Source: Cupriavidus necator N-1 (GTDB taxonomy: Bacteria > Pseudomonadota > Gammaproteobacteria > Burkholderiales > Burkholderiaceae). From it: 64,000 nt of DNA. Position numbers and translations under genes: made by a program. The notes under the pieces were generated by a model. The model worked only from the letters and a program-made list of their open reading frames with translations. It searched no databases and was not told the origin of the DNA. Location of the stretch: positions 3,410,001 to 3,474,000 of the forward strand of contig NC_015726.1 of NCBI RefSeq assembly GCF_000219215.1, given 5' to 3'. This document shows, piece by piece, positions 1 to 64,000 of the stretch (position 1 is the first letter of the stretch; every line of letters starts with the position of its first letter).

Positions 1-870
1 CAGGCGCTGCCAGGCCTGCTCGCGCAGCGGCATCGCCGCCATCACGCTGTCGATGCCGTGCAAGGTGATGCCGCGCAGGATGAACGGCGCCACCGACCCC
101 GGGAAGTCCAGGCCCTGCGCCAGCCCGCACGCCGTCACCACGCCGCCGTAGCGCACCTGAGCGCAGGCATTGACCAGCGTGTGCGAGCCGACCGAGTCGA
201 CCACCGCGGCCCAGCGCTCTTTCTGCAGCGGCTTGCCGGGCACGCCCAGTTCGGCGCGGTCGATCACGTCATCGGCGCCCAGCGCCTTCAGGAAATCCGT
301 TTCCCTGGTCTTGCCGGTCGAGGCCACCACCTTGTAGCCAAGCTTGCTCAACAGCGAGATCGCCACCGTCCCCACCCCGCCCGAGGCGCCGGTCACCAGC
401 ACCTCGCCATCGCCCGGGCGCACCGGGCCGTTGACGCCGCCGCGCTCCAGCGCCAGCACCGACAGCATCGCGGTATAGCCCGCGGTGCCGATCGCCATGG
501 CCTGGCGCGTGGTGAAGGCGTCGGGCAGGCGCACCAGCCAGTCGCCCTTCAGGCGCGCGCGCTGCGCCAGGCAGCCCCAGTGCGTCTCGCCCACGCCATA
601 GCCATTGAGCACCACCTTGTCGCCAGCCTTCCAGCGCGGGTGCGCGGACTCCAGCACCGTGCCGGCGCCGTCGATGCCCGCCACCATCGGCCACTTGCGC
701 ACCACCGGCGAGCGGCCCGTGATCGCGAGCCCGTCCTTGAAATTGATGGTGGAGTAATCGACGGCAACCAGCACATCGCCGTCGGCGGGCAGCTGCGCGT
801 CGTCGAGCGTGGCGATACTGGCCTGGGTGGCGCCGTCGGCCTGGGTCAGCAGCAATGCCTGGAAGGTCAT
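1..870 (-). CDS. acuI: Acrylyl-CoA reductase AcuI/YhdH-type, 3' end outside window
   Basis: Medium-chain dehydrogenase/reductase of the YhdH/AcuI type, which reduces acryloyl-CoA to propanoyl-CoA with NADPH in the cytoplasm. Translating the reverse strand from the ATG at 870 gives 290 open codons running off the window edge; the family is about 330 residues, so roughly the last 40 are missing. Family signatures seen are VDYSTINFKDGLA near residue 40, PMVAGIDGAGTV, GWGVGE-like GYGVGETHWG, the Rossmann motif TGASGGVGT and the late VVDSVGS and LHGIDSVM blocks. There are no zinc-site cysteines, as expected for this subfamily. A GGAGACACC ribosome site precedes the ATG. The family is clear; the exact substrate is inferred. 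Confidence 0.9.
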   Translation of the reverse strand, partial: MTFQALLLTQADGATQASIATLDDAQLPADGDVLVAVDYSTINFKDGLAITGRSPVVRKWPMVAGIDGAGTVLESAHPRWKAGDKVVLNGYGVGETHWGCLAQRARLKGDWLVRLPDAFTTRQAMAIGTAGYTAMLSVLALERGGVNGPVRPGDGEVLVTGASGGVGTVAISLLSKLGYKVVASTGKTRETDFLKALGADDVIDRAELGVPGKPLQKERWAAVVDSVGSHTLVNACAQVRYGGVVTACGLAQGLDFPGSVAPFILRGITLHGIDSVMAAMPLREQAWQRL

Positions 871-982
871 GGTGTCTCCTTTGTCGCCTGCCGGCGATCG
901 CATGGAATCAGGGAAAAGGCAGAAAGCAGAACGGCCGGACAAGTCCGGCCGTCGATCGGGCCGGGACAGGTCCGGCGCGCGC

Positions 983-1741
983 TTATTTCTTGATGCTGGC
1001 GAGCTTGCGTTCCAGCGTGGCGACGTCCGCCGCGCCGGGGATGCGGGTGCCGTCGGTGAAGAACACCGCCGGCGTGCCGGTCACGTTCAGGCTGTGGCCC
1101 AATGCCAGGTTCTCTTCCAGCGGGGTCTTGCAGCTGCCGTTGCCGCTCAGCGCCACCTGCTTGAGCATCCAGTCGCGCCAGGCCTTGGTGCGGTCAGAAG
1201 CGCACCAGACCTGCTTGGCCTTGGCTTCGGAATCCGGCGACAGCACCGGGTACAGGAAGGTGTACACGGTGATGTTGTCCATCTGCTGGAAGGTCTGCTC
1301 GATGCGCTTGCAGTAGCCGCAGTTGGGGTCGGAGAACACCGCCACCTGGCGGCTGCCATCGCCCTTGGTCCACTTGATCGCGCGCGCCAGCGGCAGGTCC
1401 GACCACTTGATGCGGTTGATCTCGGCCAGCCGCTCTTCGGTCAGGTTGGCGCCGGTGCGGGTGTCGATCATCTCGCCGTTCAGGATGTAGCGGCCTGAGG
1501 CGTCGGTATAGACCACCTGCCCGCCGATATTGGCCTCGAACAGGCCCGGCACCGGGGTCTTGCTCACGCTCTTCACTTCGGCGCGGCCGCCCAGCACCTT
1601 CTGCAGCGACTCCTTGATGCGGTCGGTGCCGGGCTCGCTGGCAGCCATGGCATGCAGCGCGAAACCCGCCGCGGCCAGCCCGCCGGCGATGGCGGTGATC
1701 GCGGCGCTGATGGCGGGGCGGCGGCGCAGGAATGAGAACAT
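983..1741 (-). CDS. dsbC: Thiol:disulfide interchange protein DsbC
   Basis: Periplasmic disulfide isomerase of 252 residues that reshuffles wrong disulfides and is kept reduced by DsbD. An N-terminal hydrophobic signal segment (residues 10-34) is followed by the dimerisation domain and a thioredoxin-fold domain with the active site CGYC at residues 141-144. A second cysteine pair (CASDRTK, then GSCKT) matches the structural disulfide of the family. It lies 51 bp downstream of the UbiH-type gene on the same strand, so the two may be co-transcribed. The length is normal. Confidence 0.95.
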   Translation of the reverse strand: MFSFLRRRPAISAAITAIAGGLAAAGFALHAMAASEPGTDRIKESLQKVLGGRAEVKSVSKTPVPGLFEANIGGQVVYTDASGRYILNGEMIDTRTGANLTEERLAEINRIKWSDLPLARAIKWTKGDGSRQVAVFSDPNCGYCKRIEQTFQQMDNITVYTFLYPVLSPDSEAKAKQVWCASDRTKAWRDWMLKQVALSGNGSCKTPLEENLALGHSLNVTGTPAVFFTDGTRIPGAADVATLERKLASIKK

Positions 1742-1792
1742 GTGGGCTCCAGAGTATTCGGTAAAGGGATCGGATCGTGGGTGCGGCCGCGG

Positions 1793-3088
1793 TCAGCCGA
1801 GCGCGCGCGCGATCAGGAAGCGCTTGAGCAAGGACTGTCCGCCGACCGCGCGCATGCCGGTGTTGCGCACCACGCGCGCCACGCCGCCCGGCAGCGAGAA
1901 CAGCCGGTGCAGGCCGTCGGTGGCCGCGGTCAGCGACAACAGGTCGGTGGCGCGGGCGCGCTCGTAACGGCGCAGCAGGCGCAGGTCGCCCTCGCTGCGG
2001 AAAGGTTCTTTGTCGGCCATCACGCGGCCAAGTTCCGCCACGTCGCGCAGGCCCAGGTTCATGCCCTGCCCGGCCAGCGGATGCACCACGTGGGCGGCGT
2101 CGCCCACCAGCGCCACGTGCGGCTGCACGAAGTGGTCGGCACGCTGCAGCACCAGCGGGAAGCCTTGCGCCGGGGTCACGCAGCGCAGCGCGCCGAACTG
2201 CGCGCCGATCGCGCCGCTGGCGCCCTGCATCACGGTGGCGGCCAGGGCCTCGGGCGACAGCGCCAGCAGTTCGTGCGCGTGGGCCTCGTCGGCGGACCAG
2301 ACCATCGACACATGGTTGTCCGGCAGCGGCAGTATCGCCAGCACTTCGCCGTTGGCGGGTTCCTCGTCGGCCATCAGCTTTTCGGGCGCGCCCAGGAACC
2401 ACTGCCACGCGGTTTCGTGGTGCGACCGCTCGCAGGCAAAATTGGCGACCACGCCCAGCTGGCGGTACTTGCGCGTGCTGACGCCGATATGGCATTGCTG
2501 GCGCAGCCAGGAGCGCGCGCCGTCGGCGCCGACCACGCAGGCCGTGCGCAGCTTTTCGCCATTGCCCAGGGTCAGCGTGACACCGTCCGGATCGCGCTCG
2601 AACGCGCTCGCCGTGGCGTCGTGCCAGGTCACTTGATGCTGAAAGCCCAGCGCCGTATCCAGTGCGCGCTCGACGTGGCCGGATTCGATGATCCACGCCA
2701 GCTGCGGCACGGCGGCCGCGTAGGCCGAGAAGTGCAGGTCCCCGTCCAGGCTGGGTGAAGTCTCGGCCGCGCTGACATCGCCGAACACGCGCATGTCACG
2801 CACCGGCTGGATCCGCGCCGGGTCCAGCGCTTCCCAGACGCGCATGCGCTCCAACAGCGCGTGCGAGCTGGCCGAGAAGGCATAGATACGGCTGTCCCAG
2901 TCATCCGGCCCGGCCGGCGCGCGGCCGCTGGCGCGGGGCGGCCTGGGCGCGACCAGCGCCACGTCCATGCCCTGCTGGCCCAGCAGCAGCGCGCAGGACT
3001 TGCCGACGATGCCGCCGCCGACGACAGCAACCTGGAAAGCGGAGGAGTTGCGCGCAGACGGGCGCGCGGACGCGTGGGATCGGGTCAT
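1793..3088 (-). CDS. UbiH/UbiF/COQ6-family FAD-dependent monooxygenase
   Basis: Flavoprotein hydroxylase of 431 residues, of the family that hydroxylates the ubiquinone ring. Seen: the N-terminal dinucleotide-binding motif VVGGGIVGKSCALLL, the middle GADGARSWLR motif that contacts FAD and NADPH, and the C-terminal VALVGDAAHVVHPLAGQG followed by NLGLRDV, the UbiH/UbiF signature. The N-terminal 20 residues are Ser/Arg/Ala-rich, so the true start may be slightly downstream. It is divergent from ychF and followed by dsbC. Whether it acts at ring position 5, 6 or 1 cannot be told from the sequence. Confidence 0.88.
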   Translation of the reverse strand: MTRSHASARPSARNSSAFQVAVVGGGIVGKSCALLLGQQGMDVALVAPRPPRASGRAPAGPDDWDSRIYAFSASSHALLERMRVWEALDPARIQPVRDMRVFGDVSAAETSPSLDGDLHFSAYAAAVPQLAWIIESGHVERALDTALGFQHQVTWHDATASAFERDPDGVTLTLGNGEKLRTACVVGADGARSWLRQQCHIGVSTRKYRQLGVVANFACERSHHETAWQWFLGAPEKLMADEEPANGEVLAILPLPDNHVSMVWSADEAHAHELLALSPEALAATVMQGASGAIGAQFGALRCVTPAQGFPLVLQRADHFVQPHVALVGDAAHVVHPLAGQGMNLGLRDVAELGRVMADKEPFRSEGDLRLLRRYERARATDLLSLTAATDGLHRLFSLPGGVARVVRNTGMRAVGGQSLLKRFLIARALG

Positions 3089-3209
3089 GGCTGGATTATA
3101 GCCACGTCACTCCTGGCCCTGCCCCACGCCCGCATGCCCCGACCATGCAGGCCGATGGCGAAGCCCCCTTCCGCTAGAATACGGGTTTTGCAATTTCCCG
3201 CCTTCTACC

Positions 3210-4301
3210 ATGAGCCTCCAATGCGGCATCGTCGGCCTGCCCAACGTCGGCAAGTCCACGCTGTTCAATGCCCTGACCAAGGCCGGCATCGCCGCCGAAA
3301 ATTACCCGTTCTGCACCATCGAACCCAATGTGGGAGTGGTCGAAGTGCCGGATCCGAGGCTCGCCAAGCTGGCGGAGATCGTCAAGCCGGAGCGCGTTCT
3401 GCCGGCCGTGGTCGAGTTCGTCGATATCGCCGGCCTGGTGGCGGGCGCCTCCAAGGGTGAAGGCCTGGGCAACCAGTTCCTGGCCAATATCCGCGAATGT
3501 GACGCCATCACCCACGTGGTGCGCTGCTTCGAGGACGACAACGTGATCCACGTGGCCGGCAAGGTGGACCCGCTGTCGGACATCGAAGTGATCAACACCG
3601 AACTCGCGCTGGCCGACCTGGCCACCGTCGAGAAGGCCCTGGCCCGCTACATCAAGCCGGCCCGCGCCGGCGACAAGGAAGCCCTGCGCCTGGTCGCCGT
3701 GCTGGAAAAGGCGCAAGCCGTGCTGGACCAGGCCAAGGCCGTGCGCACCCTGGACCTGGCGCCCGAAGAGTGGGAAGCCATCCGCCCGTTCTGCCTGATC
3801 ACCGCCAAGCCGACCATGTACGTCGCTAACGTGCGTGAAGACGGCTTCAAGAACAACCCGCACCTGGACGCCGTGCGCGAGCACGCCAAGCTGACCAATT
3901 CCCCCGTGGTGTCCGTCTGCGCCGCCATCGAAGCCGAGATCGCCGACCTGGACGACGCCGACAAGGCCGAATTCCTGGCCGACCTGGGCATGGAAGAACC
4001 CGGCCTGGACCGTGTGATCCGCGCCGGCTTCAAGCTGCTCGGTCTGCAGACCTATTTCACCGCCGGGGTCAAGGAAGTGCGCGCCTGGACCATCCACGTC
4101 GGCGACACCGCCCCCAAGGCAGCCGGCGTGATCCACACCGACTTCGAACGCGGCTTTATCCGCGCGCAGACCATCGCCTATGAAGACTTCATCAGCTTCA
4201 AGGGTGAGACCGGCGCGAAGGAAGCCGGCAAGATGCGGGCGGAAGGGAAGGAGTATGTGGTGAAGGATGGGGATGTGATGAACTTCCTGTTCAATGTCTG
4301 A
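3210..4301 (+). CDS. ychF: Redox-regulated ATPase YchF (OLA1 family)
   Basis: Obg-family P-loop ATPase of 363 residues that associates with ribosomes and is linked to stress control. Motifs seen are G1 GLPNVGKST at residues 8-16, the switch [18 protein letters not shown], and NVRE at the position of the usual NKxD motif, which accounts for ATP preference. The C-terminal TGS domain (from about residue 280) ends in DVMNFLFNV, typical of the family. It is monocistronic: a strong terminator follows 15 bp after the stop codon. It is among the most conserved proteins in the window. Confidence 0.97.
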
Positions 4302-4316
4302 CCGGCAGATCTCGTG

Positions 4317-4346
4317 AAATAGCCACCGCATGCGGTGGCTATTTTC
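4317..4346 (+). terminator. Rho-independent terminator after ychF
   Basis: Perfect palindrome AAATAGCCACCGCATGCGGTGGCTATTT with a T tract. It can work in both directions and separates ychF from the convergent GDYXXLXY gene. Confidence 0.9.
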
Positions 4347-4373
4347 TTTGGGCCGGGGCACATCACTTTCGCC

Positions 4374-4877
4374 TCACAACCTCTCCATCCCCTTCCCCCG
4401 CAACCCCACCAGCAGCGCCTGCCCGTCCGCCCCCACGCGGAACTCCCCATACTGCGCCTGCGCGAACCGCTCGCCCTGCCCCTCCTGGAAGAAATACGCA
4501 TCGGTCGACACCTGCACCTGCATGCCGCCCCAGCGCGAGCGGGCGACCTGGTAGCGCAGCAGTTGCTCCCCTGCTGCCAGCGGCTCGCCACCGTACACGC
4601 GTACAAAGCTGGCCACGCCCTGTTCGTCACTGCGGATCACCGCCACGCCATTGCGTGGAGGCCGGTCGTCCTGCTTCCGCATCTGAGCGGCGCGGATCAT
4701 GTTGCCGATCTCGAAGTTCAGCGCCATATAGTCGCCCTGCATCAGCGAGCGCGGGTCGACCGGGGCGAGCTTGAGGTAGACGGTTTCACCGCGCGCCAGC
4801 AGGCGCTCCTTGCCGGCGATGCCGGCGGCGGCAAGTGCCAGCGTCAGGGCCCAGGCGATCAGGATCCAGCGTTTCAT
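4374..4877 (-). CDS. GDYXXLXY-domain membrane-anchored protein
   Basis: Protein of 167 residues with one N-terminal hydrophobic helix (residues 4-22) and a predicted extracytoplasmic domain carrying QGDYMALNFE, the motif that names the GDYXXLXY family. Its ATG overlaps the TGA of the DUF4401 gene by 4 bases, so the two are translationally coupled. It is the last gene of a three-gene cluster (DUF2157, DUF4401, GDYXXLXY) common in proteobacteria. The molecular function is unknown. Confidence 0.85.
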   Translation of the reverse strand: MKRWILIAWALTLALAAAGIAGKERLLARGETVYLKLAPVDPRSLMQGDYMALNFEIGNMIRAAQMRKQDDRPPRNGVAVIRSDEQGVASFVRVYGGEPLAAGEQLLRYQVARSRWGGMQVQVSTDAYFFQEGQGERFAQAQYGEFRVGADGQALLVGLRGKGMERL

Positions 4878-5989
4878 GCGGCCTCCATCTTGGTGCGGCC
4901 CAGCAGCCAGTAACGGCCTGCCAGCAGCAGTACGCCAGCCGCGGCAAGCGTGGCGGACTTGGCCAGCAGCGTCCAGTGCAGCGCGCTGTAGTACCAGATA
5001 AAGCCGATAGCGATGCTGGCGATGCCCAGGCCCAGCCACGGCATCGACGCGCGGCGCAGGGCCAGGCCGAGCGCGAGAACCCCTGCCACGACTGCGGGCG
5101 CGGCGGCCATCAGCGCGCCGAAGGCCGCCACGCCAGCAAGGACGGCGCCCTGTACGGCGGGGCTGAGTGCCAGCCGGCGGCATTCGGCGAGCGCGAAGCC
5201 GGCCAGCACCAGCGTGGCCAGCCCGCCAGCGACCCAGTGCGCCAGCGGGATACGTCCGGCTTCCGGGCCGCCCAGCCAGGCCAGCGGATGGCTCATGCCG
5301 GTGACGACCAGTGCAACGGCCAGCGTGAACAGCAGCGTCGCGTCGGCCAGCGGTTCCAGCAGCGTGTGGCGGCCGGCCGCGCACAGGCGTGCTTCGGCCA
5401 GCGTGAAACCCGTCACCAGCGCGCAGCCGAGCGGCACCAGCCAGCCGAGGGACCAGGTCAGCAACAGCCAGTCCTTCGGCTCGCTGCCGGCCAGGACGAG
5501 ATGCATGGCGCCTGCCAGCCCGATCCATGCGCCCACCGCGCACAGCAGCCGGTGCAGCCGGTTGGGGACCAGCAAGGCGAGCGCTGCCTCGAACAGTGCC
5601 AGTCCGGCCCAGAAGCCTGCGCTCTCGGTGACGCGCGTGAAGCCCAGGGCCTCGGCCAGCCCGAACACGGCCATACCCTGCCCGCTCAGGCTCACGGCCA
5701 GCGCGAACTGCCCCGCGGCAATGCCGCCGCCACGCCAGTACAGCAGCGCGGCCAGCGCGATCATGGCCAGGCCGGTCACCGCCATGGCGATGCCGTTCTC
5801 GCGCGCGGCGACGAAGACGGTGCCGACCAGGAAGAGCTGGAAGAACAAGGCGCCGAGCCAGCCCGCCGCGCCCATCAGGCAGCGCACGGCCCAGGGGGTG
5901 TGGGTGTGGTCGGGCCGCTCGCCCTGTACCTCGCCGCCTGCAGCGAGATCCTGCCAGAGCCGTTGCTCGGTCTGCAGTTCGGTCGTCAT
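4874..5989 (-). CDS. DUF4401-type multispanning membrane protein
   Basis: Very hydrophobic 371-residue protein with about ten or more predicted transmembrane helices separated by short loops, matching DUF4401 proteins. The first 45 residues (Glu/Gln-rich, with HTHTPW) are cytoplasmic. Start and stop overlap the neighbouring genes by 4 bases each, giving a tightly coupled operon. No catalytic motif is visible; the family has no assigned function. Confidence 0.8.
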   Translation of the reverse strand: MTTELQTEQRLWQDLAAGGEVQGERPDHTHTPWAVRCLMGAAGWLGALFFQLFLVGTVFVAARENGIAMAVTGLAMIALAALLYWRGGGIAAGQFALAVSLSGQGMAVFGLAEALGFTRVTESAGFWAGLALFEAALALLVPNRLHRLLCAVGAWIGLAGAMHLVLAGSEPKDWLLLTWSLGWLVPLGCALVTGFTLAEARLCAAGRHTLLEPLADATLLFTLAVALVVTGMSHPLAWLGGPEAGRIPLAHWVAGGLATLVLAGFALAECRRLALSPAVQGAVLAGVAAFGALMAAAPAVVAGVLALGLALRRASMPWLGLGIASIAIGFIWYYSALHWTLLAKSATLAAAGVLLLAGRYWLLGRTKMEAA

Positions 5990-7011
5990 GCCTGCTCCAG
6001 TTGGCCACGCCAGGCACGCATCAGCCAGGCGGCCGCGCCGGCGGCAAGGCCGACGGTCACCAGCCCGAGCAGCAGGAAGGCGCCGAAATCGTCCTTGCCC
6101 TCGAACAGCACCTTGGCGATCGCGGCCACCGCCAGCACGATGCCGGTCAGGCAGGCCAGGCTCAGCACCACGATGTCGAAGGCGCGCTGGCGGAACCACC
6201 AGACCAGGGCGGCCAGTACCACCAAGGCCAGCGCGAATGCGGCGCCGTCGAAGTGGCTGTCCAGCAGGCTGGCCAGCCCCAGCGAGCCGGCGTGCACACA
6301 GGCCAGCGCGGCCAGCATGCGGCTGCCGGTCTGCCCGCGCAAGCCCAGCGCGGGCGCCCTGGCGCACAGCAGCTGCCACAGCACCAGTTGCAGCACCACC
6401 GCGCCCAGCAGCGCCAGCGTGGCGGTGCGCATATGACGCGTATCGAACAGCAGCGCGAACACGCCTTCGACACCGAAGCGGATGCTGAAATAGCGCAGCA
6501 ACGCCACGTTGCCGACCACGATCACCAGCCACCAGTGTGGTGCGGCGCGCGCCGCCAGCGCCCAGGGCACCGCCAGCAACGCCCATAGCGCAAACAGCTG
6601 CCAGGCGTCGGCGCCGGTCTGGTAGGTCTGCCCGATCACCGCGAGCAGCACGCCGGCGACGACCTGCGCGCCGCCCAGCGCGGCGCGGCCCGCGGTGTCG
6701 CCAGCCGGGCGCAGCCAGGCAAAGGCGGCGAGCAGCGTGAGCGCGCCGGCCAGCAGGCCGAACTTGGAAAACTTGTGGAGGTCCTGCCAGTTGAAGGCGA
6801 AGAACACGATCACGCCCGCGCACAGCAGCGCGGTGCCCAGCGCCATCAGCGCCGTGTCCAGCCAGCGGCGCCAGTCGCTGGCGACGGGCTCGGTGCGCGC
6901 CCACGGCTCAGGGACGCCAGCCGCGTCCAGGCGCCCCAGTGCGCGCCAGTCGGCCAGTGCCCGGCGGATGGCGCGCCGTTCGCCGTTGGCTACGGTGGGT
7001 GTGCCTTGCAT
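5986..7011 (-). CDS. DUF2157-domain membrane protein
   Basis: Membrane protein of 341 residues: a soluble N-terminal segment of about 60 residues (RRALADWRALGRLDAAG) followed by many hydrophobic helices starting near ALMALGTALLCAGVIVFFAFNW, the DUF2157 hallmark. The ATG at 7011 is preferred over an upstream TTG at 7050 because AAGGGCGAGC sits just before it. First gene of the DUF2157-DUF4401-GDYXXLXY operon. Function unknown. Confidence 0.82.
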   Translation of the reverse strand: MQGTPTVANGERRAIRRALADWRALGRLDAAGVPEPWARTEPVASDWRRWLDTALMALGTALLCAGVIVFFAFNWQDLHKFSKFGLLAGALTLLAAFAWLRPAGDTAGRAALGGAQVVAGVLLAVIGQTYQTGADAWQLFALWALLAVPWALAARAAPHWWLVIVVGNVALLRYFSIRFGVEGVFALLFDTRHMRTATLALLGAVVLQLVLWQLLCARAPALGLRGQTGSRMLAALACVHAGSLGLASLLDSHFDGAAFALALVVLAALVWWFRQRAFDIVVLSLACLTGIVLAVAAIAKVLFEGKDDFGAFLLLGLVTVGLAAGAAAWLMRAWRGQLEQA

Positions 7012-7164
7012 GCTCGCCCTTGCGTGCTGAGATGACGGGGACTTTAGCAAAGCGGCGCGGGGGCCGCACCTGTTCCGTGGGAGGGGGTGGTGCGGTCGCG
7101 CTCTAATCTATGCCCGGCCCGCGCGGGCCGGTATGCTGTGGTTTTCTCGTCCTTCGCCCGTTCC

Positions 7165-7965
7165 ATGACTCTCGGAATCCTTGCTGCCATCCATGATGAA
7201 GTCGATGGCCTGGTAGCCGCCATGCGCCATGACGACAGCCGCGCCACGGTGCGCACGATCGGCATGCGCGACTACTATGCCGGCCAGCTGTTCGGGCAGC
7301 CGTGCGTGCTGGTGCTGGCGCGCATGGGCAAGGTGGCGGCGTCGGCGACCACCGTCACGCTGATCCGCGAGTTCGGCGCGACGCAGATTGTCTTCACCGG
7401 GCTGGCCGGGGGCATCGGCGCCGGCACCAATGTCGGCGACATCGTCATCGCCGACCGCACCATCCAGCATGACCTCGACGCACGCCCGTTCTTCGGCCGC
7501 CATGAAGTGCCGCTGCTGGACCGTGCCGAGTTCCCGGCCGACCCGGCGCTGACCGCCGAGCTGGAAGCCGCCGCGCGCGAATTTCTGCAGCTGGACCTGC
7601 CTGCCGAGGTGCCGCGCGAGGTGCTGGAACGATTCGGCGTGGCCGCGCCGGCGCTGCACCACGGAATGATCGCCAGCGGCGACCAGTTCATCGGCTCACC
7701 GGCGGCGGTTACGGAGTTGCGTGAGCGGCTGCCCGGATTGCTGGCGGTGGAAATGGAAGGCGCCGCGGTGGCGCAGGTCTGCCACGAATACGGCGTGCCG
7801 TATGCCGTAATGCGGACCATTTCGGACCGGGCCGACGATAGCGCCCATGTGGACTTCGCGGCATTCCTGAAGGATGTGGCCAGTCACTATTCCAGCGGCG
7901 TGCTGCGCCGGCTGCTGGCGGGAAGAGCCAAGGCCGACATTGCCCAATCGCCGGTCCGCTTCTGA
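7165..7965 (+). CDS. mtnN: 5'-methylthioadenosine/S-adenosylhomocysteine nucleosidase family protein
   Basis: Purine/uridine phosphorylase-fold protein of 266 residues, predicted to split methylthioadenosine and SAH to adenine and the ribosyl thiol in the activated methyl cycle. Seen: ILAAIHDEVDGL at the N-terminus, ARMGKVAASATT, GLAGGI, the substrate-binding EMEGAAVAQV and the catalytic RTISDRADD (Asp of the NH signature). It is longer than the E. coli enzyme (232 aa), with an insertion around DLPAEVPREVLERFG. The ATG at 7165 was chosen because upstream codons do not resemble the family. Confidence 0.87.
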   Translation: MTLGILAAIHDEVDGLVAAMRHDDSRATVRTIGMRDYYAGQLFGQPCVLVLARMGKVAASATTVTLIREFGATQIVFTGLAGGIGAGTNVGDIVIADRTIQHDLDARPFFGRHEVPLLDRAEFPADPALTAELEAAAREFLQLDLPAEVPREVLERFGVAAPALHHGMIASGDQFIGSPAAVTELRERLPGLLAVEMEGAAVAQVCHEYGVPYAVMRTISDRADDSAHVDFAAFLKDVASHYSSGVLRRLLAGRAKADIAQSPVRF

Positions 7966-8012
7966 TCGCGATCATGCGGCGAGCGGATTCCCGCCGCCGC
8001 GATCAGTTCTGT
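7962..8012 (+). terminator. Hairpin terminator between the nucleosidase gene and the YeaQ-like gene
   Basis: Outer arms CTGATCGCG (7962-7970) and CGCGATCAG (7998-8006) enclose an inner GCGGCG/CGCCGC stem. TTCTGTTCTT follows. It lies between convergent genes. Confidence 0.7.
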
Positions 8013-8014
8013 TC

Positions 8015-8260
8015 TTACCGCCCGCGCGGCCGCACTGCGCCCCAGGCCCCCACCAGCAGCGCCGAACCGGCGATCACCGCCAGCCAGCTGCTGAGCTGCC
8101 CGTCGATAAACAGGTGCAAGGCGCGGCCGCCATAGAAAGCGCCCGCCGCACCCGCCGCGCCCAGCACCAGCGCGGCCGGCAGGGTCACCACGCGCCCTGC
8201 CGGATGCAGCCGGCGCGCCGCCAGCCCCACCAGCAAACCCACGATCAAGGTGCCCAGCAT
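8015..8260 (-). CDS. GlsB/YeaQ/YmgE-like small membrane protein
   Basis: 81-residue hydrophobic protein with about three predicted helices and glycine-rich segments (LIVGLLVGLAARRLHPAG, then LGAAGAAGAFYGG), resembling transglycosylase-associated/YeaQ stress membrane proteins. The ATG at 8260 is preceded by AGGAGAAGCGG, a good ribosome site; an upstream ATG at 8320 is less likely. Divergent from hemA. The assignment rests on size and composition, so it is moderate. Confidence 0.65.
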   Translation of the reverse strand: MLGTLIVGLLVGLAARRLHPAGRVVTLPAALVLGAAGAAGAFYGGRALHLFIDGQLSSWLAVIAGSALLVGAWGAVRPRGR

Positions 8261-8333
8261 CCGCTTCTCCTGTGTTGTCAGCATCACAGCCGCAAGGGCT
8301 GCGGCGTAACGATACTGCAATCCGGCCCCGCGC

Positions 8334-8361
8334 CTGCAATTAGCGATCCCGGCGGTATAAT
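8334..8361 (+). promoter_or_regulatory. Probable sigma-70 promoter of hemA
   Basis: A consensus TATAAT (8356-8361) lies 46 bp upstream of the hemA ATG, with CTGCAA (8334-8339) at 16-bp spacing as a weak -35 box. Confidence 0.5.
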
Positions 8362-8406
8362 GGCATCCGGTCCGGCCACGCGCCGGACCGTACCCGTCCC
8401 CTACAA

Positions 8407-9711
8407 ATGCAACTGCTCGCGATCGGCATCAATCACACAACGGCACCCGTCTCGCTGCGCGAGCGGGTAGCGTTTCCGCTCGAGCAGATCAAGCCCGCGC
8501 TGGGTGCGCTGCGCTCCCACCTGTCGGGGCGCAGCGGCACCGAAGCCGCCATCCTGTCCACCTGCAACCGCACCGAGATCTACTGCGCGACCGACGTCCT
8601 GACACCGGGCACGGATGGTTTCGAGCACACCCTGCGCTGGCTGTCGCAGCACCACAACGTGCCCGTGGGCGAACTGGCGCCGCACCTGTACGCGCTGCCG
8701 CAGTCCGAAGCCGTGCGCCATGCCTTCCGCGTGGCCAGCGGCCTGGATTCGATGGTGCTGGGCGAGACCCAGATCCTGGGCCAGCTCAAGGACGCCGTGC
8801 GCACCGCCGGCGAAGCCGGCTCGCTGGGCACGTACCTGAACCAGCTGTTCCAGCGCACTTTCGCGGTGGCCAAGGAAGTGCGCGGCCAGACCGAGATCGG
8901 CGCGCACTCGGTGTCGATGGCAGCGGCCGCGGTGCGGCTGGCGCAACGGATCTTTGAAAGCGTCTCGACCCAGCGCGTGCTGTTTATCGGCGCGGGCGAG
9001 ATGATCGAACTGTGCGCCACGCACTTCGCCGCGCAGCAGCCGCGTCAGATCGTGGTGGCCAACCGCACCGTGGAACGCGGCGAAAAGCTCGCGGAGCAGC
9101 TCTCCGGCCAGGGCCTGACCGCCAACGCGATCCGCCTGACGGACCTGGGCGAGCGCCTGCATGAGTTCGATATCGTGGTGTCCTGCACCGCCAGCTCGCT
9201 GCCGATCATCGGTCTGGGCGCGGTGGAGCGCGCGGTCAAGCGCCGCAAGCACCGCCCCATCATGATGGTCGACCTGGCCGTGCCGCGCGACGTGGAGCCC
9301 GAAGTCGCGCGCCTGGACGACGTCTTCCTGTACACCGTCGACGATCTCGGCGCGATCGTGCGTGAAGGCAACGCGATGCGCCAGGCCGCGGTCGCGCAGG
9401 CCGAAGCCATCATCGAAAGCCGGGTGCAGAACTTCATGCACTGGCTGGAAACCCGCAGCGTGGTGCCGGTCATCCGCGAACTGCAGACCAGCGGCGAAGC
9501 CATCCGCCAGGCTGAACTGGAACGCGCGCGCCGCATGCTGGCACGCGGCGACGACCCTGAAGCCGTGTTGGAGGCCCTCTCCGGCGCGCTGACCCGCAAG
9601 TTCCTGCACGGCCCCACCCACGCGCTGAACCATACCCAGGGCGAAGACCGCGAGGCGCTGCTGCGCCTGGTGCCGGGCCTGTTCCGCCACAGCAGCCACT
9701 CCGAGCGCTAG
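8407..9711 (+). CDS. hemA: Glutamyl-tRNA reductase HemA
   Basis: NADPH-dependent reduction of glutamyl-tRNA(Glu) to glutamate-1-semialdehyde, the first committed step of C5-pathway heme synthesis. 434 residues. The catalytic cysteine is in STCNRTEIY (Cys53), followed by the substrate-binding [17 protein letters not shown] block, the NADPH-domain motif [13 protein letters not shown] (about residue 197) and the C-terminal dimerisation helix. It heads the conserved hemA-prfA-prmC run. Length and motifs are complete. Confidence 0.97.
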
Positions 9712-9809
9712 CCGCTCTGCCCTTGCGCCGCGCGCCCTGCCGCGCCGGCACGCCGCCGCCCGTCCACGGGTAGCCCCGGCCCCTGGCCCACCTCTTTCCC
9801 CCACATCCG

Positions 9810-10892
9810 ATGAAAGCCAGCATGCTTGCCAAGCTCGACCAACTGGCCGAGCGACTCGATGAAGTCAACGCCCTGCTCGCGCGCGAAGACGCGACCGCCA
9901 AGATCGACCAGTACCGCAAGCTCAGCCGCGAACATGCCGAGTTGTCGCCGGTGGCCGAGCAATACGGCCAGTACCGCCAGGCGCAGGACGACCTGGCCAC
10001 CGCGCAGGCGCTGCTGGACGATCCGGAGATGAAGGACTTTGCCGCCGACGAGATCGCCAGCGCGCGCGCGCGGCTGGAAGCCCTGGAAGCGAGCCTGCAG
10101 CGCCTGCTGCTGCCCAAGGACCCCAACGACGACCGCAACCTGCTGCTGGAAATCCGCGCCGGCACCGGCGGCGAGGAAAGCGCACTGTTCGCCGGCGACC
10201 TGCTGCGCATGTACACGCGCTATGCCGAACGCCAGCGCTGGCAGGTCGAAGTGATGAGCGAATCGGAATCAGACCTGGGCGGCTACAAGGAAGTGATCGT
10301 GCGCATCGCCGGCGACGCGGCATTCTCCAGGCTGAAGTTCGAATCAGGCGGCCACCGCGTGCAGCGCGTGCCGGCGACCGAGGCGCAGGGGCGCATCCAT
10401 ACCTCGGCCTGCACGGTCGCGGTCATGCCCGAAGCCGATGAAGTGGGCGAAGTCGAGATCAACCCGGCCGACCTGCGCATCGACACCTTCCGCGCCTCGG
10501 GCGCGGGCGGCCAGCACGTCAACAAGACCGATTCCGCGGTGCGCCTCACCCACCTGCCGACCGGCATCGTGGTCGAGTGCCAGGACGACCGCAGCCAGCA
10601 CCGCAACAAGGACAAGGCGATGAAGGTGCTGGCGGCCCGCATCAAGGACATGCAGACGCGCGCCGCGCAGGCCAAGGAGGCCAGCACGCGGCGCAACCTG
10701 ATCGGCTCGGGCGACCGCAGCGACCGCATCCGCACCTACAACTTCCCGCAGGGGCGGGTGACCGACCACCGTATCAACCTGACGCTGTACAAGATCGACA
10801 TGATCATGGACGGCGACATGGATGAACTGCTGTCGGCGCTGGCCTCCGAGCATCAGGCTGACCAGCTGGCAGCGCTTGGCGAAGGTGCGTAA
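9810..10892 (+). CDS. prfA: Peptide chain release factor 1
   Basis: Reads UAA and UAG in the ribosomal A site and triggers peptide release. 360 residues, as in E. coli. The codon-recognition PAT tripeptide lies in [18 protein letters not shown] (about residue 188), and the catalytic GGQ in [16 protein letters not shown] (about residue 233); its glutamine is the substrate of PrmC, encoded two genes on. It sits 98 bp after hemA on the same strand. Confidence 0.98.
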
Positions 10893-11008
10893 GCGCCACT
10901 AAACCCATCCGCAAAAGACTTCCGCCACGAACACCGCGTAAAGTCGCCGATATCTTTGTATTTCTTGTAAATGCTTGAAACAGCACTGGTAGGGGTAAGG
11001 CGGCTGTC

Positions 11009-11014
11009 TATAAT
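11009..11014 (+). promoter_or_regulatory. Possible -10 box for the Ala-rich lipoprotein gene
   Basis: TATAAT in a 190-bp gap, 70 bp before the ATG at 11084. No clear -35 box is seen at the right distance. Confidence 0.35.
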
Positions 11015-11083
11015 CGATTTCGACCGGCAAACGGAGAATGGTGCCGGCGTAGTCTCTCCCGAGAACATACCTAGGACGAAATC

Positions 11084-11413
11084 ATGAAAAAACTGCTCGC
11101 GCTGTTGATGATCACCGCGGCCATGGCCGCTTGCAGCAAGAAGGAAGAAGCCCCGCCTGCCGCCTCGAACGCCGAGAGCGCCATGCAAAGCGCCGCTGAA
11201 TCCGCCAAGGCCGCCGCGAGCGATGCCGCCGCTGCCGCCAGCAACGCCGCTGACGCAGCCAAGTCCGCCGCCAGCGGTGCTGCAGCCGACGTCTCGGCCG
11301 CCGCCGAAAAGGCCAAGGAAGACGCCGGTCACGCCATGGCAAATGCCAAGCAGGCCGCCAAGGATGCCGTCAACACGGGTGCCGACAAGGCCAAGGACGC
11401 CGTCAATAAGTAA
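11084..11413 (+). CDS. Small Ala/Lys-rich lipoprotein
   Basis: 109-residue lipoprotein: the signal MKKLLALLMITAAMAACSKK ends in a lipobox (AMAAC), then comes a long alanine-rich helical region with regularly spaced Lys, Asp and Glu (SAAESAKAAASDAAAAAS and similar). The pattern is that of a low-complexity amphipathic helix or coiled coil, somewhat like LEA or Lpp-like proteins. It has its own promoter-like region and a strong terminator, so it is probably an independent gene inserted in the hemA-prfA-prmC run. Function unknown; an envelope role is inferred. Confidence 0.8.
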   Translation: MKKLLALLMITAAMAACSKKEEAPPAASNAESAMQSAAESAKAAASDAAAAASNAADAAKSAASGAAADVSAAAEKAKEDAGHAMANAKQAAKDAVNTGADKAKDAVNK

Positions 11414-11488
11414 TCGTCCGGGCGGGGGCATTGCGCCACCCGCTGTCGATGAGCGGTACACTGGCGCCAAGCTGGAAGTCCCGCCCCA

Positions 11489-11526
11489 AAGCCCCGCCAG
11501 GCCTTTGCGCCGGTGGGGTTTTTTGT
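11489..11526 (+). terminator. Rho-independent terminator after the lipoprotein gene
   Basis: Stem CCCCGCC/GGTGGGG (one G-T pair) followed by TTTTTT, 31 bp before prmC. Confidence 0.88.
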
Positions 11527-11556
11527 AGCCGGCAAAAGAACCGTCCCCCCCTTTCG

Positions 11557-12450
11557 ATGTCTTCCCCAAACTCTGCCGCGCTGCCGGCGACCCCCACGCT
11601 GCGCGAAGCCCAGACCCTCGCCGCCATGGTCGGGTTGCCTGCCCTGGAAGTGCGCATGCTGCTGACGCATGTCACCGGCCTGAGCCGCACCCAGCTGATC
11701 ACGCGTGACACCGACACCCTCACCATCGCCCAGCGCGACGCCTTTGCCACGCTGCTGGCGCGGCGGCTGGCGGGCGAGCCGATGGCCTACCTGATCGGCG
11801 AGCGCGAATTCTTCGGCCGCAAGTTCCGGGTCACGCCTGACGTGCTGATCCCGCGGCCCGATACCGAGGTCGCCGCCGAAGCCTCGCTGGCTCGGCTGGC
11901 CGAGGTGCCGCAGCCGACCGTGCTGGACCTGGGCACGGGCTCGGGCATCCTGGCCGTGACGCTGGCGCGCGAGCGCCGCGATGCGCAAGTCTGGGCCACC
12001 GACATCTCGCCCGGCGCGCTGATGGTGGCGCAGGACAACGCCAGCGCGCTCGGCGCCGACCGCATCCACTTCCTGGTATCTGACTGGTACGCGGCGCTGC
12101 CGGCGGGCCTGCGCTTCCACCTGATCGTCAGTAATCCGCCCTATATCGCCGAGGGCGACCCGCACCTGGCCGAAGGCGACCTGCGCTTCGAACCGATCGA
12201 CGCGCTCACCGACCACGACGACGGCCTGTCCGACCTGCGGGTCATCGTCGCCGGTGCCGGCGCCCGGCTGCTGCCTGGCGGCTGGCTGCTGATGGAGCAT
12301 GGCTACGACCAGGCGCAGGCCACCCGCCAGCTGCTGGAGGACGCCGGTTTCACCGGGGTCTTCACCGCCCGCGACCTGGCCGGCCTGGAACGCTGCACCG
12401 GCGGGCGCTGGCCAGGCGCTCAGCCCGGCGGCATCACTGCCGCTCACTGA
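11557..12450 (+). CDS. prmC: Release factor glutamine methyltransferase PrmC
   Basis: SAM-dependent N5-methylation of the GGQ glutamine of release factors RF1 and RF2. 297 residues: helical N-terminal domain, SAM-binding motif LDLGTGSGILAV (about residue 128) and the glutamine-binding NPPY in VSNPPYIAEGD. The ATG at 11557 is preferred because the upstream reading frame passes through the terminator. Its partner prfA is two genes upstream. Confidence 0.95.
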   Translation: MSSPNSAALPATPTLREAQTLAAMVGLPALEVRMLLTHVTGLSRTQLITRDTDTLTIAQRDAFATLLARRLAGEPMAYLIGEREFFGRKFRVTPDVLIPRPDTEVAAEASLARLAEVPQPTVLDLGTGSGILAVTLARERRDAQVWATDISPGALMVAQDNASALGADRIHFLVSDWYAALPAGLRFHLIVSNPPYIAEGDPHLAEGDLRFEPIDALTDHDDGLSDLRVIVAGAGARLLPGGWLLMEHGYDQAQATRQLLEDAGFTGVFTARDLAGLERCTGGRWPGAQPGGITAAH

Positions 12451-12570
12451 AGCCCGGCGGCGATTCCGGTAAAATCGTTGTCAGATCCCCGCCACCGGCC
12501 AGGCCGCGTGGTGTCCCATTCCCCCCAGGCGGCGCCCGCGACACGGCATCGCCCCACTGAAAAGCAAACC

Positions 12571-12882
12571 ATGAGCGACGTGCAGCAAAAGATCGATCAG
12601 ATCGTCAAGGGCAACCCGGTAGTCCTGTTCATGAAGGGCACCGCGCAATTCCCGATGTGCGGCTTCTCGGGCCGCGCCATCCAGATCCTGAAGGCCTGCG
12701 GCGTGGACGCGCCCACCACGGTCAACGTGCTGGATGACGAAGGCGTGCGCCAGGGCATCAAGGAATACGCCAACTGGCCGACCATCCCGCAGCTCTACGT
12801 GAACGGTGAGTTCATCGGCGGCTCGGACATCATGATGGAGATGTACCAGAACGGCGAACTGCAAACCCTGCTGAAGGGCTGA
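12571..12882 (+). CDS. grxD: Monothiol glutaredoxin, Grx4/GrxD type
   Basis: 103-residue CGFS glutaredoxin that binds and passes on [2Fe-2S] clusters, often with BolA-type partners. The active site PMCGFSGR has its cysteine at residue 30; the glutathione-binding NWPTIPQLYVNGEFIGGSD block is complete. ATG at 12571 follows an AAAGCAAACC leader. It lies between prmC and ubiX on the same strand. Confidence 0.96.
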   Translation: MSDVQQKIDQIVKGNPVVLFMKGTAQFPMCGFSGRAIQILKACGVDAPTTVNVLDDEGVRQGIKEYANWPTIPQLYVNGEFIGGSDIMMEMYQNGELQTLLKG

Positions 12883-12890
12883 GTTCCTTT

Positions 12891-13514
12891 ATGTCCGTGA
12901 CTGGCGGCACACCCAAACGGCTGATCGTCGCCATCACGGGCGCCACCGGCGCCATCTACGGCGTGCGCCTGCTGCAGGTGCTGCGCGCGGCGCCTTCCGT
13001 GGAAACCCATCTGCTGATTTCGCCGGCTGGCGTGATGAACCTGCAGCACGAGCTGGACATCAGCCGTGCCGAGGTGGAGGCACTGGCCAGCGTCGTGCAC
13101 AACGTGCGCGACATCGGTGCGACCATCGCCAGCGGCTCGTTCCGCGCACAGGCGATGGTGGTGGCCCCCTGCTCCATGCGCACGCTGGCGGCGATAGCGC
13201 ACGGCCTGTCCGACAACCTGATCACGCGCGCCGCCGACGTCACGCTCAAGGAGCGGCGCAAGCTGGTGCTGATGGTGCGGGAAACGCCGCTGAACCTTGC
13301 GCACCTGCGCAATATGACGGCGGTGACGGAAATGGGCGGGATCGTGTTCCCGCCGGTGCCGGGTTTCTACCAGAAGCCACAGAGCATTGCCGAACTGGTC
13401 GACCATACGGTCGGGCGCGTGCTCGACCTGGTGGACTTGCCGGAGATCGGCCAGACGCTCGCGCCCAGCTGGGGCGGGCTGAATAGCCGGGCTGGCGACG
13501 CCGCCGGCAACTGA
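12891..13514 (+). CDS. ubiX: Flavin prenyltransferase UbiX
   Basis: Makes prenylated FMN, the cofactor of the UbiD decarboxylase in ubiquinone synthesis. 207 residues. Seen: LIVAITGATGAIYGVRLL at the N-terminus (FMN and phosphate binding), the VVAPCSMRTLAAIAHGLSDNLITRAADV block, and RRKLVLMVRETPLNLAHLRNM with the Arg and Glu used for dimethylallyl phosphate. Eight bases after grxD, so probably co-transcribed. Confidence 0.95.
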   Translation: MSVTGGTPKRLIVAITGATGAIYGVRLLQVLRAAPSVETHLLISPAGVMNLQHELDISRAEVEALASVVHNVRDIGATIASGSFRAQAMVVAPCSMRTLAAIAHGLSDNLITRAADVTLKERRKLVLMVRETPLNLAHLRNMTAVTEMGGIVFPPVPGFYQKPQSIAELVDHTVGRVLDLVDLPEIGQTLAPSWGGLNSRAGDAAGN

Positions 13515-13521
13515 AATGCCA

Positions 13522-13550
13522 CCGGCGCGCAGCCTCTCTCTACGCGCCGG
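13522..13550. terminator. Bidirectional hairpin between ubiX and the lipoprotein gene
   Basis: Arms CCGGCGCG (13522-13529) and CGCGCCGG (13543-13550) lie between convergent stop codons; no long T tract. Confidence 0.5.
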
Positions 13551-13583
13551 CATCCTCCTGCATCATCCTGCCAACGGCTGCCT

Positions 13584-13784
13584 TTACCAGTGGCGGTATC
13601 CCCGGCCGTAGTAGCCATAGCCACCGTAATAGTACGGCCGCGGTGCCACCACGACCGGCGCCGGGGCCACGTACACCGGCGCAGGGCCGACCGCGGGGCC
13701 GGCGGGCGTGGGATAGACGGCGCAGCCGCCCAGCAGGGTGACGGATGCCGCTGCGGCAGCCAGTCCAATCGTCAGCATTCTCAT
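13584..13784 (-). CDS. Small Tyr/Gly/Pro-rich lipoprotein
   Basis: 66-residue lipoprotein. Signal MRMLTIGLAAAAASVTLLGGC with a lipobox (LGGC), then a proline/valine-rich stretch (VGPAPVYVAPAPVVVAPRP) and a Tyr-Gly tail (YYYGGYGYYGRGYRHW). The ATG at 13784 has AAGGA upstream. Similar tiny proteins are frequent in Burkholderiales and have no known function. Confidence 0.75.
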   Translation of the reverse strand: MRMLTIGLAAAAASVTLLGGCAVYPTPAGPAVGPAPVYVAPAPVVVAPRPYYYGGYGYYGRGYRHW

Positions 13785-13920
13785 GATTTGTCCTTGGGGT
13801 CGGAACGGGCATGTGCCTGCCCTGCTGACGTTATACGGGCAGAAACCGTAATACGGCGTCAAAGGCGTGTAAGGCTTGTTACCGTTCCCTACGCGCCTTG
13901 TAACACATCCAGAGATGCCG

Positions 13921-15438
13921 TCAGATCTCGAACCGTATCCCCTGCGCCAGCGGCAGCGAATCGCCATAGTTGATGGTGTTGGTGGCGCGGCGCATATAGC
14001 CCTTCCACGCATCCGATCCCGACTCGCGGCCCCCGCCGGTCGCCTTTTCCCCACCGAAGGCGCCGCCGATCTCCGCGCCGCTGGTGCCGATGTTGACGTT
14101 GGCGATGCCGCAGTCGCTGCCTGCCGAGGACAGGAAGCGCTCGGCCTCGCGCATCGATTCCGTGAAGATGCACGACGATAGCCCGTGCGCCGCGGCATTG
14201 TTCAGCGCGATGGCCTCGTCCAGCGTGGTGTACGGCATCATGTACAGGATCGGCGCGAAGGTTTCGGTCAGCATGGTGTCGTGCTGTTCGTCGGTCATGA
14301 CCAGCGCGGGCCGCACATAACAGGCATGCGGGTAGCGGTCGGCGAGCAGCCGTTCGCCGCCGGTGACGATATTGCCTTGCGCGCGGCAGGCGGCCAGCGC
14401 ATTGGCCATGGCATCGCCCGCGGCAGTATCGATCAGCGGGCCGACCAGGGTGCCGTCGGCGAGCGGGTCGCCGACGGGCAGGCGGTCGAACACCGTGATC
14501 AGCCGGCTCGCCATGGTGTCCATCAGGTCGGCGTGGATAAAGCAGCGACGCAGCGTGGTGCAACGCTGGCCCGCCGTGCCGGCCGCGGCAAAGGTGATGG
14601 CCCGCACCGCCAGCTCGATGTCGGCCGAGGGCGCGACGATGGCGGCATTGTTGCCGCCCAGCTCCAGGATGCTGCGCTTGAAGTGCCCGGCGCAGGCAAT
14701 GCCGACCTCGCGGCCCATGCGGGTCGAGCCGGTGGCGCTGACCAGCCGCACCGCCGGGTGCGATACCAGGTGGGTGCCCAGCATGCGCCCGCCCGGCAGC
14801 ACCGCCGAGATGCCGGTGTGCTGCGGCGCCGCGGCGGCCAGCACGCGCTCCAGCAGGCCATGCGCGGCCAGCGCGCACAGGGTGACTCTTTCCGAGGGTT
14901 TCCAGATCACGCCGTTGCCGCACACCAGCGCCAGCGCCGCATTCCACGCCCACACCGCCACCGGGAAGTTGAAGGCCGAGATCACGCCGCACAGCCCATA
15001 CGGATGCCAGGTCTCGCGCATTGCATGCTGCGGGCGCTCGGAGGCGATGGTCAGCCCGTGCAGCTGGCGCGACAGCCCGACCGCGAAGTCGCAGATGTCG
15101 ATCATCTCCTGCACCTCGCCCAGGCCTTCCTGCAGGATCTTGCCGGACTCCAGCGAGACCAGCCGGCCCAGCGCCGGCTTGTGTTCGCGCAGCACCTCGC
15201 CGAAGCGCCGCACGATCTCGCCGCGCGCGGGCGCGGGCAGCAGCGCCCAGGTGGTCTGCGCCGCATGGGCGCGGGCGATCAGCGCGTCGGCCTGCGCCGG
15301 CGTGCAGGCCGGGACATGGCCGATGGCCTCGCCATCGACCGGCGAGCGTACCGTCACGGTACCGGCCGGCGCGCCCTCCCGCCACGGCCGCGGCAGGCCC
15401 AGCGAATCCCAGCAGGCAGCGAACTCTTGCGCTTTCAT
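13921..15438 (-). CDS. amaB: L-piperidine/piperideine-6-carboxylate dehydrogenase (ALDH7 type)
   Basis: NAD(P)-dependent oxidation of alpha-aminoadipic semialdehyde (in equilibrium with piperideine-6-carboxylate) to 2-aminoadipate. 505 residues with the ALDH cofactor block ISAFNFPVAVWAWNAALAL, GSTRMGREV, the general base in LELGGNNAAIV, the catalytic cysteine in GTAGQRCTTLRR and the ALDH7-like GGAFGGEKATGGGRESGSDAWK. AGGAGACCGTCAT precedes the ATG at 15438, which overlaps the upstream dehydrogenase gene by 4 bases. That coupling fits a two-step lysine catabolic pathway. Confidence 0.9.
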   Translation of the reverse strand: MKAQEFAACWDSLGLPRPWREGAPAGTVTVRSPVDGEAIGHVPACTPAQADALIARAHAAQTTWALLPAPARGEIVRRFGEVLREHKPALGRLVSLESGKILQEGLGEVQEMIDICDFAVGLSRQLHGLTIASERPQHAMRETWHPYGLCGVISAFNFPVAVWAWNAALALVCGNGVIWKPSERVTLCALAAHGLLERVLAAAAPQHTGISAVLPGGRMLGTHLVSHPAVRLVSATGSTRMGREVGIACAGHFKRSILELGGNNAAIVAPSADIELAVRAITFAAAGTAGQRCTTLRRCFIHADLMDTMASRLITVFDRLPVGDPLADGTLVGPLIDTAAGDAMANALAACRAQGNIVTGGERLLADRYPHACYVRPALVMTDEQHDTMLTETFAPILYMMPYTTLDEAIALNNAAAHGLSSCIFTESMREAERFLSSAGSDCGIANVNIGTSGAEIGGAFGGEKATGGGRESGSDAWKGYMRRATNTINYGDSLPLAQGIRFEI

Positions 15439-16616
15439 ATGACGGTCTCCTGGAGCGGATGCTGCGTGTAGTGGCGGCCGAAGCGATTGGCAAGGAAGGC
15501 GTCCAGCGGCATCGACTCCTGCCGCACGAAGCCGGATTGCGGCAGCGCGCCGGTGGCCACCATGTCCAGCGCGGTGCAGATTCCCGCGGCGGTGGTCAGC
15601 TGGATCGCGTTGACATGGCCACCCTTGCCATCCACTCCGCCGATGCGCGCCGAGAACGAAGCCTGCGTCAGCGGCCCGCGCCCGCGTTCGCCCCCGGCGG
15701 GGTAGCCGGTGGCGGTGGCGAACACGATCACCACGTCCTGGTCGGTCACCGGGATGGCGCGGTCGAAGATATCGCGCAGCCATTCGCGGCGTTCGCGCAG
15801 GCGCAGGTCGTTGAGCAGCAGTTTCATCAGCGCGCAATGGCCCGGATAGCGGATGGACTTGTAGTCGACATGGCGCGCGCGGCCGGCCAGCGTCTCGGGC
15901 AGCGTGCCCAGGCCGCCAGATGTATTAAAGGCTTCGTACTCGATGCCGTCCAGCGCGAAGCTTTCCAGCCCCTCCAGCGCCGTCAGTTCCACGCGGCGGC
16001 CGTCGACGATGGCCTCGCACGGGTTGCAGTACTCGTTGATCAGTCCCTCGGTGCTCCAGGTCAGGTTGTACTTGAGCGCATTGCTGGGGTAGCGCGGCAG
16101 CGCGCCGACCCGCATCTGCAGGTCCAGCAGTTCCCCCCCGCCGCGCAGGAAGCGCTGCGCCAGGTCATGCCCGACTACGCCGATAAAGCCCGGCGCCAGC
16201 CCGCACTGCGGCATCAGCACCGAGCGCGCGCTTTGCGCCAGCTGGCGGATGGCCTGGGTCGCGGCCACGTCCTCGGTCAGGTCGAAGTAATGCACGCCCA
16301 GGCGCGCCGCCACCGAAGCCACGCTGATCGCGGCGTGGAACGGCAGCGCGTTGAGCACGGCATCGGCGCCGGCCAGCAACGCGGCGCAGGTGCCGGGCTC
16401 GGTGGGGTCGCCGGCGCGCGCCAGCACGCCGCGCGGCAGGCCGTCGAGGCGGCGTGCGTCATGATCGACCACGCTGACGCGGTAGTCGCCAGTGTCATGC
16501 AGCATGCTGGCAATGGTGCGCCCGATCTTGCCCGCACCCAGCACCACCACGTGCAGCGGGCGGGTCGCCTTGGGCAGGTCGCGCGGGGCCTGCCGGCCCA
16601 GGTTCGAGGCTTGCAT
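15435..16616 (-). CDS. Saccharopine dehydrogenase-fold enzyme, probable L-lysine 6-dehydrogenase
   Basis: 393-residue oxidoreductase with the Rossmann motif VVVLGAGKIGRTIASML near the N-terminus and a saccharopine-dehydrogenase-type C-terminal domain. Such proteins beside an ALDH7 gene usually oxidise the epsilon-amino group of lysine to give allysine, which the next gene product would oxidise. The ATG at 16616 follows GGAGACACC. An Lrp-family regulator is divergently transcribed 128 bp away, a common arrangement for amino-acid catabolism. The lysine substrate is inferred from context. Confidence 0.78.
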   Translation of the reverse strand: MQASNLGRQAPRDLPKATRPLHVVVLGAGKIGRTIASMLHDTGDYRVSVVDHDARRLDGLPRGVLARAGDPTEPGTCAALLAGADAVLNALPFHAAISVASVAARLGVHYFDLTEDVAATQAIRQLAQSARSVLMPQCGLAPGFIGVVGHDLAQRFLRGGGELLDLQMRVGALPRYPSNALKYNLTWSTEGLINEYCNPCEAIVDGRRVELTALEGLESFALDGIEYEAFNTSGGLGTLPETLAGRARHVDYKSIRYPGHCALMKLLLNDLRLRERREWLRDIFDRAIPVTDQDVVIVFATATGYPAGGERGRGPLTQASFSARIGGVDGKGGHVNAIQLTTAAGICTALDMVATGALPQSGFVRQESMPLDAFLANRFGRHYTQHPLQETVI

Positions 16617-16744
16617 GGTGTCTCCGTCCACAAGAAAAGGTTGTCCTGTTGACTGGAGTATGGATAGCCCGCGCGACACAATGAAGCCACAAGAACGACG
16701 AAAACCCGCCATAATCGAACGAAACGACGAACCATCCCGACGCA

Positions 16745-17194
16745 ATGACCGAGCTCGACACCACCGACCGGCACCTGCTGTCGCTGCTGCAGGCCAATGC
16801 CCGCGAAAGCGCCGCCAACCTCGCCCGGCACCTGGGTATCGCCCGCACCACCGTGGTCGCGCGCATCGCGCGGCTGGAGCGCAGCGGGGTGATTGCCGGC
16901 TACGGCGTGCGGCTGGGGCAGCGCATGGAAGACAACGCCATCCTGGCCTACTGCGGCCTGTCAGTGCAGCCCAAGGCCGCGCCCGCCATCCTGCGCGCGC
17001 TGCAGCGCCTGCCCGAGATCGAAGAGGTCAATTCCGTCAGTGGCCCGGTCGACTACCTGGTGGCGATCCGCTGCGACACGCACGACCGGCTGGACCGGCT
17101 GCTCGACGAGATCGGCATGCTCGACGGCGTCAACCACACCACCACCTCGATCGTGCTGGCACGCAAGCTCGACCGCCGGCGCGCCGCCGGCTGA
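16745..17194 (+). CDS. Lrp/AsnC-family transcriptional regulator
   Basis: 149-residue regulator with an N-terminal winged HTH (LDTTDRHLLSLLQANARESAANLARHLG and RTTVVARIARLE) and a C-terminal RAM domain (VDYLVAIRCDTHDRLDRLLDEIG), which binds amino acids and drives octamer formation. It is divergent from the lysine dehydrogenase operon, so it probably responds to lysine or a catabolite and acts on the shared 128-bp region; this is inference. Confidence 0.92.
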   Translation: MTELDTTDRHLLSLLQANARESAANLARHLGIARTTVVARIARLERSGVIAGYGVRLGQRMEDNAILAYCGLSVQPKAAPAILRALQRLPEIEEVNSVSGPVDYLVAIRCDTHDRLDRLLDEIGMLDGVNHTTTSIVLARKLDRRRAAG

Positions 17195-17238
17195 CGCGGT
17201 ATGCTGCCAACCCGATCAAGCGTTTGCGGAGCAACAAT

Positions 17239-18048
17239 ATGAACAACCCGATCCGTGTCGCCGTGGGCGGCGTGACCGGCTGGGCCGGCGGCGAACTGGC
17301 GCGCGGCGTGGCCCATGCGGCCGACATGACCCTGGTGGCCGGCTTGTCGCGCGGCGCCGCCGGGCAGCCTCTGGCGCAGCTGACCGGCCATGCCGATACG
17401 CCGGGCGTGGCGGCCGCCAGCATCGAGACCCTGGGGGCAACGCCCTACGACGTCTATGTCGAATACACCAAGCCGGGCATCGCCAAGCACAACATCCTGC
17501 AGGCGCTGGCGCACGGCGCGCACGTGGTGGTGGGCACTTCGGGGCTGACCGACGAGGACTATGCGGAGATTGATGCGGCCGCACGCCAGGCCGACCGCGG
17601 CGTGCTCGCCTGCGGCAATTTCGCCATCACGGTGGTGCTGCTGCAGAAGTTTGCCGAGATGGCCGCGCGCCACCTGGAACACTGGGAGATCATCGACTAC
17701 GCCAAGGCCGGCAAGATCGATGTGCCCTCTGGCACCGTGCGCGAGCTGGCCTACCGGCTCGGCCAGGTCAAGGCCGCCGCGCAGGCGGTGCCGGTCGACC
17801 AGGTCAACGGCCCGAAGGAAACCCGCGGCGCCACCATGTCGGGCACGCAGGTGCACGCGGTGCGGCTGCCGGGCTACCAGCTTGGCGTGGAAGTGATCTT
17901 CGGCGCCGACGGCCAGCGCCTGCACCTGAAGCACGAGGCCGGCGACGGCTCCACGCCCTATGTCGCCGGCGCGCTGCTGGCGATCCGCAAGGTCCACACC
18001 GTGCGTGGCGTGGTGCGGGGGCTGGACAAGGTGATGGAAGGGCTCTGA
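17239..18048 (+). CDS. DapB-like reductase lacking the usual catalytic histidines
   Basis: 269-residue protein of the 4-hydroxy-tetrahydrodipicolinate reductase fold: N-terminal RVAVGGVTGWAGGELARGV nucleotide-binding motif, VVGTSGLTDEDYAEI, GNFAITVVLLQKFAE and the substrate-binding KIDVPSGTVREL. In canonical DapB the residues before that lysine read E-A-H-H-R-H-K; here they are D-Y-A-K-A-G-K, so the catalytic histidine pair is absent. It lies 44 bp after the Lrp gene and may be a paralogue acting on another cyclic imine. Annotation as true DapB would be risky. Confidence 0.75.
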   Translation: MNNPIRVAVGGVTGWAGGELARGVAHAADMTLVAGLSRGAAGQPLAQLTGHADTPGVAAASIETLGATPYDVYVEYTKPGIAKHNILQALAHGAHVVVGTSGLTDEDYAEIDAAARQADRGVLACGNFAITVVLLQKFAEMAARHLEHWEIIDYAKAGKIDVPSGTVRELAYRLGQVKAAAQAVPVDQVNGPKETRGATMSGTQVHAVRLPGYQLGVEVIFGADGQRLHLKHEAGDGSTPYVAGALLAIRKVHTVRGVVRGLDKVMEGL

Positions 18049-18067
18049 GGCCCGCCTGCTGCGGGTG

Positions 18068-18799
18068 TTACCAGCTGCCAGGCTTCTCCGGCTTGGGCGC
18101 AGGCTTCGGTGCGGGCTTGGCGGCGGCTGCCTTGCCGCCCTTGGCCGCGGGCGCCGAGGCCGGATTGAGCTGCTTGTCCACCTCGGCATCCTTGTCCGCC
18201 ATCAGCATGCGCGCCTGCGGCAGCAGCATTTCGATGGTGCCGGTGTTGGGGTCTTCCGGCATGGCGTAGAGCTCAACCGTCAGCGGCTTGTGCATCCAGC
18301 CGGCGTGCAGCGTCTTGACGCTCTTGCCAGCCTTGTCGGGCATGTCGACCTGCTCCTGCCGGAACGGCTTGCCGTACAGCGCGCTGACGCTGTCGGCCGC
18401 GGCCTGCTGCGAGTTGGCGCCGGCGGTCGGCACCACCAGGCCGACCAGCGCGTTGCGGTCGACAAAGGCCAGCACAAAGGGGCCGTCCATAAAGGACGGG
18501 CGCTGCGCGCGCGGCACGCCGACCTGGCGCATCAGGCCATCGCCCTTCAGTTCGACACAGAATCCGGTGACATCGCGGCCATCGGGCGTGCGCTTGTCGG
18601 CGCAATCCGGCAAGGCCGGCAGCGGGTTGCCGATTTCCAGCATGGCCAGCAGCGGCGACAGCGCGCTGTTCTCGGCCTGGGCCTTGGCCGGTGCGGGGGC
18701 CGCCGGCCTGGCGGCAGGGGCGGAAGCAGGGGCAGCAATGGCGCCGGCAGCGGCGCCCAGCAGGCCGGCAAGCGCCAGCCCGGCAACGGGGAATTTCAA
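18068..18799 (-). CDS. Exported protein with Ala/Pro/Lys-rich ends, unknown function
   Basis: 243-residue protein starting at TTG 18799, chosen because CAGGAGTCCGAT precedes it. An N-terminal signal (MKFPVAGLALAGLLGAAAG, cleavage likely after AIAA) leads into a Pro/Ala linker, a globular region of about 150 residues with two cysteines (LPDCADK, TGFCVEL) and a C-terminal tail of Ala, Lys and Pro ending PKPEKPGSW. I recognise no known family. Located between a convergent DapB-like gene and a Bug-type binding protein gene on the same strand. Confidence 0.7.
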   Translation of the reverse strand: MKFPVAGLALAGLLGAAAGAIAAPASAPAARPAAPAPAKAQAENSALSPLLAMLEIGNPLPALPDCADKRTPDGRDVTGFCVELKGDGLMRQVGVPRAQRPSFMDGPFVLAFVDRNALVGLVVPTAGANSQQAAADSVSALYGKPFRQEQVDMPDKAGKSVKTLHAGWMHKPLTVELYAMPEDPNTGTIEMLLPQARMLMADKDAEVDKQLNPASAPAAKGGKAAAAKPAPKPAPKPEKPGSW

Positions 18800-18953
18800 A
18801 TCGGACTCCTGATGAACGGCTCCGGGTTGGAGCCCGCCCCGGCCGGGTTGTTCCTGATTGGCGCGGGCGGTGACGGGAAAGTCACCGCCGGCCTGCCGGG
18901 CCAGGGGCGAGCAGTAGCTTACCCCATGGCCCTGGCGGCTCCGGCACTTCCAG

Positions 18954-19952
18954 TCAGTCCAACGAAATGTTATTGGCCTTGATGACCTTGCCCCAGTGCT
19001 CGCGGTCGGCTTCGATATAGCGGTCGATCTCGGCCTGCGTGCGCGGGGCCTGCACGACCAGTCCCAGCGCGCTGAAGGTGGAACGGAACTGCGCGTCCTT
19101 GAGCACGTGGGCAGCAGCGGCCTGCAGCCTGGCCACCGCATCGGGCGGCGTCTGCGCGGGCACGGCCAGGCCGAACCAGGTGGCGGCCTGGAAGTTGGGA
19201 TAGCCGCTTTCCGCCACGGTCGGCACGTTGGGCAGCACATCCAGCCGGGTGCGGCCGGTGACCGCCAGGGCCTTGAGCTTGCCCGCCTTGATATGCGGCA
19301 GCGAGGTGCTGACCACATCCACCATCAGCTGCACGTCGTTGGCCAGCAGCGCCGACAGCGCCGGGGCGCTGCCGTTGTAGGGCACGTGAGTGACGCTGAT
19401 GCCCAGCTCGGTCTTGAGCATTTCGGTGGCCAGCTGGAGCGCGTTGCCCAGGCCGACCGAGCCATAGTTGAGCTTGCCGCCCGCGGCCTTGGCGTAGGCC
19501 GCGAACTCGCGGATATTGCTGGCCGGGACCTTGGGGTTGGTCACCACCACCAGCGGCACCTCGGCGCCAATGCTGAAGATCCTGAAGTCCTTGGGTGGAT
19601 CGTAGTTGATCTTCTTGTACAGCATCGGGTTGAGCACCATGCTGCCGTTGGTGGCCAGCACCATGGTGTAGCCGTCTGCGGGCGCACGCGCCACGCTGGT
19701 GGTGCCGATCATGGTGGCCGCGCCGGGGCGGTTTTCCACCACCACGGTCTGGCCCAGCTGGCGCGACATGCCGTCGGCCAGCGCGCGGCCGAACTGGTCG
19801 GTTGAGCCGCCGGGCGTGTAGGGCACCACCAGCTTGATCGGGCGATCGGGATAGGCAGCCTGCGCGGCCCCGCCCCACATGGCCAGCGCGCACCCCGCGC
19901 CGGCTGCCATCGCGGCGAGCCAGGCGCGCCGTCCGCTCGGTTGGTTCTGCAT
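18954..19952 (-). CDS. Bug/TctC-type periplasmic solute-binding protein
   Basis: 332-residue tripartite tricarboxylate transporter receptor. Signal peptide with RRAWLAAMAAGAGCALAM and AQAAYPDRPIKLVVPY at the mature start, then family motifs GGSTDQFGRALAD, VVVENRPGAA, TMVLATNGS and LPNVPTVAESGYP. AGGAGGAGACGCG precedes the ATG at 19952. No membrane subunits are nearby, as is usual for the many orphan Bug proteins of Cupriavidus-type genomes. Probably co-transcribed with the upstream acyl-CoA synthetase gene, suggesting an organic-acid ligand. Confidence 0.9.
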   Translation of the reverse strand: MQNQPSGRRAWLAAMAAGAGCALAMWGGAAQAAYPDRPIKLVVPYTPGGSTDQFGRALADGMSRQLGQTVVVENRPGAATMIGTTSVARAPADGYTMVLATNGSMVLNPMLYKKINYDPPKDFRIFSIGAEVPLVVVTNPKVPASNIREFAAYAKAAGGKLNYGSVGLGNALQLATEMLKTELGISVTHVPYNGSAPALSALLANDVQLMVDVVSTSLPHIKAGKLKALAVTGRTRLDVLPNVPTVAESGYPNFQAATWFGLAVPAQTPPDAVARLQAAAAHVLKDAQFRSTFSALGLVVQAPRTQAEIDRYIEADREHWGKVIKANNISLD

Positions 19953-20004
19953 CGCGTCTCCTCCTGTTGTTATCGGTCGTGATCCATGCAGGCCGGGCGG
20001 GCGC

Positions 20005-21498
20005 TCAGACGCGGCGCTGGCGGCCTTCCCAGTATCGGTCACGCAGGCGGCGCTTGGCGAGCTTGCCGGTTTCATCGCGCGGCAGCTGCGCCTCGACCAC
20101 GATGCTGCGCGGCACCTTGAAGCCCGACAGCCGCTGGCGCAGCCAGTCGATCACCTCGGCCTCGCGGATCTCCACGCCCGGCATCGGCTGCACCATGCCC
20201 AGCAGGCGCTCGCCGTATTCGTCGTCGGGGATGCCGAACACTACGCAGTCGGCCACGCCGGGGTAGCGCACCAGCTCGTGCTCGATCTCGGCCGGGTAGA
20301 TGTTCACGCCGCCGGAGATCACCATGTCCGAGGCGCGGTCGCAGATAAACAGGTAGCCGTCGGCATCGACATAGCCCATGTCGCCCAGCGTCACCAGCCC
20401 GTCGCGGTCGATGGCGGCGCGCGCGGCGTCGTTGTTGCGGTAGCTGAAGTCGGGATAGGCGGGCTGGCGCACGTAGACCAGGCCGACTTCGCCCGGCGCG
20501 CACTGGCGGCCGTTCTCGTCGAGGATGCGCAGCTGCGCGTCATCGACCGGCTTGCCGGCGGTCCCCGGGCGCGCGGCGGCATCGGCCGGCGTGGCCACGG
20601 TGATCATGCCGGCTTCGCTGGAGGCGTAGGTCTCATGGATGACCGGGCCCAGCCATTCCAGCATCGCGCGCTTCACGTCGGGCGAGCACGGCGAGCCGGT
20701 GGAGGCAACGAAGCGGATCGATGACAGGTCGTACTTGGCGCGCACCTCGGGCGGCAGCTTGAGCAGGCGCACGTACATGATCGGCACCAGGTAGAGCACG
20801 TCGATGCGGTGCTTCTCCACCAGCGCCAGCACCTGCTCGGCATCAAAGCGCGGCGTGAGCACCAGGCGTTCGGCCATCTGCAGCGCGTTCTGGATAAACG
20901 AGCCCGGCGCGCTGTGGTACAGCGGCGCCGACATCAGCGTGCGGCAGCCCGGCTCGATACCGTAGGTCTGCCGCACCACCGAGCGCATGCGCGCGAGCTG
21001 TTCCTCCAGCCGGTCCAGCGGCAGCGCCTGGCGCACCACGCCCTTGGGCCGGCCGGTGGTGCCGGAGGTGTAGGCCATATGACCGCGCGGTGCCACGCGC
21101 GGGCCGTCGTAGGCCGGCTGCTGCGCCAGCCAGCTTTCATAGTCGATGGCGCCTTGCGCGGGGCGGCCCACCGCCAGCACCGTCATGCCGGCCGGCACGG
21201 CGTCGCGCACGGCGGGCAGCAGGTCGGCCTGCACCAGCAGCACCCTGGCGCCGCTGTCGGTCAGCAGGAAGCGCACTTCCTCGGCGGTGAAGTGCCAGTT
21301 GATCGGGCAGTAGTAGCAGCCGGCGGTGCGGCAGGCATGGACCACGTCGGCATAGGCCGGATCGTTGCGCAGCAGCACGGCGACCACGTCGCCCTCCTGC
21401 ACGCCCAGCGCGCGCAGGCCGCCGGCCAGGCGGGCGCCGCGCGCCAGCAGTTCTTCGCCGCTGCGGTGCATGTCTTCAAACCAGAGGTCCGTGGCCAT
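20005..21498 (-). CDS. AMP-dependent acyl-CoA synthetase
   Basis: 497-residue adenylate-forming enzyme that activates a carboxylic acid to its CoA thioester. Core motifs: P-loop YTSGTTGRPKGV, the A5-type YASSEAG, the A7 block TLGDMGYVDADGYLFICDRASDMVISGG and the C-terminal lysine in DETGKLAKRRLRDRYW. ATG at 21498 follows AGGAGACAACGG. It precedes the Bug protein gene and is divergent from a LysR regulator, so these three probably form an organic-acid use unit; the substrate is unknown. Confidence 0.92.
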   Translation of the reverse strand: MATDLWFEDMHRSGEELLARGARLAGGLRALGVQEGDVVAVLLRNDPAYADVVHACRTAGCYYCPINWHFTAEEVRFLLTDSGARVLLVQADLLPAVRDAVPAGMTVLAVGRPAQGAIDYESWLAQQPAYDGPRVAPRGHMAYTSGTTGRPKGVVRQALPLDRLEEQLARMRSVVRQTYGIEPGCRTLMSAPLYHSAPGSFIQNALQMAERLVLTPRFDAEQVLALVEKHRIDVLYLVPIMYVRLLKLPPEVRAKYDLSSIRFVASTGSPCSPDVKRAMLEWLGPVIHETYASSEAGMITVATPADAAARPGTAGKPVDDAQLRILDENGRQCAPGEVGLVYVRQPAYPDFSYRNNDAARAAIDRDGLVTLGDMGYVDADGYLFICDRASDMVISGGVNIYPAEIEHELVRYPGVADCVVFGIPDDEYGERLLGMVQPMPGVEIREAEVIDWLRQRLSGFKVPRSIVVEAQLPRDETGKLAKRRLRDRYWEGRQRRV

Positions 21499-21625
21499 CC
21501 GTTGTCTCCTGTATGCGATCCGTTCTGTCAGCCGACCACTGTATCGGCGTAGCCGTGGATCGACAATCACGCGCATCGGAATCACAATGTTGCACCAGAC
21601 GCGACAATCCTGCAGGCAATCCCCG

Positions 21626-22540
21626 ATGGACCTCAACCTGATCCAGGCCTTTGTCGACATCGTCGATGCGGGCAACCTGGCCGAAGCCGGCCGGCGCCGC
21701 GGCGTGACGCGCTCACAGGTCAGCCGCCAGCTGCGTGAGCTGGAGCACCAGGCCGGCGCCCAGCTGCTGCGCCGGACCACGCGCCGGCTGGAACTGACCG
21801 GGCCCGGCCATGCGCTGTACCAGCACGGCGTGCGCATCCTGCAGGAAGTGGCCTCGGCGCAGGCCGAGATCGACAGCCTGGGACAGACCCTGCGTGGCCA
21901 TGTGCGCGTGAGCGTGCCTACCGGGCTGGGCGATGCCTATATCGCGCCGCTGCTGCTGCAGTTTGCGCAGAAGCACCCCGGCATCACGCTGCGCGTGTTC
22001 TTCGCCAACCGCGTCAACGACCTGATCGCGGCCGAGATCGATGTCGCGCTGAAGGTCACTTCGGCGCCACCGCTGGATCATGTGGCGCGTGAAATCTGCG
22101 ACATCCGCTGGCAACTGTATGCATCGCCGGAATACCTCGCAGGCATCCCGCCGGTACAAGTGCCGCCGGACCTGACCGGCTGCAACTTCCTGTGCCCGCC
22201 GTACCCGCCGCGGCAGTTCCCGCTGTCGCTCTACCGCGACGGGCAGCGCGTGGACGTGGCGCTGACGCCAAAGCTGCAGTCCGAAAACTTCCTGTTCCTG
22301 GCGCGCGCCGTGCGCGAGGGCCACGGGATCGGCATGCTGCCGGTCTACATCGGCTGGGAGGAAGTGCGCACCGGCCGGCTGGTGCCGGTGCTGCCCGACT
22401 GGCGCCCGGAGGGGCTGGGCAACAAGCTCTTCATCATCACCACGCCCAACCTGCACCCGTCGATGGCCACCCGCGCGCTGATCGGGTTCCTGCGCGAGGA
22501 ACTGGACAAGCTTGAGGTGTTCCGCGACGCGGTGGCGTAG
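21626..22540 (+). CDS. LysR-family transcriptional regulator
   Basis: 304-residue regulator. The N-terminal HTH (FVDIVDAGNLAEAGRRRGVTRSQVSRQLRELE) is followed by a LysR substrate-binding domain (GHVRVSVPTGLGDAYIAPLL and later AREGHGIGMLPVYIG-type segments). It is divergent from the acyl-CoA synthetase gene with 127 bp between them, the classic LysR layout, and is likely its regulator. The exact start could be a few codons different. Confidence 0.93.
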   Translation: MDLNLIQAFVDIVDAGNLAEAGRRRGVTRSQVSRQLRELEHQAGAQLLRRTTRRLELTGPGHALYQHGVRILQEVASAQAEIDSLGQTLRGHVRVSVPTGLGDAYIAPLLLQFAQKHPGITLRVFFANRVNDLIAAEIDVALKVTSAPPLDHVAREICDIRWQLYASPEYLAGIPPVQVPPDLTGCNFLCPPYPPRQFPLSLYRDGQRVDVALTPKLQSENFLFLARAVREGHGIGMLPVYIGWEEVRTGRLVPVLPDWRPEGLGNKLFIITTPNLHPSMATRALIGFLREELDKLEVFRDAVA

Positions 22541-22677
22541 CCGGCACCACTGGCCGGTAAACGAACGCTTTCCGGACCCAGGGTCGCAGCCCGCCCTGCA
22601 AACTTTCGTTTTGCAAGCTATTCTCCAGAAAACTTGCACTTTGCAAGTAAGCCGACAGGACCAGAACGGCGGAGACC

Positions 22678-23193
22678 ATGCCCCCTACCGATTTCACCTC
22701 GATGCCCTGCCCCGTGGCCCGCTCCATGGCCGTGCTGGGCGAACGTTGGGCCATCCTTGTGCTGCGCGAGGCCTTCTACGGCAGCACGCGCTTCGACGAG
22801 TTCGAACGCAACCTTGGCATCGCCCCCAACATCCTCAGCGCGCGCCTGAAGACGCTGGTGGCGCACGGGCTGCTGGCCCGCGTCACGCCCGAGGGCGGCG
22901 CTCGCCACGTCTACCAGCTGACCGACAAGGGTCGCGACTTCTTCCCGGCCTATGTCGCGCTCAAGGCCTGGGCCGACCGCTGGATGATCGATGAAAAAGG
23001 TCCGCTGACGCTGCTGCAGGACCGCCGCACCGGCGCCGAGATTGCCGAGCCGGCGCTGGCGCGCGCCGACGGCAGCGCGATCACGCTGGACGACGTGCGC
23101 GTCTTGCCCGGCCCGGGCGCCGGCCGCTTCCTGCGGCAGCGCTTTGGGGAGGCCGAGACCGCTGGCGAGCAAGGGGAGGCCCGCCATGACTGA
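22678..23193 (+). CDS. HxlR-family transcriptional regulator
   Basis: 171-residue winged-HTH protein. Typical features: the early cysteine in SMPCPVARSMAVLGERWAILVLREAFYG, then TRFDEFERNLGIAPNILSARLKTLVAHGLL and the wing region HVYQLTDKGRDFFP. The Cys near the N-terminus often senses electrophiles in this family. The MATE exporter gene overlaps its end by 8 bp, so it likely controls that exporter. The upstream gap contains two TTTTGCAAG or TTTGCAAG sites (about 22609-22617 and 22639-22647) that could be operator half-sites. Confidence 0.92.
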   Translation: MPPTDFTSMPCPVARSMAVLGERWAILVLREAFYGSTRFDEFERNLGIAPNILSARLKTLVAHGLLARVTPEGGARHVYQLTDKGRDFFPAYVALKAWADRWMIDEKGPLTLLQDRRTGAEIAEPALARADGSAITLDDVRVLPGPGAGRFLRQRFGEAETAGEQGEARHD

Positions 23194-24544
23194 CACGCGC
23201 GCATTGCCTGCGAGCGCCCTGCCCGCCGAGGCGGTGCCGGCCACTGAAATTGCGCGCCGCATCGGCAAGCTGGCCGGGCCGACCGCGCTGATCGCCGTGC
23301 TGCAGGCCTCGGCCCAGCTGATCGAAACCTGGCTGGCCGCGCGCCAGGGCACGGCGGCGCTGGCCGGCTGGGCGGTGGTGCTGCCGTTTGCGCTGCTGCT
23401 GCAGCAGATGTCGACCGGGGCCATGGGCGGCGGCGTGGTCGCGGCCATCGCCCGCGCGCTCGGCGCCAACAAGCGCGAGGAAGCGTCATCGCTGGTGATG
23501 CACGCGCTGCTGATCGCAGTGACCGCCGGACTGGCCTTTGCGGTGGTGCTGGCGGGCTTCCCGCGCGGCGTGCTGGGCGCGGTGGCCGGCGCCACGGCGG
23601 CGGAGGCCGCTGCCAACTATGCGATCTGGCTGTTCGGTGCCGGCGCGATTCCGGCGTGGCTGGCCAATACGCTGGCCTCGGTGCTGCGCGGCGGCGGCCG
23701 CCATGCGCTGGCCGCACGCGTGCTGGCGCTGATGTGGATCGCCTTCCCGGTGCTGTCGTGGCTGCTGGCCGAGCCCGCCGGCATGGGGCTGGCCGGCATC
23801 GGCGCCGCGCTGGCGGCGGTGTCGTGGGCCGCGGCGCTGGCCATGGCGATCGTGGTGGCGCGCGGCGGCGCTGGCTTCGTGCCAGTGCTGCGGGTACGGC
23901 CGTCGTGGGAGTTGTTCGCGCGCATCCTGTCGGTGGGGCTGGTGGCATGCGCGCTGGCCTCGGTGGCCAACCTGACCACCATCCTGGTCACCGCGCAACT
24001 GCGCCACCACGGCACCGCGGCAGTGGCGGCCTATGGCATCTCGGCGCGGCTGGAATTCCTGATGATCCCGCTGGCCTTTGGCGTGGGCTCGGCGCTGACC
24101 GCGCTGGTCGGCCGCGCCGTGGGCGCAGGCGACTGGCATACCGCGCGCCGCACGGCATGGGTCGGCGCGTTCCTGGCGCTGGTCATCGCCGGCACCGCCG
24201 GCATTGCCGTGGGCCTGGCGCCGGTGCGCTTTGCCAGCCTGTTCACCCATGACGCCGAAGTGATCGCCATCGCCGCGCGCGCCCTGTCATGGGTAGGGCC
24301 GGCCTTCGGCGGCTTCGGCCTGGGGATGGCGCTGTACTTTGCCTCGATGGGCGCAGGCCGCATGCGCTGGCCGGTGGCCGCGGGGCTGTGCCGGATCGCG
24401 CTGGCGGTAGGCGGCGGCTGGCTGCTGGCCAACGTGTTCGGGATGGGGCTGGACGGACACTTCCTGGGGGTGGCGCTGGGGATTACGGCCTATGGCGTGG
24501 TCACGGCACTGGGGGTGCGGCAAGGGGAATGGTCGGCGCGGTAA
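23186..24544 (+). CDS. MATE-family efflux transporter
   Basis: 452-residue integral membrane protein with about twelve predicted helices in two repeats (GKLAGPTALIAVLQASAQLIETW in the first, SVGLVACALASVANLTTILVTAQL in the second), consistent with cation/drug antiporters of the MATE/MatE family. The ATG at 23186 overlaps the HxlR gene and has AAGGGGAGG before it. Regulated with, and probably by, the HxlR protein. The substrate is not predictable. Confidence 0.88.
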   Translation: MTDTRALPASALPAEAVPATEIARRIGKLAGPTALIAVLQASAQLIETWLAARQGTAALAGWAVVLPFALLLQQMSTGAMGGGVVAAIARALGANKREEASSLVMHALLIAVTAGLAFAVVLAGFPRGVLGAVAGATAAEAAANYAIWLFGAGAIPAWLANTLASVLRGGGRHALAARVLALMWIAFPVLSWLLAEPAGMGLAGIGAALAAVSWAAALAMAIVVARGGAGFVPVLRVRPSWELFARILSVGLVACALASVANLTTILVTAQLRHHGTAAVAAYGISARLEFLMIPLAFGVGSALTALVGRAVGAGDWHTARRTAWVGAFLALVIAGTAGIAVGLAPVRFASLFTHDAEVIAIAARALSWVGPAFGGFGLGMALYFASMGAGRMRWPVAAGLCRIALAVGGGWLLANVFGMGLDGHFLGVALGITAYGVVTALGVRQGEWSAR

Positions 24545-24551
24545 GTGCCAT

Positions 24552-24573
24552 GCGGCTGGCAGGCGCCAGCCGC
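24552..24573. terminator. Hairpin between MATE and outer-membrane factor genes
   Basis: Arms GCGGCTGGC (24552-24560) and GCCAGCCGC (24565-24573) with a 4-nt loop, between convergent stop codons; no T tract. Confidence 0.5.
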
Positions 24574-24578
24574 CCCTG

Positions 24579-26027
24579 CTACCGCCTCAACACCTTCGCA
24601 TCCCCCTGCATCCCCGCATCGCGCACATCCTGCGGCACCGACGGCCAGCCGCCGCCGAGCGACTTGTACAACGCCGCAGTGCCGGTCAGCACGTCCACCT
24701 GCCCCTGCACCGCCGACAGCTGCGCGGCGAACAGCTTCTCCTGCGCCGTGGTCACCTCCAGGTAGCTGGAATAGCCGCCTTCGTAGCGCGCGCTCGACTG
24801 GTCGGCATAGATCACCAGGCTCTTCTCCTGCTGGCGCAGGCTCACCAGGCGGTTGCGTGTCTCGATGCCGTTGGAAAGGGCACTGTTGACGTCGGCCAGC
24901 GCCGCCAGCACGGTGCCCTGGTAGGCCAGCATGGCCTGCTCGCGCTGTGCCGATGCGGTCTGCACCTGGCCGCGGATGGCGCCGCCCTGGAAGATCGGCT
25001 GGGTCAGCCCCGCGCCGAAGCCCCATACCTGCGAGGCGCTGTGCCACAGCCCCGCCGGCGAGCTGGCGATGGCGCCGAACAGGCCACTCAGGTTGACGGC
25101 CGGCAGGTAGAGAGCCTGTGCCGCGCCCAGCTGCGCGTTGGCGGCAATGGCGGACTGCTCGGCCTGCAGCACGTCCGGCCGGCGCGACAGCAGCGCGGCT
25201 GGCAGGTCCGCACCCACCGGCGGCGGCTGCAGTTCATTGACCGGCTTGCCGCGCTCGATCGGCCCCGGCTCGCGGCCCAGCAGCACCGACAGCGCGTTCT
25301 CGGTCTGCGCGATGCCGCTGCGCAGCACCGGGATCGTCGCCTCGGTCACATAGAAATCGTTCTCTGCCTGCGACAGCTCAACCTGTGAGATGACCCCGCC
25401 CTCATAGCGCTGCCGGAAGATATCCAGCCCAGCCCCGCGCGCCTTCAGCGTCTGCTGCGCGATCTCCAGCTGCGCGTCCAGCCCGCGCAGCGTGGCATAG
25501 CCCTGCACCACCGATGCCGCCAGTGACAGCACCACGCCACGGCGCGCGTACTCGGCGTTCCACAGGCTGGCCTCGGCGGACTCGGCCTGGCGCCGGATGC
25601 GGCCCCACAGGTCGATCTCCCAGCTGGCATTGGCGAGCAGCTGGTAGGAATTGCGCGGGCCATCGAGCGACGCGAACGGCGTGCCGTTGAAGGTGCCGGC
25701 GCGCTGGCGCGTGGCCGCCGCCGACAGGTTCACCTGGGGGAAGAATCCCGAGCGCACCACCATCAGCTGGCCGCGGAACTCATCGATGCGGGCCGCGGCA
25801 ATGCGCACGTCGTAGCTGTTGCGCAGCGCCGTCTCGACCAGCGTGTTCAGCACCGGGTCGTCGAAGCTGTCCCACCAGGCGCTGTCCGCGGCAACGGACA
25901 GCACGCCGGTGTCGATGCGGTACTCGGCCGGCTCGGGCGTGGCCGGGCGCTCGTAGTTGGGGCCGATGGCGCAGCCGCCCAGCGCCGCGGCCAGGCAGGC
26001 ACCGGCCAGCCGGTGGCGTGCGCTCAT
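24579..26027 (-). CDS. RND efflux outer-membrane factor (NodT/OprM type)
   Basis: 482-residue outer-membrane lipoprotein forming the exit duct of a tripartite pump. Signal with lipobox (AALGGCAIGPNYERP), then two repeats of the outer membrane efflux fold; typical segments are YQLLANASWEIDLWGRIRR, QRYEGGVISQVELSQAEND and ARYEGGYSSYLEVTTAQEKL. ATG at 26027 overlaps the pump gene stop by 4 bases. Last gene of the adaptor-pump-duct operon. Confidence 0.93.
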   Translation of the reverse strand: MSARHRLAGACLAAALGGCAIGPNYERPATPEPAEYRIDTGVLSVAADSAWWDSFDDPVLNTLVETALRNSYDVRIAAARIDEFRGQLMVVRSGFFPQVNLSAAATRQRAGTFNGTPFASLDGPRNSYQLLANASWEIDLWGRIRRQAESAEASLWNAEYARRGVVLSLAASVVQGYATLRGLDAQLEIAQQTLKARGAGLDIFRQRYEGGVISQVELSQAENDFYVTEATIPVLRSGIAQTENALSVLLGREPGPIERGKPVNELQPPPVGADLPAALLSRRPDVLQAEQSAIAANAQLGAAQALYLPAVNLSGLFGAIASSPAGLWHSASQVWGFGAGLTQPIFQGGAIRGQVQTASAQREQAMLAYQGTVLAALADVNSALSNGIETRNRLVSLRQQEKSLVIYADQSSARYEGGYSSYLEVTTAQEKLFAAQLSAVQGQVDVLTGTAALYKSLGGGWPSVPQDVRDAGMQGDAKVLRR

Positions 26028-29000
26028 GACGGTTCTCCGGCCGGTGGCGTGGTGGGCGCGGCCCCGGCCTTGGGCTTCGGCTTGCGCTCGGACATCACCT
26101 CCAGCCCCCAGAAGAACATCGGGATGAAGAACAGCGCAATCACCGTGGCGCCGAGCATCCCGCCGATCACGCCGGTGCCCAGCGACTGTCGGCTGGCCGC
26201 CGACGCGCCGCTTGCGATCGCCAGCGGCACGCAGCCGAGGATAAAGGCGAGCGAGGTCATGATGATCGGGCGCAGGCGCAGCTTGGCCGCATGCAAGGCG
26301 GCATCGTAGGCACTGAGGCCTTCCTTGTGCCGGATTTCCACCGCGAACTCGAAGATCAGGATGGCATTCTTCGCCGCCAGCGCAATCAGCACCGTCAGCC
26401 CGATCTGGAAGTAGACGTCGTTCTGCATGCCGCGCAACAGGATGGCAACCAGTGCACCGAACAGCGCGAACGGTACCGCCAGCAGGACACCGAACGGCAG
26501 CGACCATTTTTCGTACTGCGCCGCGAGGATCAGGAACACCATCAGCAAGGCAAAGGCAAAGACCATCGCTGCCGTCGATCCGGCGGTCTTCTCCTCGTAC
26601 GCCTGTCCGCTCCAGGCAAAACTGTAGCCCTGGCCAAGCACTTCCCGCGCCACGTCCTCCATGGCCGCAAGCGCCTGGCCAGAGCTGTAGCCTGGCGCGG
26701 CATCGCCCATGATCTTGGCGGCCGGGAAATTGTTGAAGCGGGTCATGATATCGGCGCCCGGGACATACCGGGATGTCGTCACCGCCTTGATCGGCACCAT
26801 TTCGCCGTTGCCGTTGCGCACGTAGACCTTGTCGAGATCCTCCGGACGCGAGCGGTAGTCGGCCTCGGCCTGCAGGATCACCTGGAACAGCCGGCTGTTC
26901 TTCGGGAACTGGCTGACGAAAAGCGAACCGAACATGGTCTGCAGCGCAGAATAGACCTGTTCGACGGGCACGCCCTGGGTTTCGGAGCGTTCGCGATCCA
27001 CCTCCACCAGCAACTGGCGCGAGCGCGTGTTGATGGTGGAATTGATCCCGGTCAGCTCTGGCCGCTGCCGCGCCTTGGCGATAAAGGCATGCACCCGCTC
27101 CTCCAGTTGCTGGTAGGTGCCGTCCGCCGTGCTCTGGAGCCAGAACTCAAAACCACCGGTCGTTCCCAGGCCCGGGATCGAGGGCGGGTTGATCGGAATG
27201 GTCACACCGTCCTGGTAGCTCGCAAACTCCTTCTTCGCCTTGGCGATCAGATCCGCCGCGCTCTCGCCCTCCTTGCGGTCATGGAAGCCCTTCAGCGTGA
27301 TGAACAAGGTGGAAGCATTGGCCTTGTTCTGCGAATCGATCAGGCTGTACCCGTCCACGGACGCCACCGAGCTGACGCCGGGCTGCTTGGCGTACCAGGC
27401 CTCGGCACGGGAGGAGAGATTGCCGGTGCGGTCCAGGCTGGCCGCATCCGGCATCACCACGGCACCGAACAGATAGCCCTGGTCCTCCACCGGCAGGAAC
27501 GACGACGGTATCCGCACGAACATCAGCACGCTCACCCCGATCATGACAAGGATGATGACGATGGAGATCACCGTCCGCCTGATCACGAGCTGCAGCGACT
27601 TGTCGTACCCCTGGATCATGCGATCGAACGAATTGTTGAACCACTGGAAGAAGCGGTTCTTCTTGTGCTCGCCGGGCTTGAGCAGGATTGCCGCAAGCGC
27701 CGGCGACAGTGTCAGTGCCACCACCCCGGACAGCACCACCGACACCGCGATGGTGACGGCAAACTGCTTGTAGAGCTGGCCGGTAATGCCGGACAGGAAC
27801 GCCACCGGGATGAATACCGCCAGCAGCACCAGCACGATCGCAACCACGGGGCCGCTCACCTCGTCCATGGCACGCTTGGCCGCCTCCTTTGGCGGCAGCT
27901 TGAACTCCACCATGTTGCGCTCGACGTTCTCGATCACCACGATCGCGTCGTCAACCACAATGCCGATGGCCAGCACCATCCCGAACAAGGTCAGCATGTT
28001 GACCGAGAAGCCGAACATGCTCATGCCGACGAAGGCGCCGATGATCGACACCGGCACGGCAAGGATCGGCACGATGGTTGCGCGCAGGCTCTGCAGGAAC
28101 AGGTAGACGACCAGAATCACGAGGATCACCGCATCGCGCAGCGTGTGCACCACCTCGTTGATCGATTCGTTCACAAACTCGGTGGTGTCGAGCGCGACCT
28201 CATATTCCAGCCCCGGCGGGAACGACTTCTTCAGTTCCGCCAGCGTGCTGCGCACCTGCTTGGCCACGTCCAGCGCATTGGCGCCCGGCTGCTGGTAGAC
28301 CGCCAGCAGCGTGGCGGTCTTGCCCTTGTAGCGGCTGCGCAGCGAATAGTCCTTGATGCCTAGCTCGGCCCTGCCGATGTCCTTGAGCCGCACCAGCGCG
28401 GCGTCGCCCGACTGCGCGCGCAGGATCATGTTCTCGAACTCGGCGGGCTCGGTCATCTGGCCCTTGGTCGCAATCGGGAACGTCTGCAGGACTGTGCCCG
28501 TGGTCGGCGACTGCCCGATACGGCCGGCGGAGAACTGCTGGTTCTGCGCGCTGACAGCGTTCTTGACGTCTTCCGTGGTAATGCCCAGCGACGCCATCCG
28601 GTCCGGCCGCAGCCAGATCCGCATGGCGTAGTCCGGATTGCCGAAGATCGCCGACTGGTTGGCGCCGGGAATGCGCTTGAGCGCATCCAGCACATAGATG
28701 TTGGCGTAGTTGCCGACGAAGGTCTGGTCGTAGCTGTTGTCCGGCGAGAAGATGGCGATCACCATCATGAACGCGGACGAGCGCTTCTGCACGGAAACCC
28801 CCTGGGCCGTGACCGCTTCAGGCAGGGTCGGCAGCGCCAGGTTGACGCGGTTCTGCACGTCTACCTGCGCCAGTTGCGGATCGGTTCCGATCTCGAAATA
28901 CACCGTCAAGGTCAGGTCACCCGTCGAGGAACTCGTCGAGTTCATGTACATCATCCGGTCCGCGCCGTTGACCTGCTGCTCGATCGGCGCCGCGACGTTC

Positions 29001-29182
29001 TGCGCGACCACTTCCGCGCTGGCTCCGGGGTATCGAGTCGTCACCGTGATCGACGGCGGCGTGACGTCCGGGAACTGGGCAATCGGCAGTTTGGTCAGCG
29101 CGACCAGGCCACCCACCACGATGATGATCGACAGAACCGACGCAAAGATGGGCCGGTCGATAAAGAAGTGGGCAAGCTTCAT
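26024..29182 (-). CDS. RND multidrug efflux pump, HAE1 family inner-membrane subunit
   Basis: 1052-residue proton-driven pump of the AcrB/MexB type. N-terminal FFIDRPIFASVLSIIIVVGGL, the twelve-helix layout with two large periplasmic loops, the proton-relay region GIVVDDAIVVIENVERNM with the paired aspartates in helix 4, and the late GTGVIGGMLGATVIALFFIPMFF helix are all present. It overlaps the adaptor and the outer-membrane factor genes by 4 bases each. Its substrates cannot be read from the sequence. Confidence 0.96.
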   Translation of the reverse strand: MKLAHFFIDRPIFASVLSIIIVVGGLVALTKLPIAQFPDVTPPSITVTTRYPGASAEVVAQNVAAPIEQQVNGADRMMYMNSTSSSTGDLTLTVYFEIGTDPQLAQVDVQNRVNLALPTLPEAVTAQGVSVQKRSSAFMMVIAIFSPDNSYDQTFVGNYANIYVLDALKRIPGANQSAIFGNPDYAMRIWLRPDRMASLGITTEDVKNAVSAQNQQFSAGRIGQSPTTGTVLQTFPIATKGQMTEPAEFENMILRAQSGDAALVRLKDIGRAELGIKDYSLRSRYKGKTATLLAVYQQPGANALDVAKQVRSTLAELKKSFPPGLEYEVALDTTEFVNESINEVVHTLRDAVILVILVVYLFLQSLRATIVPILAVPVSIIGAFVGMSMFGFSVNMLTLFGMVLAIGIVVDDAIVVIENVERNMVEFKLPPKEAAKRAMDEVSGPVVAIVLVLLAVFIPVAFLSGITGQLYKQFAVTIAVSVVLSGVVALTLSPALAAILLKPGEHKKNRFFQWFNNSFDRMIQGYDKSLQLVIRRTVISIVIILVMIGVSVLMFVRIPSSFLPVEDQGYLFGAVVMPDAASLDRTGNLSSRAEAWYAKQPGVSSVASVDGYSLIDSQNKANASTLFITLKGFHDRKEGESAADLIAKAKKEFASYQDGVTIPINPPSIPGLGTTGGFEFWLQSTADGTYQQLEERVHAFIAKARQRPELTGINSTINTRSRQLLVEVDRERSETQGVPVEQVYSALQTMFGSLFVSQFPKNSRLFQVILQAEADYRSRPEDLDKVYVRNGNGEMVPIKAVTTSRYVPGADIMTRFNNFPAAKIMGDAAPGYSSGQALAAMEDVAREVLGQGYSFAWSGQAYEEKTAGSTAAMVFAFALLMVFLILAAQYEKWSLPFGVLLAVPFALFGALVAILLRGMQNDVYFQIGLTVLIALAAKNAILIFEFAVEIRHKEGLSAYDAALHAAKLRLRPIIMTSLAFILGCVPLAIASGASAASRQSLGTGVIGGMLGATVIALFFIPMFFWGLEVMSERKPKPKAGAAPTTPPAGEPS

Positions 29183-30414
29183 GGCTTGCTCCCTGCGCTC
29201 TCCGTGCCCCTGGCCTGGGCGGGCGATGACGCGCCTGGCGCACCTGGCGCGCTGGCGGCGGCCGCACCTGCCGCGGGCTTCTGTCCGGGAACAGCCTCGA
29301 CGGCCTTGACCGGCGCGTCGGGCGTCAGCCGCAGCCCGCCGCTGACGACCACGCGCTCGCCGGCCTTCAGGCCGGAGCGGATCACCCAGTTGTCACCGGT
29401 CCACTGGCCCACGTCGACCACGCGCTGCTGGGCCTTGTTGTCCGCGCCGACCACCCACACCATCTGCCCGCGCGGGCCCTGGATGACGGCTTCCTGCGGC
29501 ACCGCCACGGCCTTGGTGCGCTCGGCGCCATGCAGCTTCACGCGCACGAACTGGCCGGGGCGCAGCGTGCCATCCGGATTGGCAACCTCGGCGCGGATCA
29601 TATAGGTGCCGGTCTCGGCACTGAACGAGGCATCGGCAAAGGTGATCTTGCCGTGATGCGGGAACTGGCTGCCATCGGCCATCACGATCACCACGTCAAA
29701 GGCGCCCTTGGGCGGGAACTTGAGCGCGCCGGATTCCTGCTCCGAGCGTGACGACAGCACCTCGTTCTCGGACAGGCTGAAGTTGACCCACATCGGGTCG
29801 AGCTTGGCCACGTAGGTCAGCAGGCTGTTCGACGGATCGATATAGCTGCCGACCTGCTTCTTGGCAAAGCTGGACACCCCGGTGACCGGTGACTTGATCG
29901 TGGTATAGCCCAGGTTCAGCCTGGCATTGGTGACATTGGCCCGGGCCCCCTCCACCGCGGCCGCGGCGGCCTGCTGCTTGCCAACGGCGTCGTCCAGGTC
30001 GCGCTGGCTCAGCGCATTGCGCTCGGCCAGCGGGCGCACCCGCGCCAGGTCGGCATTGGCGGTCTTGAGGCGCGCCATCTGCTGCGCCATTTCGGCGTTG
30101 GCCGCATCCAGCGCCGCGGCGAACGGCTTGGGATCCATCAGGAACATGGTCTCGCCGGCCTTGACCACCGCGCCCTCGGTATAGACGCGCCGGTCCAGGA
30201 AGCCATTGACGCGCGCGCGGATCTCTACCTGCTGCGAGCTCTGGGTCTGGCCGACGAAGTCATAGACGATCGGCACATCGCGCAGCGCCACCGTCATCGT
30301 GCCAACCTCGGCCGCGGGCGGTGCACTGGGCGCCGGTTTGTCCTTGCCGCAGGCGGCCAGCGTCATCGCGCAGACCAGCCAGAGCGCGCCGCGCCAATGG
30401 AAAGCAGTGTTCAC
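29179..30414 (-). CDS. RND efflux periplasmic adaptor (membrane fusion protein)
   Basis: 411-residue lipoprotein-type adaptor. Signal ending in lipobox (MTLAACGKD), the lipoyl half-motif VEIRARVNGFLDRRVYTEGAVVKAG, a coiled-coil hairpin (ANAEMAQQMARLKTANADLARVRPL), then the second lipoyl half and beta-barrel. The GTG at 30414 is preferred because GGGAGAGGGATCC precedes it; an ATG six codons upstream at 30432 is possible. A C-terminal Ala/Pro/Ser-rich tail follows the barrel. First gene of the pump operon. Confidence 0.92.
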   Translation of the reverse strand: MNTAFHWRGALWLVCAMTLAACGKDKPAPSAPPAAEVGTMTVALRDVPIVYDFVGQTQSSQQVEIRARVNGFLDRRVYTEGAVVKAGETMFLMDPKPFAAALDAANAEMAQQMARLKTANADLARVRPLAERNALSQRDLDDAVGKQQAAAAAVEGARANVTNARLNLGYTTIKSPVTGVSSFAKKQVGSYIDPSNSLLTYVAKLDPMWVNFSLSENEVLSSRSEQESGALKFPPKGAFDVVIVMADGSQFPHHGKITFADASFSAETGTYMIRAEVANPDGTLRPGQFVRVKLHGAERTKAVAVPQEAVIQGPRGQMVWVVGADNKAQQRVVDVGQWTGDNWVIRSGLKAGERVVVSGGLRLTPDAPVKAVEAVPGQKPAAGAAAASAPGAPGASSPAQARGTESAGSKP

Positions 30415-30633
30415 GGATCCCTCTCCCGCCATGGTTATGCACGCGATTGCCGCGCGCGCACGCCGGCGACCTTCCGTCGTGCCGGACCGGTGGCCGCACT
30501 CGCCTCTTTACCGGCAGGGTAAGGCTCGGCCCTGCGGGCGCCAATTCAATTCTTTTGTAGGCGTCTTTACTGCTTTCGACTTGCTTTCGCCCGCACCCGC
30601 GCAGTTGCCCGCGCGGGCTGCCAGGGCCCTGGC

Positions 30634-33030
30634 TCAGCGGCGGAAGCCGCCATGGAAGCCGCCGCCGCGGAAACCACCGGCACGGCCGCCAAAGCCGCCA
30701 CCACCGCCGCGCCCCTGCCACTGCTGGGCCGTGCCCTGGAAGCGCTGCTGGCCTACCTCGCGCGCCTGGCGCTGCTGCTCCAGGCGTGTGGTGGCGTCGT
30801 TGCCGGACTGCACCGGCTGCCAGCCGCTGGGGGTGTGCTTCTGCCAGCCGTCGTCGGTGTGCTGGTACACCGAGCCGTCGTGGCCGGCATACACGTTGCC
30901 GTTGTTCCACACCACCGCATTGTTCTTGTCCGGATTGGCGACAAAACCACGGCTGCCGGCAGTGTGCTGGCCGGTCTGCGTATTGCCGGCAATGCCCGCT
31001 TCGGCCGCGCCGACGCGGCCGGTCTGCGCGTTGTAGCCCGCCGCCTGGCGGCCGGCGGCATAGTTGCCGGTGTAGGTGTTGCCGGCCACGCCGCCGCGCG
31101 CCGCGCCCTCGCGCCCGGTCGACGGATTGGCGAACGAGCCCTGGCGGCCCGCCGCATAGTTGCCGGAATAGGGATTGAACGCCGCACCGCGGCTGCCCTG
31201 GTAGCGCGCCCCGGTGGCCGGGTTGTAGCCGGCGCCGGCGGTGCCGCGCCATTCGGTGCCGGTCCAGGCGTTCCAGCCCTGGGCGTGGGTCACGGTGCCC
31301 TGGCCCCAGCGGCCGTAGAAATTGGCCTGGTTCACGTTGACGTAGTTCCAGTTGTACGCCCCGCCCCACAAATAAGGGCCCCAGTACGGCGACGCCGCCC
31401 CCCAGAACGCGCCCGCGGCGAAGCCGAAGGCAAAGCCCTCGGCCATGCCGATGCCAAAGCCGGCGCCGTAGCCATAGGTGGCCGGGTAGCCGTAGTAGAC
31501 CGCGCCCACATAGGGCGGATAGACATAGCCGGTGCCGTACACGACCGTGCCGTCGGCGCTGACCACCACGCCCATATAGCCAGGGGTGTAGCCCACCACC
31601 ACGGTCACCGGCGCGACCGAGTAGATGCGCACGTAGGTCACGTAGTAGACCGGCGAAGTCGGCGGGATGGTGTAGATCGCCGACGGCACCTCGGTGGCCA
31701 CATGCCACGGGCCGGACGGCGCCGGCGCCGTGAACCAGACGCCGTTGGCGACCGCGTAGTAGTGGCTGCTGTCGACCTCGATCACCGGGGTGCCGCTGTT
31801 GACCGCGTAGCTGAGCGAAGTGCCGGTGATCGGCGTGAAGCGCGGCGCGCCGTCATACGCCACCGCCAGGCTGGCCTTGCTGCGCGACACCGTGGCGGTC
31901 TGCGGGATGGCCGCGGCGATCTCGGCCTCACGTGCCTGCGGCGTGCCGGGCACCGAGACCAGCACATTGGCCTTGGGGTCGGTCGCCGGGATTCTGGCGA
32001 AGTCTGCCGGCAGCTGGCTGCCGGGCACGTACTCCCACGGCCCGGTCAGCATCGGCGCGCGGAACCAGCGGCCCGAGACCAGCACGTAATACTGGTTGGC
32101 GGCCGGATCGACAAAGACCGCATGGTCGGCGTTTGACATCGTCAGCAGGCCGACGCCGCTGACCGGCGTCATCTGCGGCGCGCCGCTGGTCATGACCAGC
32201 TCGGTCGGCTGCGTGGCAAAGAGAATCGCCGGCGCCCTGGCCGGCCGCTTGCCGTCGGCCGGCAGCATCGAATCGGGCTTCATGCCGGCCGCCGCCTTGG
32301 TGGCCGCGCTCTCCAGCGCCTTGGGCACGGTCGTCATCACTTCCCAGGCGCCGCCGGCCGATTCGGAGCGATACCAGTAGCCGGCCGCCTTCAGGTGCAG
32401 CTCGCCACCGGATTCGCGCAGCAGCAGCGCGCGGCTGTTCAGCGCCCGTTCGTACTGCGTGCCCGGCACGGCGCGCCAGGCCGGCTCGCCGTCGACCAGC
32501 ACCAGCAGTGTCGGCGTGGTGGCAAAAAGGATCTGGGGCACGTCGTTGCGCACCGCCACACGGCCAGCCTTGGCCAGTTGCTGCGATACCGCGTAGCTGG
32601 CCTGCAGCTGGTCCAGCGGCACCGTCAGCCCGTTGGCCGGCAGGCGCGAGACCAGCGCCTGGCGCACCCGATCGGCGGCGTCGGGCCGGGTCGGGACTTC
32701 GACGCTGTCCACCGTGATCCGGGTCAGCTGCACCAGCCCGGAGGGCTTGTCGATATCGCCGGTGGCCGAGAAATGCACCACACCGTAGGTCGGCGAACCC
32801 GATTTCTCGCCCACCGCCACCGCCGCGCGCCCGGACAGCCGGTTGCCGTCCCAGGTCTCGATCTGGGGCTGGTACAGCTCCACATGATCGGTGGCGGCGT
32901 CAAAATTGCGCGGCCAACTCAGGGCAGCCGCGGTTGGCCTGGACGGCGTGGCGGCCTGCGGGCTGAGCGGGGCGAATGCAAGCCACGCCGCGGCGATCAG
33001 GGCGCTGGTCTGCTTCAGGCGAAAAGACAT
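30634..33030 (-). CDS. Large exported Gly/Tyr/Trp-rich protein, function unknown
   Basis: 798-residue protein with a signal peptide (LIAAAWLAFAPLSPQA). The middle repeats a motif of about 25 residues around aromatic triplets (YYVLVSGRWFRAPMLTGPWEYV; YYAVANGVWFTAPAPSGPWHVA; GYWYRSESAGGAWEVM), and the C-terminal third has a Tyr/Gly membrane-like segment, then short repeats such as NPYSGNYAAGRQG and NTYTGNYAAGRQA, ending GGGGFGGRAGGFRGGGFHGGFRR. The YY-x-GxWF-x-GPW repeats resemble carbohydrate-binding folds, which is inference. It lies downstream of a divergent metallophosphoesterase gene. Surface location is likely. Confidence 0.75.
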   Translation of the reverse strand: MSFRLKQTSALIAAAWLAFAPLSPQAATPSRPTAAALSWPRNFDAATDHVELYQPQIETWDGNRLSGRAAVAVGEKSGSPTYGVVHFSATGDIDKPSGLVQLTRITVDSVEVPTRPDAADRVRQALVSRLPANGLTVPLDQLQASYAVSQQLAKAGRVAVRNDVPQILFATTPTLLVLVDGEPAWRAVPGTQYERALNSRALLLRESGGELHLKAAGYWYRSESAGGAWEVMTTVPKALESAATKAAAGMKPDSMLPADGKRPARAPAILFATQPTELVMTSGAPQMTPVSGVGLLTMSNADHAVFVDPAANQYYVLVSGRWFRAPMLTGPWEYVPGSQLPADFARIPATDPKANVLVSVPGTPQAREAEIAAAIPQTATVSRSKASLAVAYDGAPRFTPITGTSLSYAVNSGTPVIEVDSSHYYAVANGVWFTAPAPSGPWHVATEVPSAIYTIPPTSPVYYVTYVRIYSVAPVTVVVGYTPGYMGVVVSADGTVVYGTGYVYPPYVGAVYYGYPATYGYGAGFGIGMAEGFAFGFAAGAFWGAASPYWGPYLWGGAYNWNYVNVNQANFYGRWGQGTVTHAQGWNAWTGTEWRGTAGAGYNPATGARYQGSRGAAFNPYSGNYAAGRQGSFANPSTGREGAARGGVAGNTYTGNYAAGRQAAGYNAQTGRVGAAEAGIAGNTQTGQHTAGSRGFVANPDKNNAVVWNNGNVYAGHDGSVYQHTDDGWQKHTPSGWQPVQSGNDATTRLEQQRQAREVGQQRFQGTAQQWQGRGGGGGFGGRAGGFRGGGFHGGFRR

Positions 33031-33378
33031 GGGTTTCTCCGGGAGGAAGCTGCCTGCGCCGGCGGGCCGGCACCACGGGCACGATGCAGCACAACAGGCG
33101 ACCCCTCCCGCGAATCTAAATTAGGCCGCAAAGGCGAACAATCTGATTTGAAAACATTCAGGATCTGCCAGAAAAAAGACAGATCAGCCGGCCTCGACAG
33201 CGGCCTTCGTACAAGAAGGAGTCGGGGCGGCGCGCCGCCATGTCAAGCCGCAACGCGCCGTTGCGACGCGCGCAGGCGAGGCGGGTGTGCATCTTGCTTG
33301 GCCTGATGCCACCCCATCGCCCCTTGAAGCCGCCCCCCGCGGCCTCATCTTCAAAGACTCCCCCCTGGCCCCGCCCCC
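33031..33378. other. Divergent intergenic region of 348 bp
   Basis: No convincing ORF. It is AT-richer near 33110-33170 (GAATCTAAATTAGG, GATTTGAAAACATTC) and should contain the promoters of both divergent genes; no clear -35/-10 pair can be assigned by eye. Confidence 0.4.
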
Positions 33379-34527
33379 ATGCCTCCACGCACCACCATCC
33401 TGACCGCCGCCCTCGTGACAGCCCTGCTGCACGGCTATATCGGGCTGCGCCTGCTGCCGGCGATGCCGGTGCCGATGGCGGTCAAGGCATTGGCCGTCGC
33501 CTGGCTGGCCCTGTCCTGCGCCCTGCTGCCGGCCGGGCTGCTGGCGCGGCGCGTCAGCCAGCCCTGGTCGGACCTGGTTTCGTGGATCGGCATGCTGGCA
33601 ATGGGATTCTTCTCATCCCTGCTGGTGCTGACGCTGGTACGCGACGTGGCACTGGCCGCCGCCTGGCCGGCGGAACGGCTCCTCGGCTGGCACGCGCCCG
33701 GCCTGTCCGCGGGCAGTGCCGCGGCGGTGCCGCTGCTGGCGCTGCTGGTCACGCTGGCCGGCTATATCAATGCCCGCCGGCTGGCACGCGTGGTCGAAGT
33801 CGACGTGCCCGTGGCCGGCCTGCCTGACGCCCTGCACGGTTTCACCATCGCCCAGATCAGCGATATCCATGTCGGGCCCACCATCAAGCGGCCCTACCTC
33901 GACCGCATCGTCGACCGCGTCAACAGCCTGCAGGCCGACGCCGTCGCCATCACCGGCGACCTGGTCGACGGCACCGTGCGCGAACTGTCCGCCCACACCG
34001 CGCCGCTGGCCCGGCTGCAGGCGCGCCACGGCACCTACTTCGTCACCGGCAACCATGAGTACTACTCCGGCGCGGAACCGTGGATCATTGAGCTGCGCCG
34101 CCTGGGCGTGCGCGTGCTGATGAACGAACACGTGGTGCTGCAGCACGACGGCGACGCGCTGGTACTCGGCGGCGTGACCGACTACTCCGCCGGCCGCTTC
34201 CACGAAAGCCACCGCAGCGACCCGCACCGCGCCATCGCCGGCGCCCCGGCACACGCCGGCGCGCGCGTGCTGCTGGCCCACCAGCCACGCACCGCTGCCG
34301 CCGCGGCGGAAGCAGGTTTCGACCTGCAGTTGTCCGGCCATACCCACGGCGGCCAGTTCTGGCCGTGGAACCTGTTCGTGCCGATGCAGCAGCCATACAC
34401 CGCCGGACTGGTGCGGCATGGCTCGCTGTGGATTTATATCAGCCGTGGCACCGGGTATTGGGGGCCGCCGAAGCGGTTTGGGGCGCCGTCGGAGATTACG
34501 CGGGTGAGGCTGGTGAAAGCGGGCTAA
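33379..34527 (+). CDS. Membrane-anchored calcineurin-type metallophosphoesterase
   Basis: 382-residue protein. About four N-terminal membrane helices (residues 8-135) precede a metallophosphoesterase domain with the full metal-binding set: QISDIHVG, ITGDLVDG, VTGNHEYYSG, and LLAHQP with SGHTHGGQFWPW. This is the YkuE/YaeI-like arrangement, whose members act on UDP-sugars, lipid A intermediates or phospholipids; which of these applies is unknown. A terminator follows. Confidence 0.9.
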   Translation: MPPRTTILTAALVTALLHGYIGLRLLPAMPVPMAVKALAVAWLALSCALLPAGLLARRVSQPWSDLVSWIGMLAMGFFSSLLVLTLVRDVALAAAWPAERLLGWHAPGLSAGSAAAVPLLALLVTLAGYINARRLARVVEVDVPVAGLPDALHGFTIAQISDIHVGPTIKRPYLDRIVDRVNSLQADAVAITGDLVDGTVRELSAHTAPLARLQARHGTYFVTGNHEYYSGAEPWIIELRRLGVRVLMNEHVVLQHDGDALVLGGVTDYSAGRFHESHRSDPHRAIAGAPAHAGARVLLAHQPRTAAAAAEAGFDLQLSGHTHGGQFWPWNLFVPMQQPYTAGLVRHGSLWIYISRGTGYWGPPKRFGAPSEITRVRLVKAG

Positions 34528-34572
34528 GAGATTGCCGTAGAAGGCCGAAGAATAGTCGCAGGCATGGTGCAG

Positions 34573-34611
34573 CAAAAAGCCCCGACTCAAATTGAGCGGG
34601 GCTTTTTGTTT
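34573..34611 (+). terminator. Rho-independent terminator
   Basis: AAAAAGCCCCG and CGGGGCTTTTTG arms around ACTCAAATTGAG, 46 bp after the metallophosphoesterase stop. Confidence 0.9.
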
Positions 34612-34731
34612 TGGCGACGGTCAGTGCTGCTTTCCTTGCAAGTCCATCGCACTGAATGCCTTTTGTGCAAAGTCTGTGATTTGTCGTTTGCACGAAAGCG
34701 CGAACGACGAATTAACTCCGCTACACAACGC

Positions 34732-36399
34732 TCACCGCACAATCGGCTTATACCGAATCCGCTTGGGCTTGGCCCCTTCCTCACCCAGCCGCCGCTTCTT
34801 GTCCGCCTCATATTCCTGGTAGTTGCCCGGGAAGAACTCCACATGCGAGTCCCCCTCGAACGCCAGGATATGCGTAGCAATCCGGTCCAGGAACCAGCGA
34901 TCGTGCGAGATCACCATCACGCAGCCCGCGAATTCCAGCAGCGCGTCTTCCAGCGCCCGCAGCGTTTCCACGTCAAGGTCGTTGGACGGCTCATCCAGCA
35001 GCAGCACATTGCCGCCGGCGATCAGGGTCTTGGCCATGTGCAGGCGGCCGCGTTCGCCGCCCGACAGCGTGCCGACCTGCTTCTGCTGGTCGCCACCCTT
35101 GAAGTTGAAGCGGCCTATATAGGCGCGCGACGGCGTTTCGTACCTGCCCACCGTCAGGATGTCGGAGCCGCCCGAGATCTCTTCGAACACGGTCTTGGTG
35201 CCGTCGAGCGCGTCGCGGCTCTGGTCGACAAAGGCCATCTTCACGGTCGGCCCGATCTTGATCTCGCCGCTGTCGGGCTGTTCCTTGCCGGTCAGCATGC
35301 GGAAGAAGGTCGACTTGCCGGCGCCGTTCGGGCCGATGATGCCGACGATGGCGCCCGGCGGCACCTTGAAGCTGAGGTTGTCGATCAGCAGGCGGTCGCC
35401 GTAGCCCTTGCTCACGCCTTCGAACTCGATCACCTCGTTGCCCAGGCGCTCACCCACCGGGATGAAGATTTCCTGGGTTTCGTTGCGCTTCTGGTAGTCC
35501 TGGCTGTTGAGCTCGTCAAAGCGGGCCAGACGTGCCTTGGACTTGGCCTGGCGGCCCTTCGGGTTCTGGCGCACCCACTCCAGTTCCTTGTGCAGCGCCT
35601 TCTGGCGGGCCGATTCGCTGGCCTCTTCCTGCTTCAGGCGCGCTTCCTTCTGGTCCAGCCACGAGCTGTAGTTGCCCTTCCAGGGAATGCCCTGGCCGCG
35701 GTCCAGTTCCAGGATCCATTCGGCAGCGTTGTCGAGGAAGTAGCGGTCGTGGGTCACGGCCACCACGGTGCCCGGGAAGCGCGTCAGGAATTGTTCCAGC
35801 CATTCCACCGATTCCGCATCCAGGTGGTTGGTCGGCTCGTCCAGCAGCAGCATGTCGGGGCGCGACAGCAAGAGGCGGCACAGCGCCACGCGGCGCTTTT
35901 CACCGCCGGAGAGATGCTCGATCCTGGCGTCCCACGGCGGCAGGCGCAGCGCGTCGGCGGCGATTTCCAGCTGCAGTTCGACGTTGTTGCCATCGCTGGC
36001 GGCCAGGATGGCTTCGTACTTGGCCTGGTCGGCGGCCAGCGCGTCGAAGTCGGCGTCCGGCTCGGCATAGGCCGCGTAGATCTCGTCAAGCTTCTTGCGC
36101 GCCTCGAACACGCCGCCCAGCGCCTCTTCCACCGACTCGCGCACGGTCTGCTCGGGGTTGAGCTGCGGTTCCTGCGGCAGGTAGCCGATGTTCAGGTTGG
36201 GCATCGGCGTGGCTTCGCCCTCGATTTCCTTGTCGAGGCCGGCCATGATCTTGAGTACCGTGGACTTTCCCGAGCCGTTCAGGCCCAGCACGCCGATCTT
36301 GGCGCCGGGGAAGAACGACAGCGAGATGTCCTTCAGGATGTGACGCTTGGGCGGGACGATCTTGCCCACGCGGTTCATGGTGAAAACGTACTGTGCCAT
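34732..36399 (-). CDS. ettA: Energy-dependent translational throttle protein EttA (ABC-F)
   Basis: ABC-F ATPase of 555 residues, the same length as E. coli EttA, which binds the ribosomal E site and gates entry into elongation according to ADP/ATP. Two ABC cassettes: [11 protein letters not shown] and [16 protein letters not shown] in the first, [11 protein letters not shown] and [15 protein letters not shown] in the second, joined by the charged linker [23 protein letters not shown]. It has no membrane segments. ATG at 36399. Confidence 0.96.
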
Positions 36400-36537
36400 G
36401 GGTGCGTGTTGGAGGGTTGTTCGGGAATGGCGGGAGTGTATCAGGCAGGCGCGGCGCGCTGAGGCGCTCCTGCTCGATTCCGCCCTGGCCGGTACAATGA
36501 CAGCTTCGATTTTTCGCCGATTTCCCGAGCCATCGCC

Positions 36538-36762
36538 ATGAGCAAACCCGCCCTGACCCTGAAGTTCAAGTGCAAGAAATGCACCAAACCCGTCACGCTG
36601 TACCTGCAGAAGACGTCGGCCTGCTCGCACATCACCCCGTACCAGGGCTTCTGCAAGTGCGGCGAGATGATGCGCCACGCCACCGGCGACAAGGACGCAG
36701 TCGAGTCCTTCGTCAACTCGCTGGACAACAGCTGGATGCACCACCATCACCACCACCACTGA
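36538..36762 (+). CDS. Small cysteine-rich protein with natural C-terminal heptahistidine
   Basis: 74-residue protein. Four cysteines in two pairs (KCKKC at 11-15 and CKC near 39-41, plus a further Cys) suggest a zinc ribbon. The C-terminus is MHHHHHHH followed by TGA, encoded by mixed CAC and CAT codons. It starts 139 bp from the divergent ettA ATG and ends 13 bp before the YgjP-type gene, with which it probably forms an operon. A role in metal binding is inferred; no family is recognised. Confidence 0.75.
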
Positions 36763-36775
36763 GCAGGCCACTGCC

Positions 36776-37345
36776 GTGAGTGAAACCTGGCGCCCCGCCG
36801 GCAAGGACCCGACGCGCTTCCTGGGCGGCTACCCGCCCGGCGTGCTGGAGCAGGTGCGCGAGCTGATCGCCGCCGGCCGGCTCGGGGACCATATCGCCCG
36901 GCGCTACCCCGGGCGCCATACCGTGCAGACCGACCGCGCGCTGTACGAGTACACCACGGACATCAAGCAGGAGTATCTGCGCAGCGCGCCGCCGCTGCAC
37001 AAGGTCGGCTTCGATGCGCGCCTCGATTCGGCCCAGCGTGCGCTGGGCCTGCACACCGCGATCTCGCGCGTGCAGGGCGGCAAGCTCAAGGCAAAGAAGG
37101 AAATCCGCGTGGCGTCGCTATTCAAAGAGGCGCCGCCGGAATTCCTGCGCATGATCGTCGTGCACGAGCTCGCCCACCTGAAGCAGAGCGATCACGACAA
37201 GGCCTTCTACCGGCTCTGTGAACACATGGAGCCGCGCTACCACCAGCTGGAATTCGACACCCGCCTGTGGCTGGCGTGGCGCGAACTGGACAAGGCGGGG
37301 ACGGCGGCCGCCCCCGCCCCGGCAATTACTCAGTCGCAGGCGTAG
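36776..37345 (+). CDS. YgjP-type zinc metallopeptidase (DUF45/SprT-like)
   Basis: 189-residue cytoplasmic protein with the zinc signature [31 protein letters not shown] supplies two histidines and a catalytic glutamate, and a third ligand lies downstream (DHDKAFY). This matches the M48-related YgjP family. It starts at GTG, 13 bp after the His-tailed gene. Its stop overlaps the convergent GH114-type gene by 16 bp. Confidence 0.85.
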
Positions 37346-38226
37346 CGCGAGCTGCCGTCCAGGTTGGCCGGCATCACCAGCGTGCGCAGGTTCGCTGCCC
37401 TGGCCGCGGCACACAGCGCATTGCGCTGGGACACGGTCTTGTACCTCGACTTGTACTCAATGTTGAAGACCGCCTTGCCCTGGCCGGTGAACGCCGAATA
37501 GGCGCCGCACTCCTGGTACTGGAAACACTGCTCGTTGACGGCGAAATCAAAGTCCGCCGCCAGCTGCCCGACCTGGTCGATATCGTTTTTCAGGCCGATG
37601 GCAAGGCCGCGCGCATGCGCCTCGGTCGCCAGGAAGCGGTTGTAGTCCAGCTGCGTGTCGGCCGTCAGCGGCAGACCCGTGCTGTTGGTATAGCCGTCGA
37701 CATTGTCCGCATCCACGCCATCGCAGCGCTTGGACACGGCCAGGTTCATGCGCGCCTGCATGATCCGGCGCACGTTGGCCGAGCGCGTATCCACCCAGCG
37801 CTCGCCGGCCCAGCCCGACAGCGGGCTGCCCAGATCGCTCGCGGTGAACTGGCTGTAGTCCGGACGCCAGTCTTCTGCGCTGCCGGCCGAGAAATAGCAG
37901 ACCACGCGCTGGCCCTTGGCGTGCAGCGCGTCGATGGTGGCCTGCGGCGTGTCGAACAGGTCGAAGTTGTACATCACGACCGGGTAGCTGGTATTGAGCT
38001 TGCCGGTGAGCTGGATCTGCCAGGTGTCGGTGATCGCGGGCATCCAGCGCGTGGTTGTGCTGGTGACGGTGGTAGCCGTGGTGCCGTACTTTGTGGCTTC
38101 CGTTGCCGTTGCTGCGGCCGGCGACGCCATCTCCGTCGCGTCCCCGTCCCCGCCGCAGCCGCCCAGCGCCATTGACAGCGCAACAGACAGCATGGCCCCC
38201 GCCATGGCTGCATATTTGCCGTGCAT
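37330..38226 (-). CDS. GH114-type endo-alpha-1,4-polygalactosaminidase lipoprotein
   Basis: 298-residue lipoprotein. The lipobox is MALGGCGGD, followed by a Thr/Ala-rich linker, then a TIM-barrel-like domain with WQIQLTGKLNTSYPVVMYNFDLFD, VVCYFSAGSAEDWRPD and the acidic block CDGVDADNVDGYTNSTG, which fits the catalytic acid region of family GH114 (endo-alpha-1,4-polygalactosaminidase). Exopolysaccharide processing, as for Pel-like galactosaminoglycan, is inferred. ATG at 38226; GAAATCATGC region upstream has GGAAGGGGGAAATC. Confidence 0.85.
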   Translation of the reverse strand: MHGKYAAMAGAMLSVALSMALGGCGGDGDATEMASPAAATATEATKYGTTATTVTSTTTRWMPAITDTWQIQLTGKLNTSYPVVMYNFDLFDTPQATIDALHAKGQRVVCYFSAGSAEDWRPDYSQFTASDLGSPLSGWAGERWVDTRSANVRRIMQARMNLAVSKRCDGVDADNVDGYTNSTGLPLTADTQLDYNRFLATEAHARGLAIGLKNDIDQVGQLAADFDFAVNEQCFQYQECGAYSAFTGQGKAVFNIEYKSRYKTVSQRNALCAAARAANLRTLVMPANLDGSSRYACD

Positions 38227-38558
38227 GATTTCCCCCTTCCTTGTCGTAAACCCCGTTGAAAAGCAATCGGCCCATGTTGTCCCCGCCCTGCAGCGGCGGG
38301 CCTGCCGCTGGGGTTTATGCAATGTAGCGGATTGGTACCATGGTTTGGAATGCCCATGCGCCCGTTGTTCGTGCGGCGAAACACATGATGCGCTTGACGC
38401 AACGCTGAGGCAGTCGGAGGCCTGCTTTAGTGCGTTTTGTTTGTTGGGGTTGGTGAAGGCGCAGCTGGAGAGTTTGTTGGCAGAGGATTCAGCCGCTTGA
38501 TCCGGACGCCTTCGGTTGACGACGCATTGCGTCGTCAACCTGAGCAAGCTTGTAATGC
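38227..38558. other. Intergenic region of 332 bp with a perfect dyad
   Basis: No credible ORF. It holds the 13-bp perfect inverted repeat GGTTGACGACGCA (38514-38526) and TGCGTCGTCAACC (38528-38540), 18 bp after the DUF2846 gene stop. That is the right place for a terminator hairpin, but no T tract follows, so a protein-binding site is also possible. Confidence 0.5.
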
Positions 38559-39017
38559 TTACTTTGCCGCAGCCTTCACCTGATCACCGGTATAGCTCAG
38601 CGACGCCAGCTCTTCCTTCGCCTTCTCAGGCGTTTCCAGCTCCAGCACCACGCGGCCCACCATCAGCCCCAGCGACGGGGAGCTGCGCACGTACTTCGTC
38701 TCGCCGGCATCCAGCATGAAGCTGAGCGTCTTCTCGGTTTCGGTCGAAGCCGCCGCGACATACTTGCCAGCCGTGCGGTCCACGAAGAAGAAACCGCCGG
38801 GCTTGGATTCGCCCACGACCTGGCTATTCAGGCGAATATCTGGCTGGATGGCCGCCCCGAACATCGACGCCGAACGCAGGAAATAGATCCGGCCCTCGCC
38901 CGGCTTCAGCGTGGGCATCGATGCCGCCATCTCGGCGTGCTTCACGCCCGAAGCGCATCCCGCCAGCAGCGACGACACCGCCAGTCCGGCGATCAGCATG
39001 CGCGCAATCCGTTTCAT
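38559..39017 (-). CDS. DUF2846-type lipoprotein
   Basis: 152-residue lipoprotein with lipobox SLLAGCASG. The mature part (GEGRIYFLRSASMFGAAIQPDIRLN, then GKYVAAASTETEKTLSF) matches the small beta-sandwich DUF2846 family, which is widespread and uncharacterised. ATG at 39017 overlaps the upstream lipoprotein gene by 4 bases. Confidence 0.82.
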   Translation of the reverse strand: MKRIARMLIAGLAVSSLLAGCASGVKHAEMAASMPTLKPGEGRIYFLRSASMFGAAIQPDIRLNSQVVGESKPGGFFFVDRTAGKYVAAASTETEKTLSFMLDAGETKYVRSSPSLGLMVGRVVLELETPEKAKEELASLSYTGDQVKAAAK

Positions 39018-39421
39018 TCCGATTCTCCCAAGTTCAAAGGTACTGCTGTCGTTAGCGGGGAGTAGTTCTGCTCCCCAGGCAGATAGAAGCCCACCAGCGT
39101 CTTGTTGCGAACGACCAGGTAGGCCTCGTGAACATGGCGGCCCTCGATTGTGAGAATGGTGCCGACGGGGCGGTAGACATCGCCTTGCGGGAGGCGCCCG
39201 ACCTGCGACCAGGTCGACTTGGCAGCGAGGTCTCGGGAATAGCCGGTGTCGAGCTTGACCTGTGCCGGCGCCAGAAGCTGAACGCGCTTGGCCGTGGCGG
39301 CTGGCTGCATGAGCTCCACCGTTGCCGGGGTGGTCGCGATCATTGGGGCGCAGGCGGAGAGTGCCAGGCTAAAGCCTGTGGCGAGCCACAGGCGGCGGGC
39401 GCCGAAAGAGAAGGAGGTCAT
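39014..39421 (-). CDS. Lipoprotein of unknown function, coupled to the DUF2846 gene
   Basis: 135-residue lipoprotein starting at ATG 39421 with AAGGAGGT ahead of it. Signal ends in LALSACAPM; the mature part includes VQLLAPAQVKLDTGYSRDL and a C-terminal EQNYSPLTTAVPLNLGESE. No family is recognised. The 4-base overlap with the DUF2846 gene suggests the two products work together in the envelope. Confidence 0.72.
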   Translation of the reverse strand: MTSFSFGARRLWLATGFSLALSACAPMIATTPATVELMQPAATAKRVQLLAPAQVKLDTGYSRDLAAKSTWSQVGRLPQGDVYRPVGTILTIEGRHVHEAYLVVRNKTLVGFYLPGEQNYSPLTTAVPLNLGESE

Positions 39422-39583
39422 GGCTGGATACCCTAGGGTGTATGGCTCGCAGCCTGTGTGGCTGCGCCCCACAGCAATTGCGCCAGTCGGCACGATGCGG
39501 CGCCATTGGCACTTTCCCTTGGCGCCGGCCGGGTTGTCTTCTGAGGCTAATTACGACACTGGGGCGGACATGCTTAATACAAG

Positions 39584-39611
39584 GCGGCACCCTACAGGAG
39601 GAGGGTGCCGC
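39584..39611 (-). terminator. Hairpin downstream of the TctC-type gene
   Basis: Ten-base arms GCGGCACCCT (39584-39593) and AGGGTGCCGC (39602-39611) with an 8-nt loop; on the minus strand CTTGTATT follows. Confidence 0.6.
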
Positions 39612-39684
39612 GGGAATTCTCCAGCAAGCTAACACAAATAGAAATCGTCTCCAGCCGAGTCTGGCTGCGGCTACGGAATTCCGC

Positions 39685-40689
39685 TCAATCCCCCTTGAAA
39701 CCCGACGCCTTGATCACCGGGGTCCACCGTGCCGAGAGCGCGCTCGCATACCTGGCAACCTCATCAGAAGTGCCGCCCGGCAAGATGTCATAGCCAGCGC
39801 GCGCCAGCTTCTCGCGCACATCCGGCATGGCCAGCACCTTGCGCACGGCCTGATACCACTGCGTTGTCACGTCGGGCGGCGTGTTGGCGCGGACGTAAAG
39901 CAGATAGCGCGACGACGTCACCAGGTTGGGAAAGCCAGACTCCGCAAAGGTAGGCACATCCGGCAAGGCATCGGCGCGCTTTTCCCCTGCCACGGCCAGC
40001 ACGCGAAGCTTGCCGCCGCGATGCAGCTCGGTGAAGGTCGTAATGGCGTCCATGCCCGCCGCGACCTGGTTACCCATTATTTCCGTCACCATCGCCGCGC
40101 CACCGCGATACGGCACCAGCGTACTGCCGGTGCGGGACTGGCTGACGAACTCCACGGCAAGGAAATGCAGCAGCGAGCCAACCGTGCTGATGCCGATCGA
40201 ATAGTCAGCCGGCTTGGCCCTGGCGGCCTTGACGAAGTCGGCCAGTGTCTTGATGGGTGAGCTGGCGCTGACCGCGATACCGAACTGGACGCCCGTCACA
40301 TCGGTGATCGCCGTGAAATCGGTGGCGGGGTTGAAGCGCATATTGCTGTAGATCAGCGGCCCGATGAACATTGGATCGACGGGGGCCAGCAGCACGGTGG
40401 TGCCGTCGGCCGGCGCGTTCTTCAGGAATTCGGCCGCCACGCGCGTCCCGGCACCGGGCCGGTTGTCGACGATGACGGTGCGGCCCATTGTGTCTTTCAG
40501 CTTCTCGGACAGCAGGCGGCCCATGTAATCGGCCGGCCCTCCCGGCGGGAACGGCACGATGATGCGCGATACGGTCTGCCCCCATGCGGTCCTGGAGAGC
40601 AGGCCACCGGTACACAGGGCGGCGGCGGTGCCGGCCAGCATGGCGCGGCGCGACAGCCGTGGGGAGTAAGCAGGTTTGCGTTCGTTCAT
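39685..40689 (-). CDS. Bug/TctC-type solute-binding protein
   Basis: 334-residue periplasmic binding protein. The signal SRRAMLAGTAAALCTGG looks like a Tat signal with its twin arginine. Family motifs: RIIVPFPPGGPADYMGRLL, IVDNRPGAGTRVAAE, YRGGAAMVTEIMGNQ and LPDVPTFAESGFP. It lies 15 bp downstream of an amidase gene, with which it is probably co-transcribed, suggesting uptake of a carboxylate produced by or related to the amidase. Confidence 0.9.
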   Translation of the reverse strand: MNERKPAYSPRLSRRAMLAGTAAALCTGGLLSRTAWGQTVSRIIVPFPPGGPADYMGRLLSEKLKDTMGRTVIVDNRPGAGTRVAAEFLKNAPADGTTVLLAPVDPMFIGPLIYSNMRFNPATDFTAITDVTGVQFGIAVSASSPIKTLADFVKAARAKPADYSIGISTVGSLLHFLAVEFVSQSRTGSTLVPYRGGAAMVTEIMGNQVAAGMDAITTFTELHRGGKLRVLAVAGEKRADALPDVPTFAESGFPNLVTSSRYLLYVRANTPPDVTTQWYQAVRKVLAMPDVREKLARAGYDILPGGTSDEVARYASALSARWTPVIKASGFKGD

Positions 40690-40704
40690 GGGAAGCTCCT
40701 GGGA

Positions 40705-42126
40705 CTAGATGCCGGTTTGCACGTCGGTGAAAGGGGTAAAACGCGTCGCGTCTTCAATGGCCTGGCCGGCGCGCAGCAACAGGTCTTCCCGGAAGCGCCA
40801 TGCCATCAGCTGCACGCCGACCGGCACGCCGCCGGCCATGCCCGTCGGCACGGACAGCCCCGGCATGCCGAGCATCGCCGTTGCCAGCATGGGGCTCTGT
40901 GCGTCCAGCAAGGCCCGGTTCTCTTCTGGCGTGCGGATATCCGCGTCTTGCACGCTCGGGCGCTGCCACGACACCGGCATCAGCACCAGCGGATAGGTTT
41001 GCATGAACAGCGACCAGCTTCGTGCGATCGCCTGGCGCCGCGCCAGGGCATCCAGAAAGCCATCGCGATCGGTTTCCTGCATCCCGTCCAGCATGTTGCG
41101 CTGGCTTTGCCGCATGGCCTCGTCGCCATGCTGGTCAACGCCTGCGATGATGTTGCGGCGGCTGTCATCGACCGTCAGCGTGCGCCAGAGCGCTGCCGCT
41201 TCCATGAAATCAGGCAGGCTGGCTTCCTCGACGGCGTAGCCCGCTTGCTGCAGCCATTGCGCGGCACTGTCCAGCGCTGCGCTGACCGCGGGATCGACGG
41301 GAATGCCCGGACAACGCCGGAACAGCGCGACGCGTATCGGTCCCGGCGGCAACGGCAGTTCCAGCGGCACCGGCACCCATGCCGGGTCGCGCCCGTCATA
41401 ACGGGCCATGGCGTGGTAGCCGAGCCGCAGGTCGGCAATGCTGCGCGCAAGCGGCCCCTGCACGGACATGAGTTGTGGCGTGATGCTGCGCTCGGCAGTG
41501 GCCGACGGGTTGTACGCGGGCACCCGCCCCGTCGTCGGCCGCAAGCCGACGACACCGCAGGCATAGGCCGGATAGCGAATGGAGCCGCCGATATCATTGC
41601 CATGCGCCAGCGCTCCCATGCCGGAAGCGACCGCGGACGCGGCACCGCCGCTGGACCCACCGGGCGTGATATCCGCATCCCACGGGTTCAGCGTGCGCCC
41701 ATGCAGGCCGTTGTCGGTAAACCAGCGCGAGGAATAGGTAGCCGTATTGCTGCGTCCGACGATGATGGCCCCGGCACTGCGCAGGTTTGCGACCACGGGG
41801 GCATCCTCACGCGCGATGTTGTGCTTCAGCGGGATCACGCCGTTGGTGGTGGCATGGCCCGCCTGGTCGACATTGATCTTGATCGTGACCGGCACGCCAT
41901 GGAGCGGCCCCAGTTCTGCGCCCTCGGCGACCTGGCGGTCTGCAACATCCGCGCTGGCCAGCGCCTCTTCTGCCAGCACCTCCGGCAACGCATTCAGACG
42001 AGGGTTAAGGGCGTCGATGCGGGCCAGCACGCTGGCCGTGACCTCGCGGCAGGAAATCTCGCGCCGCCGCACGGCATCGGCAATATCGACGGCGCTCCAG
42101 CGCCAAAGCAAATCAGCAGGTTTCAC
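40705..42126 (-). CDS. Amidase signature family hydrolase
   Basis: 473-residue Ser-cisSer-Lys amidase: catalytic lysine in VPVTIKINVDQAG, and the glycine/serine signature GGSSGGAASAVASGMGALAHGNDIGGSIRYPA with the nucleophilic serine. Cytoplasmic, no signal. It is between a GntR-type regulator and a Bug binding protein gene; together they look like an amide catabolism unit. The substrate is not identifiable. Confidence 0.92.
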   Translation of the reverse strand: MKPADLLWRWSAVDIADAVRRREISCREVTASVLARIDALNPRLNALPEVLAEEALASADVADRQVAEGAELGPLHGVPVTIKINVDQAGHATTNGVIPLKHNIAREDAPVVANLRSAGAIIVGRSNTATYSSRWFTDNGLHGRTLNPWDADITPGGSSGGAASAVASGMGALAHGNDIGGSIRYPAYACGVVGLRPTTGRVPAYNPSATAERSITPQLMSVQGPLARSIADLRLGYHAMARYDGRDPAWVPVPLELPLPPGPIRVALFRRCPGIPVDPAVSAALDSAAQWLQQAGYAVEEASLPDFMEAAALWRTLTVDDSRRNIIAGVDQHGDEAMRQSQRNMLDGMQETDRDGFLDALARRQAIARSWSLFMQTYPLVLMPVSWQRPSVQDADIRTPEENRALLDAQSPMLATAMLGMPGLSVPTGMAGGVPVGVQLMAWRFREDLLLRAGQAIEDATRFTPFTDVQTGI

Positions 42127-42231
42127 GTCAAGGCTCCCAGGATTCAGGCAATAGGAATCCCACCCGCCGTGTCGGATGCGACGATGGCGGTTGGGTGTGC
42201 AGAAAAGGGGGGACGCTAGCGCGTCAGGGGA

Positions 42232-43008
42232 TCAGTCGCCCGGGCTCATCAGCAAGCTCCCGCGGTCCACCCGGGATTCGGCCTCCAGGGCCAGGGATTC
42301 GGCATGCTCCATGTGCTCCTGCATCAGGGCACGCGCACGCTCCGGGTCGCGCGACCGGAAGGCTTCGATCAGCGCGTTGTGGCTGTGGAAGATCTCTTCA
42401 TCAAAGTCGTCGAAATCATCCTGCGCATTCCGTACCACGATGACGCGGCGGATGATGTCGTTGAGCAGGCGGCAGAACAACGCCAGCATCGGGCTGCTGC
42501 AGGCGTCGGCCAGGCGGTCGTGGAACAGCAGGTCGGCTTCGCGCCGCTCGTTCCAGTCCGTGCTGCCGCCATGTTCCGGGTGGCTCAGCCCGACCAGGGC
42601 TTCCAGATCGGCGATATCGGCATCGGTCAAGCGCAAGGCGGCGTTGGCTGCCAGCTCCGGCTCAACCGCGCGGCGCAGGGCGTACAGCGTGACGATGTCG
42701 ACCGACTGGAAGTACAGGAAGTTGGACACTGCCTCCAGGCATCGCTCATAAGGCGGCTGCGTCAGAGTGGCACCGCCGTTCGGCCCCGTGCTGACCTTGA
42801 CCAGCCCCTGCGCCTGCAGCGAGGCAAGCGCCTCACGCACCGTCCCGCGTGCGACGCCCATCTGTTCGATCAACGCTGCTTCCTGCGGCAGCTTGTCTCC
42901 GACATTCTGGTGCGTCTGCACGATCCAGCGCTTGATATCGTTGACTACCTGGTCCGAACGCTTCACGCGTCTGCTGCCCTCTATCTGAGGAGTGGGCTTG
43001 GAGTCCAT
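42232..43008 (-). CDS. FadR-type GntR-family regulator with FCD domain
   Basis: 258-residue regulator. N-terminal winged HTH (VVNDIKRWIVQTHQNVGDKLPQEAALIEQMGVARGTVREALASLQAQGLV) and a C-terminal all-helical FCD ligand-binding domain (LRRAVEPELAANAALRLTDADI; HDRLADACSSPML; HNALIEAFRSRD). ATG at 43008. It lies 105 bp upstream of the amidase gene on the same strand and likely represses that operon and itself. Confidence 0.92.
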   Translation of the reverse strand: MDSKPTPQIEGSRRVKRSDQVVNDIKRWIVQTHQNVGDKLPQEAALIEQMGVARGTVREALASLQAQGLVKVSTGPNGGATLTQPPYERCLEAVSNFLYFQSVDIVTLYALRRAVEPELAANAALRLTDADIADLEALVGLSHPEHGGSTDWNERREADLLFHDRLADACSSPMLALFCRLLNDIIRRVIVVRNAQDDFDDFDEEIFHSHNALIEAFRSRDPERARALMQEHMEHAESLALEAESRVDRGSLLMSPGD

Positions 43009-43025
43009 CGCTTCGTATTTATGAT

Positions 43026-43042
43026 CATAATTACTATGATTA
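43026..43042. promoter_or_regulatory. AT-rich imperfect palindrome, candidate GntR operator
   Basis: ATAATTACTATGATTAT lies 18 bp upstream of the GntR-family gene's ATG in otherwise GC-rich DNA; the placement suits an autoregulatory operator overlapping the promoter. Confidence 0.45.
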
Positions 43043-43270
43043 TGGTGAAGGACTGGGCTTTTCCTATGCGGGTATTCCCGGCGGCGGGGCGAAAAGCTGA
43101 TCAGGTCGCAGCATGTCGGGGGACATGGAGGTGTCGGACCTGCCGACATTCGCACTATCCGGGCGCACACCGGCGAACGAAATCCGTCGATTCGGCCCAT
43201 GGGCCTGGAGAGGCGCTTTGCAGTGGCCTATACCTGAGGCAAGCCAACCATCTTGATCACGAGGTATCCC

Positions 43271-43594
43271 ATGCACCACGCCCTCCCGCCCAACGACGAC
43301 CCCAACGCCATGGCCTACTGGCGCGCGCGCCGCATGGTGCGTGCCCTGCGCGGCTGGTACATCCACCTGCTGGTCTACGCTGTCGTCAATGGCTGGCTGT
43401 GGTTCCGCTTTTTCTACTTTCCCTCGCCGCGGTGGTCGCACTATGCCAGCACCGGCTGGCCGTGGCCGCTGACCACCACCCTGGCCTGGGGCCTGGCGCT
43501 GGCGGTGCATGGGTTGCTGGTCTGGACGCGGCTGTCGCGCCGCGGACGTGACTGGGAACAGCGCAAGATCCAGGAATTCATGGATCGCCAGTGA
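43271..43594 (+). CDS. Stand-alone 2TM-domain membrane protein
   Basis: 107-residue protein with two membrane helices (WYIHLLVYAVVNGWLWFRFF and TLAWGLALAVHGLLVW) ending in the motif DWEQRKIQEFM. The same architecture forms the N-terminal sensor part of the adjacent histidine kinase (RALRFFYMHAMVY, GIGLAIHGVMTW, QWEERKIAQYM), so it is a paralogue of that domain. ATG at 43271 follows GAGGTATCCC. It may modulate the kinase; this is inference. Confidence 0.85.
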   Translation: MHHALPPNDDPNAMAYWRARRMVRALRGWYIHLLVYAVVNGWLWFRFFYFPSPRWSHYASTGWPWPLTTTLAWGLALAVHGLLVWTRLSRRGRDWEQRKIQEFMDRQ

Positions 43595-43601
43595 ATCCCT
43601 C

Positions 43602-43629
43602 AGCCGGCGGCGCAGTGGCGCCGCTGGCT
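43602..43629. terminator. Hairpin between the 2TM protein gene and the response regulator gene
   Basis: 12-base arms AGCCGGCGGCGC (43602-43613) and GCGCCGCTGGCT (43618-43629) with one G-T pair, between convergent genes. Confidence 0.6.
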
Positions 43630-43632
43630 GCC

Positions 43633-44394
43633 TTACATCTGCCGGAAACGATGCATGTAGGCGCGCGATACCGGCAGTTCGGCTTCGCTGTCGCGCATCC
43701 GGACAAAAAGCCGTCCCGACTCATCGCGGCGCGTGCCGGCCACGTATTCCATGTTGACGATGGACGAGCGGTGGATCTGCCAGAACACCTCGGGATCGAG
43801 GCCGGCAATCAACTCCGCCAGCGGTGTGCGGATCAGGTGTTCGCCATCGCGGGTATGCACGACCACGTACTTGTCGTCGCTCTGGAAGTACATCACCTCC
43901 TGGATCGGCACGTGGCTGGTGGTATTGCCACGGCTGGCGCGTACCCAGCGCAACTGGCCACCGGTTTCCGCGCGCGGCTGGGCGCGCGTGAGCTGGTTCA
44001 GTAGCTGTGCCAGTTCCGGCAAAGGCGCCGCTTCCTGCAACGCCTTGCGCAGCCGCTCGATGGTGCGGCCGAGCCGTTCCTCGCTGACCGGCTTGACCAG
44101 GTAATCGACTGCCGCGCGCTCGAACGCATCGAGCGCGAATTCGTCATAGGCCGTGACGAACACCAGCCGCGTATCGGTTTCAATCCCTTGCGCCACCTCC
44201 AGGCCGGACAAGCCGGGCATCTTGATGTCGAGGAAGGCTACGCTCGGCGACAACCGTGCGATGGCGTCGGCAGCTTCGATGCCGTTGGTCGCCTCGGCAA
44301 CGATCTGCAGTTCCGGCCAAAGGCGTTCCAGCTTGCCGCGCAGATATGCGCGCAGGTGCCCTTCATCGTCGGCAATCAGGGCAGTGGGCGTCAT
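43633..44394 (-). CDS. LytTR-family response regulator
   Basis: 253-residue response regulator: receiver domain with ADDEGHLRAYL, the phosphoacceptor Asp56 in VAFLDIKMPG and the switch lysine in YLVKPVS, then a LytTR DNA-binding domain (VPIQEVMYFQSDDKYVVVHTRDG; FWQIHRSSIVNMEYV). It follows the kinase gene by 14 bp. Targets of LytTR proteins are usually near promoters with paired direct repeats; none is obvious here. Confidence 0.93.
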   Translation of the reverse strand: MTPTALIADDEGHLRAYLRGKLERLWPELQIVAEATNGIEAADAIARLSPSVAFLDIKMPGLSGLEVAQGIETDTRLVFVTAYDEFALDAFERAAVDYLVKPVSEERLGRTIERLRKALQEAAPLPELAQLLNQLTRAQPRAETGGQLRWVRASRGNTTSHVPIQEVMYFQSDDKYVVVHTRDGEHLIRTPLAELIAGLDPEVFWQIHRSSIVNMEYVAGTRRDESGRLFVRMRDSEAELPVSRAYMHRFRQM

Positions 44395-44408
44395 AGGGCG
44401 TCTCCGTT

Positions 44409-45323
44409 TCAGAATGCACGCGGCAGCGGGATTTCAATCAGCACGGCGGTGCCGGGCGAGCGTTCTTCAATGCGTACGTGGGCGTCACCGTCATACAGCA
44501 CAGCCAGCCGTTCACGCAGGTTCGAAAGCCCGACGCCGGCGCCGGCCGAGGGGCGAAAGCCCATGCCATCGTCCTCGATGGTTGCGAGCATGCGCGGGCC
44601 GCGCCGCTCAAGCCGGACCAGCAGCCGCCCGCCTTCGATCTTGGGCTCCAGCCCATGCTTGATCGCATTCTCGACCACGGGCTGCAGCAGCATCGGCGCC
44701 AGCGGCATCGATTCGAGTTCGGGTTCGACATCGACCGAGTAGTGCAGCCGGTCCCCCATGCGGATGCGGATCAGCGCCAGATAGTCTCGCAGCAGCTTCG
44801 CCTCCTGCGCCACCGTGCCTTGCGTGGCGCGGCTGGCTGCAAGCGATGCACGCAGGTAGGCGATGAAATGCTCCAGCATGAGCGTGGCCTTCTGCGGCGC
44901 TGGCTCGATCAGGCTGACCACGTTGGCCAGCGTGTTGAACAGGAAGTGCGGTTCGATCTGGGCCTGCAGCAGGCGCATGCGGGCTTCGACCAGCTGCTTC
45001 TCCGTCGACAGCGTGCGCACCTGTTCCTGCGCCATGTATTGCGCGATCTTACGTTCTTCCCACTGCCGCCCGAGCAGGCCGACGCGCCCCCAGGTCATCA
45101 CGCCGTGAATCGCCAGGCCGATGCCCCAGCCCATGAGCGGCCCACCGGACCACGGCCGATGCGGCGATCCCACCAGATGGAAGCCGATCAGCAATGCATT
45201 GACCGCCACGTAGACCATGGCGTGCATATAGAAGAAGCGCAGCGCGCGCACGCGGCGGCGGGCGTCTTCGTAGGCGCGCTGCTCTGGGGCGGATCGCCAG
45301 ATGCGGGAGTCTGGGGAGTGCAC
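44409..45323 (-). CDS. LytS/YehU-type sensor histidine kinase with 2TM sensor
   Basis: 304-residue membrane kinase. Two N-terminal helices (residues 28-50 and 62-80), the WEERKIAQYM linker, then a His_kinase domain with the phosphoacceptor in QIEPHFLFNTLANVVSL (His126) and an ATPase domain with VVENAIKHGLEP, EDDGMGF and GVGLSNLRERL. Cognate to the LytTR regulator directly downstream. The signal is unknown. Confidence 0.92.
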   Translation of the reverse strand: MHSPDSRIWRSAPEQRAYEDARRRVRALRFFYMHAMVYVAVNALLIGFHLVGSPHRPWSGGPLMGWGIGLAIHGVMTWGRVGLLGRQWEERKIAQYMAQEQVRTLSTEKQLVEARMRLLQAQIEPHFLFNTLANVVSLIEPAPQKATLMLEHFIAYLRASLAASRATQGTVAQEAKLLRDYLALIRIRMGDRLHYSVDVEPELESMPLAPMLLQPVVENAIKHGLEPKIEGGRLLVRLERRGPRMLATIEDDGMGFRPSAGAGVGLSNLRERLAVLYDGDAHVRIEERSPGTAVLIEIPLPRAF

Positions 45324-45640
45324 GGGCGGGTGGCTGGGGGCGGAGATAGCGGGAGGTTACCACTGCGATCCGGGCTCTGACATGGGGGTGGCGGGAATCG
45401 ACGGATCGGCGGCGCGGATCGCCGGAAAGCAGGCGCAGACCGCTTGGCAGCCCCCCGGAGCCGCCGGCTCGCCAGTGTCGCCAACCAGCAAATCACCAAA
45501 ACTACCGAAATAGCCACCGTTACCGTTTTGTGCCTACAATTGCCCCATAACAAACCTGCCTGACCGCCGTCGCACCGGGTCCGCGGCACCAACCGTGGTC
45601 AGCGCAGCTCCTGAACGGGCAATAAGAAGAGCAACAACGC
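45324..45640. other. Divergent intergenic region of 317 bp
   Basis: No plausible gene. It must hold the promoters of the histidine kinase and NERD-helicase genes; CGTTTTGTGCCTACAATTG (about 45524-45542) contains a possible -10 (TACAAT) for the rightward gene. Confidence 0.4.
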
Positions 45641-47473
45641 ATGGCCACGCTGATTCCCGCGCTGGGTTCGGTCACTTCGCGCATGACCAGTGGAGAGAGA
45701 CGCTTCGCCGAGCGTCTGGAGACAAAGCTGGAGGACGACTACCTGTGCTGGTATGACGTCGCCATCGGAGAGAAGACCAGGCATCCGGATTTCATCGTCT
45801 TCCATCCCAGCCGGGGTCTGCTGGTGCTGGAGGTCAAGGACTGGCGGCTGGATACCATCCGGGAGATCGACCAGCGCGATGTCACGCTGCTGACGGATCG
45901 CGGGCAGGTGCGGGAGATGACCCCCCTTGAGCAAGCCCGGCAGTACATGTTCTATGTCACCAACCTGCTGCAGCGTGATCCGCAACTGGTCTGGCCCAGC
46001 GGCTCACTGAAAGGCAAACCCTTCTTTCCCTACGGCTGCGGCGTCGTCCTGTCCAACATCACGCGTGCCCAGTTCGACAAGACCAACCTCGGTGACGTCC
46101 TGCCGCCGCACCTGGTGATCTGCCAGGACGAGATGTACGAGACGGTCGACGCAGAACACTTCCAGCAGCGCCTGTGGGAGATGTTCCCGGTCAAGTTCAC
46201 CTTCAAGCTTTCCCTGCCGCAGATCGAGCGGATCCGCTGGCACCTGTTCCCGCAGATCCGCATGCCGGAGCAACGCGCGCTCTTTCCGGAGGATGCCGCT
46301 GAGCCGCTGGATATGCCTGACATCCTTCGCGTCATGGATCTCCAGCAGGAGCAGCTGGCACGCAGTCTCGGCGAAGGCCACCGGGTCATTCATGGCGTCG
46401 CCGGCTCTGGCAAGACGATGATCCTCGGCTACCGGGCTGAGCATCTGGCAAAGATCGTCACACGGCCAGTTCTCGTGCTTTGCTACAACAAGACCCTCGC
46501 GGCCAAGCTGGCGGCGACGATGATCGAGAAAGACATCGAAGAGAAGGTCCACGTCTATAACTTCCACGCGTGGTGCTCGCGGCAACTAGAGACTTACAAC
46601 ATTGACCGGCCGAAGGGGCGCCCCAGCGATGCGCTGTTTGAGGAAATGGTGAATCGGGTCATCCAGGGCGTGGACCGGAAAGCGATCCCGGCCGGCCAGT
46701 ACGACGCTGTGCTGATCGATGAGGGGCATGACTTCCGGCCGGAGTGGTTCAAGCTGGTCGTGCAGATGGTGAATCCCGAGAGCAATTCGCTGCTGGTGCT
46801 CTACGATGACGCGCAGTCCATTTATGGCGGCGCCAGGAAGCGCGGGATGACCTTTGCCAGTGTGGGTATCCAGGCCCGGGGCCGTACGACCATCCTCAAG
46901 CTGAACTACCGCAATACGCAGGAGATATTGGCCGTTGCGCGTAGTTTTGCGGATGAGTTGCTGCGGCCGACTGAGGCAGCCGAAGACGAAGCGCCTACCG
47001 TGCAACCTGTCGGTGCCGGGCGCCGCGGCAACAAACCGCTGCTGATCGAATTGCCAAACGTAGAGGCGGAAGCTGAGCGCATTGCGCAGATCCTGACCGA
47101 CGAGAACCGGGCAGGCACGCCCTGGTCAGAGATGGCAGTGCTCTATCGCCATTGGGATACGGTCGGGCACGTCACTAGTGCGCTGACCCGGAAGGGTATT
47201 CCATTCGAATGCCCCCAAGTCACCAAGCGATTTACGCCCGGCGCGGACAGCGTCAAGGTGATCACCATGCATAGCAGCAAGGGGCTTGAGTTTCCGCTGG
47301 TGTGCATTCCGGCCACGGGGATGCCGCATAAGCATGATGAGGCGGATGAAGACGAAGCGCGGCTGATGTATGTGGCAATGACGCGGGCTACGCGGCAGTT
47401 GGTGATGACGTTTGGGGATGGGTCGCGGTTTGTTGGGAAGCTGCGGGACGCGGTTGGGCGCCTGCAGCAGTAG
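45641..47473 (+). CDS. NERD nuclease-domain and UvrD-type helicase fusion protein
   Basis: 610-residue protein. N-terminal NERD domain (residues about 15-130: SGERRFAERL, then DFIVFHPSRGLLVLEVKDW with the PD-(D/E)xK-type acidic and lysine residues) fused to a superfamily 1 helicase: Walker A HGVAGSGKTMILG, LCYNKTL, Walker B LIDEGHDF, QSIYGG, KLNYRNT, TMHSSKGLEFP and YVAMTRATRQLVM. Such fusions are often found in defence neighbourhoods, so an antiphage or DNA-repair role is plausible but unproven. It stands just outside the island. Confidence 0.88.
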   Translation: MATLIPALGSVTSRMTSGERRFAERLETKLEDDYLCWYDVAIGEKTRHPDFIVFHPSRGLLVLEVKDWRLDTIREIDQRDVTLLTDRGQVREMTPLEQARQYMFYVTNLLQRDPQLVWPSGSLKGKPFFPYGCGVVLSNITRAQFDKTNLGDVLPPHLVICQDEMYETVDAEHFQQRLWEMFPVKFTFKLSLPQIERIRWHLFPQIRMPEQRALFPEDAAEPLDMPDILRVMDLQQEQLARSLGEGHRVIHGVAGSGKTMILGYRAEHLAKIVTRPVLVLCYNKTLAAKLAATMIEKDIEEKVHVYNFHAWCSRQLETYNIDRPKGRPSDALFEEMVNRVIQGVDRKAIPAGQYDAVLIDEGHDFRPEWFKLVVQMVNPESNSLLVLYDDAQSIYGGARKRGMTFASVGIQARGRTTILKLNYRNTQEILAVARSFADELLRPTEAAEDEAPTVQPVGAGRRGNKPLLIELPNVEAEAERIAQILTDENRAGTPWSEMAVLYRHWDTVGHVTSALTRKGIPFECPQVTKRFTPGADSVKVITMHSSKGLEFPLVCIPATGMPHKHDEADEDEARLMYVAMTRATRQLVMTFGDGSRFVGKLRDAVGRLQQ

Positions 47474-47614
47474 CTTGTTGGCCCACTGGAATTCCGTGCA
47501 GCGAGCGGCAAGGAACTTGGCGTTTCGGGGCGGCCTAGCTGGGCGCTCACCTCCGTCCAATGGCGTTGCATTCGAGATGGTATCTCGCCGTCTATGCGAT
47601 CCTAGAGGTGTCTT

Positions 47615-48010
47615 CTACCAGATCGTCTTCACGTGCGAGTACGCGCGGATTTTCTCGTCGCGGGTAACAAGCGGCACGGCCAGCTTGCGCGCCGTAGCAA
47701 CGATCATGCGATCCGCGGGATCCTTGTGAAAGTCCCCCGGCAGGTGGACCGATTTGGTTGCAATCTCGGTATCGACGGGGACAAAGCTGATCGCATCGAT
47801 GTCAGCGATCGTCGCCAGCCAAGTGTCGACGTCCATGGCCAGTACCAGGCGCTCGCGCTCGACCAGCATGGCGACTTCCCACGCGGAGATGGCCGACACG
47901 ATAATCTGGCCATCCTGTAGCTCGCGATCAATCGCCGCCCGCGCGGGGTCGCTCAGTTCGTCGCTCCCAGTTGCCCACCAGACCAAGGCATGGGTATCCA
48001 GCACGATCAC
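47615..48010 (-). CDS. PIN-domain toxin (VapC type)
   Basis: 131-residue PIN-domain RNase: MIVLDTHALVWWATG with the first acidic residue, ISAWEVAML with the conserved Glu, and DPADRMIVATARKLAVPLVTRDEKI with the last acidic pair. The GTG at 48010 overlaps the antitoxin stop as GTGA and is preceded by GGGAGGCC. This 4-base overlap is standard for toxin-antitoxin pairs. Confidence 0.9.
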   Translation of the reverse strand: MIVLDTHALVWWATGSDELSDPARAAIDRELQDGQIIVSAISAWEVAMLVERERLVLAMDVDTWLATIADIDAISFVPVDTEIATKSVHLPGDFHKDPADRMIVATARKLAVPLVTRDEKIRAYSHVKTIW

Positions 48011-48240
48011 TGCCCGGCCTCCCACTCAACGTCCACTGGCTCCGTTGGTGCATCGTAGCGCAGCACGGTGCCGCGCAACACCTGAAGGGGGTCACGCTCC
48101 AGCCCGCGATAGGGACGCACTTCGAGTGTGGGCTTGCCGTGGTCCGTGACAATGACCGGATCGCCCGAGGCTTCGATCTGGCGGAAATACTCGAGCGCGC
48201 GCGCCTTGAACTCGGTCTTGGAAATCTGGTTGCCGGGCAT
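48007..48240 (-). CDS. Phd/YefM-type antitoxin
   Basis: 77-residue antitoxin: QISKTEFKARALEYFRQIEASGDPVIVTDHGKPTLEVRPY is the Phd/YefM DNA-binding and dimerisation fold, with the toxin-binding tail after it. ATG at 48240 is preceded by GGGAGGCAATCC. It probably represses its own operon with the PIN toxin. It sits about 220 bp outside the island boundary. Confidence 0.9.
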   Translation of the reverse strand: MPGNQISKTEFKARALEYFRQIEASGDPVIVTDHGKPTLEVRPYRGLERDPLQVLRGTVLRYDAPTEPVDVEWEAGQ

Positions 48241-48423
48241 GGATTGCCTCCCAGTCATTGCTACCAGTCAGGAATTTACGCCAAAATGACTATGCAAACA
48301 AGTCATTTCTCGACGCCGGGCAAACTGTGGTGGCAGACCGCCCTGCTCCGCATCGCTTTCTTCCAACGTCAGAAATAGGGGAAGTGAAATGCTCAGTCGT
48401 TCGTGCAAGATCACGCCAAAAGC

Positions 48424-48457
48424 AAAACGGGCTACGCAAGATTGCGTAGCCCGTTTT
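48424..48457 (-). terminator. Terminator of the interrupted tRNA-Thr locus
   Basis: Sixteen-base perfect arms AAAACGGGCTACGCAA (48424-48439) and TTGCGTAGCCCGTTTT (48442-48457) with a 2-nt gap. It lies just past the CCA end of the tRNA fragment, as a tRNA terminator should, and works in either direction. Confidence 0.9.
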
Positions 48458-48464
48458 CAAATTC

Positions 48465-48516
48465 TGGTGCCGGCTGCAGGACTCGAACCCGCCACCTGAT
48501 GATTACAAATCACCTG
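48465..48516 (-). other. 3' fragment of tRNA-Thr(TGT), island attachment site
   Basis: Reverse strand reads as the 3' part of a tRNA: anticodon stem-loop with TTTGTAA (anticodon TGT at 48505-48507), variable loop, T arm GCGGG-TTCGAGT-CCTGC, acceptor AGCCGGC and ACCA. The 5' half is missing: the sequence beyond about 48516 forms no D arm and no acceptor partner GCCGGCT. This is the usual scar left when a tyrosine integrase inserts in a tRNA gene; the intact copy would lie at the far end of the island, outside this window. Confidence 0.85.
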
Positions 48517-48701
48517 TACTAAATATTCCAACCCATTCCACGGTGCTCATGTAACCAAGGTTGTCCACAGCGGAACAACGAAATCACGCCCGCACCTTCT
48601 GATTAAATGTTGACCGGAATTGATTGATCTGCCCATAATCTGGTTACATAGCGGTTACACCGTGTGTCGTGTAAGCCAGCCCGAAGGAAGGAGCGACAAA
48701 G

Positions 48702-50033
48702 GTGGCAAGGATCAATTTCACGGCAGCCCGGGTGGGCGGACACGTTTGCCCCGCCGGGAAGTCTCAAGCGTTCATCTGGGACAGCAAAGCCTCGGGCTTG
48801 GGTCTGCGCGCGACAGCAAACGGCGCGAAATCCTACATCTTCCAGGGCAAGCTCCATGGCAGCACGGTGCGTACAACCATTGGCGACCCGCGCGACTGGA
48901 GCATCGACCAAGCCCAGGATGAAGCGCGACGCCTGCAGCGGCTGATTGATGAGGGCGTCGACCCGCGAGCCGAAAAAGCAAAGCAGCGCGTCGCGCACGA
49001 AGCCGAGCTGGCCGACAGCCGGCGCAGGTCGGCGACCGTGGCCGAGATGTGGGCAGACTATCTCGAATACCTGCGCACCAAGATCTCCCCGAAAACCAAG
49101 AAACCGAGGTCAGCACAGTACATCGCCGACCACGCTAAGCTCGCCACCCCTGGCGGCACTGCCGCGAAGCGCGGTAGCAAGACAACTACGCGCGGGCCAC
49201 TCTCGCCGCTAATGACCCTGCCCCTGTCGGAGCTGAGCGCAGACAGGCTGTGCGCCTGGCTTGAGGCGGAAACGCCTGCGCGGCCGACCAGCGCGGCCTA
49301 CGCCTTTCGGATGCTAAAGGCGTTTGTCAGGTGGTGCGAAGGACAGGACCAGTACAAGGGCATCATCCCCGCAGACTGCTGCACCTCCCCCAAGGTGACG
49401 GGCGCTCTCCGAGCCAGCAGCACGAAAGCCGGCGACTGTCTGCAGCGCGAGCAGTTGGCTGCATGGTTCGCAGCGGTGCGCTCACTGCATAATCCGGTGC
49501 AATCCGCTTACCTGCAAGGCTTGCTCATCACTGGCGCGCGACGCGAGGAGCTGGCCGCGCTGCGATGGGACGATGTCGACTTCACATGGCGCAGCCTGCA
49601 CATTGCAGACAAGATTGAAACCGAAGCGGGCCGCATGATTCCGCTGACGCCCTACCTTGCCTCGCTGCTGGCGGCGCTGCCCCGACGCAACGACTGGGTT
49701 TTCTCCAGCCCGGGCGCAGCGAGCGGCCGGATCGCAGAGCCGCGGTATGCGCACAACCAGGCCATAGCAATGGCGGGCTTGCCACACGTGTCGCTGCACG
49801 GCCTGCGGCGGTCATTCGGCACCCTTGCCGAGTGGTGCGAGGTGCCTGTGGGTGTCGTGGCGCAAATCCAAGGTCACCGGCCGAGCGCGCTGGCCGAGAA
49901 GCATTACCGTCGGCGCCCGCTCGACATGCTGCGTCTGTGGCATGACAAGATTGAAGCGTGGATGCTGGAACAGGCGGGCATTTGTCTTGAGTCGCGCCCG
50001 CCAAGCGTACAGCTCGTTAAACAGCCGGCCTAA
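48702..50033 (+). CDS. int: P4-type tyrosine recombinase/integrase
   Basis: 443-residue integrase with a DUF4102-type arm-binding N-terminus (GLRATANGAKSYIFQGKLHGSTVRTTIGD), a core-binding region and a catalytic domain: first Arg in ITGARREELAALRWDDV, HGLRRSFGTLAEW (His and second Arg), QGHRP and the tyrosine nucleophile in EKHYRRRP. The GTG at 48702 is preceded by AAGGAAGGAGCG. It is the first gene inside the tRNA boundary and presumably catalysed the insertion. Confidence 0.95.
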   Translation: MARINFTAARVGGHVCPAGKSQAFIWDSKASGLGLRATANGAKSYIFQGKLHGSTVRTTIGDPRDWSIDQAQDEARRLQRLIDEGVDPRAEKAKQRVAHEAELADSRRRSATVAEMWADYLEYLRTKISPKTKKPRSAQYIADHAKLATPGGTAAKRGSKTTTRGPLSPLMTLPLSELSADRLCAWLEAETPARPTSAAYAFRMLKAFVRWCEGQDQYKGIIPADCCTSPKVTGALRASSTKAGDCLQREQLAAWFAAVRSLHNPVQSAYLQGLLITGARREELAALRWDDVDFTWRSLHIADKIETEAGRMIPLTPYLASLLAALPRRNDWVFSSPGAASGRIAEPRYAHNQAIAMAGLPHVSLHGLRRSFGTLAEWCEVPVGVVAQIQGHRPSALAEKHYRRRPLDMLRLWHDKIEAWMLEQAGICLESRPPSVQLVKQPA

Positions 50034-50072
50034 CGTCACCCCCTCTCGCACCGCGTCAATAACACATTCATT

Positions 50073-50771
50073 ATGGATAACGTGAATCCAACGCAGCAGC
50101 CATTGCTGGCCGACACTTCGATCTCGCCCAAAGCAAAGGCGGAGTACGACCTGGGATGGTGGGAGGCAACAATCGATGCATCGTACTGGTGGGCGATGAA
50201 AGATTTGTCGCCACGGAATGCAGCCCTGTTGCTTACCGGCACAAACCCGCGCGATGACACGACGGACCCGACGAAGACTTCGTCGGATGAAACTACCGCG
50301 GCTGATTACGTCAGGCTCGTGGAAAAGCTCAATGACGAATATCGTGCCGCGCCCGCGGAAAGGACCCTTGCCCAATGGCTGTGCATTGCACAAGGAAGCG
50401 GCCTGCGGTATCACTCGTGGATCGACAAATGGATGAAGGGGTCCGGACTGACGGCAGTAGCGCCTGCACAGAGCCACGTCGGGACAACCACCGGGAAATT
50501 GCCAGCTGGGACACAAATCGTAACCTCCAAGGAGAAGGGTCGGAGCCGCGTCCTGGATTCCGCAGTCACGCTGGCCAAGGAAAAGGCCGGGGCTCATGCG
50601 GACTACCACACCGTGTGGGAAGCACTGGTAGCCTTGGCGTCAAGCAATGACAGGCCACCCCCGATAGTCGAATTCGTGGACGACGAGGGCGTGAAATACA
50701 TGGACAACGGAAAAGTCAAAATTTTTACCAAGGACTCGTTGCTGAAGCGGATAAATCCTAGCGCCCGATAG
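50073..50771 (+). CDS. Island protein of unknown function
   Basis: 232 residues, soluble and acidic, with an aromatic N-terminal block (YDLGWWEATIDASYWWAMKDLSPRNAALLLTG) and a C-terminal EFVDDEGVKYMDNGKVKIFTKDSLLKRI. I do not recognise it. The last codons lie in a 10-bp tandem repeat (GCGCCCGATA), so the C-terminal SAR may be repeat-derived. Position between integrase and AlpA-like genes suggests an accessory replication or regulation gene of the mobile element. Confidence 0.7.
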   Translation: MDNVNPTQQPLLADTSISPKAKAEYDLGWWEATIDASYWWAMKDLSPRNAALLLTGTNPRDDTTDPTKTSSDETTAADYVRLVEKLNDEYRAAPAERTLAQWLCIAQGSGLRYHSWIDKWMKGSGLTAVAPAQSHVGTTTGKLPAGTQIVTSKEKGRSRVLDSAVTLAKEKAGAHADYHTVWEALVALASSNDRPPPIVEFVDDEGVKYMDNGKVKIFTKDSLLKRINPSAR

Positions 50772-50797
50772 TGCCCGATAGCGCCCGATAGCGCCCG
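50761..50797 (+). repeat. 10-bp tandem repeat, 3.7 copies
   Basis: GCGCCCGATA, GTGCCCGATA, GCGCCCGATA, GCGCCCG in direct tandem, with one C-to-T change in copy two. It spans the stop codon of the unknown protein. Confidence 0.9.
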
Positions 50798-50949
50798 CGC
50801 CTATTGGTCCGACAGGCCGCACCGCATAAGTTTGTCAACGCCGAGAATCGAAGCCGAGCACGGCGGAATACTGCGGCGTTGATAGCGAATTCGGCACGCG
50901 ATCAACGTCTCATGTACCGCCTGGCGAGGCAAAACATGAGCGTTGAAAA

Positions 50950-51156
50950 ATGTACCGTTACCAACTACCTGACCGCGCGCCCCTTCCCGAGATCTTGCCG
51001 ACGGACGAGGCCGCCGCCGCGATCAATCGCAAGCCGCAAACGCTGCGCAAATGGGCCTGCCTGGAGAACGGCCCGATTCGCCCCGTCCGGATCAACGGTC
51101 GCTTGGCCTGGCGGGTTGCCGATCTCATGGCGCTGCTGCGTGGGGAGGTTGCGTAA
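50950..51156 (+). CDS. AlpA/MerR-like small DNA-binding protein
   Basis: 68 residues with a helix-turn-helix of the excisionase/AlpA type: LPTDEAAAAINRKPQTLRKWACLENGPIRPVRINGRLAWRVADLMALL. These proteins regulate integrase genes or act in excision. Its stop overlaps the next ATG by one base (TAATG), so it heads an operon with the next two genes. Confidence 0.82.
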   Translation: MYRYQLPDRAPLPEILPTDEAAAAINRKPQTLRKWACLENGPIRPVRINGRLAWRVADLMALLRGEVA

Positions 51157-51485
51157 TGCTTTCCTCTGTTATCAGCAAAGTGCCCTCGTCTATTCCGGTT
51201 CTGGGCGTCGGGGCTGATGGGGTGTTGTACATCGTTGCCCGGGTCGCTCCTGGCACGGGCCTGTATGCCGTCGGCCGCGCGATCATCGACGCGGGCTTCG
51301 GTGGGGTGCGCGATGTCAGCACGAGCGGCGTGACCCAGTTCTGGAAATTTCGGCGCGACACGCCGGAGGGCGAATTCCTTGAACGGCTGTGTTGCCTGGC
51401 AAGGCAGGGGCTGCCATTGCCGCCGCCGAACGAGGCCGTCGCCCTTCTTCGCGCCTTCTCTTGGGCCGGGGAGGTTCGCGTATGA
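51156..51485 (+). CDS. Small unknown island protein
   Basis: 109 residues, starting at ATG 51156 with GGGGAGG upstream and overlapping both neighbours by 1 and 4 bases. It contains GLYAVGRAIIDAGFGGVRDVSTSG and FRRDTPEGEFLERLCCLARQG; no signal or membrane segment. Not recognised. Tight coupling to the primase gene suggests a replication-linked role. Confidence 0.7.
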   Translation: MLSSVISKVPSSIPVLGVGADGVLYIVARVAPGTGLYAVGRAIIDAGFGGVRDVSTSGVTQFWKFRRDTPEGEFLERLCCLARQGLPLPPPNEAVALLRAFSWAGEVRV

Positions 51486-53863
51486 GCCACCGCGCCGAAG
51501 GTCACGATAACGCCGCCAGGTACGCGGTCATGCGCTACGCCAGCGAGAAGGATGCTGTCGGCAAGCAGTACGCGGGGACGTGGCAGCAGGTGGTCGCCTT
51601 GTTGGACAAGCGGGAGATCCGACCGGAAAAGTCGGGGAAGGCGTTCGCTCCCGTGCAGATGAAGGCGGGAGCAACGCGCTCGAAGGATAACGTGCTGGCT
51701 ATCTACATGGCCGTTGCCGATGTCGATACCGAGGGGGAGAAGGAAAAGGCCTCGGGGCGGGTGTTGTCGGTCTCGAAACGCGCACCAACGCTGGAGGAAC
51801 TGCGCCCCAGGGTTCAGTCCTATGCTTGGACGGCTTACTCGTCCCACTGGCATGAGCCTCAGCAGGGGGTTGTCAAATACCGAATCGTGTTCCCCCTGAC
51901 GCGCCCTTGCACCCTGGCTGAATGGCCGCAGGTCTGGGAGGGGTTGAACGTGCTGTTGGGCGGTCACTGCGACCGCGCTTGCCGGGATGCCGCTCGTCTT
52001 TACTACCTGCCGAGTTGCCCCGCAGATGCTGCCGCCGATGCGTTTTGCGAGACGAACGACGGCAAATTGCTCGACCCGGACACCCTGATCGAGCTTGCGC
52101 GCCGGTCTCCCACGCAGCAGCCTGTCGTCAGGACAGACGGCAATCCGCAGGGCTTGCCTGCACTCGCGAGCCTACCAGAAACGCCGGAGCAGATCGAACG
52201 GGTCAAAGCGATGTTGGCCATGATTCCAGCCGACTGTGGGTATCAGCAGTGGCGCAATATCGTGTGGTCCATCGCCGCGACCGGCTGGCGCTGTGCAGAG
52301 GAACTCGCGCGCGAGTGGAGCCAAACCGCCCCGCAGAAGTTCGAAGAGTCCGAGTACCACAATGTATACCGGTCATTCAAGCCGGGGGGCGGCGTCGGCT
52401 TCAGGACGCTCGTCTACCACGCAATGTGCGCAGGGTGGGTTGACTCGATCGGCCCTGGCGGCGCGAGCGGCCTTCCCGGTGCGAGCAGTGGCGATATTCG
52501 GAACGGGGAAGAGTTCGCGAAGCTGCACCGGGACAAGCTGTTGTTCGTGGACGAAACCCGCGATTTGCTGAAATTCGAAGCGGGTACGGGCTGGGTGGTG
52601 GCTCCCCCGGGCGAGGCCGACGTGGCGGCCAAGACCGTTGTCAAACATCTGTGCGTGAACGCCACAGAGCGTTGGAAGGCAGCGCCGGATGACGCCCAGG
52701 CCCGCCGCTTCATGAACGAGGTGCAGCGCAGCAGTCGCCTGCAGGGGGTCCGCGCCATGATCGAAATGGCGAAATCCGAACCCGGCATGACCGTTCGGCT
52801 TCACGAACTTGATGCCGATCCCATGCTGTTTGGAGTCAGGAATGGGGTTCTGGACTTGCGGACTGGGAAGCTGCGGGCACCGTCCCCGTCTCTGCGAGTC
52901 ACGAAACGCTGCCCGGTCGAGTATGACCCGAGTGCGACCGCCCCTACGTTTGATGCATTCATCCAGCGCATCACGCGTGGCACGCCCGCTCTCGCTCCGT
53001 TCCTCCAGCGATTGGCCGGCTACGTGTTGACCGGTGAGGTCAGCGAGCAGTGCTTCGCCTTTCTCTATGGCCTCGGTCGTAACGGCAAGACGACCTTCGC
53101 GGAGCTCTTGCAGTGGCTCCTGGGGGACTATGCCGTTCCTCTGCCCACGGCCACGTTGATGGCTGAAAAAACGGATCCCGGTGCGGCACGTCCTGACTTG
53201 ATGTTGCTGAAGGGGCGACGCCTTGCGCTCGCATCGGAACTGGAGGACGGTGCCAGATTTGCCGAGGCTGCGATCAAGGCAATGACGGGCGGCGACACCA
53301 TGCAGGCCCGCAATCCGTACGGGCTTTACGCGAGTTGGACACCCACTCACAAGTTGATGCTCGTCGGCAACCATAAGCCCGTCATTTCGGGGAGCGACTA
53401 TGGTATGTGGCGTCGGGTACTCTTGATCCCGTTCGCGGAGACCATCGGTGACAGCGAGCGCGACGACAAGCTGAATGAGAAATTGCGCAGGGAGGGTGCC
53501 GGGGTACTGAACTGGGCGCTGGCCGGATTCCGTGGCTGGCAGCAGCAAGGACTGAACCCGCCTCAAGCGGTCAAGGATGCCGTGGCCGTGTATCAGTCCG
53601 ACATGGACATCCTCAAACAGTGGATGGACGACCATGTGAACCCGGTGGCAGGGGCGGTCACCGCAACCGCCGACCTGTATAAGGCGTATTCGACCTGGGC
53701 ACGTGACGCGGGCTGGAAGACGCCCATGACGCGGATCGCGTTCGGGCGACGGCTCGCGGAACGCGGCATTCAATTGATCAAAGGAGGCCCAGGTAACACC
53801 AAGTGCGCGTGCGGAATTGCCTTGAACAATGAAGGCCAGAAGGCAATGTCACGTTTCTATTGA
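51482..53863 (+). CDS. P4-type primase-helicase
   Basis: 793-residue replication protein. N-terminal archaeo-eukaryotic primase-like module (VLAIYMAVADVDTE with the catalytic Asp80 and Asp82, then SSHWHEPQQGVVKYRIVFPLTRP), a PriCT-type linker around residues 235-325, a D5_N region, and a superfamily 3-type helicase with Walker A GLGRNGKTTFAELL near residue 530, Walker B LALASELEDG, and LVGNHKPVISGSDYGMWRRVLLIPF. ATG at 51482 overlaps the small gene by 4 bases. It implies the element can replicate by itself. Confidence 0.93.
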   Translation: MSHRAEGHDNAARYAVMRYASEKDAVGKQYAGTWQQVVALLDKREIRPEKSGKAFAPVQMKAGATRSKDNVLAIYMAVADVDTEGEKEKASGRVLSVSKRAPTLEELRPRVQSYAWTAYSSHWHEPQQGVVKYRIVFPLTRPCTLAEWPQVWEGLNVLLGGHCDRACRDAARLYYLPSCPADAAADAFCETNDGKLLDPDTLIELARRSPTQQPVVRTDGNPQGLPALASLPETPEQIERVKAMLAMIPADCGYQQWRNIVWSIAATGWRCAEELAREWSQTAPQKFEESEYHNVYRSFKPGGGVGFRTLVYHAMCAGWVDSIGPGGASGLPGASSGDIRNGEEFAKLHRDKLLFVDETRDLLKFEAGTGWVVAPPGEADVAAKTVVKHLCVNATERWKAAPDDAQARRFMNEVQRSSRLQGVRAMIEMAKSEPGMTVRLHELDADPMLFGVRNGVLDLRTGKLRAPSPSLRVTKRCPVEYDPSATAPTFDAFIQRITRGTPALAPFLQRLAGYVLTGEVSEQCFAFLYGLGRNGKTTFAELLQWLLGDYAVPLPTATLMAEKTDPGAARPDLMLLKGRRLALASELEDGARFAEAAIKAMTGGDTMQARNPYGLYASWTPTHKLMLVGNHKPVISGSDYGMWRRVLLIPFAETIGDSERDDKLNEKLRREGAGVLNWALAGFRGWQQQGLNPPQAVKDAVAVYQSDMDILKQWMDDHVNPVAGAVTATADLYKAYSTWARDAGWKTPMTRIAFGRRLAERGIQLIKGGPGNTKCACGIALNNEGQKAMSRFY

Positions 53864-53870
53864 CGCCCGT

Positions 53871-53969
53871 CGGACGATCCGGACGATTTGAGGCTGGTCA
53901 GGAAAATTCTCACCATTGTTTTTTATGGGGGATTTTCCCAAAATAGCTCGAAATCATCCGGATCGTCCG
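53871..53969. repeat. CGGACGAT iterons, candidate replication origin
   Basis: Two direct CGGACGAT copies (53871-53878 and 53880-53887) and, 61 bp on, two inverted ones (53953-53960 with one change, and 53962-53969). Together the 19-base arms 53871-53889 and 53951-53969 are inverted repeats with one mismatch. The middle is AT-rich with a T6 run (TTGTTTTTTATGGGG). They start 8 bp after the primase stop codon. Such iterons beside a P4-type primase resemble ori/crr sites. Confidence 0.6.
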
Positions 53970-54020
53970 GCAGGGATTCAGATCAAGCGTTGCACAAGCT
54001 AACCACCACCGAGAATACGC

Positions 54021-54317
54021 ATGAGTGCCTACATCAAGTTGCTGCAGCAGAGCGCGCCAGCAGACTCGCCGCACAAGTTGCCGCTTACGCAACAGTTCCT
54101 GGAATGGTATGGAGACCTGCCAGAAATTGCGCGTGACCGCCCATTTTCTATGGTCGAATTCGAGCAAGCACTTGGCACGCAGGGGAAGTACATCAGCCCA
54201 GTATTGCTGGCGCTTGGCTGGCAGCGGAAGCGCCGATGGAGTTCGCTGGGGCAGTATCACCGATACTGGGTGCCACCCCACATTCTGAAAGCTACGCACG
54301 CTGCACTCATCGTCTAG
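54021..54317 (+). CDS. Small island protein, unknown function
   Basis: 98 residues, predicted soluble with a possible winged-helix pattern (FSMVEFEQALGTQGKYISPVLLALGWQRKRRWSSLGQYHRYWVPP). ATG at 54021 is preceded by a short GAGAATACGC leader without a strong ribosome site. It lies just behind the candidate origin. I do not recognise a family; DNA binding is inferred from the basic aromatic C-terminal half. Confidence 0.6.
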   Translation: MSAYIKLLQQSAPADSPHKLPLTQQFLEWYGDLPEIARDRPFSMVEFEQALGTQGKYISPVLLALGWQRKRRWSSLGQYHRYWVPPHILKATHAALIV

Positions 54318-54844
54318 TGCCAGTGTACAGAAGCATTCGTCACTTGCTTCCGATGGTAGTGAAGGACAGGGTGTCCAATTTCTGCTCGCATACGGGCATG
54401 CGCCGAATTAGTGCCTGGCAGTCGGCGATAGTTTTGAGACAATTAGATTTGAACAGATTTCCGGGGTAGGGGACGATCCCCCACCCGGTCGACAATCGAG
54501 GAGCCAAAGCGGAATTTGGACTGGTGGCGCGCTGAAAGTGAGAGACTCATACCAGTCTTTCCATGCACTGCCGAGCCCGCGCAGAGTCAATTGCAATGGC
54601 GCCGGGTATGAGAGATCGAGCCGTCCTAGAGCACACCAATGTGTCAGATAAAGCACCCAGAAAGGAATCAAGCCGACAGGCTGGTTCTCGACAGACCGGT
54701 TGCCGAATCCGTCACTTTATGAGACCCGCAATCAAAACCCTTAAAAATCAATTAGTTACAGATTCGCTCGCGACGCTTGGTGCTGGCGCGAGTTCAGTAT
54801 CTAGATTCCCAAAGGGTCAATTTTCAAGGGGTTCGGACGCGCCT
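54318..54844. other. AT-richer gap with a strong hairpin
   Basis: No supported gene. It contains a 10-bp hairpin GGGTAGGGGA (54464-54473), loop CGA, TCCCCCACCC (54477-54486) with one A-C mismatch, and a weaker CTCGCG/CGCGAG dyad near 54768-54793. Its composition is unlike the host DNA; it probably separates the replication module from the defence genes. Confidence 0.5.
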
Positions 54845-55054
54845 CTACGCAGCTGCGTTTACCCGCCGGCTCTGCGCTACGACCTCCGTGTCAATTGCAC
54901 GGGCTCGTTTATGCAACGCACGGATGCGTTCCGCATAGGCGTCGTGAACGACTTGCACCGCGCCTTTCTGAACCGCTTGGTCTACCCGTTGGATGGCCTC
55001 GATATCCTCCGGCCGCAGGAAGCGGGCACTCACACGGCGAATTCTCGTTGCCAT
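54845..55054 (-). CDS. Possible small basic protein, uncertain
   Basis: 69 residues from ATG 55054: basic and helical (FLRPEDIEAIQRVDQAVQKGAVQVVHDAYAERIRALHKRARA). A ribosome-site-like GGGGTTGGAAGA lies just upstream. A second ATG at 55075 opens an overlapping 14-codon frame (MKKGLEEWQREFAV) in another phase; joined by a one-base shift the two would read as one longer protein, so this may be a frameshifted gene. Low confidence. Confidence 0.35.
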   Translation of the reverse strand: MATRIRRVSARFLRPEDIEAIQRVDQAVQKGAVQVVHDAYAERIRALHKRARAIDTEVVAQSRRVNAAA

Positions 55055-55098
55055 TCTTCCAACCCCTTTTTCATAAGACGTATGCTATGTATCCCATA

Positions 55099-56928
55099 CT
55101 ACAGCCACGGCACTGCTCGATCAAGGGCAAGCGGGATCATCGATTTCAATGTCAACTGCCGTGTAGAGTCCTTGTCTGACCTGTTATCCAACGTATGTTG
55201 TGTCTTCTTGTTTGCCTTCAACGTTAGCAGCATTCCGTGGCAACCTTGCGGCAAGCTCAACTCTTGGGTAGCGCCATGAGCATCGCGCCACAATCCGATC
55301 GAGCGAACCGGCTTGCTTTCGCGCCAATTTGAACGGTCAACCATTGCTGCACACGTGATAGAAAGTACCGATGAACCTGGATCATCAGCCAAAACCGTGG
55401 CGTATCGCGCCGGCCAACGCACACTGAGTTGTGGTCCATCCATGAGTAGTGCCACGACGAGGTTCGGGCCAACAGCACGAATAACGCTCATGGCTGGATC
55501 ATTCCGCGCCAGGTCTTCGCAAATTAACACTGTCAGCGACATATCAGGGCGCAAAGCGTAAAAAGGCAGCTTGCGGTTTGCCACATCGATGTCTTCCCAC
55601 CATTGCGCGGCTCGCCTGCCATCGGGAGCGGCTGCAAAGTCGGGAAAACTGAGCGCGTACCGAGCTACCTGACTTTCATCTAGACGCCAGCGATGATGCT
55701 TGAACTGTACGTCCATTATCATGCCGTCTTCGCCTATTTCATTGTTTTTGGGCACGACAACATGCGTCTGTGCAATATTCTTGGTGTTGCCACTGGCGTC
55801 ACGCTGCAGCGCGCCAGTAATAAGAAACTCAATTCCCTCCATGGCTAAAAGTTGCGCCACTTCCTGCCCAAGCTCCGCGGACAATGCACACTCCGGCAGC
55901 AGCACTCCGTGGATAATCTCGCCACGTGACTCTACCTTAGCTTTCTCTAGGAGCGGACGCAGGACCTCATTGACAACTATCTCAGCCGTAAGGTCCTGTC
56001 CTTCATCGTCCTTTAGCCACACTGGCTCCAAGCGGAAGTAGCCGGCTGTGTACAGATCATCTGTAAGCCTGCGCGGCTCGCGCGAAAGCGAAAAACTCTC
56101 GTCGGGGATATGAAACGGAAACGGTACCACCAATAGACGCATCAGCTCCAGCGTATTTGCACCCGGTGGATAGGCGCGGTCGGCCATACGCCAAGTCGGC
56201 TCGATCTGCGTGTACCCGGGTAGCAGCGCCAAATGATGGCTAAGTGAGCGCACGGTGCAGCCAACTGCAGCGGTCATGGACTTTGGCAATACAATCGCAA
56301 TGTCCATTGGTACGAGCGAGCACAGCGATGTCGGCGCATATGGCAGCAGGAGCCTGTCGACGGGGTCGGTTGGACTACTCAGCAGACTTGTCCGCGCCAG
56401 GTCCGCAATCTTAAGGTGAGCTAATTCAGTATCTTGGCCCTGCGTCTCTTCGACCTGCGTACCAGCATCCGTAGCTGAAGAATTGACTGGTGCTGACCAG
56501 CCCATGCCTTTACAGGCCTCGTCTGCAATTGCGAACAGTTTTAGTAGCAGGCGAGCCACATCTGTGTGCTCGCATACCTCGTCGATCTCAATATTAGTAA
56601 ACTCTCCGGTAAGTCGCTCCCAGAGACTAGTGATACCTGCGGGCACGGAAGATACGTCTGTCCATTGCCCGGCCAGTCGGCTGACCTCATTGAGATAGGC
56701 AACATGGCTATCGAGATCGTCCGGATCGGGGCCCGCCAACGTATAGCAACTCGAACGATCAACGAGCGTAGCTACGACGGCAAACAGATCCGGCGGCCAC
56801 GCAGGACACCGCCCCCAGTCTTCTTCGCTACTAGCATCCGCAGCGACGACTTCGCCATCGAGGATCGCACGGATACCATGAGCTGTACCTTCGGGCAGCA
56901 CGCTCTTGATAATGTCTATGATCTTCAT
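55099..56928 (-). CDS. Nitrilase-superfamily (carbon-nitrogen hydrolase) protein downstream of BREX
   Basis: 609 residues. Residues 1-240 are unrecognised, with a variable, acidic linker at 148-170. From about 260 to 560 it resembles the nitrilase/C-N hydrolase fold, with a possible Glu-Lys-Cys triad: Glu346 in LLPECAL, Lys410 in DVQFKHHRW, Cys470 in LICEDLARNDP. Nitrilase-type domains occur in some reverse-transcriptase defence proteins; here none is present. It is on the same strand as the BREX genes, after a 627-bp gap. Function unknown; a nucleotide- or amide-modifying effector is a guess. Confidence 0.75.
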   Translation of the reverse strand: MKIIDIIKSVLPEGTAHGIRAILDGEVVAADASSEEDWGRCPAWPPDLFAVVATLVDRSSCYTLAGPDPDDLDSHVAYLNEVSRLAGQWTDVSSVPAGITSLWERLTGEFTNIEIDEVCEHTDVARLLLKLFAIADEACKGMGWSAPVNSSATDAGTQVEETQGQDTELAHLKIADLARTSLLSSPTDPVDRLLLPYAPTSLCSLVPMDIAIVLPKSMTAAVGCTVRSLSHHLALLPGYTQIEPTWRMADRAYPPGANTLELMRLLVVPFPFHIPDESFSLSREPRRLTDDLYTAGYFRLEPVWLKDDEGQDLTAEIVVNEVLRPLLEKAKVESRGEIIHGVLLPECALSAELGQEVAQLLAMEGIEFLITGALQRDASGNTKNIAQTHVVVPKNNEIGEDGMIMDVQFKHHRWRLDESQVARYALSFPDFAAAPDGRRAAQWWEDIDVANRKLPFYALRPDMSLTVLICEDLARNDPAMSVIRAVGPNLVVALLMDGPQLSVRWPARYATVLADDPGSSVLSITCAAMVDRSNWRESKPVRSIGLWRDAHGATQELSLPQGCHGMLLTLKANKKTQHTLDNRSDKDSTRQLTLKSMIPLALDRAVPWL

Positions 56929-57042
56929 GCCGGCTTCTTCTTATACGGGCCGCCCGCACGACATACCGCTATATACGTGCTTAGGCAAGGTGCCAATCAT
57001 AACAAAGCGGCCGAACCGGTGCCATGCTTTGACGAGGATCAG

Positions 57043-57097
57043 AGTCGAGCGTAAGCAATGGGATGGGGGCGTCCATCCCATTGCTTACAGTCGAGCG
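57043..57097. repeat. 16-bp perfect hairpin flanked by 9-bp direct repeats
   Basis: Arms GTAAGCAATGGGATGG (57051-57066) and CCATCCCATTGCTTAC (57073-57088) around a GGGCGT loop. AGTCGAGCG occurs at 57043-57051 and 57089-57097, on both sides. No T tract follows on either strand, so a plain terminator is unlikely. Confidence 0.9.
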
Positions 57098-57318
57098 CCC
57101 GCTCTTCAGCCAAAGACCAAGCCGATTAGGAGAAATCAGCCTACGTGTACGGAAAAGCTTGGACCTCTAAGTTGCGCTTGGAGCGTTTGATGTATGCCAA
57201 TGGTGCGCGCCCTGGCGCAGCCGCACCAGGACCTGTCGGTAATAAAACATCTCGAACCTTCCGTTCATGCTCTATTCCGGCTAAAAGCTAGAAGGGTAGT
57301 GGTCAATGAAGGTTCGAT

Positions 57319-57440
57319 GGCTCCATTACGGCGGCGATCTGCTGGCGCCTTTATGCCGAAGATTCGCCGGCGCGCCAATACGCCGGTGATTTCCTGGCGC
57401 CATTACGCCGAAGCTCTGGTGGCGGCTTTACGCCGACGAC
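57319..57440 (+). repeat. Five tandem repeats of about 25-27 bp, core GGCG-N6-CGCC
   Basis: Units begin near 57319, 57344, 57369, 57396 and 57421, with the shared pattern TGGCGCCATTACGCCGA; the first copy is most diverged (GGCTCCATTACGGCGG). Each is a small GGCG/CGCC dyad. Spacing is nearly constant, as for serial protein-binding sites, for example at transposon ends. Confidence 0.85.
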
Positions 57441-57555
57441 GGCTTGTTTCCATCATGCCTGCGATTCAGATCGGATGCGTCTCGATCAGGCTACCTTAGA
57501 CATTGTGACATGACGAAAAGACAGAGGCGGCGGTACTCGCCTGGATGCCATCCCG

Positions 57556-59664
57556 TTACGCGCGAAAAATATCTACCTTGGTTTCAAGGCACTTGCGTAA
57601 GCTCAGATCAGTCGCGCCCACCTCGAACCAGCTGCCAGGCTTCTGATAGAAGTCCAAGCCCCGACCGATCTTGATGATCCATCCGTTATCGAGGCGAATC
57701 TCGCGATCGTGCATATTGGGGTTGAGCTTGACTTCAAGTTCAACGTCCAGTTCCAAAAGGCTCTGCTTAAGCTCTTCCATCTTTTCGGCGATTTCCGCGA
57801 GCTGGGTCTTGTCGTCGTACCCGGTGATTAGATTGATCTTCTTCACCGTGTTGGACTTCAGGACAGTTTCGCAGAAGCGCACAAAGTTCTGGATCTGATG
57901 CTGGAGGCGGATGTATGGGTCTTCGATGACTACGACCTTCGCTCCCTGCAAATACGGCCCCAGGATCGACTCATAACTGTAGCCGGTGTCGCCATATAGG
58001 ATGCTGAAGTGCTGTTCCTTTAGCTCGACCGTTGTCGGCGTATGTGCCTCCCCCGCAGAAACCGGCGCAAGCGCCGTGGGGTCCGCTGAAGGCTCCGCCT
58101 CAACGGCCGGTGCGTGTTCAGCGCCTGCCTTCTCTTCCACAACCGAACCCAGTTGCTCCACTGATTGATTCAATCGGCGGCGAGCCGGCTGCTGTGTCGC
58201 TGCAGCATCCTTCGACTCCGGACAGAAGACCACAACCTCCTCCCCTGCCGCCTTGAAGTAAGACAGATTGATCAGTGCAAACTCATCGTCTGGTTTGCGC
58301 TTGTTCATCTGTTCCTTCACGCGTCGCCGGCACTCCGCGGCATAGGCAACGTACTCTTCGAACTCTTGGTCAGTCGGAGCGCCGGTCGGATGCAGGATTT
58401 TCAAAAATGCACAGACCGTCTTCTTGATCCCCTTCTCGTCGCGGCCCTCGATCGACTTGCCAAGCCGGATTCGCTTGCTCACTTCTTCGTACCGGTTGGT
58501 GTGTTTGAACTGGTAGTGGAAGGCCTCGGCCAGGTAGTCCGTGATGAATCCGTAGCGGCTCGTCAGGAACTCGCTGCTGTTCTTGGGCATCTCCCAGCCC
58601 GGAATGAAAGCGGCGAAGCGGTCCATCACAGCGAGATCCAGCTCGGGGGGCAGGGGCTGGAAGAGATCGTATTCGGTGGAGTTCACCACCTGTTGCACCG
58701 ACAAGTCGATATTGCCGACGAAACTAAGGCTTGCATCGGCAATGACCTCTGCCCCACGCGAAAAGCGGCCGTTTGCCATGAAGTCTTTCATGATCTGGAT
58801 GGTATCCGGATCACGCACCTTGATTCCGCCAACCTCATCGAAGGCGACGGTATCCCAATAGCCGACCAACCCCACCTTGCGTCGGGCATTGTTGTAAAAC
58901 AAGGTCGCTTTGGTAGCCTGTCCGCCGGAAATCAGTGTTGCGTAGGGCGAGAACTCACTGAAGAAGTACGACTTGCCGGTGCCGCGCGGCCCGAGTTCAA
59001 TATAGTTGTAGTTTGGCTCTACCAAGGCTGCAAGACGCGCGATGAAGTGCATCTTCACCCTATGTGAGAGTTTGGATGGCTCGAGGCCCACCGACCGCAT
59101 GATCACGTCGAGCCATTCATCACGGGTGAAAGTGGCGCGGCCCTCAGCATAACGCTCGAAATCAAAACGAGAAAGCTGGATCGGTCGTAGGTCCTCGATG
59201 TAGAAAGCGTAGTCGTCTTCCTCGATGTCGTTGTGCGACAGAGTCACCTCGGCCCAAATGCCCCCCTCCAGCAGTCGGTCGTTGTCCCGGTAAAACTTCT
59301 CACCGATTGCAATGCGCTGCGAATTGAAATTCTCCAGCGACGCCCAGTGGCGTTTTTCTTTTTCGACATAGCGGACGTGCACCTTGTCGATGAAGCGGTG
59401 CTTGCCTTTGGTAGCAACCTTGGATTGCGCGGCATTGGCCTCATCGGGCCGGACGTAATTGTCCTGCAGTGTTGCCAACACCGCTTCCATGCCCGCGTCC
59501 ATCTCTGCTTGGTCGTCGCTGGCGCAAAAGCGTGCCAGGAGAAACTCCAGAACGAAGGTCGGCACGTTGGTGCCCTTCTTGATGCGGTGGAGCAGGTCCT
59601 TGCGAACCACTTTGCCATCAAAGGCTGATGTCAGCTTCTGGTCGAGTGCATCTGGCAGGTTCAT
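57556..59664 (-). CDS. brxL: BrxL-type AAA+ BREX protein with MITD1-like C-terminal domain
   Basis: 702 residues. Residues 1-200 match BrxL-type N-terminal regions (FDGKVVRKDLLHRIKKGTNVPTFVLEFLLARF; RYVEKEKRHWASLENFNSQRIAIGEKFYRDNDRLLEGGIWAEV). The AAA+ core has Walker A GPRGTGKS (225-232) and Walker B VAFDEVGG (273-280). After a Pro/Ala/Glu linker (485-550), residues 551-702 are not Lon protease-like but match the MITD1 C-terminal domain: ILYGDTGYSYESILGPYL, VVIEDPYIRLQHQIQNFVRFCE, MHDREIRLDNGWIIKIGRGLD. ATG overlaps the pglZ stop by 4 bases. Confidence 0.93.
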   Translation of the reverse strand: MNLPDALDQKLTSAFDGKVVRKDLLHRIKKGTNVPTFVLEFLLARFCASDDQAEMDAGMEAVLATLQDNYVRPDEANAAQSKVATKGKHRFIDKVHVRYVEKEKRHWASLENFNSQRIAIGEKFYRDNDRLLEGGIWAEVTLSHNDIEEDDYAFYIEDLRPIQLSRFDFERYAEGRATFTRDEWLDVIMRSVGLEPSKLSHRVKMHFIARLAALVEPNYNYIELGPRGTGKSYFFSEFSPYATLISGGQATKATLFYNNARRKVGLVGYWDTVAFDEVGGIKVRDPDTIQIMKDFMANGRFSRGAEVIADASLSFVGNIDLSVQQVVNSTEYDLFQPLPPELDLAVMDRFAAFIPGWEMPKNSSEFLTSRYGFITDYLAEAFHYQFKHTNRYEEVSKRIRLGKSIEGRDEKGIKKTVCAFLKILHPTGAPTDQEFEEYVAYAAECRRRVKEQMNKRKPDDEFALINLSYFKAAGEEVVVFCPESKDAAATQQPARRRLNQSVEQLGSVVEEKAGAEHAPAVEAEPSADPTALAPVSAGEAHTPTTVELKEQHFSILYGDTGYSYESILGPYLQGAKVVVIEDPYIRLQHQIQNFVRFCETVLKSNTVKKINLITGYDDKTQLAEIAEKMEELKQSLLELDVELEVKLNPNMHDREIRLDNGWIIKIGRGLDFYQKPGSWFEVGATDLSLRKCLETKVDIFRA

Positions 59665-62189
59665 ACGGTGTAATCCGTTTCCAAATTGAGCGAGCAGTAG
59701 CTCGCCAAGGTCGTTGGGTTCAGCGCCTTTACCGAGAACTTGCCCTCGAAATCCGGTTCCATTCGCAGTGCAATCTGTTTGCGCTGCCCCGACATCAACG
59801 TCACAGTCCGTGTAGCCGGGTTCACGTCACCGCCTGGACGTGGCTCACCAACCACATTGCCCTTGCTGTCCTGGGCCTCTAGCAGGATTTCGACACTCAT
59901 CCCCTGTGAAAAGATATCTTCGGAGACCAGTATGACTTCGAGAACGGGAACTCGTGTGGTAATTCGTTTGGCGCCGCTCTTGTACGACAGCTCGACGTTC
60001 ACCTTGCGCAGCTCTGGCTGTTCGGCGGCATCGAGGCGAGCAATCAGCAACGGCACGACGGCCTCCGCCAACGATGCCCCGCCGTGGAAATAGAGGTGAC
60101 CGGATCGGTAGGGAGCCATGCTACGAGGCATCGCCACCTGTGCGAAATCCCCCCGAATGCCAACCTTCTCGGCACTGACGACCAGACTGTGGCTATCCGC
60201 CGCACCCTCACCTAGCATCATGCGGTCATGTGCATTAACCGGCCACTTGCCCTGAGGCTTGACGCAGACGTCACCAGCCTCCGCTTGGGCGTTAAGAAAG
60301 AAACCATGGTCCGTCACGATCACGGCTTCTTTGAAACCCATGCCACGCAGTTTGTGCAGAGCTACCCGGATCAGCTTGAGAGTGCCCGGGATGAGGCTGA
60401 GCGTCGTCTCCGGGTTGCTCTCCAGATGGCTGTCGATTTCCGTTGATCTCAGCACCAGCAGATCGACAGTTTCCGCAATTTTTGCTTTTCCGCGAACGAA
60501 ATCGTTCAGCACCATCTCATCGAAGCGGTCACCGAGGCGCCTTCTAAACGCATCCATGCGCTGGTTCACGTTACCTACCGGCGCCCCCGCCAACTTCGGG
60601 ATCAGGGATTCATTTTCGAGTGCCAATGTCAGCTTGGCGTTTGCCCCTGGCAGCAGACTCGCCATCCCAACCAGCGTGATGGTGGGCAACTGCGCGTAGG
60701 CAGCTTGCAGTTCGACGGGGCCGTCTTCGGCAAGCAGCTTTTCGAGCGCCACACCCAACTCGTAGCGCAAGGCGTCGACCATCAGGTAGGCGACCTTGCG
60801 ACCACTTTCCTTGAGCCGGTCAGCCACCAAGCGATCAAAGGCATCGGCATTCGCCATGCGACCGGTCGGTGGCCACCCGGCGGTCTCGACGTGTTTTACG
60901 AACACTCCCTGCACCTTTTCCGCGAGGCGGCGATAACGGGCTCGCGCTTGGCTGATCACTTCGTGCATCAAGCCGTGTTGATCGAGAAAATCGCCGACCG
61001 CTTGTTCAAACTCACGTTGAAGTCGATCCGCCTCGCGCAGACTCCCCAAGTAGAAGTCGAGCAGATCGGCTTGGGATCGGGCGTGATCCGGTAGCTGGCG
61101 CTCGTAGTCCTCGCAGGCCTCCACCAGGCTGAGTCCAGCCCGCACCAACTCCCACTGCGCCTGACTTTCGCCCTTGCCGCGCCATACTGAATTCTTGTGG
61201 CGCGCCAGCACACGGCGCGCGGCGTCGGTGTCATTGGACGTGACGCCCTTGATCGCCGTGCGCAGGAAAGTTCGTTCCTCAAATGGGAAGGTGTCCCGCT
61301 CGCCCAGGTCATCAATGGCACCGCACAGCTCGGACAGGTTCAACTCTGCCTCAATGGCCTCGGCCCGCTCGATATATACAGCGCGCGCCCTCGGATCGCT
61401 ACGCAGCCGGTCGCACACCTCCTCGACGATAGGCCGGGCTTCCATCGGTGCATGCGGCACGCCCTTCAGGGTGTCTGGCAATGCTCCTGGCAAGTCGAAG
61501 ACAAACTCGCTGAACAATACATAGCGCCAGAGCTCGTCTGCCAGTGCTGCCCATGTCTTGCCACGTGTCTTCACGGTCATGGCTAAAGTTGCCCGTAGGA
61601 AGTCGCGGGCCTCTTGCACCCACCCTTCCTGGCCTTTCAGCGCTTCGGCCTGGGCTGCGTTAGGTGCCAACAAAGCTGCAAGAATTTCGCGGCCGGACTC
61701 GACCTTCAGGGTGGCGCGTAGCTGCGGCCAACTCACTCCACCACCGATCGCGTCAATCACGGCAAACGTCGGCCCAGCCGACGATCCAGCAAACACCTGA
61801 CGAATCTCCGTGGCGTGATCAGGCCTGGCGCGCAGGCAAAGGCTCAAGTACTCGTCACCATCGTCTTGCGGGAACACCGCGCCGCACTCCGCGTAAAGTG
61901 CGAACGGGTCCGCCTGCTTTTGTTCTTCTGTTTCTGGCCGCCTGCTTGGCACATAGATCAGCACACCCTCGAGAGGGGCCTTGGGTTGTCCCACTTCCCG
62001 CAACGCCAGCAGCGCCGCCTCACGGCTTTCAATGCTGCTCTCGGCTGCGTCCACCACGCGCACCTTGTCGGCCGCCAGATCAAAGCACTGCTCGCGGTAG
62101 CGCCTATCGGCGTCGTACACCACCAGGCACCCCGCCTCTTTCAGACGCGGACGCAGCACACACTCTCTAATGAACTCGGCAATGGTCAC
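59661..62189 (-). CDS. pglZ: BREX phosphatase-domain protein PglZ
   Basis: 842-residue BREX core protein with an alkaline phosphatase-superfamily fold in the C-terminal half: metal-site Asp472 in AYLMVDALRYELG, LPTITLVGMASLLPG with a candidate nucleophile Thr/Ser (about 504-511), and VIVTDHGFF (626-629) for metal binding. The N-terminal 450 residues are the PglZ-specific helical part. It starts at GTG 62189, preceded by AAGGGGGCGCT. PglZ is needed for BREX host methylation and phage exclusion. It is translationally coupled to brxL. Confidence 0.94.
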   Translation of the reverse strand: MTIAEFIRECVLRPRLKEAGCLVVYDADRRYREQCFDLAADKVRVVDAAESSIESREAALLALREVGQPKAPLEGVLIYVPSRRPETEEQKQADPFALYAECGAVFPQDDGDEYLSLCLRARPDHATEIRQVFAGSSAGPTFAVIDAIGGGVSWPQLRATLKVESGREILAALLAPNAAQAEALKGQEGWVQEARDFLRATLAMTVKTRGKTWAALADELWRYVLFSEFVFDLPGALPDTLKGVPHAPMEARPIVEEVCDRLRSDPRARAVYIERAEAIEAELNLSELCGAIDDLGERDTFPFEERTFLRTAIKGVTSNDTDAARRVLARHKNSVWRGKGESQAQWELVRAGLSLVEACEDYERQLPDHARSQADLLDFYLGSLREADRLQREFEQAVGDFLDQHGLMHEVISQARARYRRLAEKVQGVFVKHVETAGWPPTGRMANADAFDRLVADRLKESGRKVAYLMVDALRYELGVALEKLLAEDGPVELQAAYAQLPTITLVGMASLLPGANAKLTLALENESLIPKLAGAPVGNVNQRMDAFRRRLGDRFDEMVLNDFVRGKAKIAETVDLLVLRSTEIDSHLESNPETTLSLIPGTLKLIRVALHKLRGMGFKEAVIVTDHGFFLNAQAEAGDVCVKPQGKWPVNAHDRMMLGEGAADSHSLVVSAEKVGIRGDFAQVAMPRSMAPYRSGHLYFHGGASLAEAVVPLLIARLDAAEQPELRKVNVELSYKSGAKRITTRVPVLEVILVSEDIFSQGMSVEILLEAQDSKGNVVGEPRPGGDVNPATRTVTLMSGQRKQIALRMEPDFEGKFSVKALNPTTLASYCSLNLETDYTV

Positions 62190-62230
62190 AGCGCCCCCTT
62201 AAAAATCCAAATGCTTTCCGCAGTGGCCGG

Positions 62231-62347
62231 TCACGAGTTCTTTCTCGCTGCAATCCACTCAAAATGCACGCGCAAAGTCTCAGCCAGACTGTCCTTCACG
62301 CCATGCTTCAGATGTTTTTCCATGAGGAATTCACGGCTAAAGGCCAT
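62231..62347 (-). CDS. Tiny ORF between pglX and pglZ, uncertain
   Basis: 38 codons from ATG 62347: includes FLMEKHLKHGVKDSLAETL and FEWIAARKNS. It is in the same frame as PglX and begins eight codons after its TGA, so it may be a leftover of a longer PglX tail, a readthrough extension or a short peptide. It ends 41 bp before the pglZ GTG. No strong ribosome site is seen. Confidence 0.3.
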   Translation of the reverse strand: MAFSREFLMEKHLKHGVKDSLAETLRVHFEWIAARKNS

Positions 62348-62371
62348 CTCGGTAGTCTTGAACGCTGTTGA

Positions 62372-64000
62372 TCATTCCGCGCCCCCAACCTTCTTCCTGT
62401 CGCGCGCCTTTTTTGGTTGCCCCTCGGGCTCGACGTACAGATCCTCCAGTCCATGCGCTATGGCAAGCGATTTGTCGCTCTTGCACTTTTCACGCACGCA
62501 CTCGGGCCAGTAGTTCATGGCCAGATGCGCCCAGTTGAAGTCGCCTTTCTCCAGCTTGGCCCAAGTGTCCTTGATCACCTTCTGCCAGGGCTTGTAGCGA
62601 AACAGCGGCCACAGGGGCGCGGCAGTGATTTGAACGCCATCGTCGCGGTTCGGCTTGTAGGTGGGCGCGAGCTTGAGCAGGGTGTCGCGCAGCTCCATCA
62701 ATTCCAGCTCGAAGGTTTGAAGCGATTCGAATTGCTTTTCTTCTTCGCGTGAGCGGGCCGCGCCTTTATTGCGCAGCGCGACCACATCGTTACCCACCTG
62801 CTTGAGCTTGGGTTCTATGAAATCATTGATCGCCGTGTAGAGCGTCTGGCTGCTCAGGCTGGGGTAGTAAACCCACAGCGTGTAGCTACCTGACGTCGTG
62901 GCCAGCGGCCAATAGATGGGCGCCTTGCGGCGGCTCTTGGAATAGCGCTGTAGATGGAATGCGAAGAAATCCCGTTGCAGCCAGCGGCGTACGTCGAACG
63001 GTACCGGTGCATCGACGCGAACTAAGGCCTCTTCCATCAAGCGGGCAAGGTCATTCGGGTGGCCGGGGTCGTCGACCAGAATGCCTGCGTGAGCATGGAA
63101 GGGCGTGGCTCCGTCCGGCAACATTCCAGGAGACTTTGCGGGCAAGGGATCGAATGGTTCTGGCTCTGACGGCGCTTCGCGCTCGCCAGTTGCTAGTCGC
63201 CAGTCGAAGCGGCCAAAAGCGACTCCGACAGCCCAGCTGAGTAGAGTGTCGGTGGACGGCAGATCTATTTCACTGCCCTTCTCATCTTCACTGTTTGACT
63301 CATCCTCGTCGCCTCCCTGTGAGTCTTCCTCTCCGCCAAAACACTCTCTTATCTGGCTGAGCGTAAGGCAGTCTGCTTCCGTTAGGCCGTAAAGATCAAA
63401 CGCAATGGCGTCGACCTTGGCCTGAATTACCTTGAGTTCTAATTCGACCGTCGCAGGACTGAATTCGCCGAGCCTTCCGCGGATGGCAGCGGGCAGTAAG
63501 AACGCGTGTGAAGTTTCAATAACCGAATCGAGACTCCTCCTGATCGACCAGCCGCGCTTAGCAAGGCAAGAAAGCTCTTCGCTTGTATTCTCGTTGATCT
63601 TTGGGATTGGCAATTGATTGATCAATCCCGTTTCATATTGCACACCTCCCACTTTGCCCGCAAAGAGGCGCACCAGATGATCGAGCGGTCCAGAATTGAA
63701 AATGCCCGCCAATGCAAGCAATTCACCTTTTGGCGCCAAGGCGACTTTGCCGCCGACGCTGAAGATGCATCCTTTTGGGACTAACTGCGCTGAGAACGAG
63801 ATACCGCGTAGCGGCCAGGTTAGAGCGGGTCGAAAGTAGTAATCTAGAGCCTCCGGACGATCCAGCCAACGGCCGGGTCTGCCGACAAAACCCCTAAATG
63901 TTTCCCGAACATCGTCCCAGTCAACCACTTGTTGGATGTCAGAATAGAAACGAGAGAAACTGCCACCTTTTGTAAATGGAACCCACCGGCACTTGCTTTT
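62372..64000 (-). CDS. pglX: BREX adenine-specific DNA methyltransferase PglX, C-terminal part
   Basis: The frame stays open through the right edge (about 542 codons visible), so only the C-terminal part is present and the NPPY catalytic region lies beyond the window. The visible start CRWVPFTKGGSFSRFYSDIQQVVDWDDV matches the PglX segment after the methyltransferase core (WVPYNKGGEFRKWYG-NVVNWEN type), followed by a target-recognition region (SFSAQLVPKGCIFSVGGKVAL, GIFNSGPLDHLVRLF) and a C-terminal helical region. PglX modifies one strand of the BREX site. It precedes pglZ and brxL, as in type 1 BREX. Confidence 0.9.
   Translation of the reverse strand, partial: KSKCRWVPFTKGGSFSRFYSDIQQVVDWDDVRETFRGFVGRPGRWLDRPEALDYYFRPALTWPLRGISFSAQLVPKGCIFSVGGKVALAPKGELLALAGIFNSGPLDHLVRLFAGKVGGVQYETGLINQLPIPKINENTSEELSCLAKRGWSIRRSLDSVIETSHAFLLPAAIRGRLGEFSPATVELELKVIQAKVDAIAFDLYGLTEADCLTLSQIRECFGGEEDSQGGDEDESNSEDEKGSEIDLPSTDTLLSWAVGVAFGRFDWRLATGEREAPSEPEPFDPLPAKSPGMLPDGATPFHAHAGILVDDPGHPNDLARLMEEALVRVDAPVPFDVRRWLQRDFFAFHLQRYSKSRRKAPIYWPLATTSGSYTLWVYYPSLSSQTLYTAINDFIEPKLKQVGNDVVALRNKGAARSREEEKQFESLQTFELELMELRDTLLKLAPTYKPNRDDGVQITAAPLWPLFRYKPWQKVIKDTWAKLEKGDFNWAHLAMNYWPECVREKCKSDKSLAIAHGLEDLYVEPEGQPKKARDRKKVGGAE

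Follow-up and report, generated by a model that had tools for sequence, protein, structure and literature searches.

A BrxL protein with a MITD1-like C-terminal domain in a type-1-like BREX operon of Cupriavidus necator N-1

Results

In the window, that is the whole analysed stretch of 64,000 nucleotides, the reverse strand carries a brxL gene whose 702-aa product ends in a MIT_C domain. The following features were assigned:

57556..59664, (-) strand: BrxL with MIT_C tail, 702 aa (Pfam, PADLOC and PDB searches)
59236..59625, (-) strand: BrxL_N domain, residues 14-143 (PF20442, 151 bits)
58276..59205, (-) strand: BrxL AAA+ ATPase (BrxL_ATPase), residues 154-463 (PF13337, 402 bits)
57997..58254, (-) strand: Ala/Pro/Glu-rich low-complexity linker, residues about 471-556
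57562..57984, (-) strand: MIT_C (PLD-like) domain, residues 561-701 (PF16565, 178.5 bits; MITD1 4a5z; model and fold match)
57688..57711, (-) strand: HxRx4D site HDREIRLD, residues 652-659 (conservation)
59661..62189, (-) strand: PglZ, 842 aa, with a 4-base overlap into the brxL start (PADLOC PDLC02561, 1497 bits)
62372..64000, (-) strand: C-terminal half of a split PglX, 635 aa, extending past the window end (PDLC02532, 1262 bits for L002:12373-14280)

The preliminary description had placed BrxL in a BREX operon, and this was borne out by the BrxL_N and BrxL_ATPase matches and by the neighbouring genes. brxL adjoins PglZ within an operon in which BrxA, BrxB, BrxC and PglX were recognized by profile matches. 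Upstream on the same strand, PglZ is followed by the PglX C-half (635 aa), a C-half-like protein (389 aa) and the PglX N-half (629 aa), beyond which lie a 145-aa ORF, a UvrD-like helicase (756 aa), BrxC (1214 aa), BrxB and BrxA. By its gene content, the locus is a full type-1-like BREX operon. PglZ was not typed by NCBIfam, the best match being to BREX-6 with 170 bits (cut-off 400).

The split PglX region (L002:12373-17332, window positions 62372-64000 and beyond) contains the second, shorter C-half-like gene between the two halves. The 389-aa protein shares 38% identity with the PglX C-half over the first 240 aa and 89% over the last 142 aa, with the middle missing, and its gene has the look of a spare module for specificity. 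Both PglX halves were visible in 32 loci, where inspection by eye showed one frame in 19, two frames in 12 and a broken gene in 1 (L019). The 756-aa UvrD-like helicase (L002:17706-19976, past the window end) lies between BrxC and PglX. Downstream of BrxL, a 609-aa protein (55099-56928) exhibits a nitrilase-like E, K, C pattern by eye (LLPEC, FKHHRW, LICED); searches of Pfam, NCBIfam and PADLOC gave no match to it, and the PDB gave nothing below E 0.7. This neighbour was rejected as a BREX part, as no relative was found in 126 loci except the window's own. A P4-family primase-like gene (51389-53863), located approximately 3.7 kb beyond the brxL end, may mark a mobile island.

Within BrxL, the Walker A (GPRGTGKS, residues 225-232) and Walker B (VAFDEVGG, residues 273-280) motifs seem intact by eye, and the protein passed the NCBIfam model of the BrxL core, TIGR02688, with 479 bits (cut-off 329). 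TIGR02653, the NCBIfam model which includes the Lon-like tail, matched residues 6-485 only, ending at profile position 483 of 675 with a score of 549 below the cut-off of 628, while five control BrxL proteins without MIT_C matched this model over its full length, up to position 672-674 of 675. The alignment to the structure of a Lon-type BrxL (8emc) was confined to residues 6-470. Judged from the extents of the 8emc and TIGR02653 alignments, the C-terminal Lon-like domain of the commonest BrxL form is absent from the window BrxL, and no Lon proteolytic domain with its Ser-Lys dyad was found past residue 485 in Pfam and NCBIfam scans. The PADLOC BrxL model PDLC02508 covered residues 5-701 (profile 2-694 of 698, 996 bits) and was matched by all 56 domains in our alignment A4. 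The linker between BrxL and MIT_C has a median length of 74 aa (range 37-124) in 128 distinct BrxL-MIT_C proteins.

The Pfam profile MIT_C (PF16565) matched the window BrxL over positions 1-142 of 142 with an E-value of 8.7e-53 (178.5 bits, cut-off 25). A phmmer search against the PDB identified MITD1 at E-values of 1.5e-37 and 4.4e-37, and 70 of 143 positions of the tail were identical to MITD1 in BLASTP. The predicted structure of the tail (pLDDT 94.6) showed the PLD fold and a TM score of 0.95 to MITD1. Both the profile search, which returned MIT_C in full length and no Lon match, and the structural model had been proposed as checks on the claim that a MITD1-type domain stands at the Lon position, and the claim was confirmed by the MIT_C match together with the 8emc and TIGR02653 alignments, which stop before the tail. 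The run of MITD1 motifs described for the region from residue 551 (beginning at 58014) to the C-terminus is present at residues 558-572, 582-599, 612-618, 652-671 and 689-700, with one spacing to be corrected (L-xx-C, not L-x-C). Based on sequence and predicted structure, the BrxL tail is the same folded domain as that of human MITD1. A chance or compositional artefact, or a misread Lon domain, would be an extremely improbable explanation; it is refuted by these profile matches and the structural model and by the recurrence of the fusion in 78 of the best 80 GTDB loci.

In human MITD1, the C-terminal PLD-like domain (PDB 2ymb, 4a5z) is joined to an ESCRT-III-binding MIT domain, whereas the BrxL tail is joined to an AAA+ domain, which human MITD1 does not have. 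No N-terminal MIT domain of the MITD1 type was detected in the 702 aa by a Pfam scan up to E 1. The PLD-like fold of MITD1 is reported to bind membranes (PMC6015221), and its MIT domain is covered in PMC9477494. The BrxL tail also has the PLD superfamily fold in common with the PLD-type nucleases SauUSI, NgoAVII R and BfiI and with Tdp1.

The sequence HDREIRLD fits the motif H-x-K-x4-D with Arg replacing Lys, a correspondence illustrated by the canonical HKD sequence of L185 (HQKFAIID, then GSVN). For a characterization of this site we compared 137 distinct domains with scores of more than 100 bits (128 from BrxL and 9 from other proteins), where distinct means not letter-identical and many are close relatives. 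The Arg was present in 137/137 domains, so that the motif with Lys did not occur in this set, and the His in 136/137 (Gln in L148); the eighth residue was Asp in 127, Asn in 9 and Ser in 1 (three rows read by eye). Ten residues were invariant among 61 thinned rows (the window and 62 representatives from which L028 and L188 had been removed): G561, Q590, H652, R654, G661, R668, G669, L670, D671 and R690. Human MITD1 keeps all ten, with Asn in place of D659. The net charge of the domain has a median of -4 (range -14 to 3) in the 128 BrxL domains and is -5 in the human protein.

The survey of homologues suggested in the preliminary description was performed on GTDB, where 244 relatives were confirmed; among the best 80 of these, which by record title span Proteobacteria, Chlorobi, Cyanobacteria, Planctomycetes, Acidobacteria, Chloroflexi and Actinobacteria, 78 encode the BrxL core in frame with MIT_C. 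The two exceptions (L085 and L123) are remnant-like. In whole-genome scans, MIT_C exceeded the cut-off in 4/299 (the window's family) and 7/398 (the window's phylum), in 20/345, 4/216 and 13/244 in the phyla of loci titled Chlorobiaceae, Lacipirellula and Leptolyngbya, and in 4/198 and 3/151 in the phyla of loci titled Propionibacterium and Anaerolineae; each of these counts includes the centre genome, and a few of the matches are weak or false (L163; L156, L176, L177). BrxL was found in 7 of 138 genomes of the window's phylum (own genome included), 3 with MIT_C, the window among them, and 4 of the Lon type. On plasmids, 24 records had MIT_C (E up to 1e-3) versus 315 with the BrxL core (E up to 1e-10), the latter set being heavy in Acinetobacter and E. 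coli. The domain encoded on the Thioflavicoccus mobilis plasmid pTHIMO01 shares 70% identity with that of the window. No E. coli copy of the window gene was detected by blastn, a search insensitive to distant copies. MIT_C was not matched in 50,697 phage records; IMG/VR contained 24 contigs (L023-L046) with MIT_C, 17 of them at 67-93% identity. Because the phage records are free of MIT_C, the IMG/VR contigs may represent mobile islands or misfiled bacterial DNA.

Some candidates were excluded or set apart. False MIT_C matches were obtained for ABC transporters (L013-L016, L163, L164 and others; 15-27 bits), in L163 even above the Pfam cut-off, while proteins of approximately 310 aa in L156, L176 and L177 (32, 31 and 24.7 bits) may be distant relatives of the domain. 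Genes which seemed to encode MIT_C alone were not accepted as such: the one in L123 (same locus as L132) contains BrxL linker letters, and those in L085 and L187 contain a few, with no BrxL core found in these two loci. As read by eye, all three are likely remnants. L028 is a PglZ-BrxL chimera, and L017, L018 and L022 are named 'Lon protease-like' in public records despite their MIT_C tail.

MIT_C was also found on partners other than BrxL. Two proteins combine Dynamin_N with MIT_C, one of 947 aa on a Thiodictyon plasmid (L020) and one of 959 aa (L127:9277-12156). The gene of the latter, a dynamin-like GTPase, directly follows a CBASS set made up of cyclase, AAA and SAVED effector and precedes the gene of a PD-(D/E)XK protein (L127:4669-14999). 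Two DruE-like helicases end in a MIT_C-like domain, one of 2023 aa (L189:3663-9734) with 56.8 bits, above the Pfam cut-off, and one of 2031 aa (L190:3860-9955) with 17 bits, below it. In a 1065-aa protein (L191:9113-12310), MIT_C is followed by Sel1 repeats; its locus also encodes a SNF2 helicase nearest to DpdE, a methylase of the Eco57I type and a protein that gave Mrr-like matches. Finally, IF2_N and MIT_C are fused in a protein of 349 aa encoded on a plasmid of Paenarthrobacter (L021:9440-10489); no BREX gene is annotated in its vicinity. Together with BrxL, there are five bacterial fusion settings, comprising three DNA systems, one membrane-type GTPase and one unclear case. Because of the dynamin, DruE, Sel1 and IF2_N fusions, the data suggest that MIT_C is a mobile module found mostly in defence loci.

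In trees of the tail, which left out L021 and included human MITD1 as the one eukaryotic sequence, the HDRE-type BrxL tails and MITD1 formed one group (support 99/93). A first tree with the two DruE rows, whose end branches were 6 and 10, was set aside. An origin of MITD1 nested inside BrxL was not retained, as the data did not reject a tree in which MITD1 falls outside all BrxL rows of bacteria and the Sel1 row (p 0.25); a constraint which excluded the Sel1 row as well was rejected (p 0.003) and carries no information on MITD1. Two separate exchanges of Lon for MIT_C are possible but not required: a single MIT_C clade was rejected (AU p 2e-42) only when the broken gene of L019 was labelled as MIT_C-less, and it was not rejected in the core tree without L019 (p 0.44).

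Discussion

The BrxL-MIT_C variant is already in print and in databases, and the reservation in the preliminary description that the architecture might be recorded there proved correct, as it is contained in Pfam (MIT_C), in PADLOC (PDLC02508) and in a paper of 2026 (PMC12839542). PMC12839542 (NAR 2026) describes a C-terminal 'HKD-endoDNase' replacing the Lon-like domain in 1030 of 2913 type-1 BREX taxa with BrxL, notes the K-to-R change giving an HRD motif, expects the domain to be an active nuclease and credits an earlier paper, its reference on Menshen. The replaced Lon-like domain, the HRD motif and the type-1 BREX setting are the same as for the window BrxL, and from the wording of that paper we take its HKD-endoDNase to be the MIT_C tail. 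'MIT' and 'MITD1' do not occur as whole words in its main text, and no activity data for the domain were found in its BrxL section. PF16565 is listed with BREX in PMC12715929, beyond which the accession was not found in the openly licensed papers searched; a search there for a link between MITD1 and BREX gave only a cancer review, which is weak evidence of absence. The PADLOC profile PDLC02508 is named BrxL and makes no statement on function. Our analysis adds the identity with MITD1, the shared site residues and, with no claim of priority, the dynamin, DruE, Sel1 and IF2_N fusions.

The Acinetobacter BrxL (8emc, 8emh), which is of the Lon type, has the N-terminal and AAA+ parts in common with the window BrxL (residues 6-470 aligned), while its C-terminal domain is an inactive Lon-like fold unlike the MIT_C tail (PMC10164562). 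According to the same paper, Lon-type BrxL forms rings on DNA, the tail pairs the rings, the ATPase is required for restriction and the Lon-like tail shows no protease motif. Thus, the preliminary description's contrast 'not proteolysis' draws no distinction, since the ordinary Lon-like tail is also without a protease active site (PMC10164562, PMC12839542).

Our preferred reading, to which we give about an even chance on sequence and modelling grounds, is that the window gene encodes a BrxL of type-1-like BREX whose inert Lon-like tail is replaced by a MIT_C-family PLD domain acting as a nuclease. Once licensed by BREX on phage DNA that is unmodified, BrxL would load onto this DNA as an ATP-driven ring carrying the tethered PLD domains, and the paired HRD sites of these domains would cut or nick the backbone, a step added relative to Lon-type BrxL. 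The Arg, replacing the catalytic Lys, would bind the phosphate and the His would be the nucleophile, as it is in other PLD enzymes. Against such a function stand the loss of the catalytic Lys, the occurrence of the domain in MITD1 and in the dynamin fusion, and reports that BREX does not degrade phage DNA (PMC10164562) and that a Salmonella BREX works without BrxL.

MITD1 and the dynamin fusion would instead be accounted for if the domain bound acidic phospholipid and thereby delivered either the BREX complex or the phage DNA to which BrxL is bound to the inner membrane, the site of phage DNA entry. In this case, a lipid phosphate would occupy the HRD pocket and cutting would not be needed. 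Membrane recruitment, as put forward in the preliminary description, is therefore possible, but we consider it somewhat unlikely and do not favour it. The site of the PLD fold is near-invariant, and simple adhesion needs less than an invariant H and R; three of the five fusion settings are DNA systems, the BREX and Druantia partners being DNA machines. Furthermore, the domain is net acidic, which is unusual for acidic-lipid binding, although a local basic patch is possible and human MITD1 is equally charged.

Single-motif PLD proteins usually act as dimers. The tail might hence be a pseudo-enzyme which takes over, via PLD-type dimers, the tail-to-tail pairing of rings mediated by the C-terminal domain of Lon-type BrxL (PMC10164562), and the swap does occupy the same place in the chain. 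We regard such a structural replacement, and with it the scaffolding role named in the preliminary description, as unlikely though possible: a linker with a median of 74 aa is more in keeping with a flexible tether than with rigid contact between rings, and a pure scaffold leaves the conservation of H (136/137) and R (137/137) unexplained.

More tentatively, MITD1 and the anti-phage tail could be regarded as the same domain, having an H-x-R site in common and serving machines of cell division and of immunity. Either the ESCRT cofactor would then have an immune effector domain descended from bacteria and may be an unrecognised phosphodiesterase, or the BREX, dynamin-type and Druantia proteins would act at the membrane through it; we hold this proposal to be doubtful as yet.

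With about one-third of type-1 BrxL proteins carrying the tail (1030/2913, PMC12839542), its activity matters for the still debated question of how phage are stopped by BREX. Due to the closeness to MITD1, one assay could address cutting by the bacterial domain and, for the human one, a role beyond that of a membrane tag.
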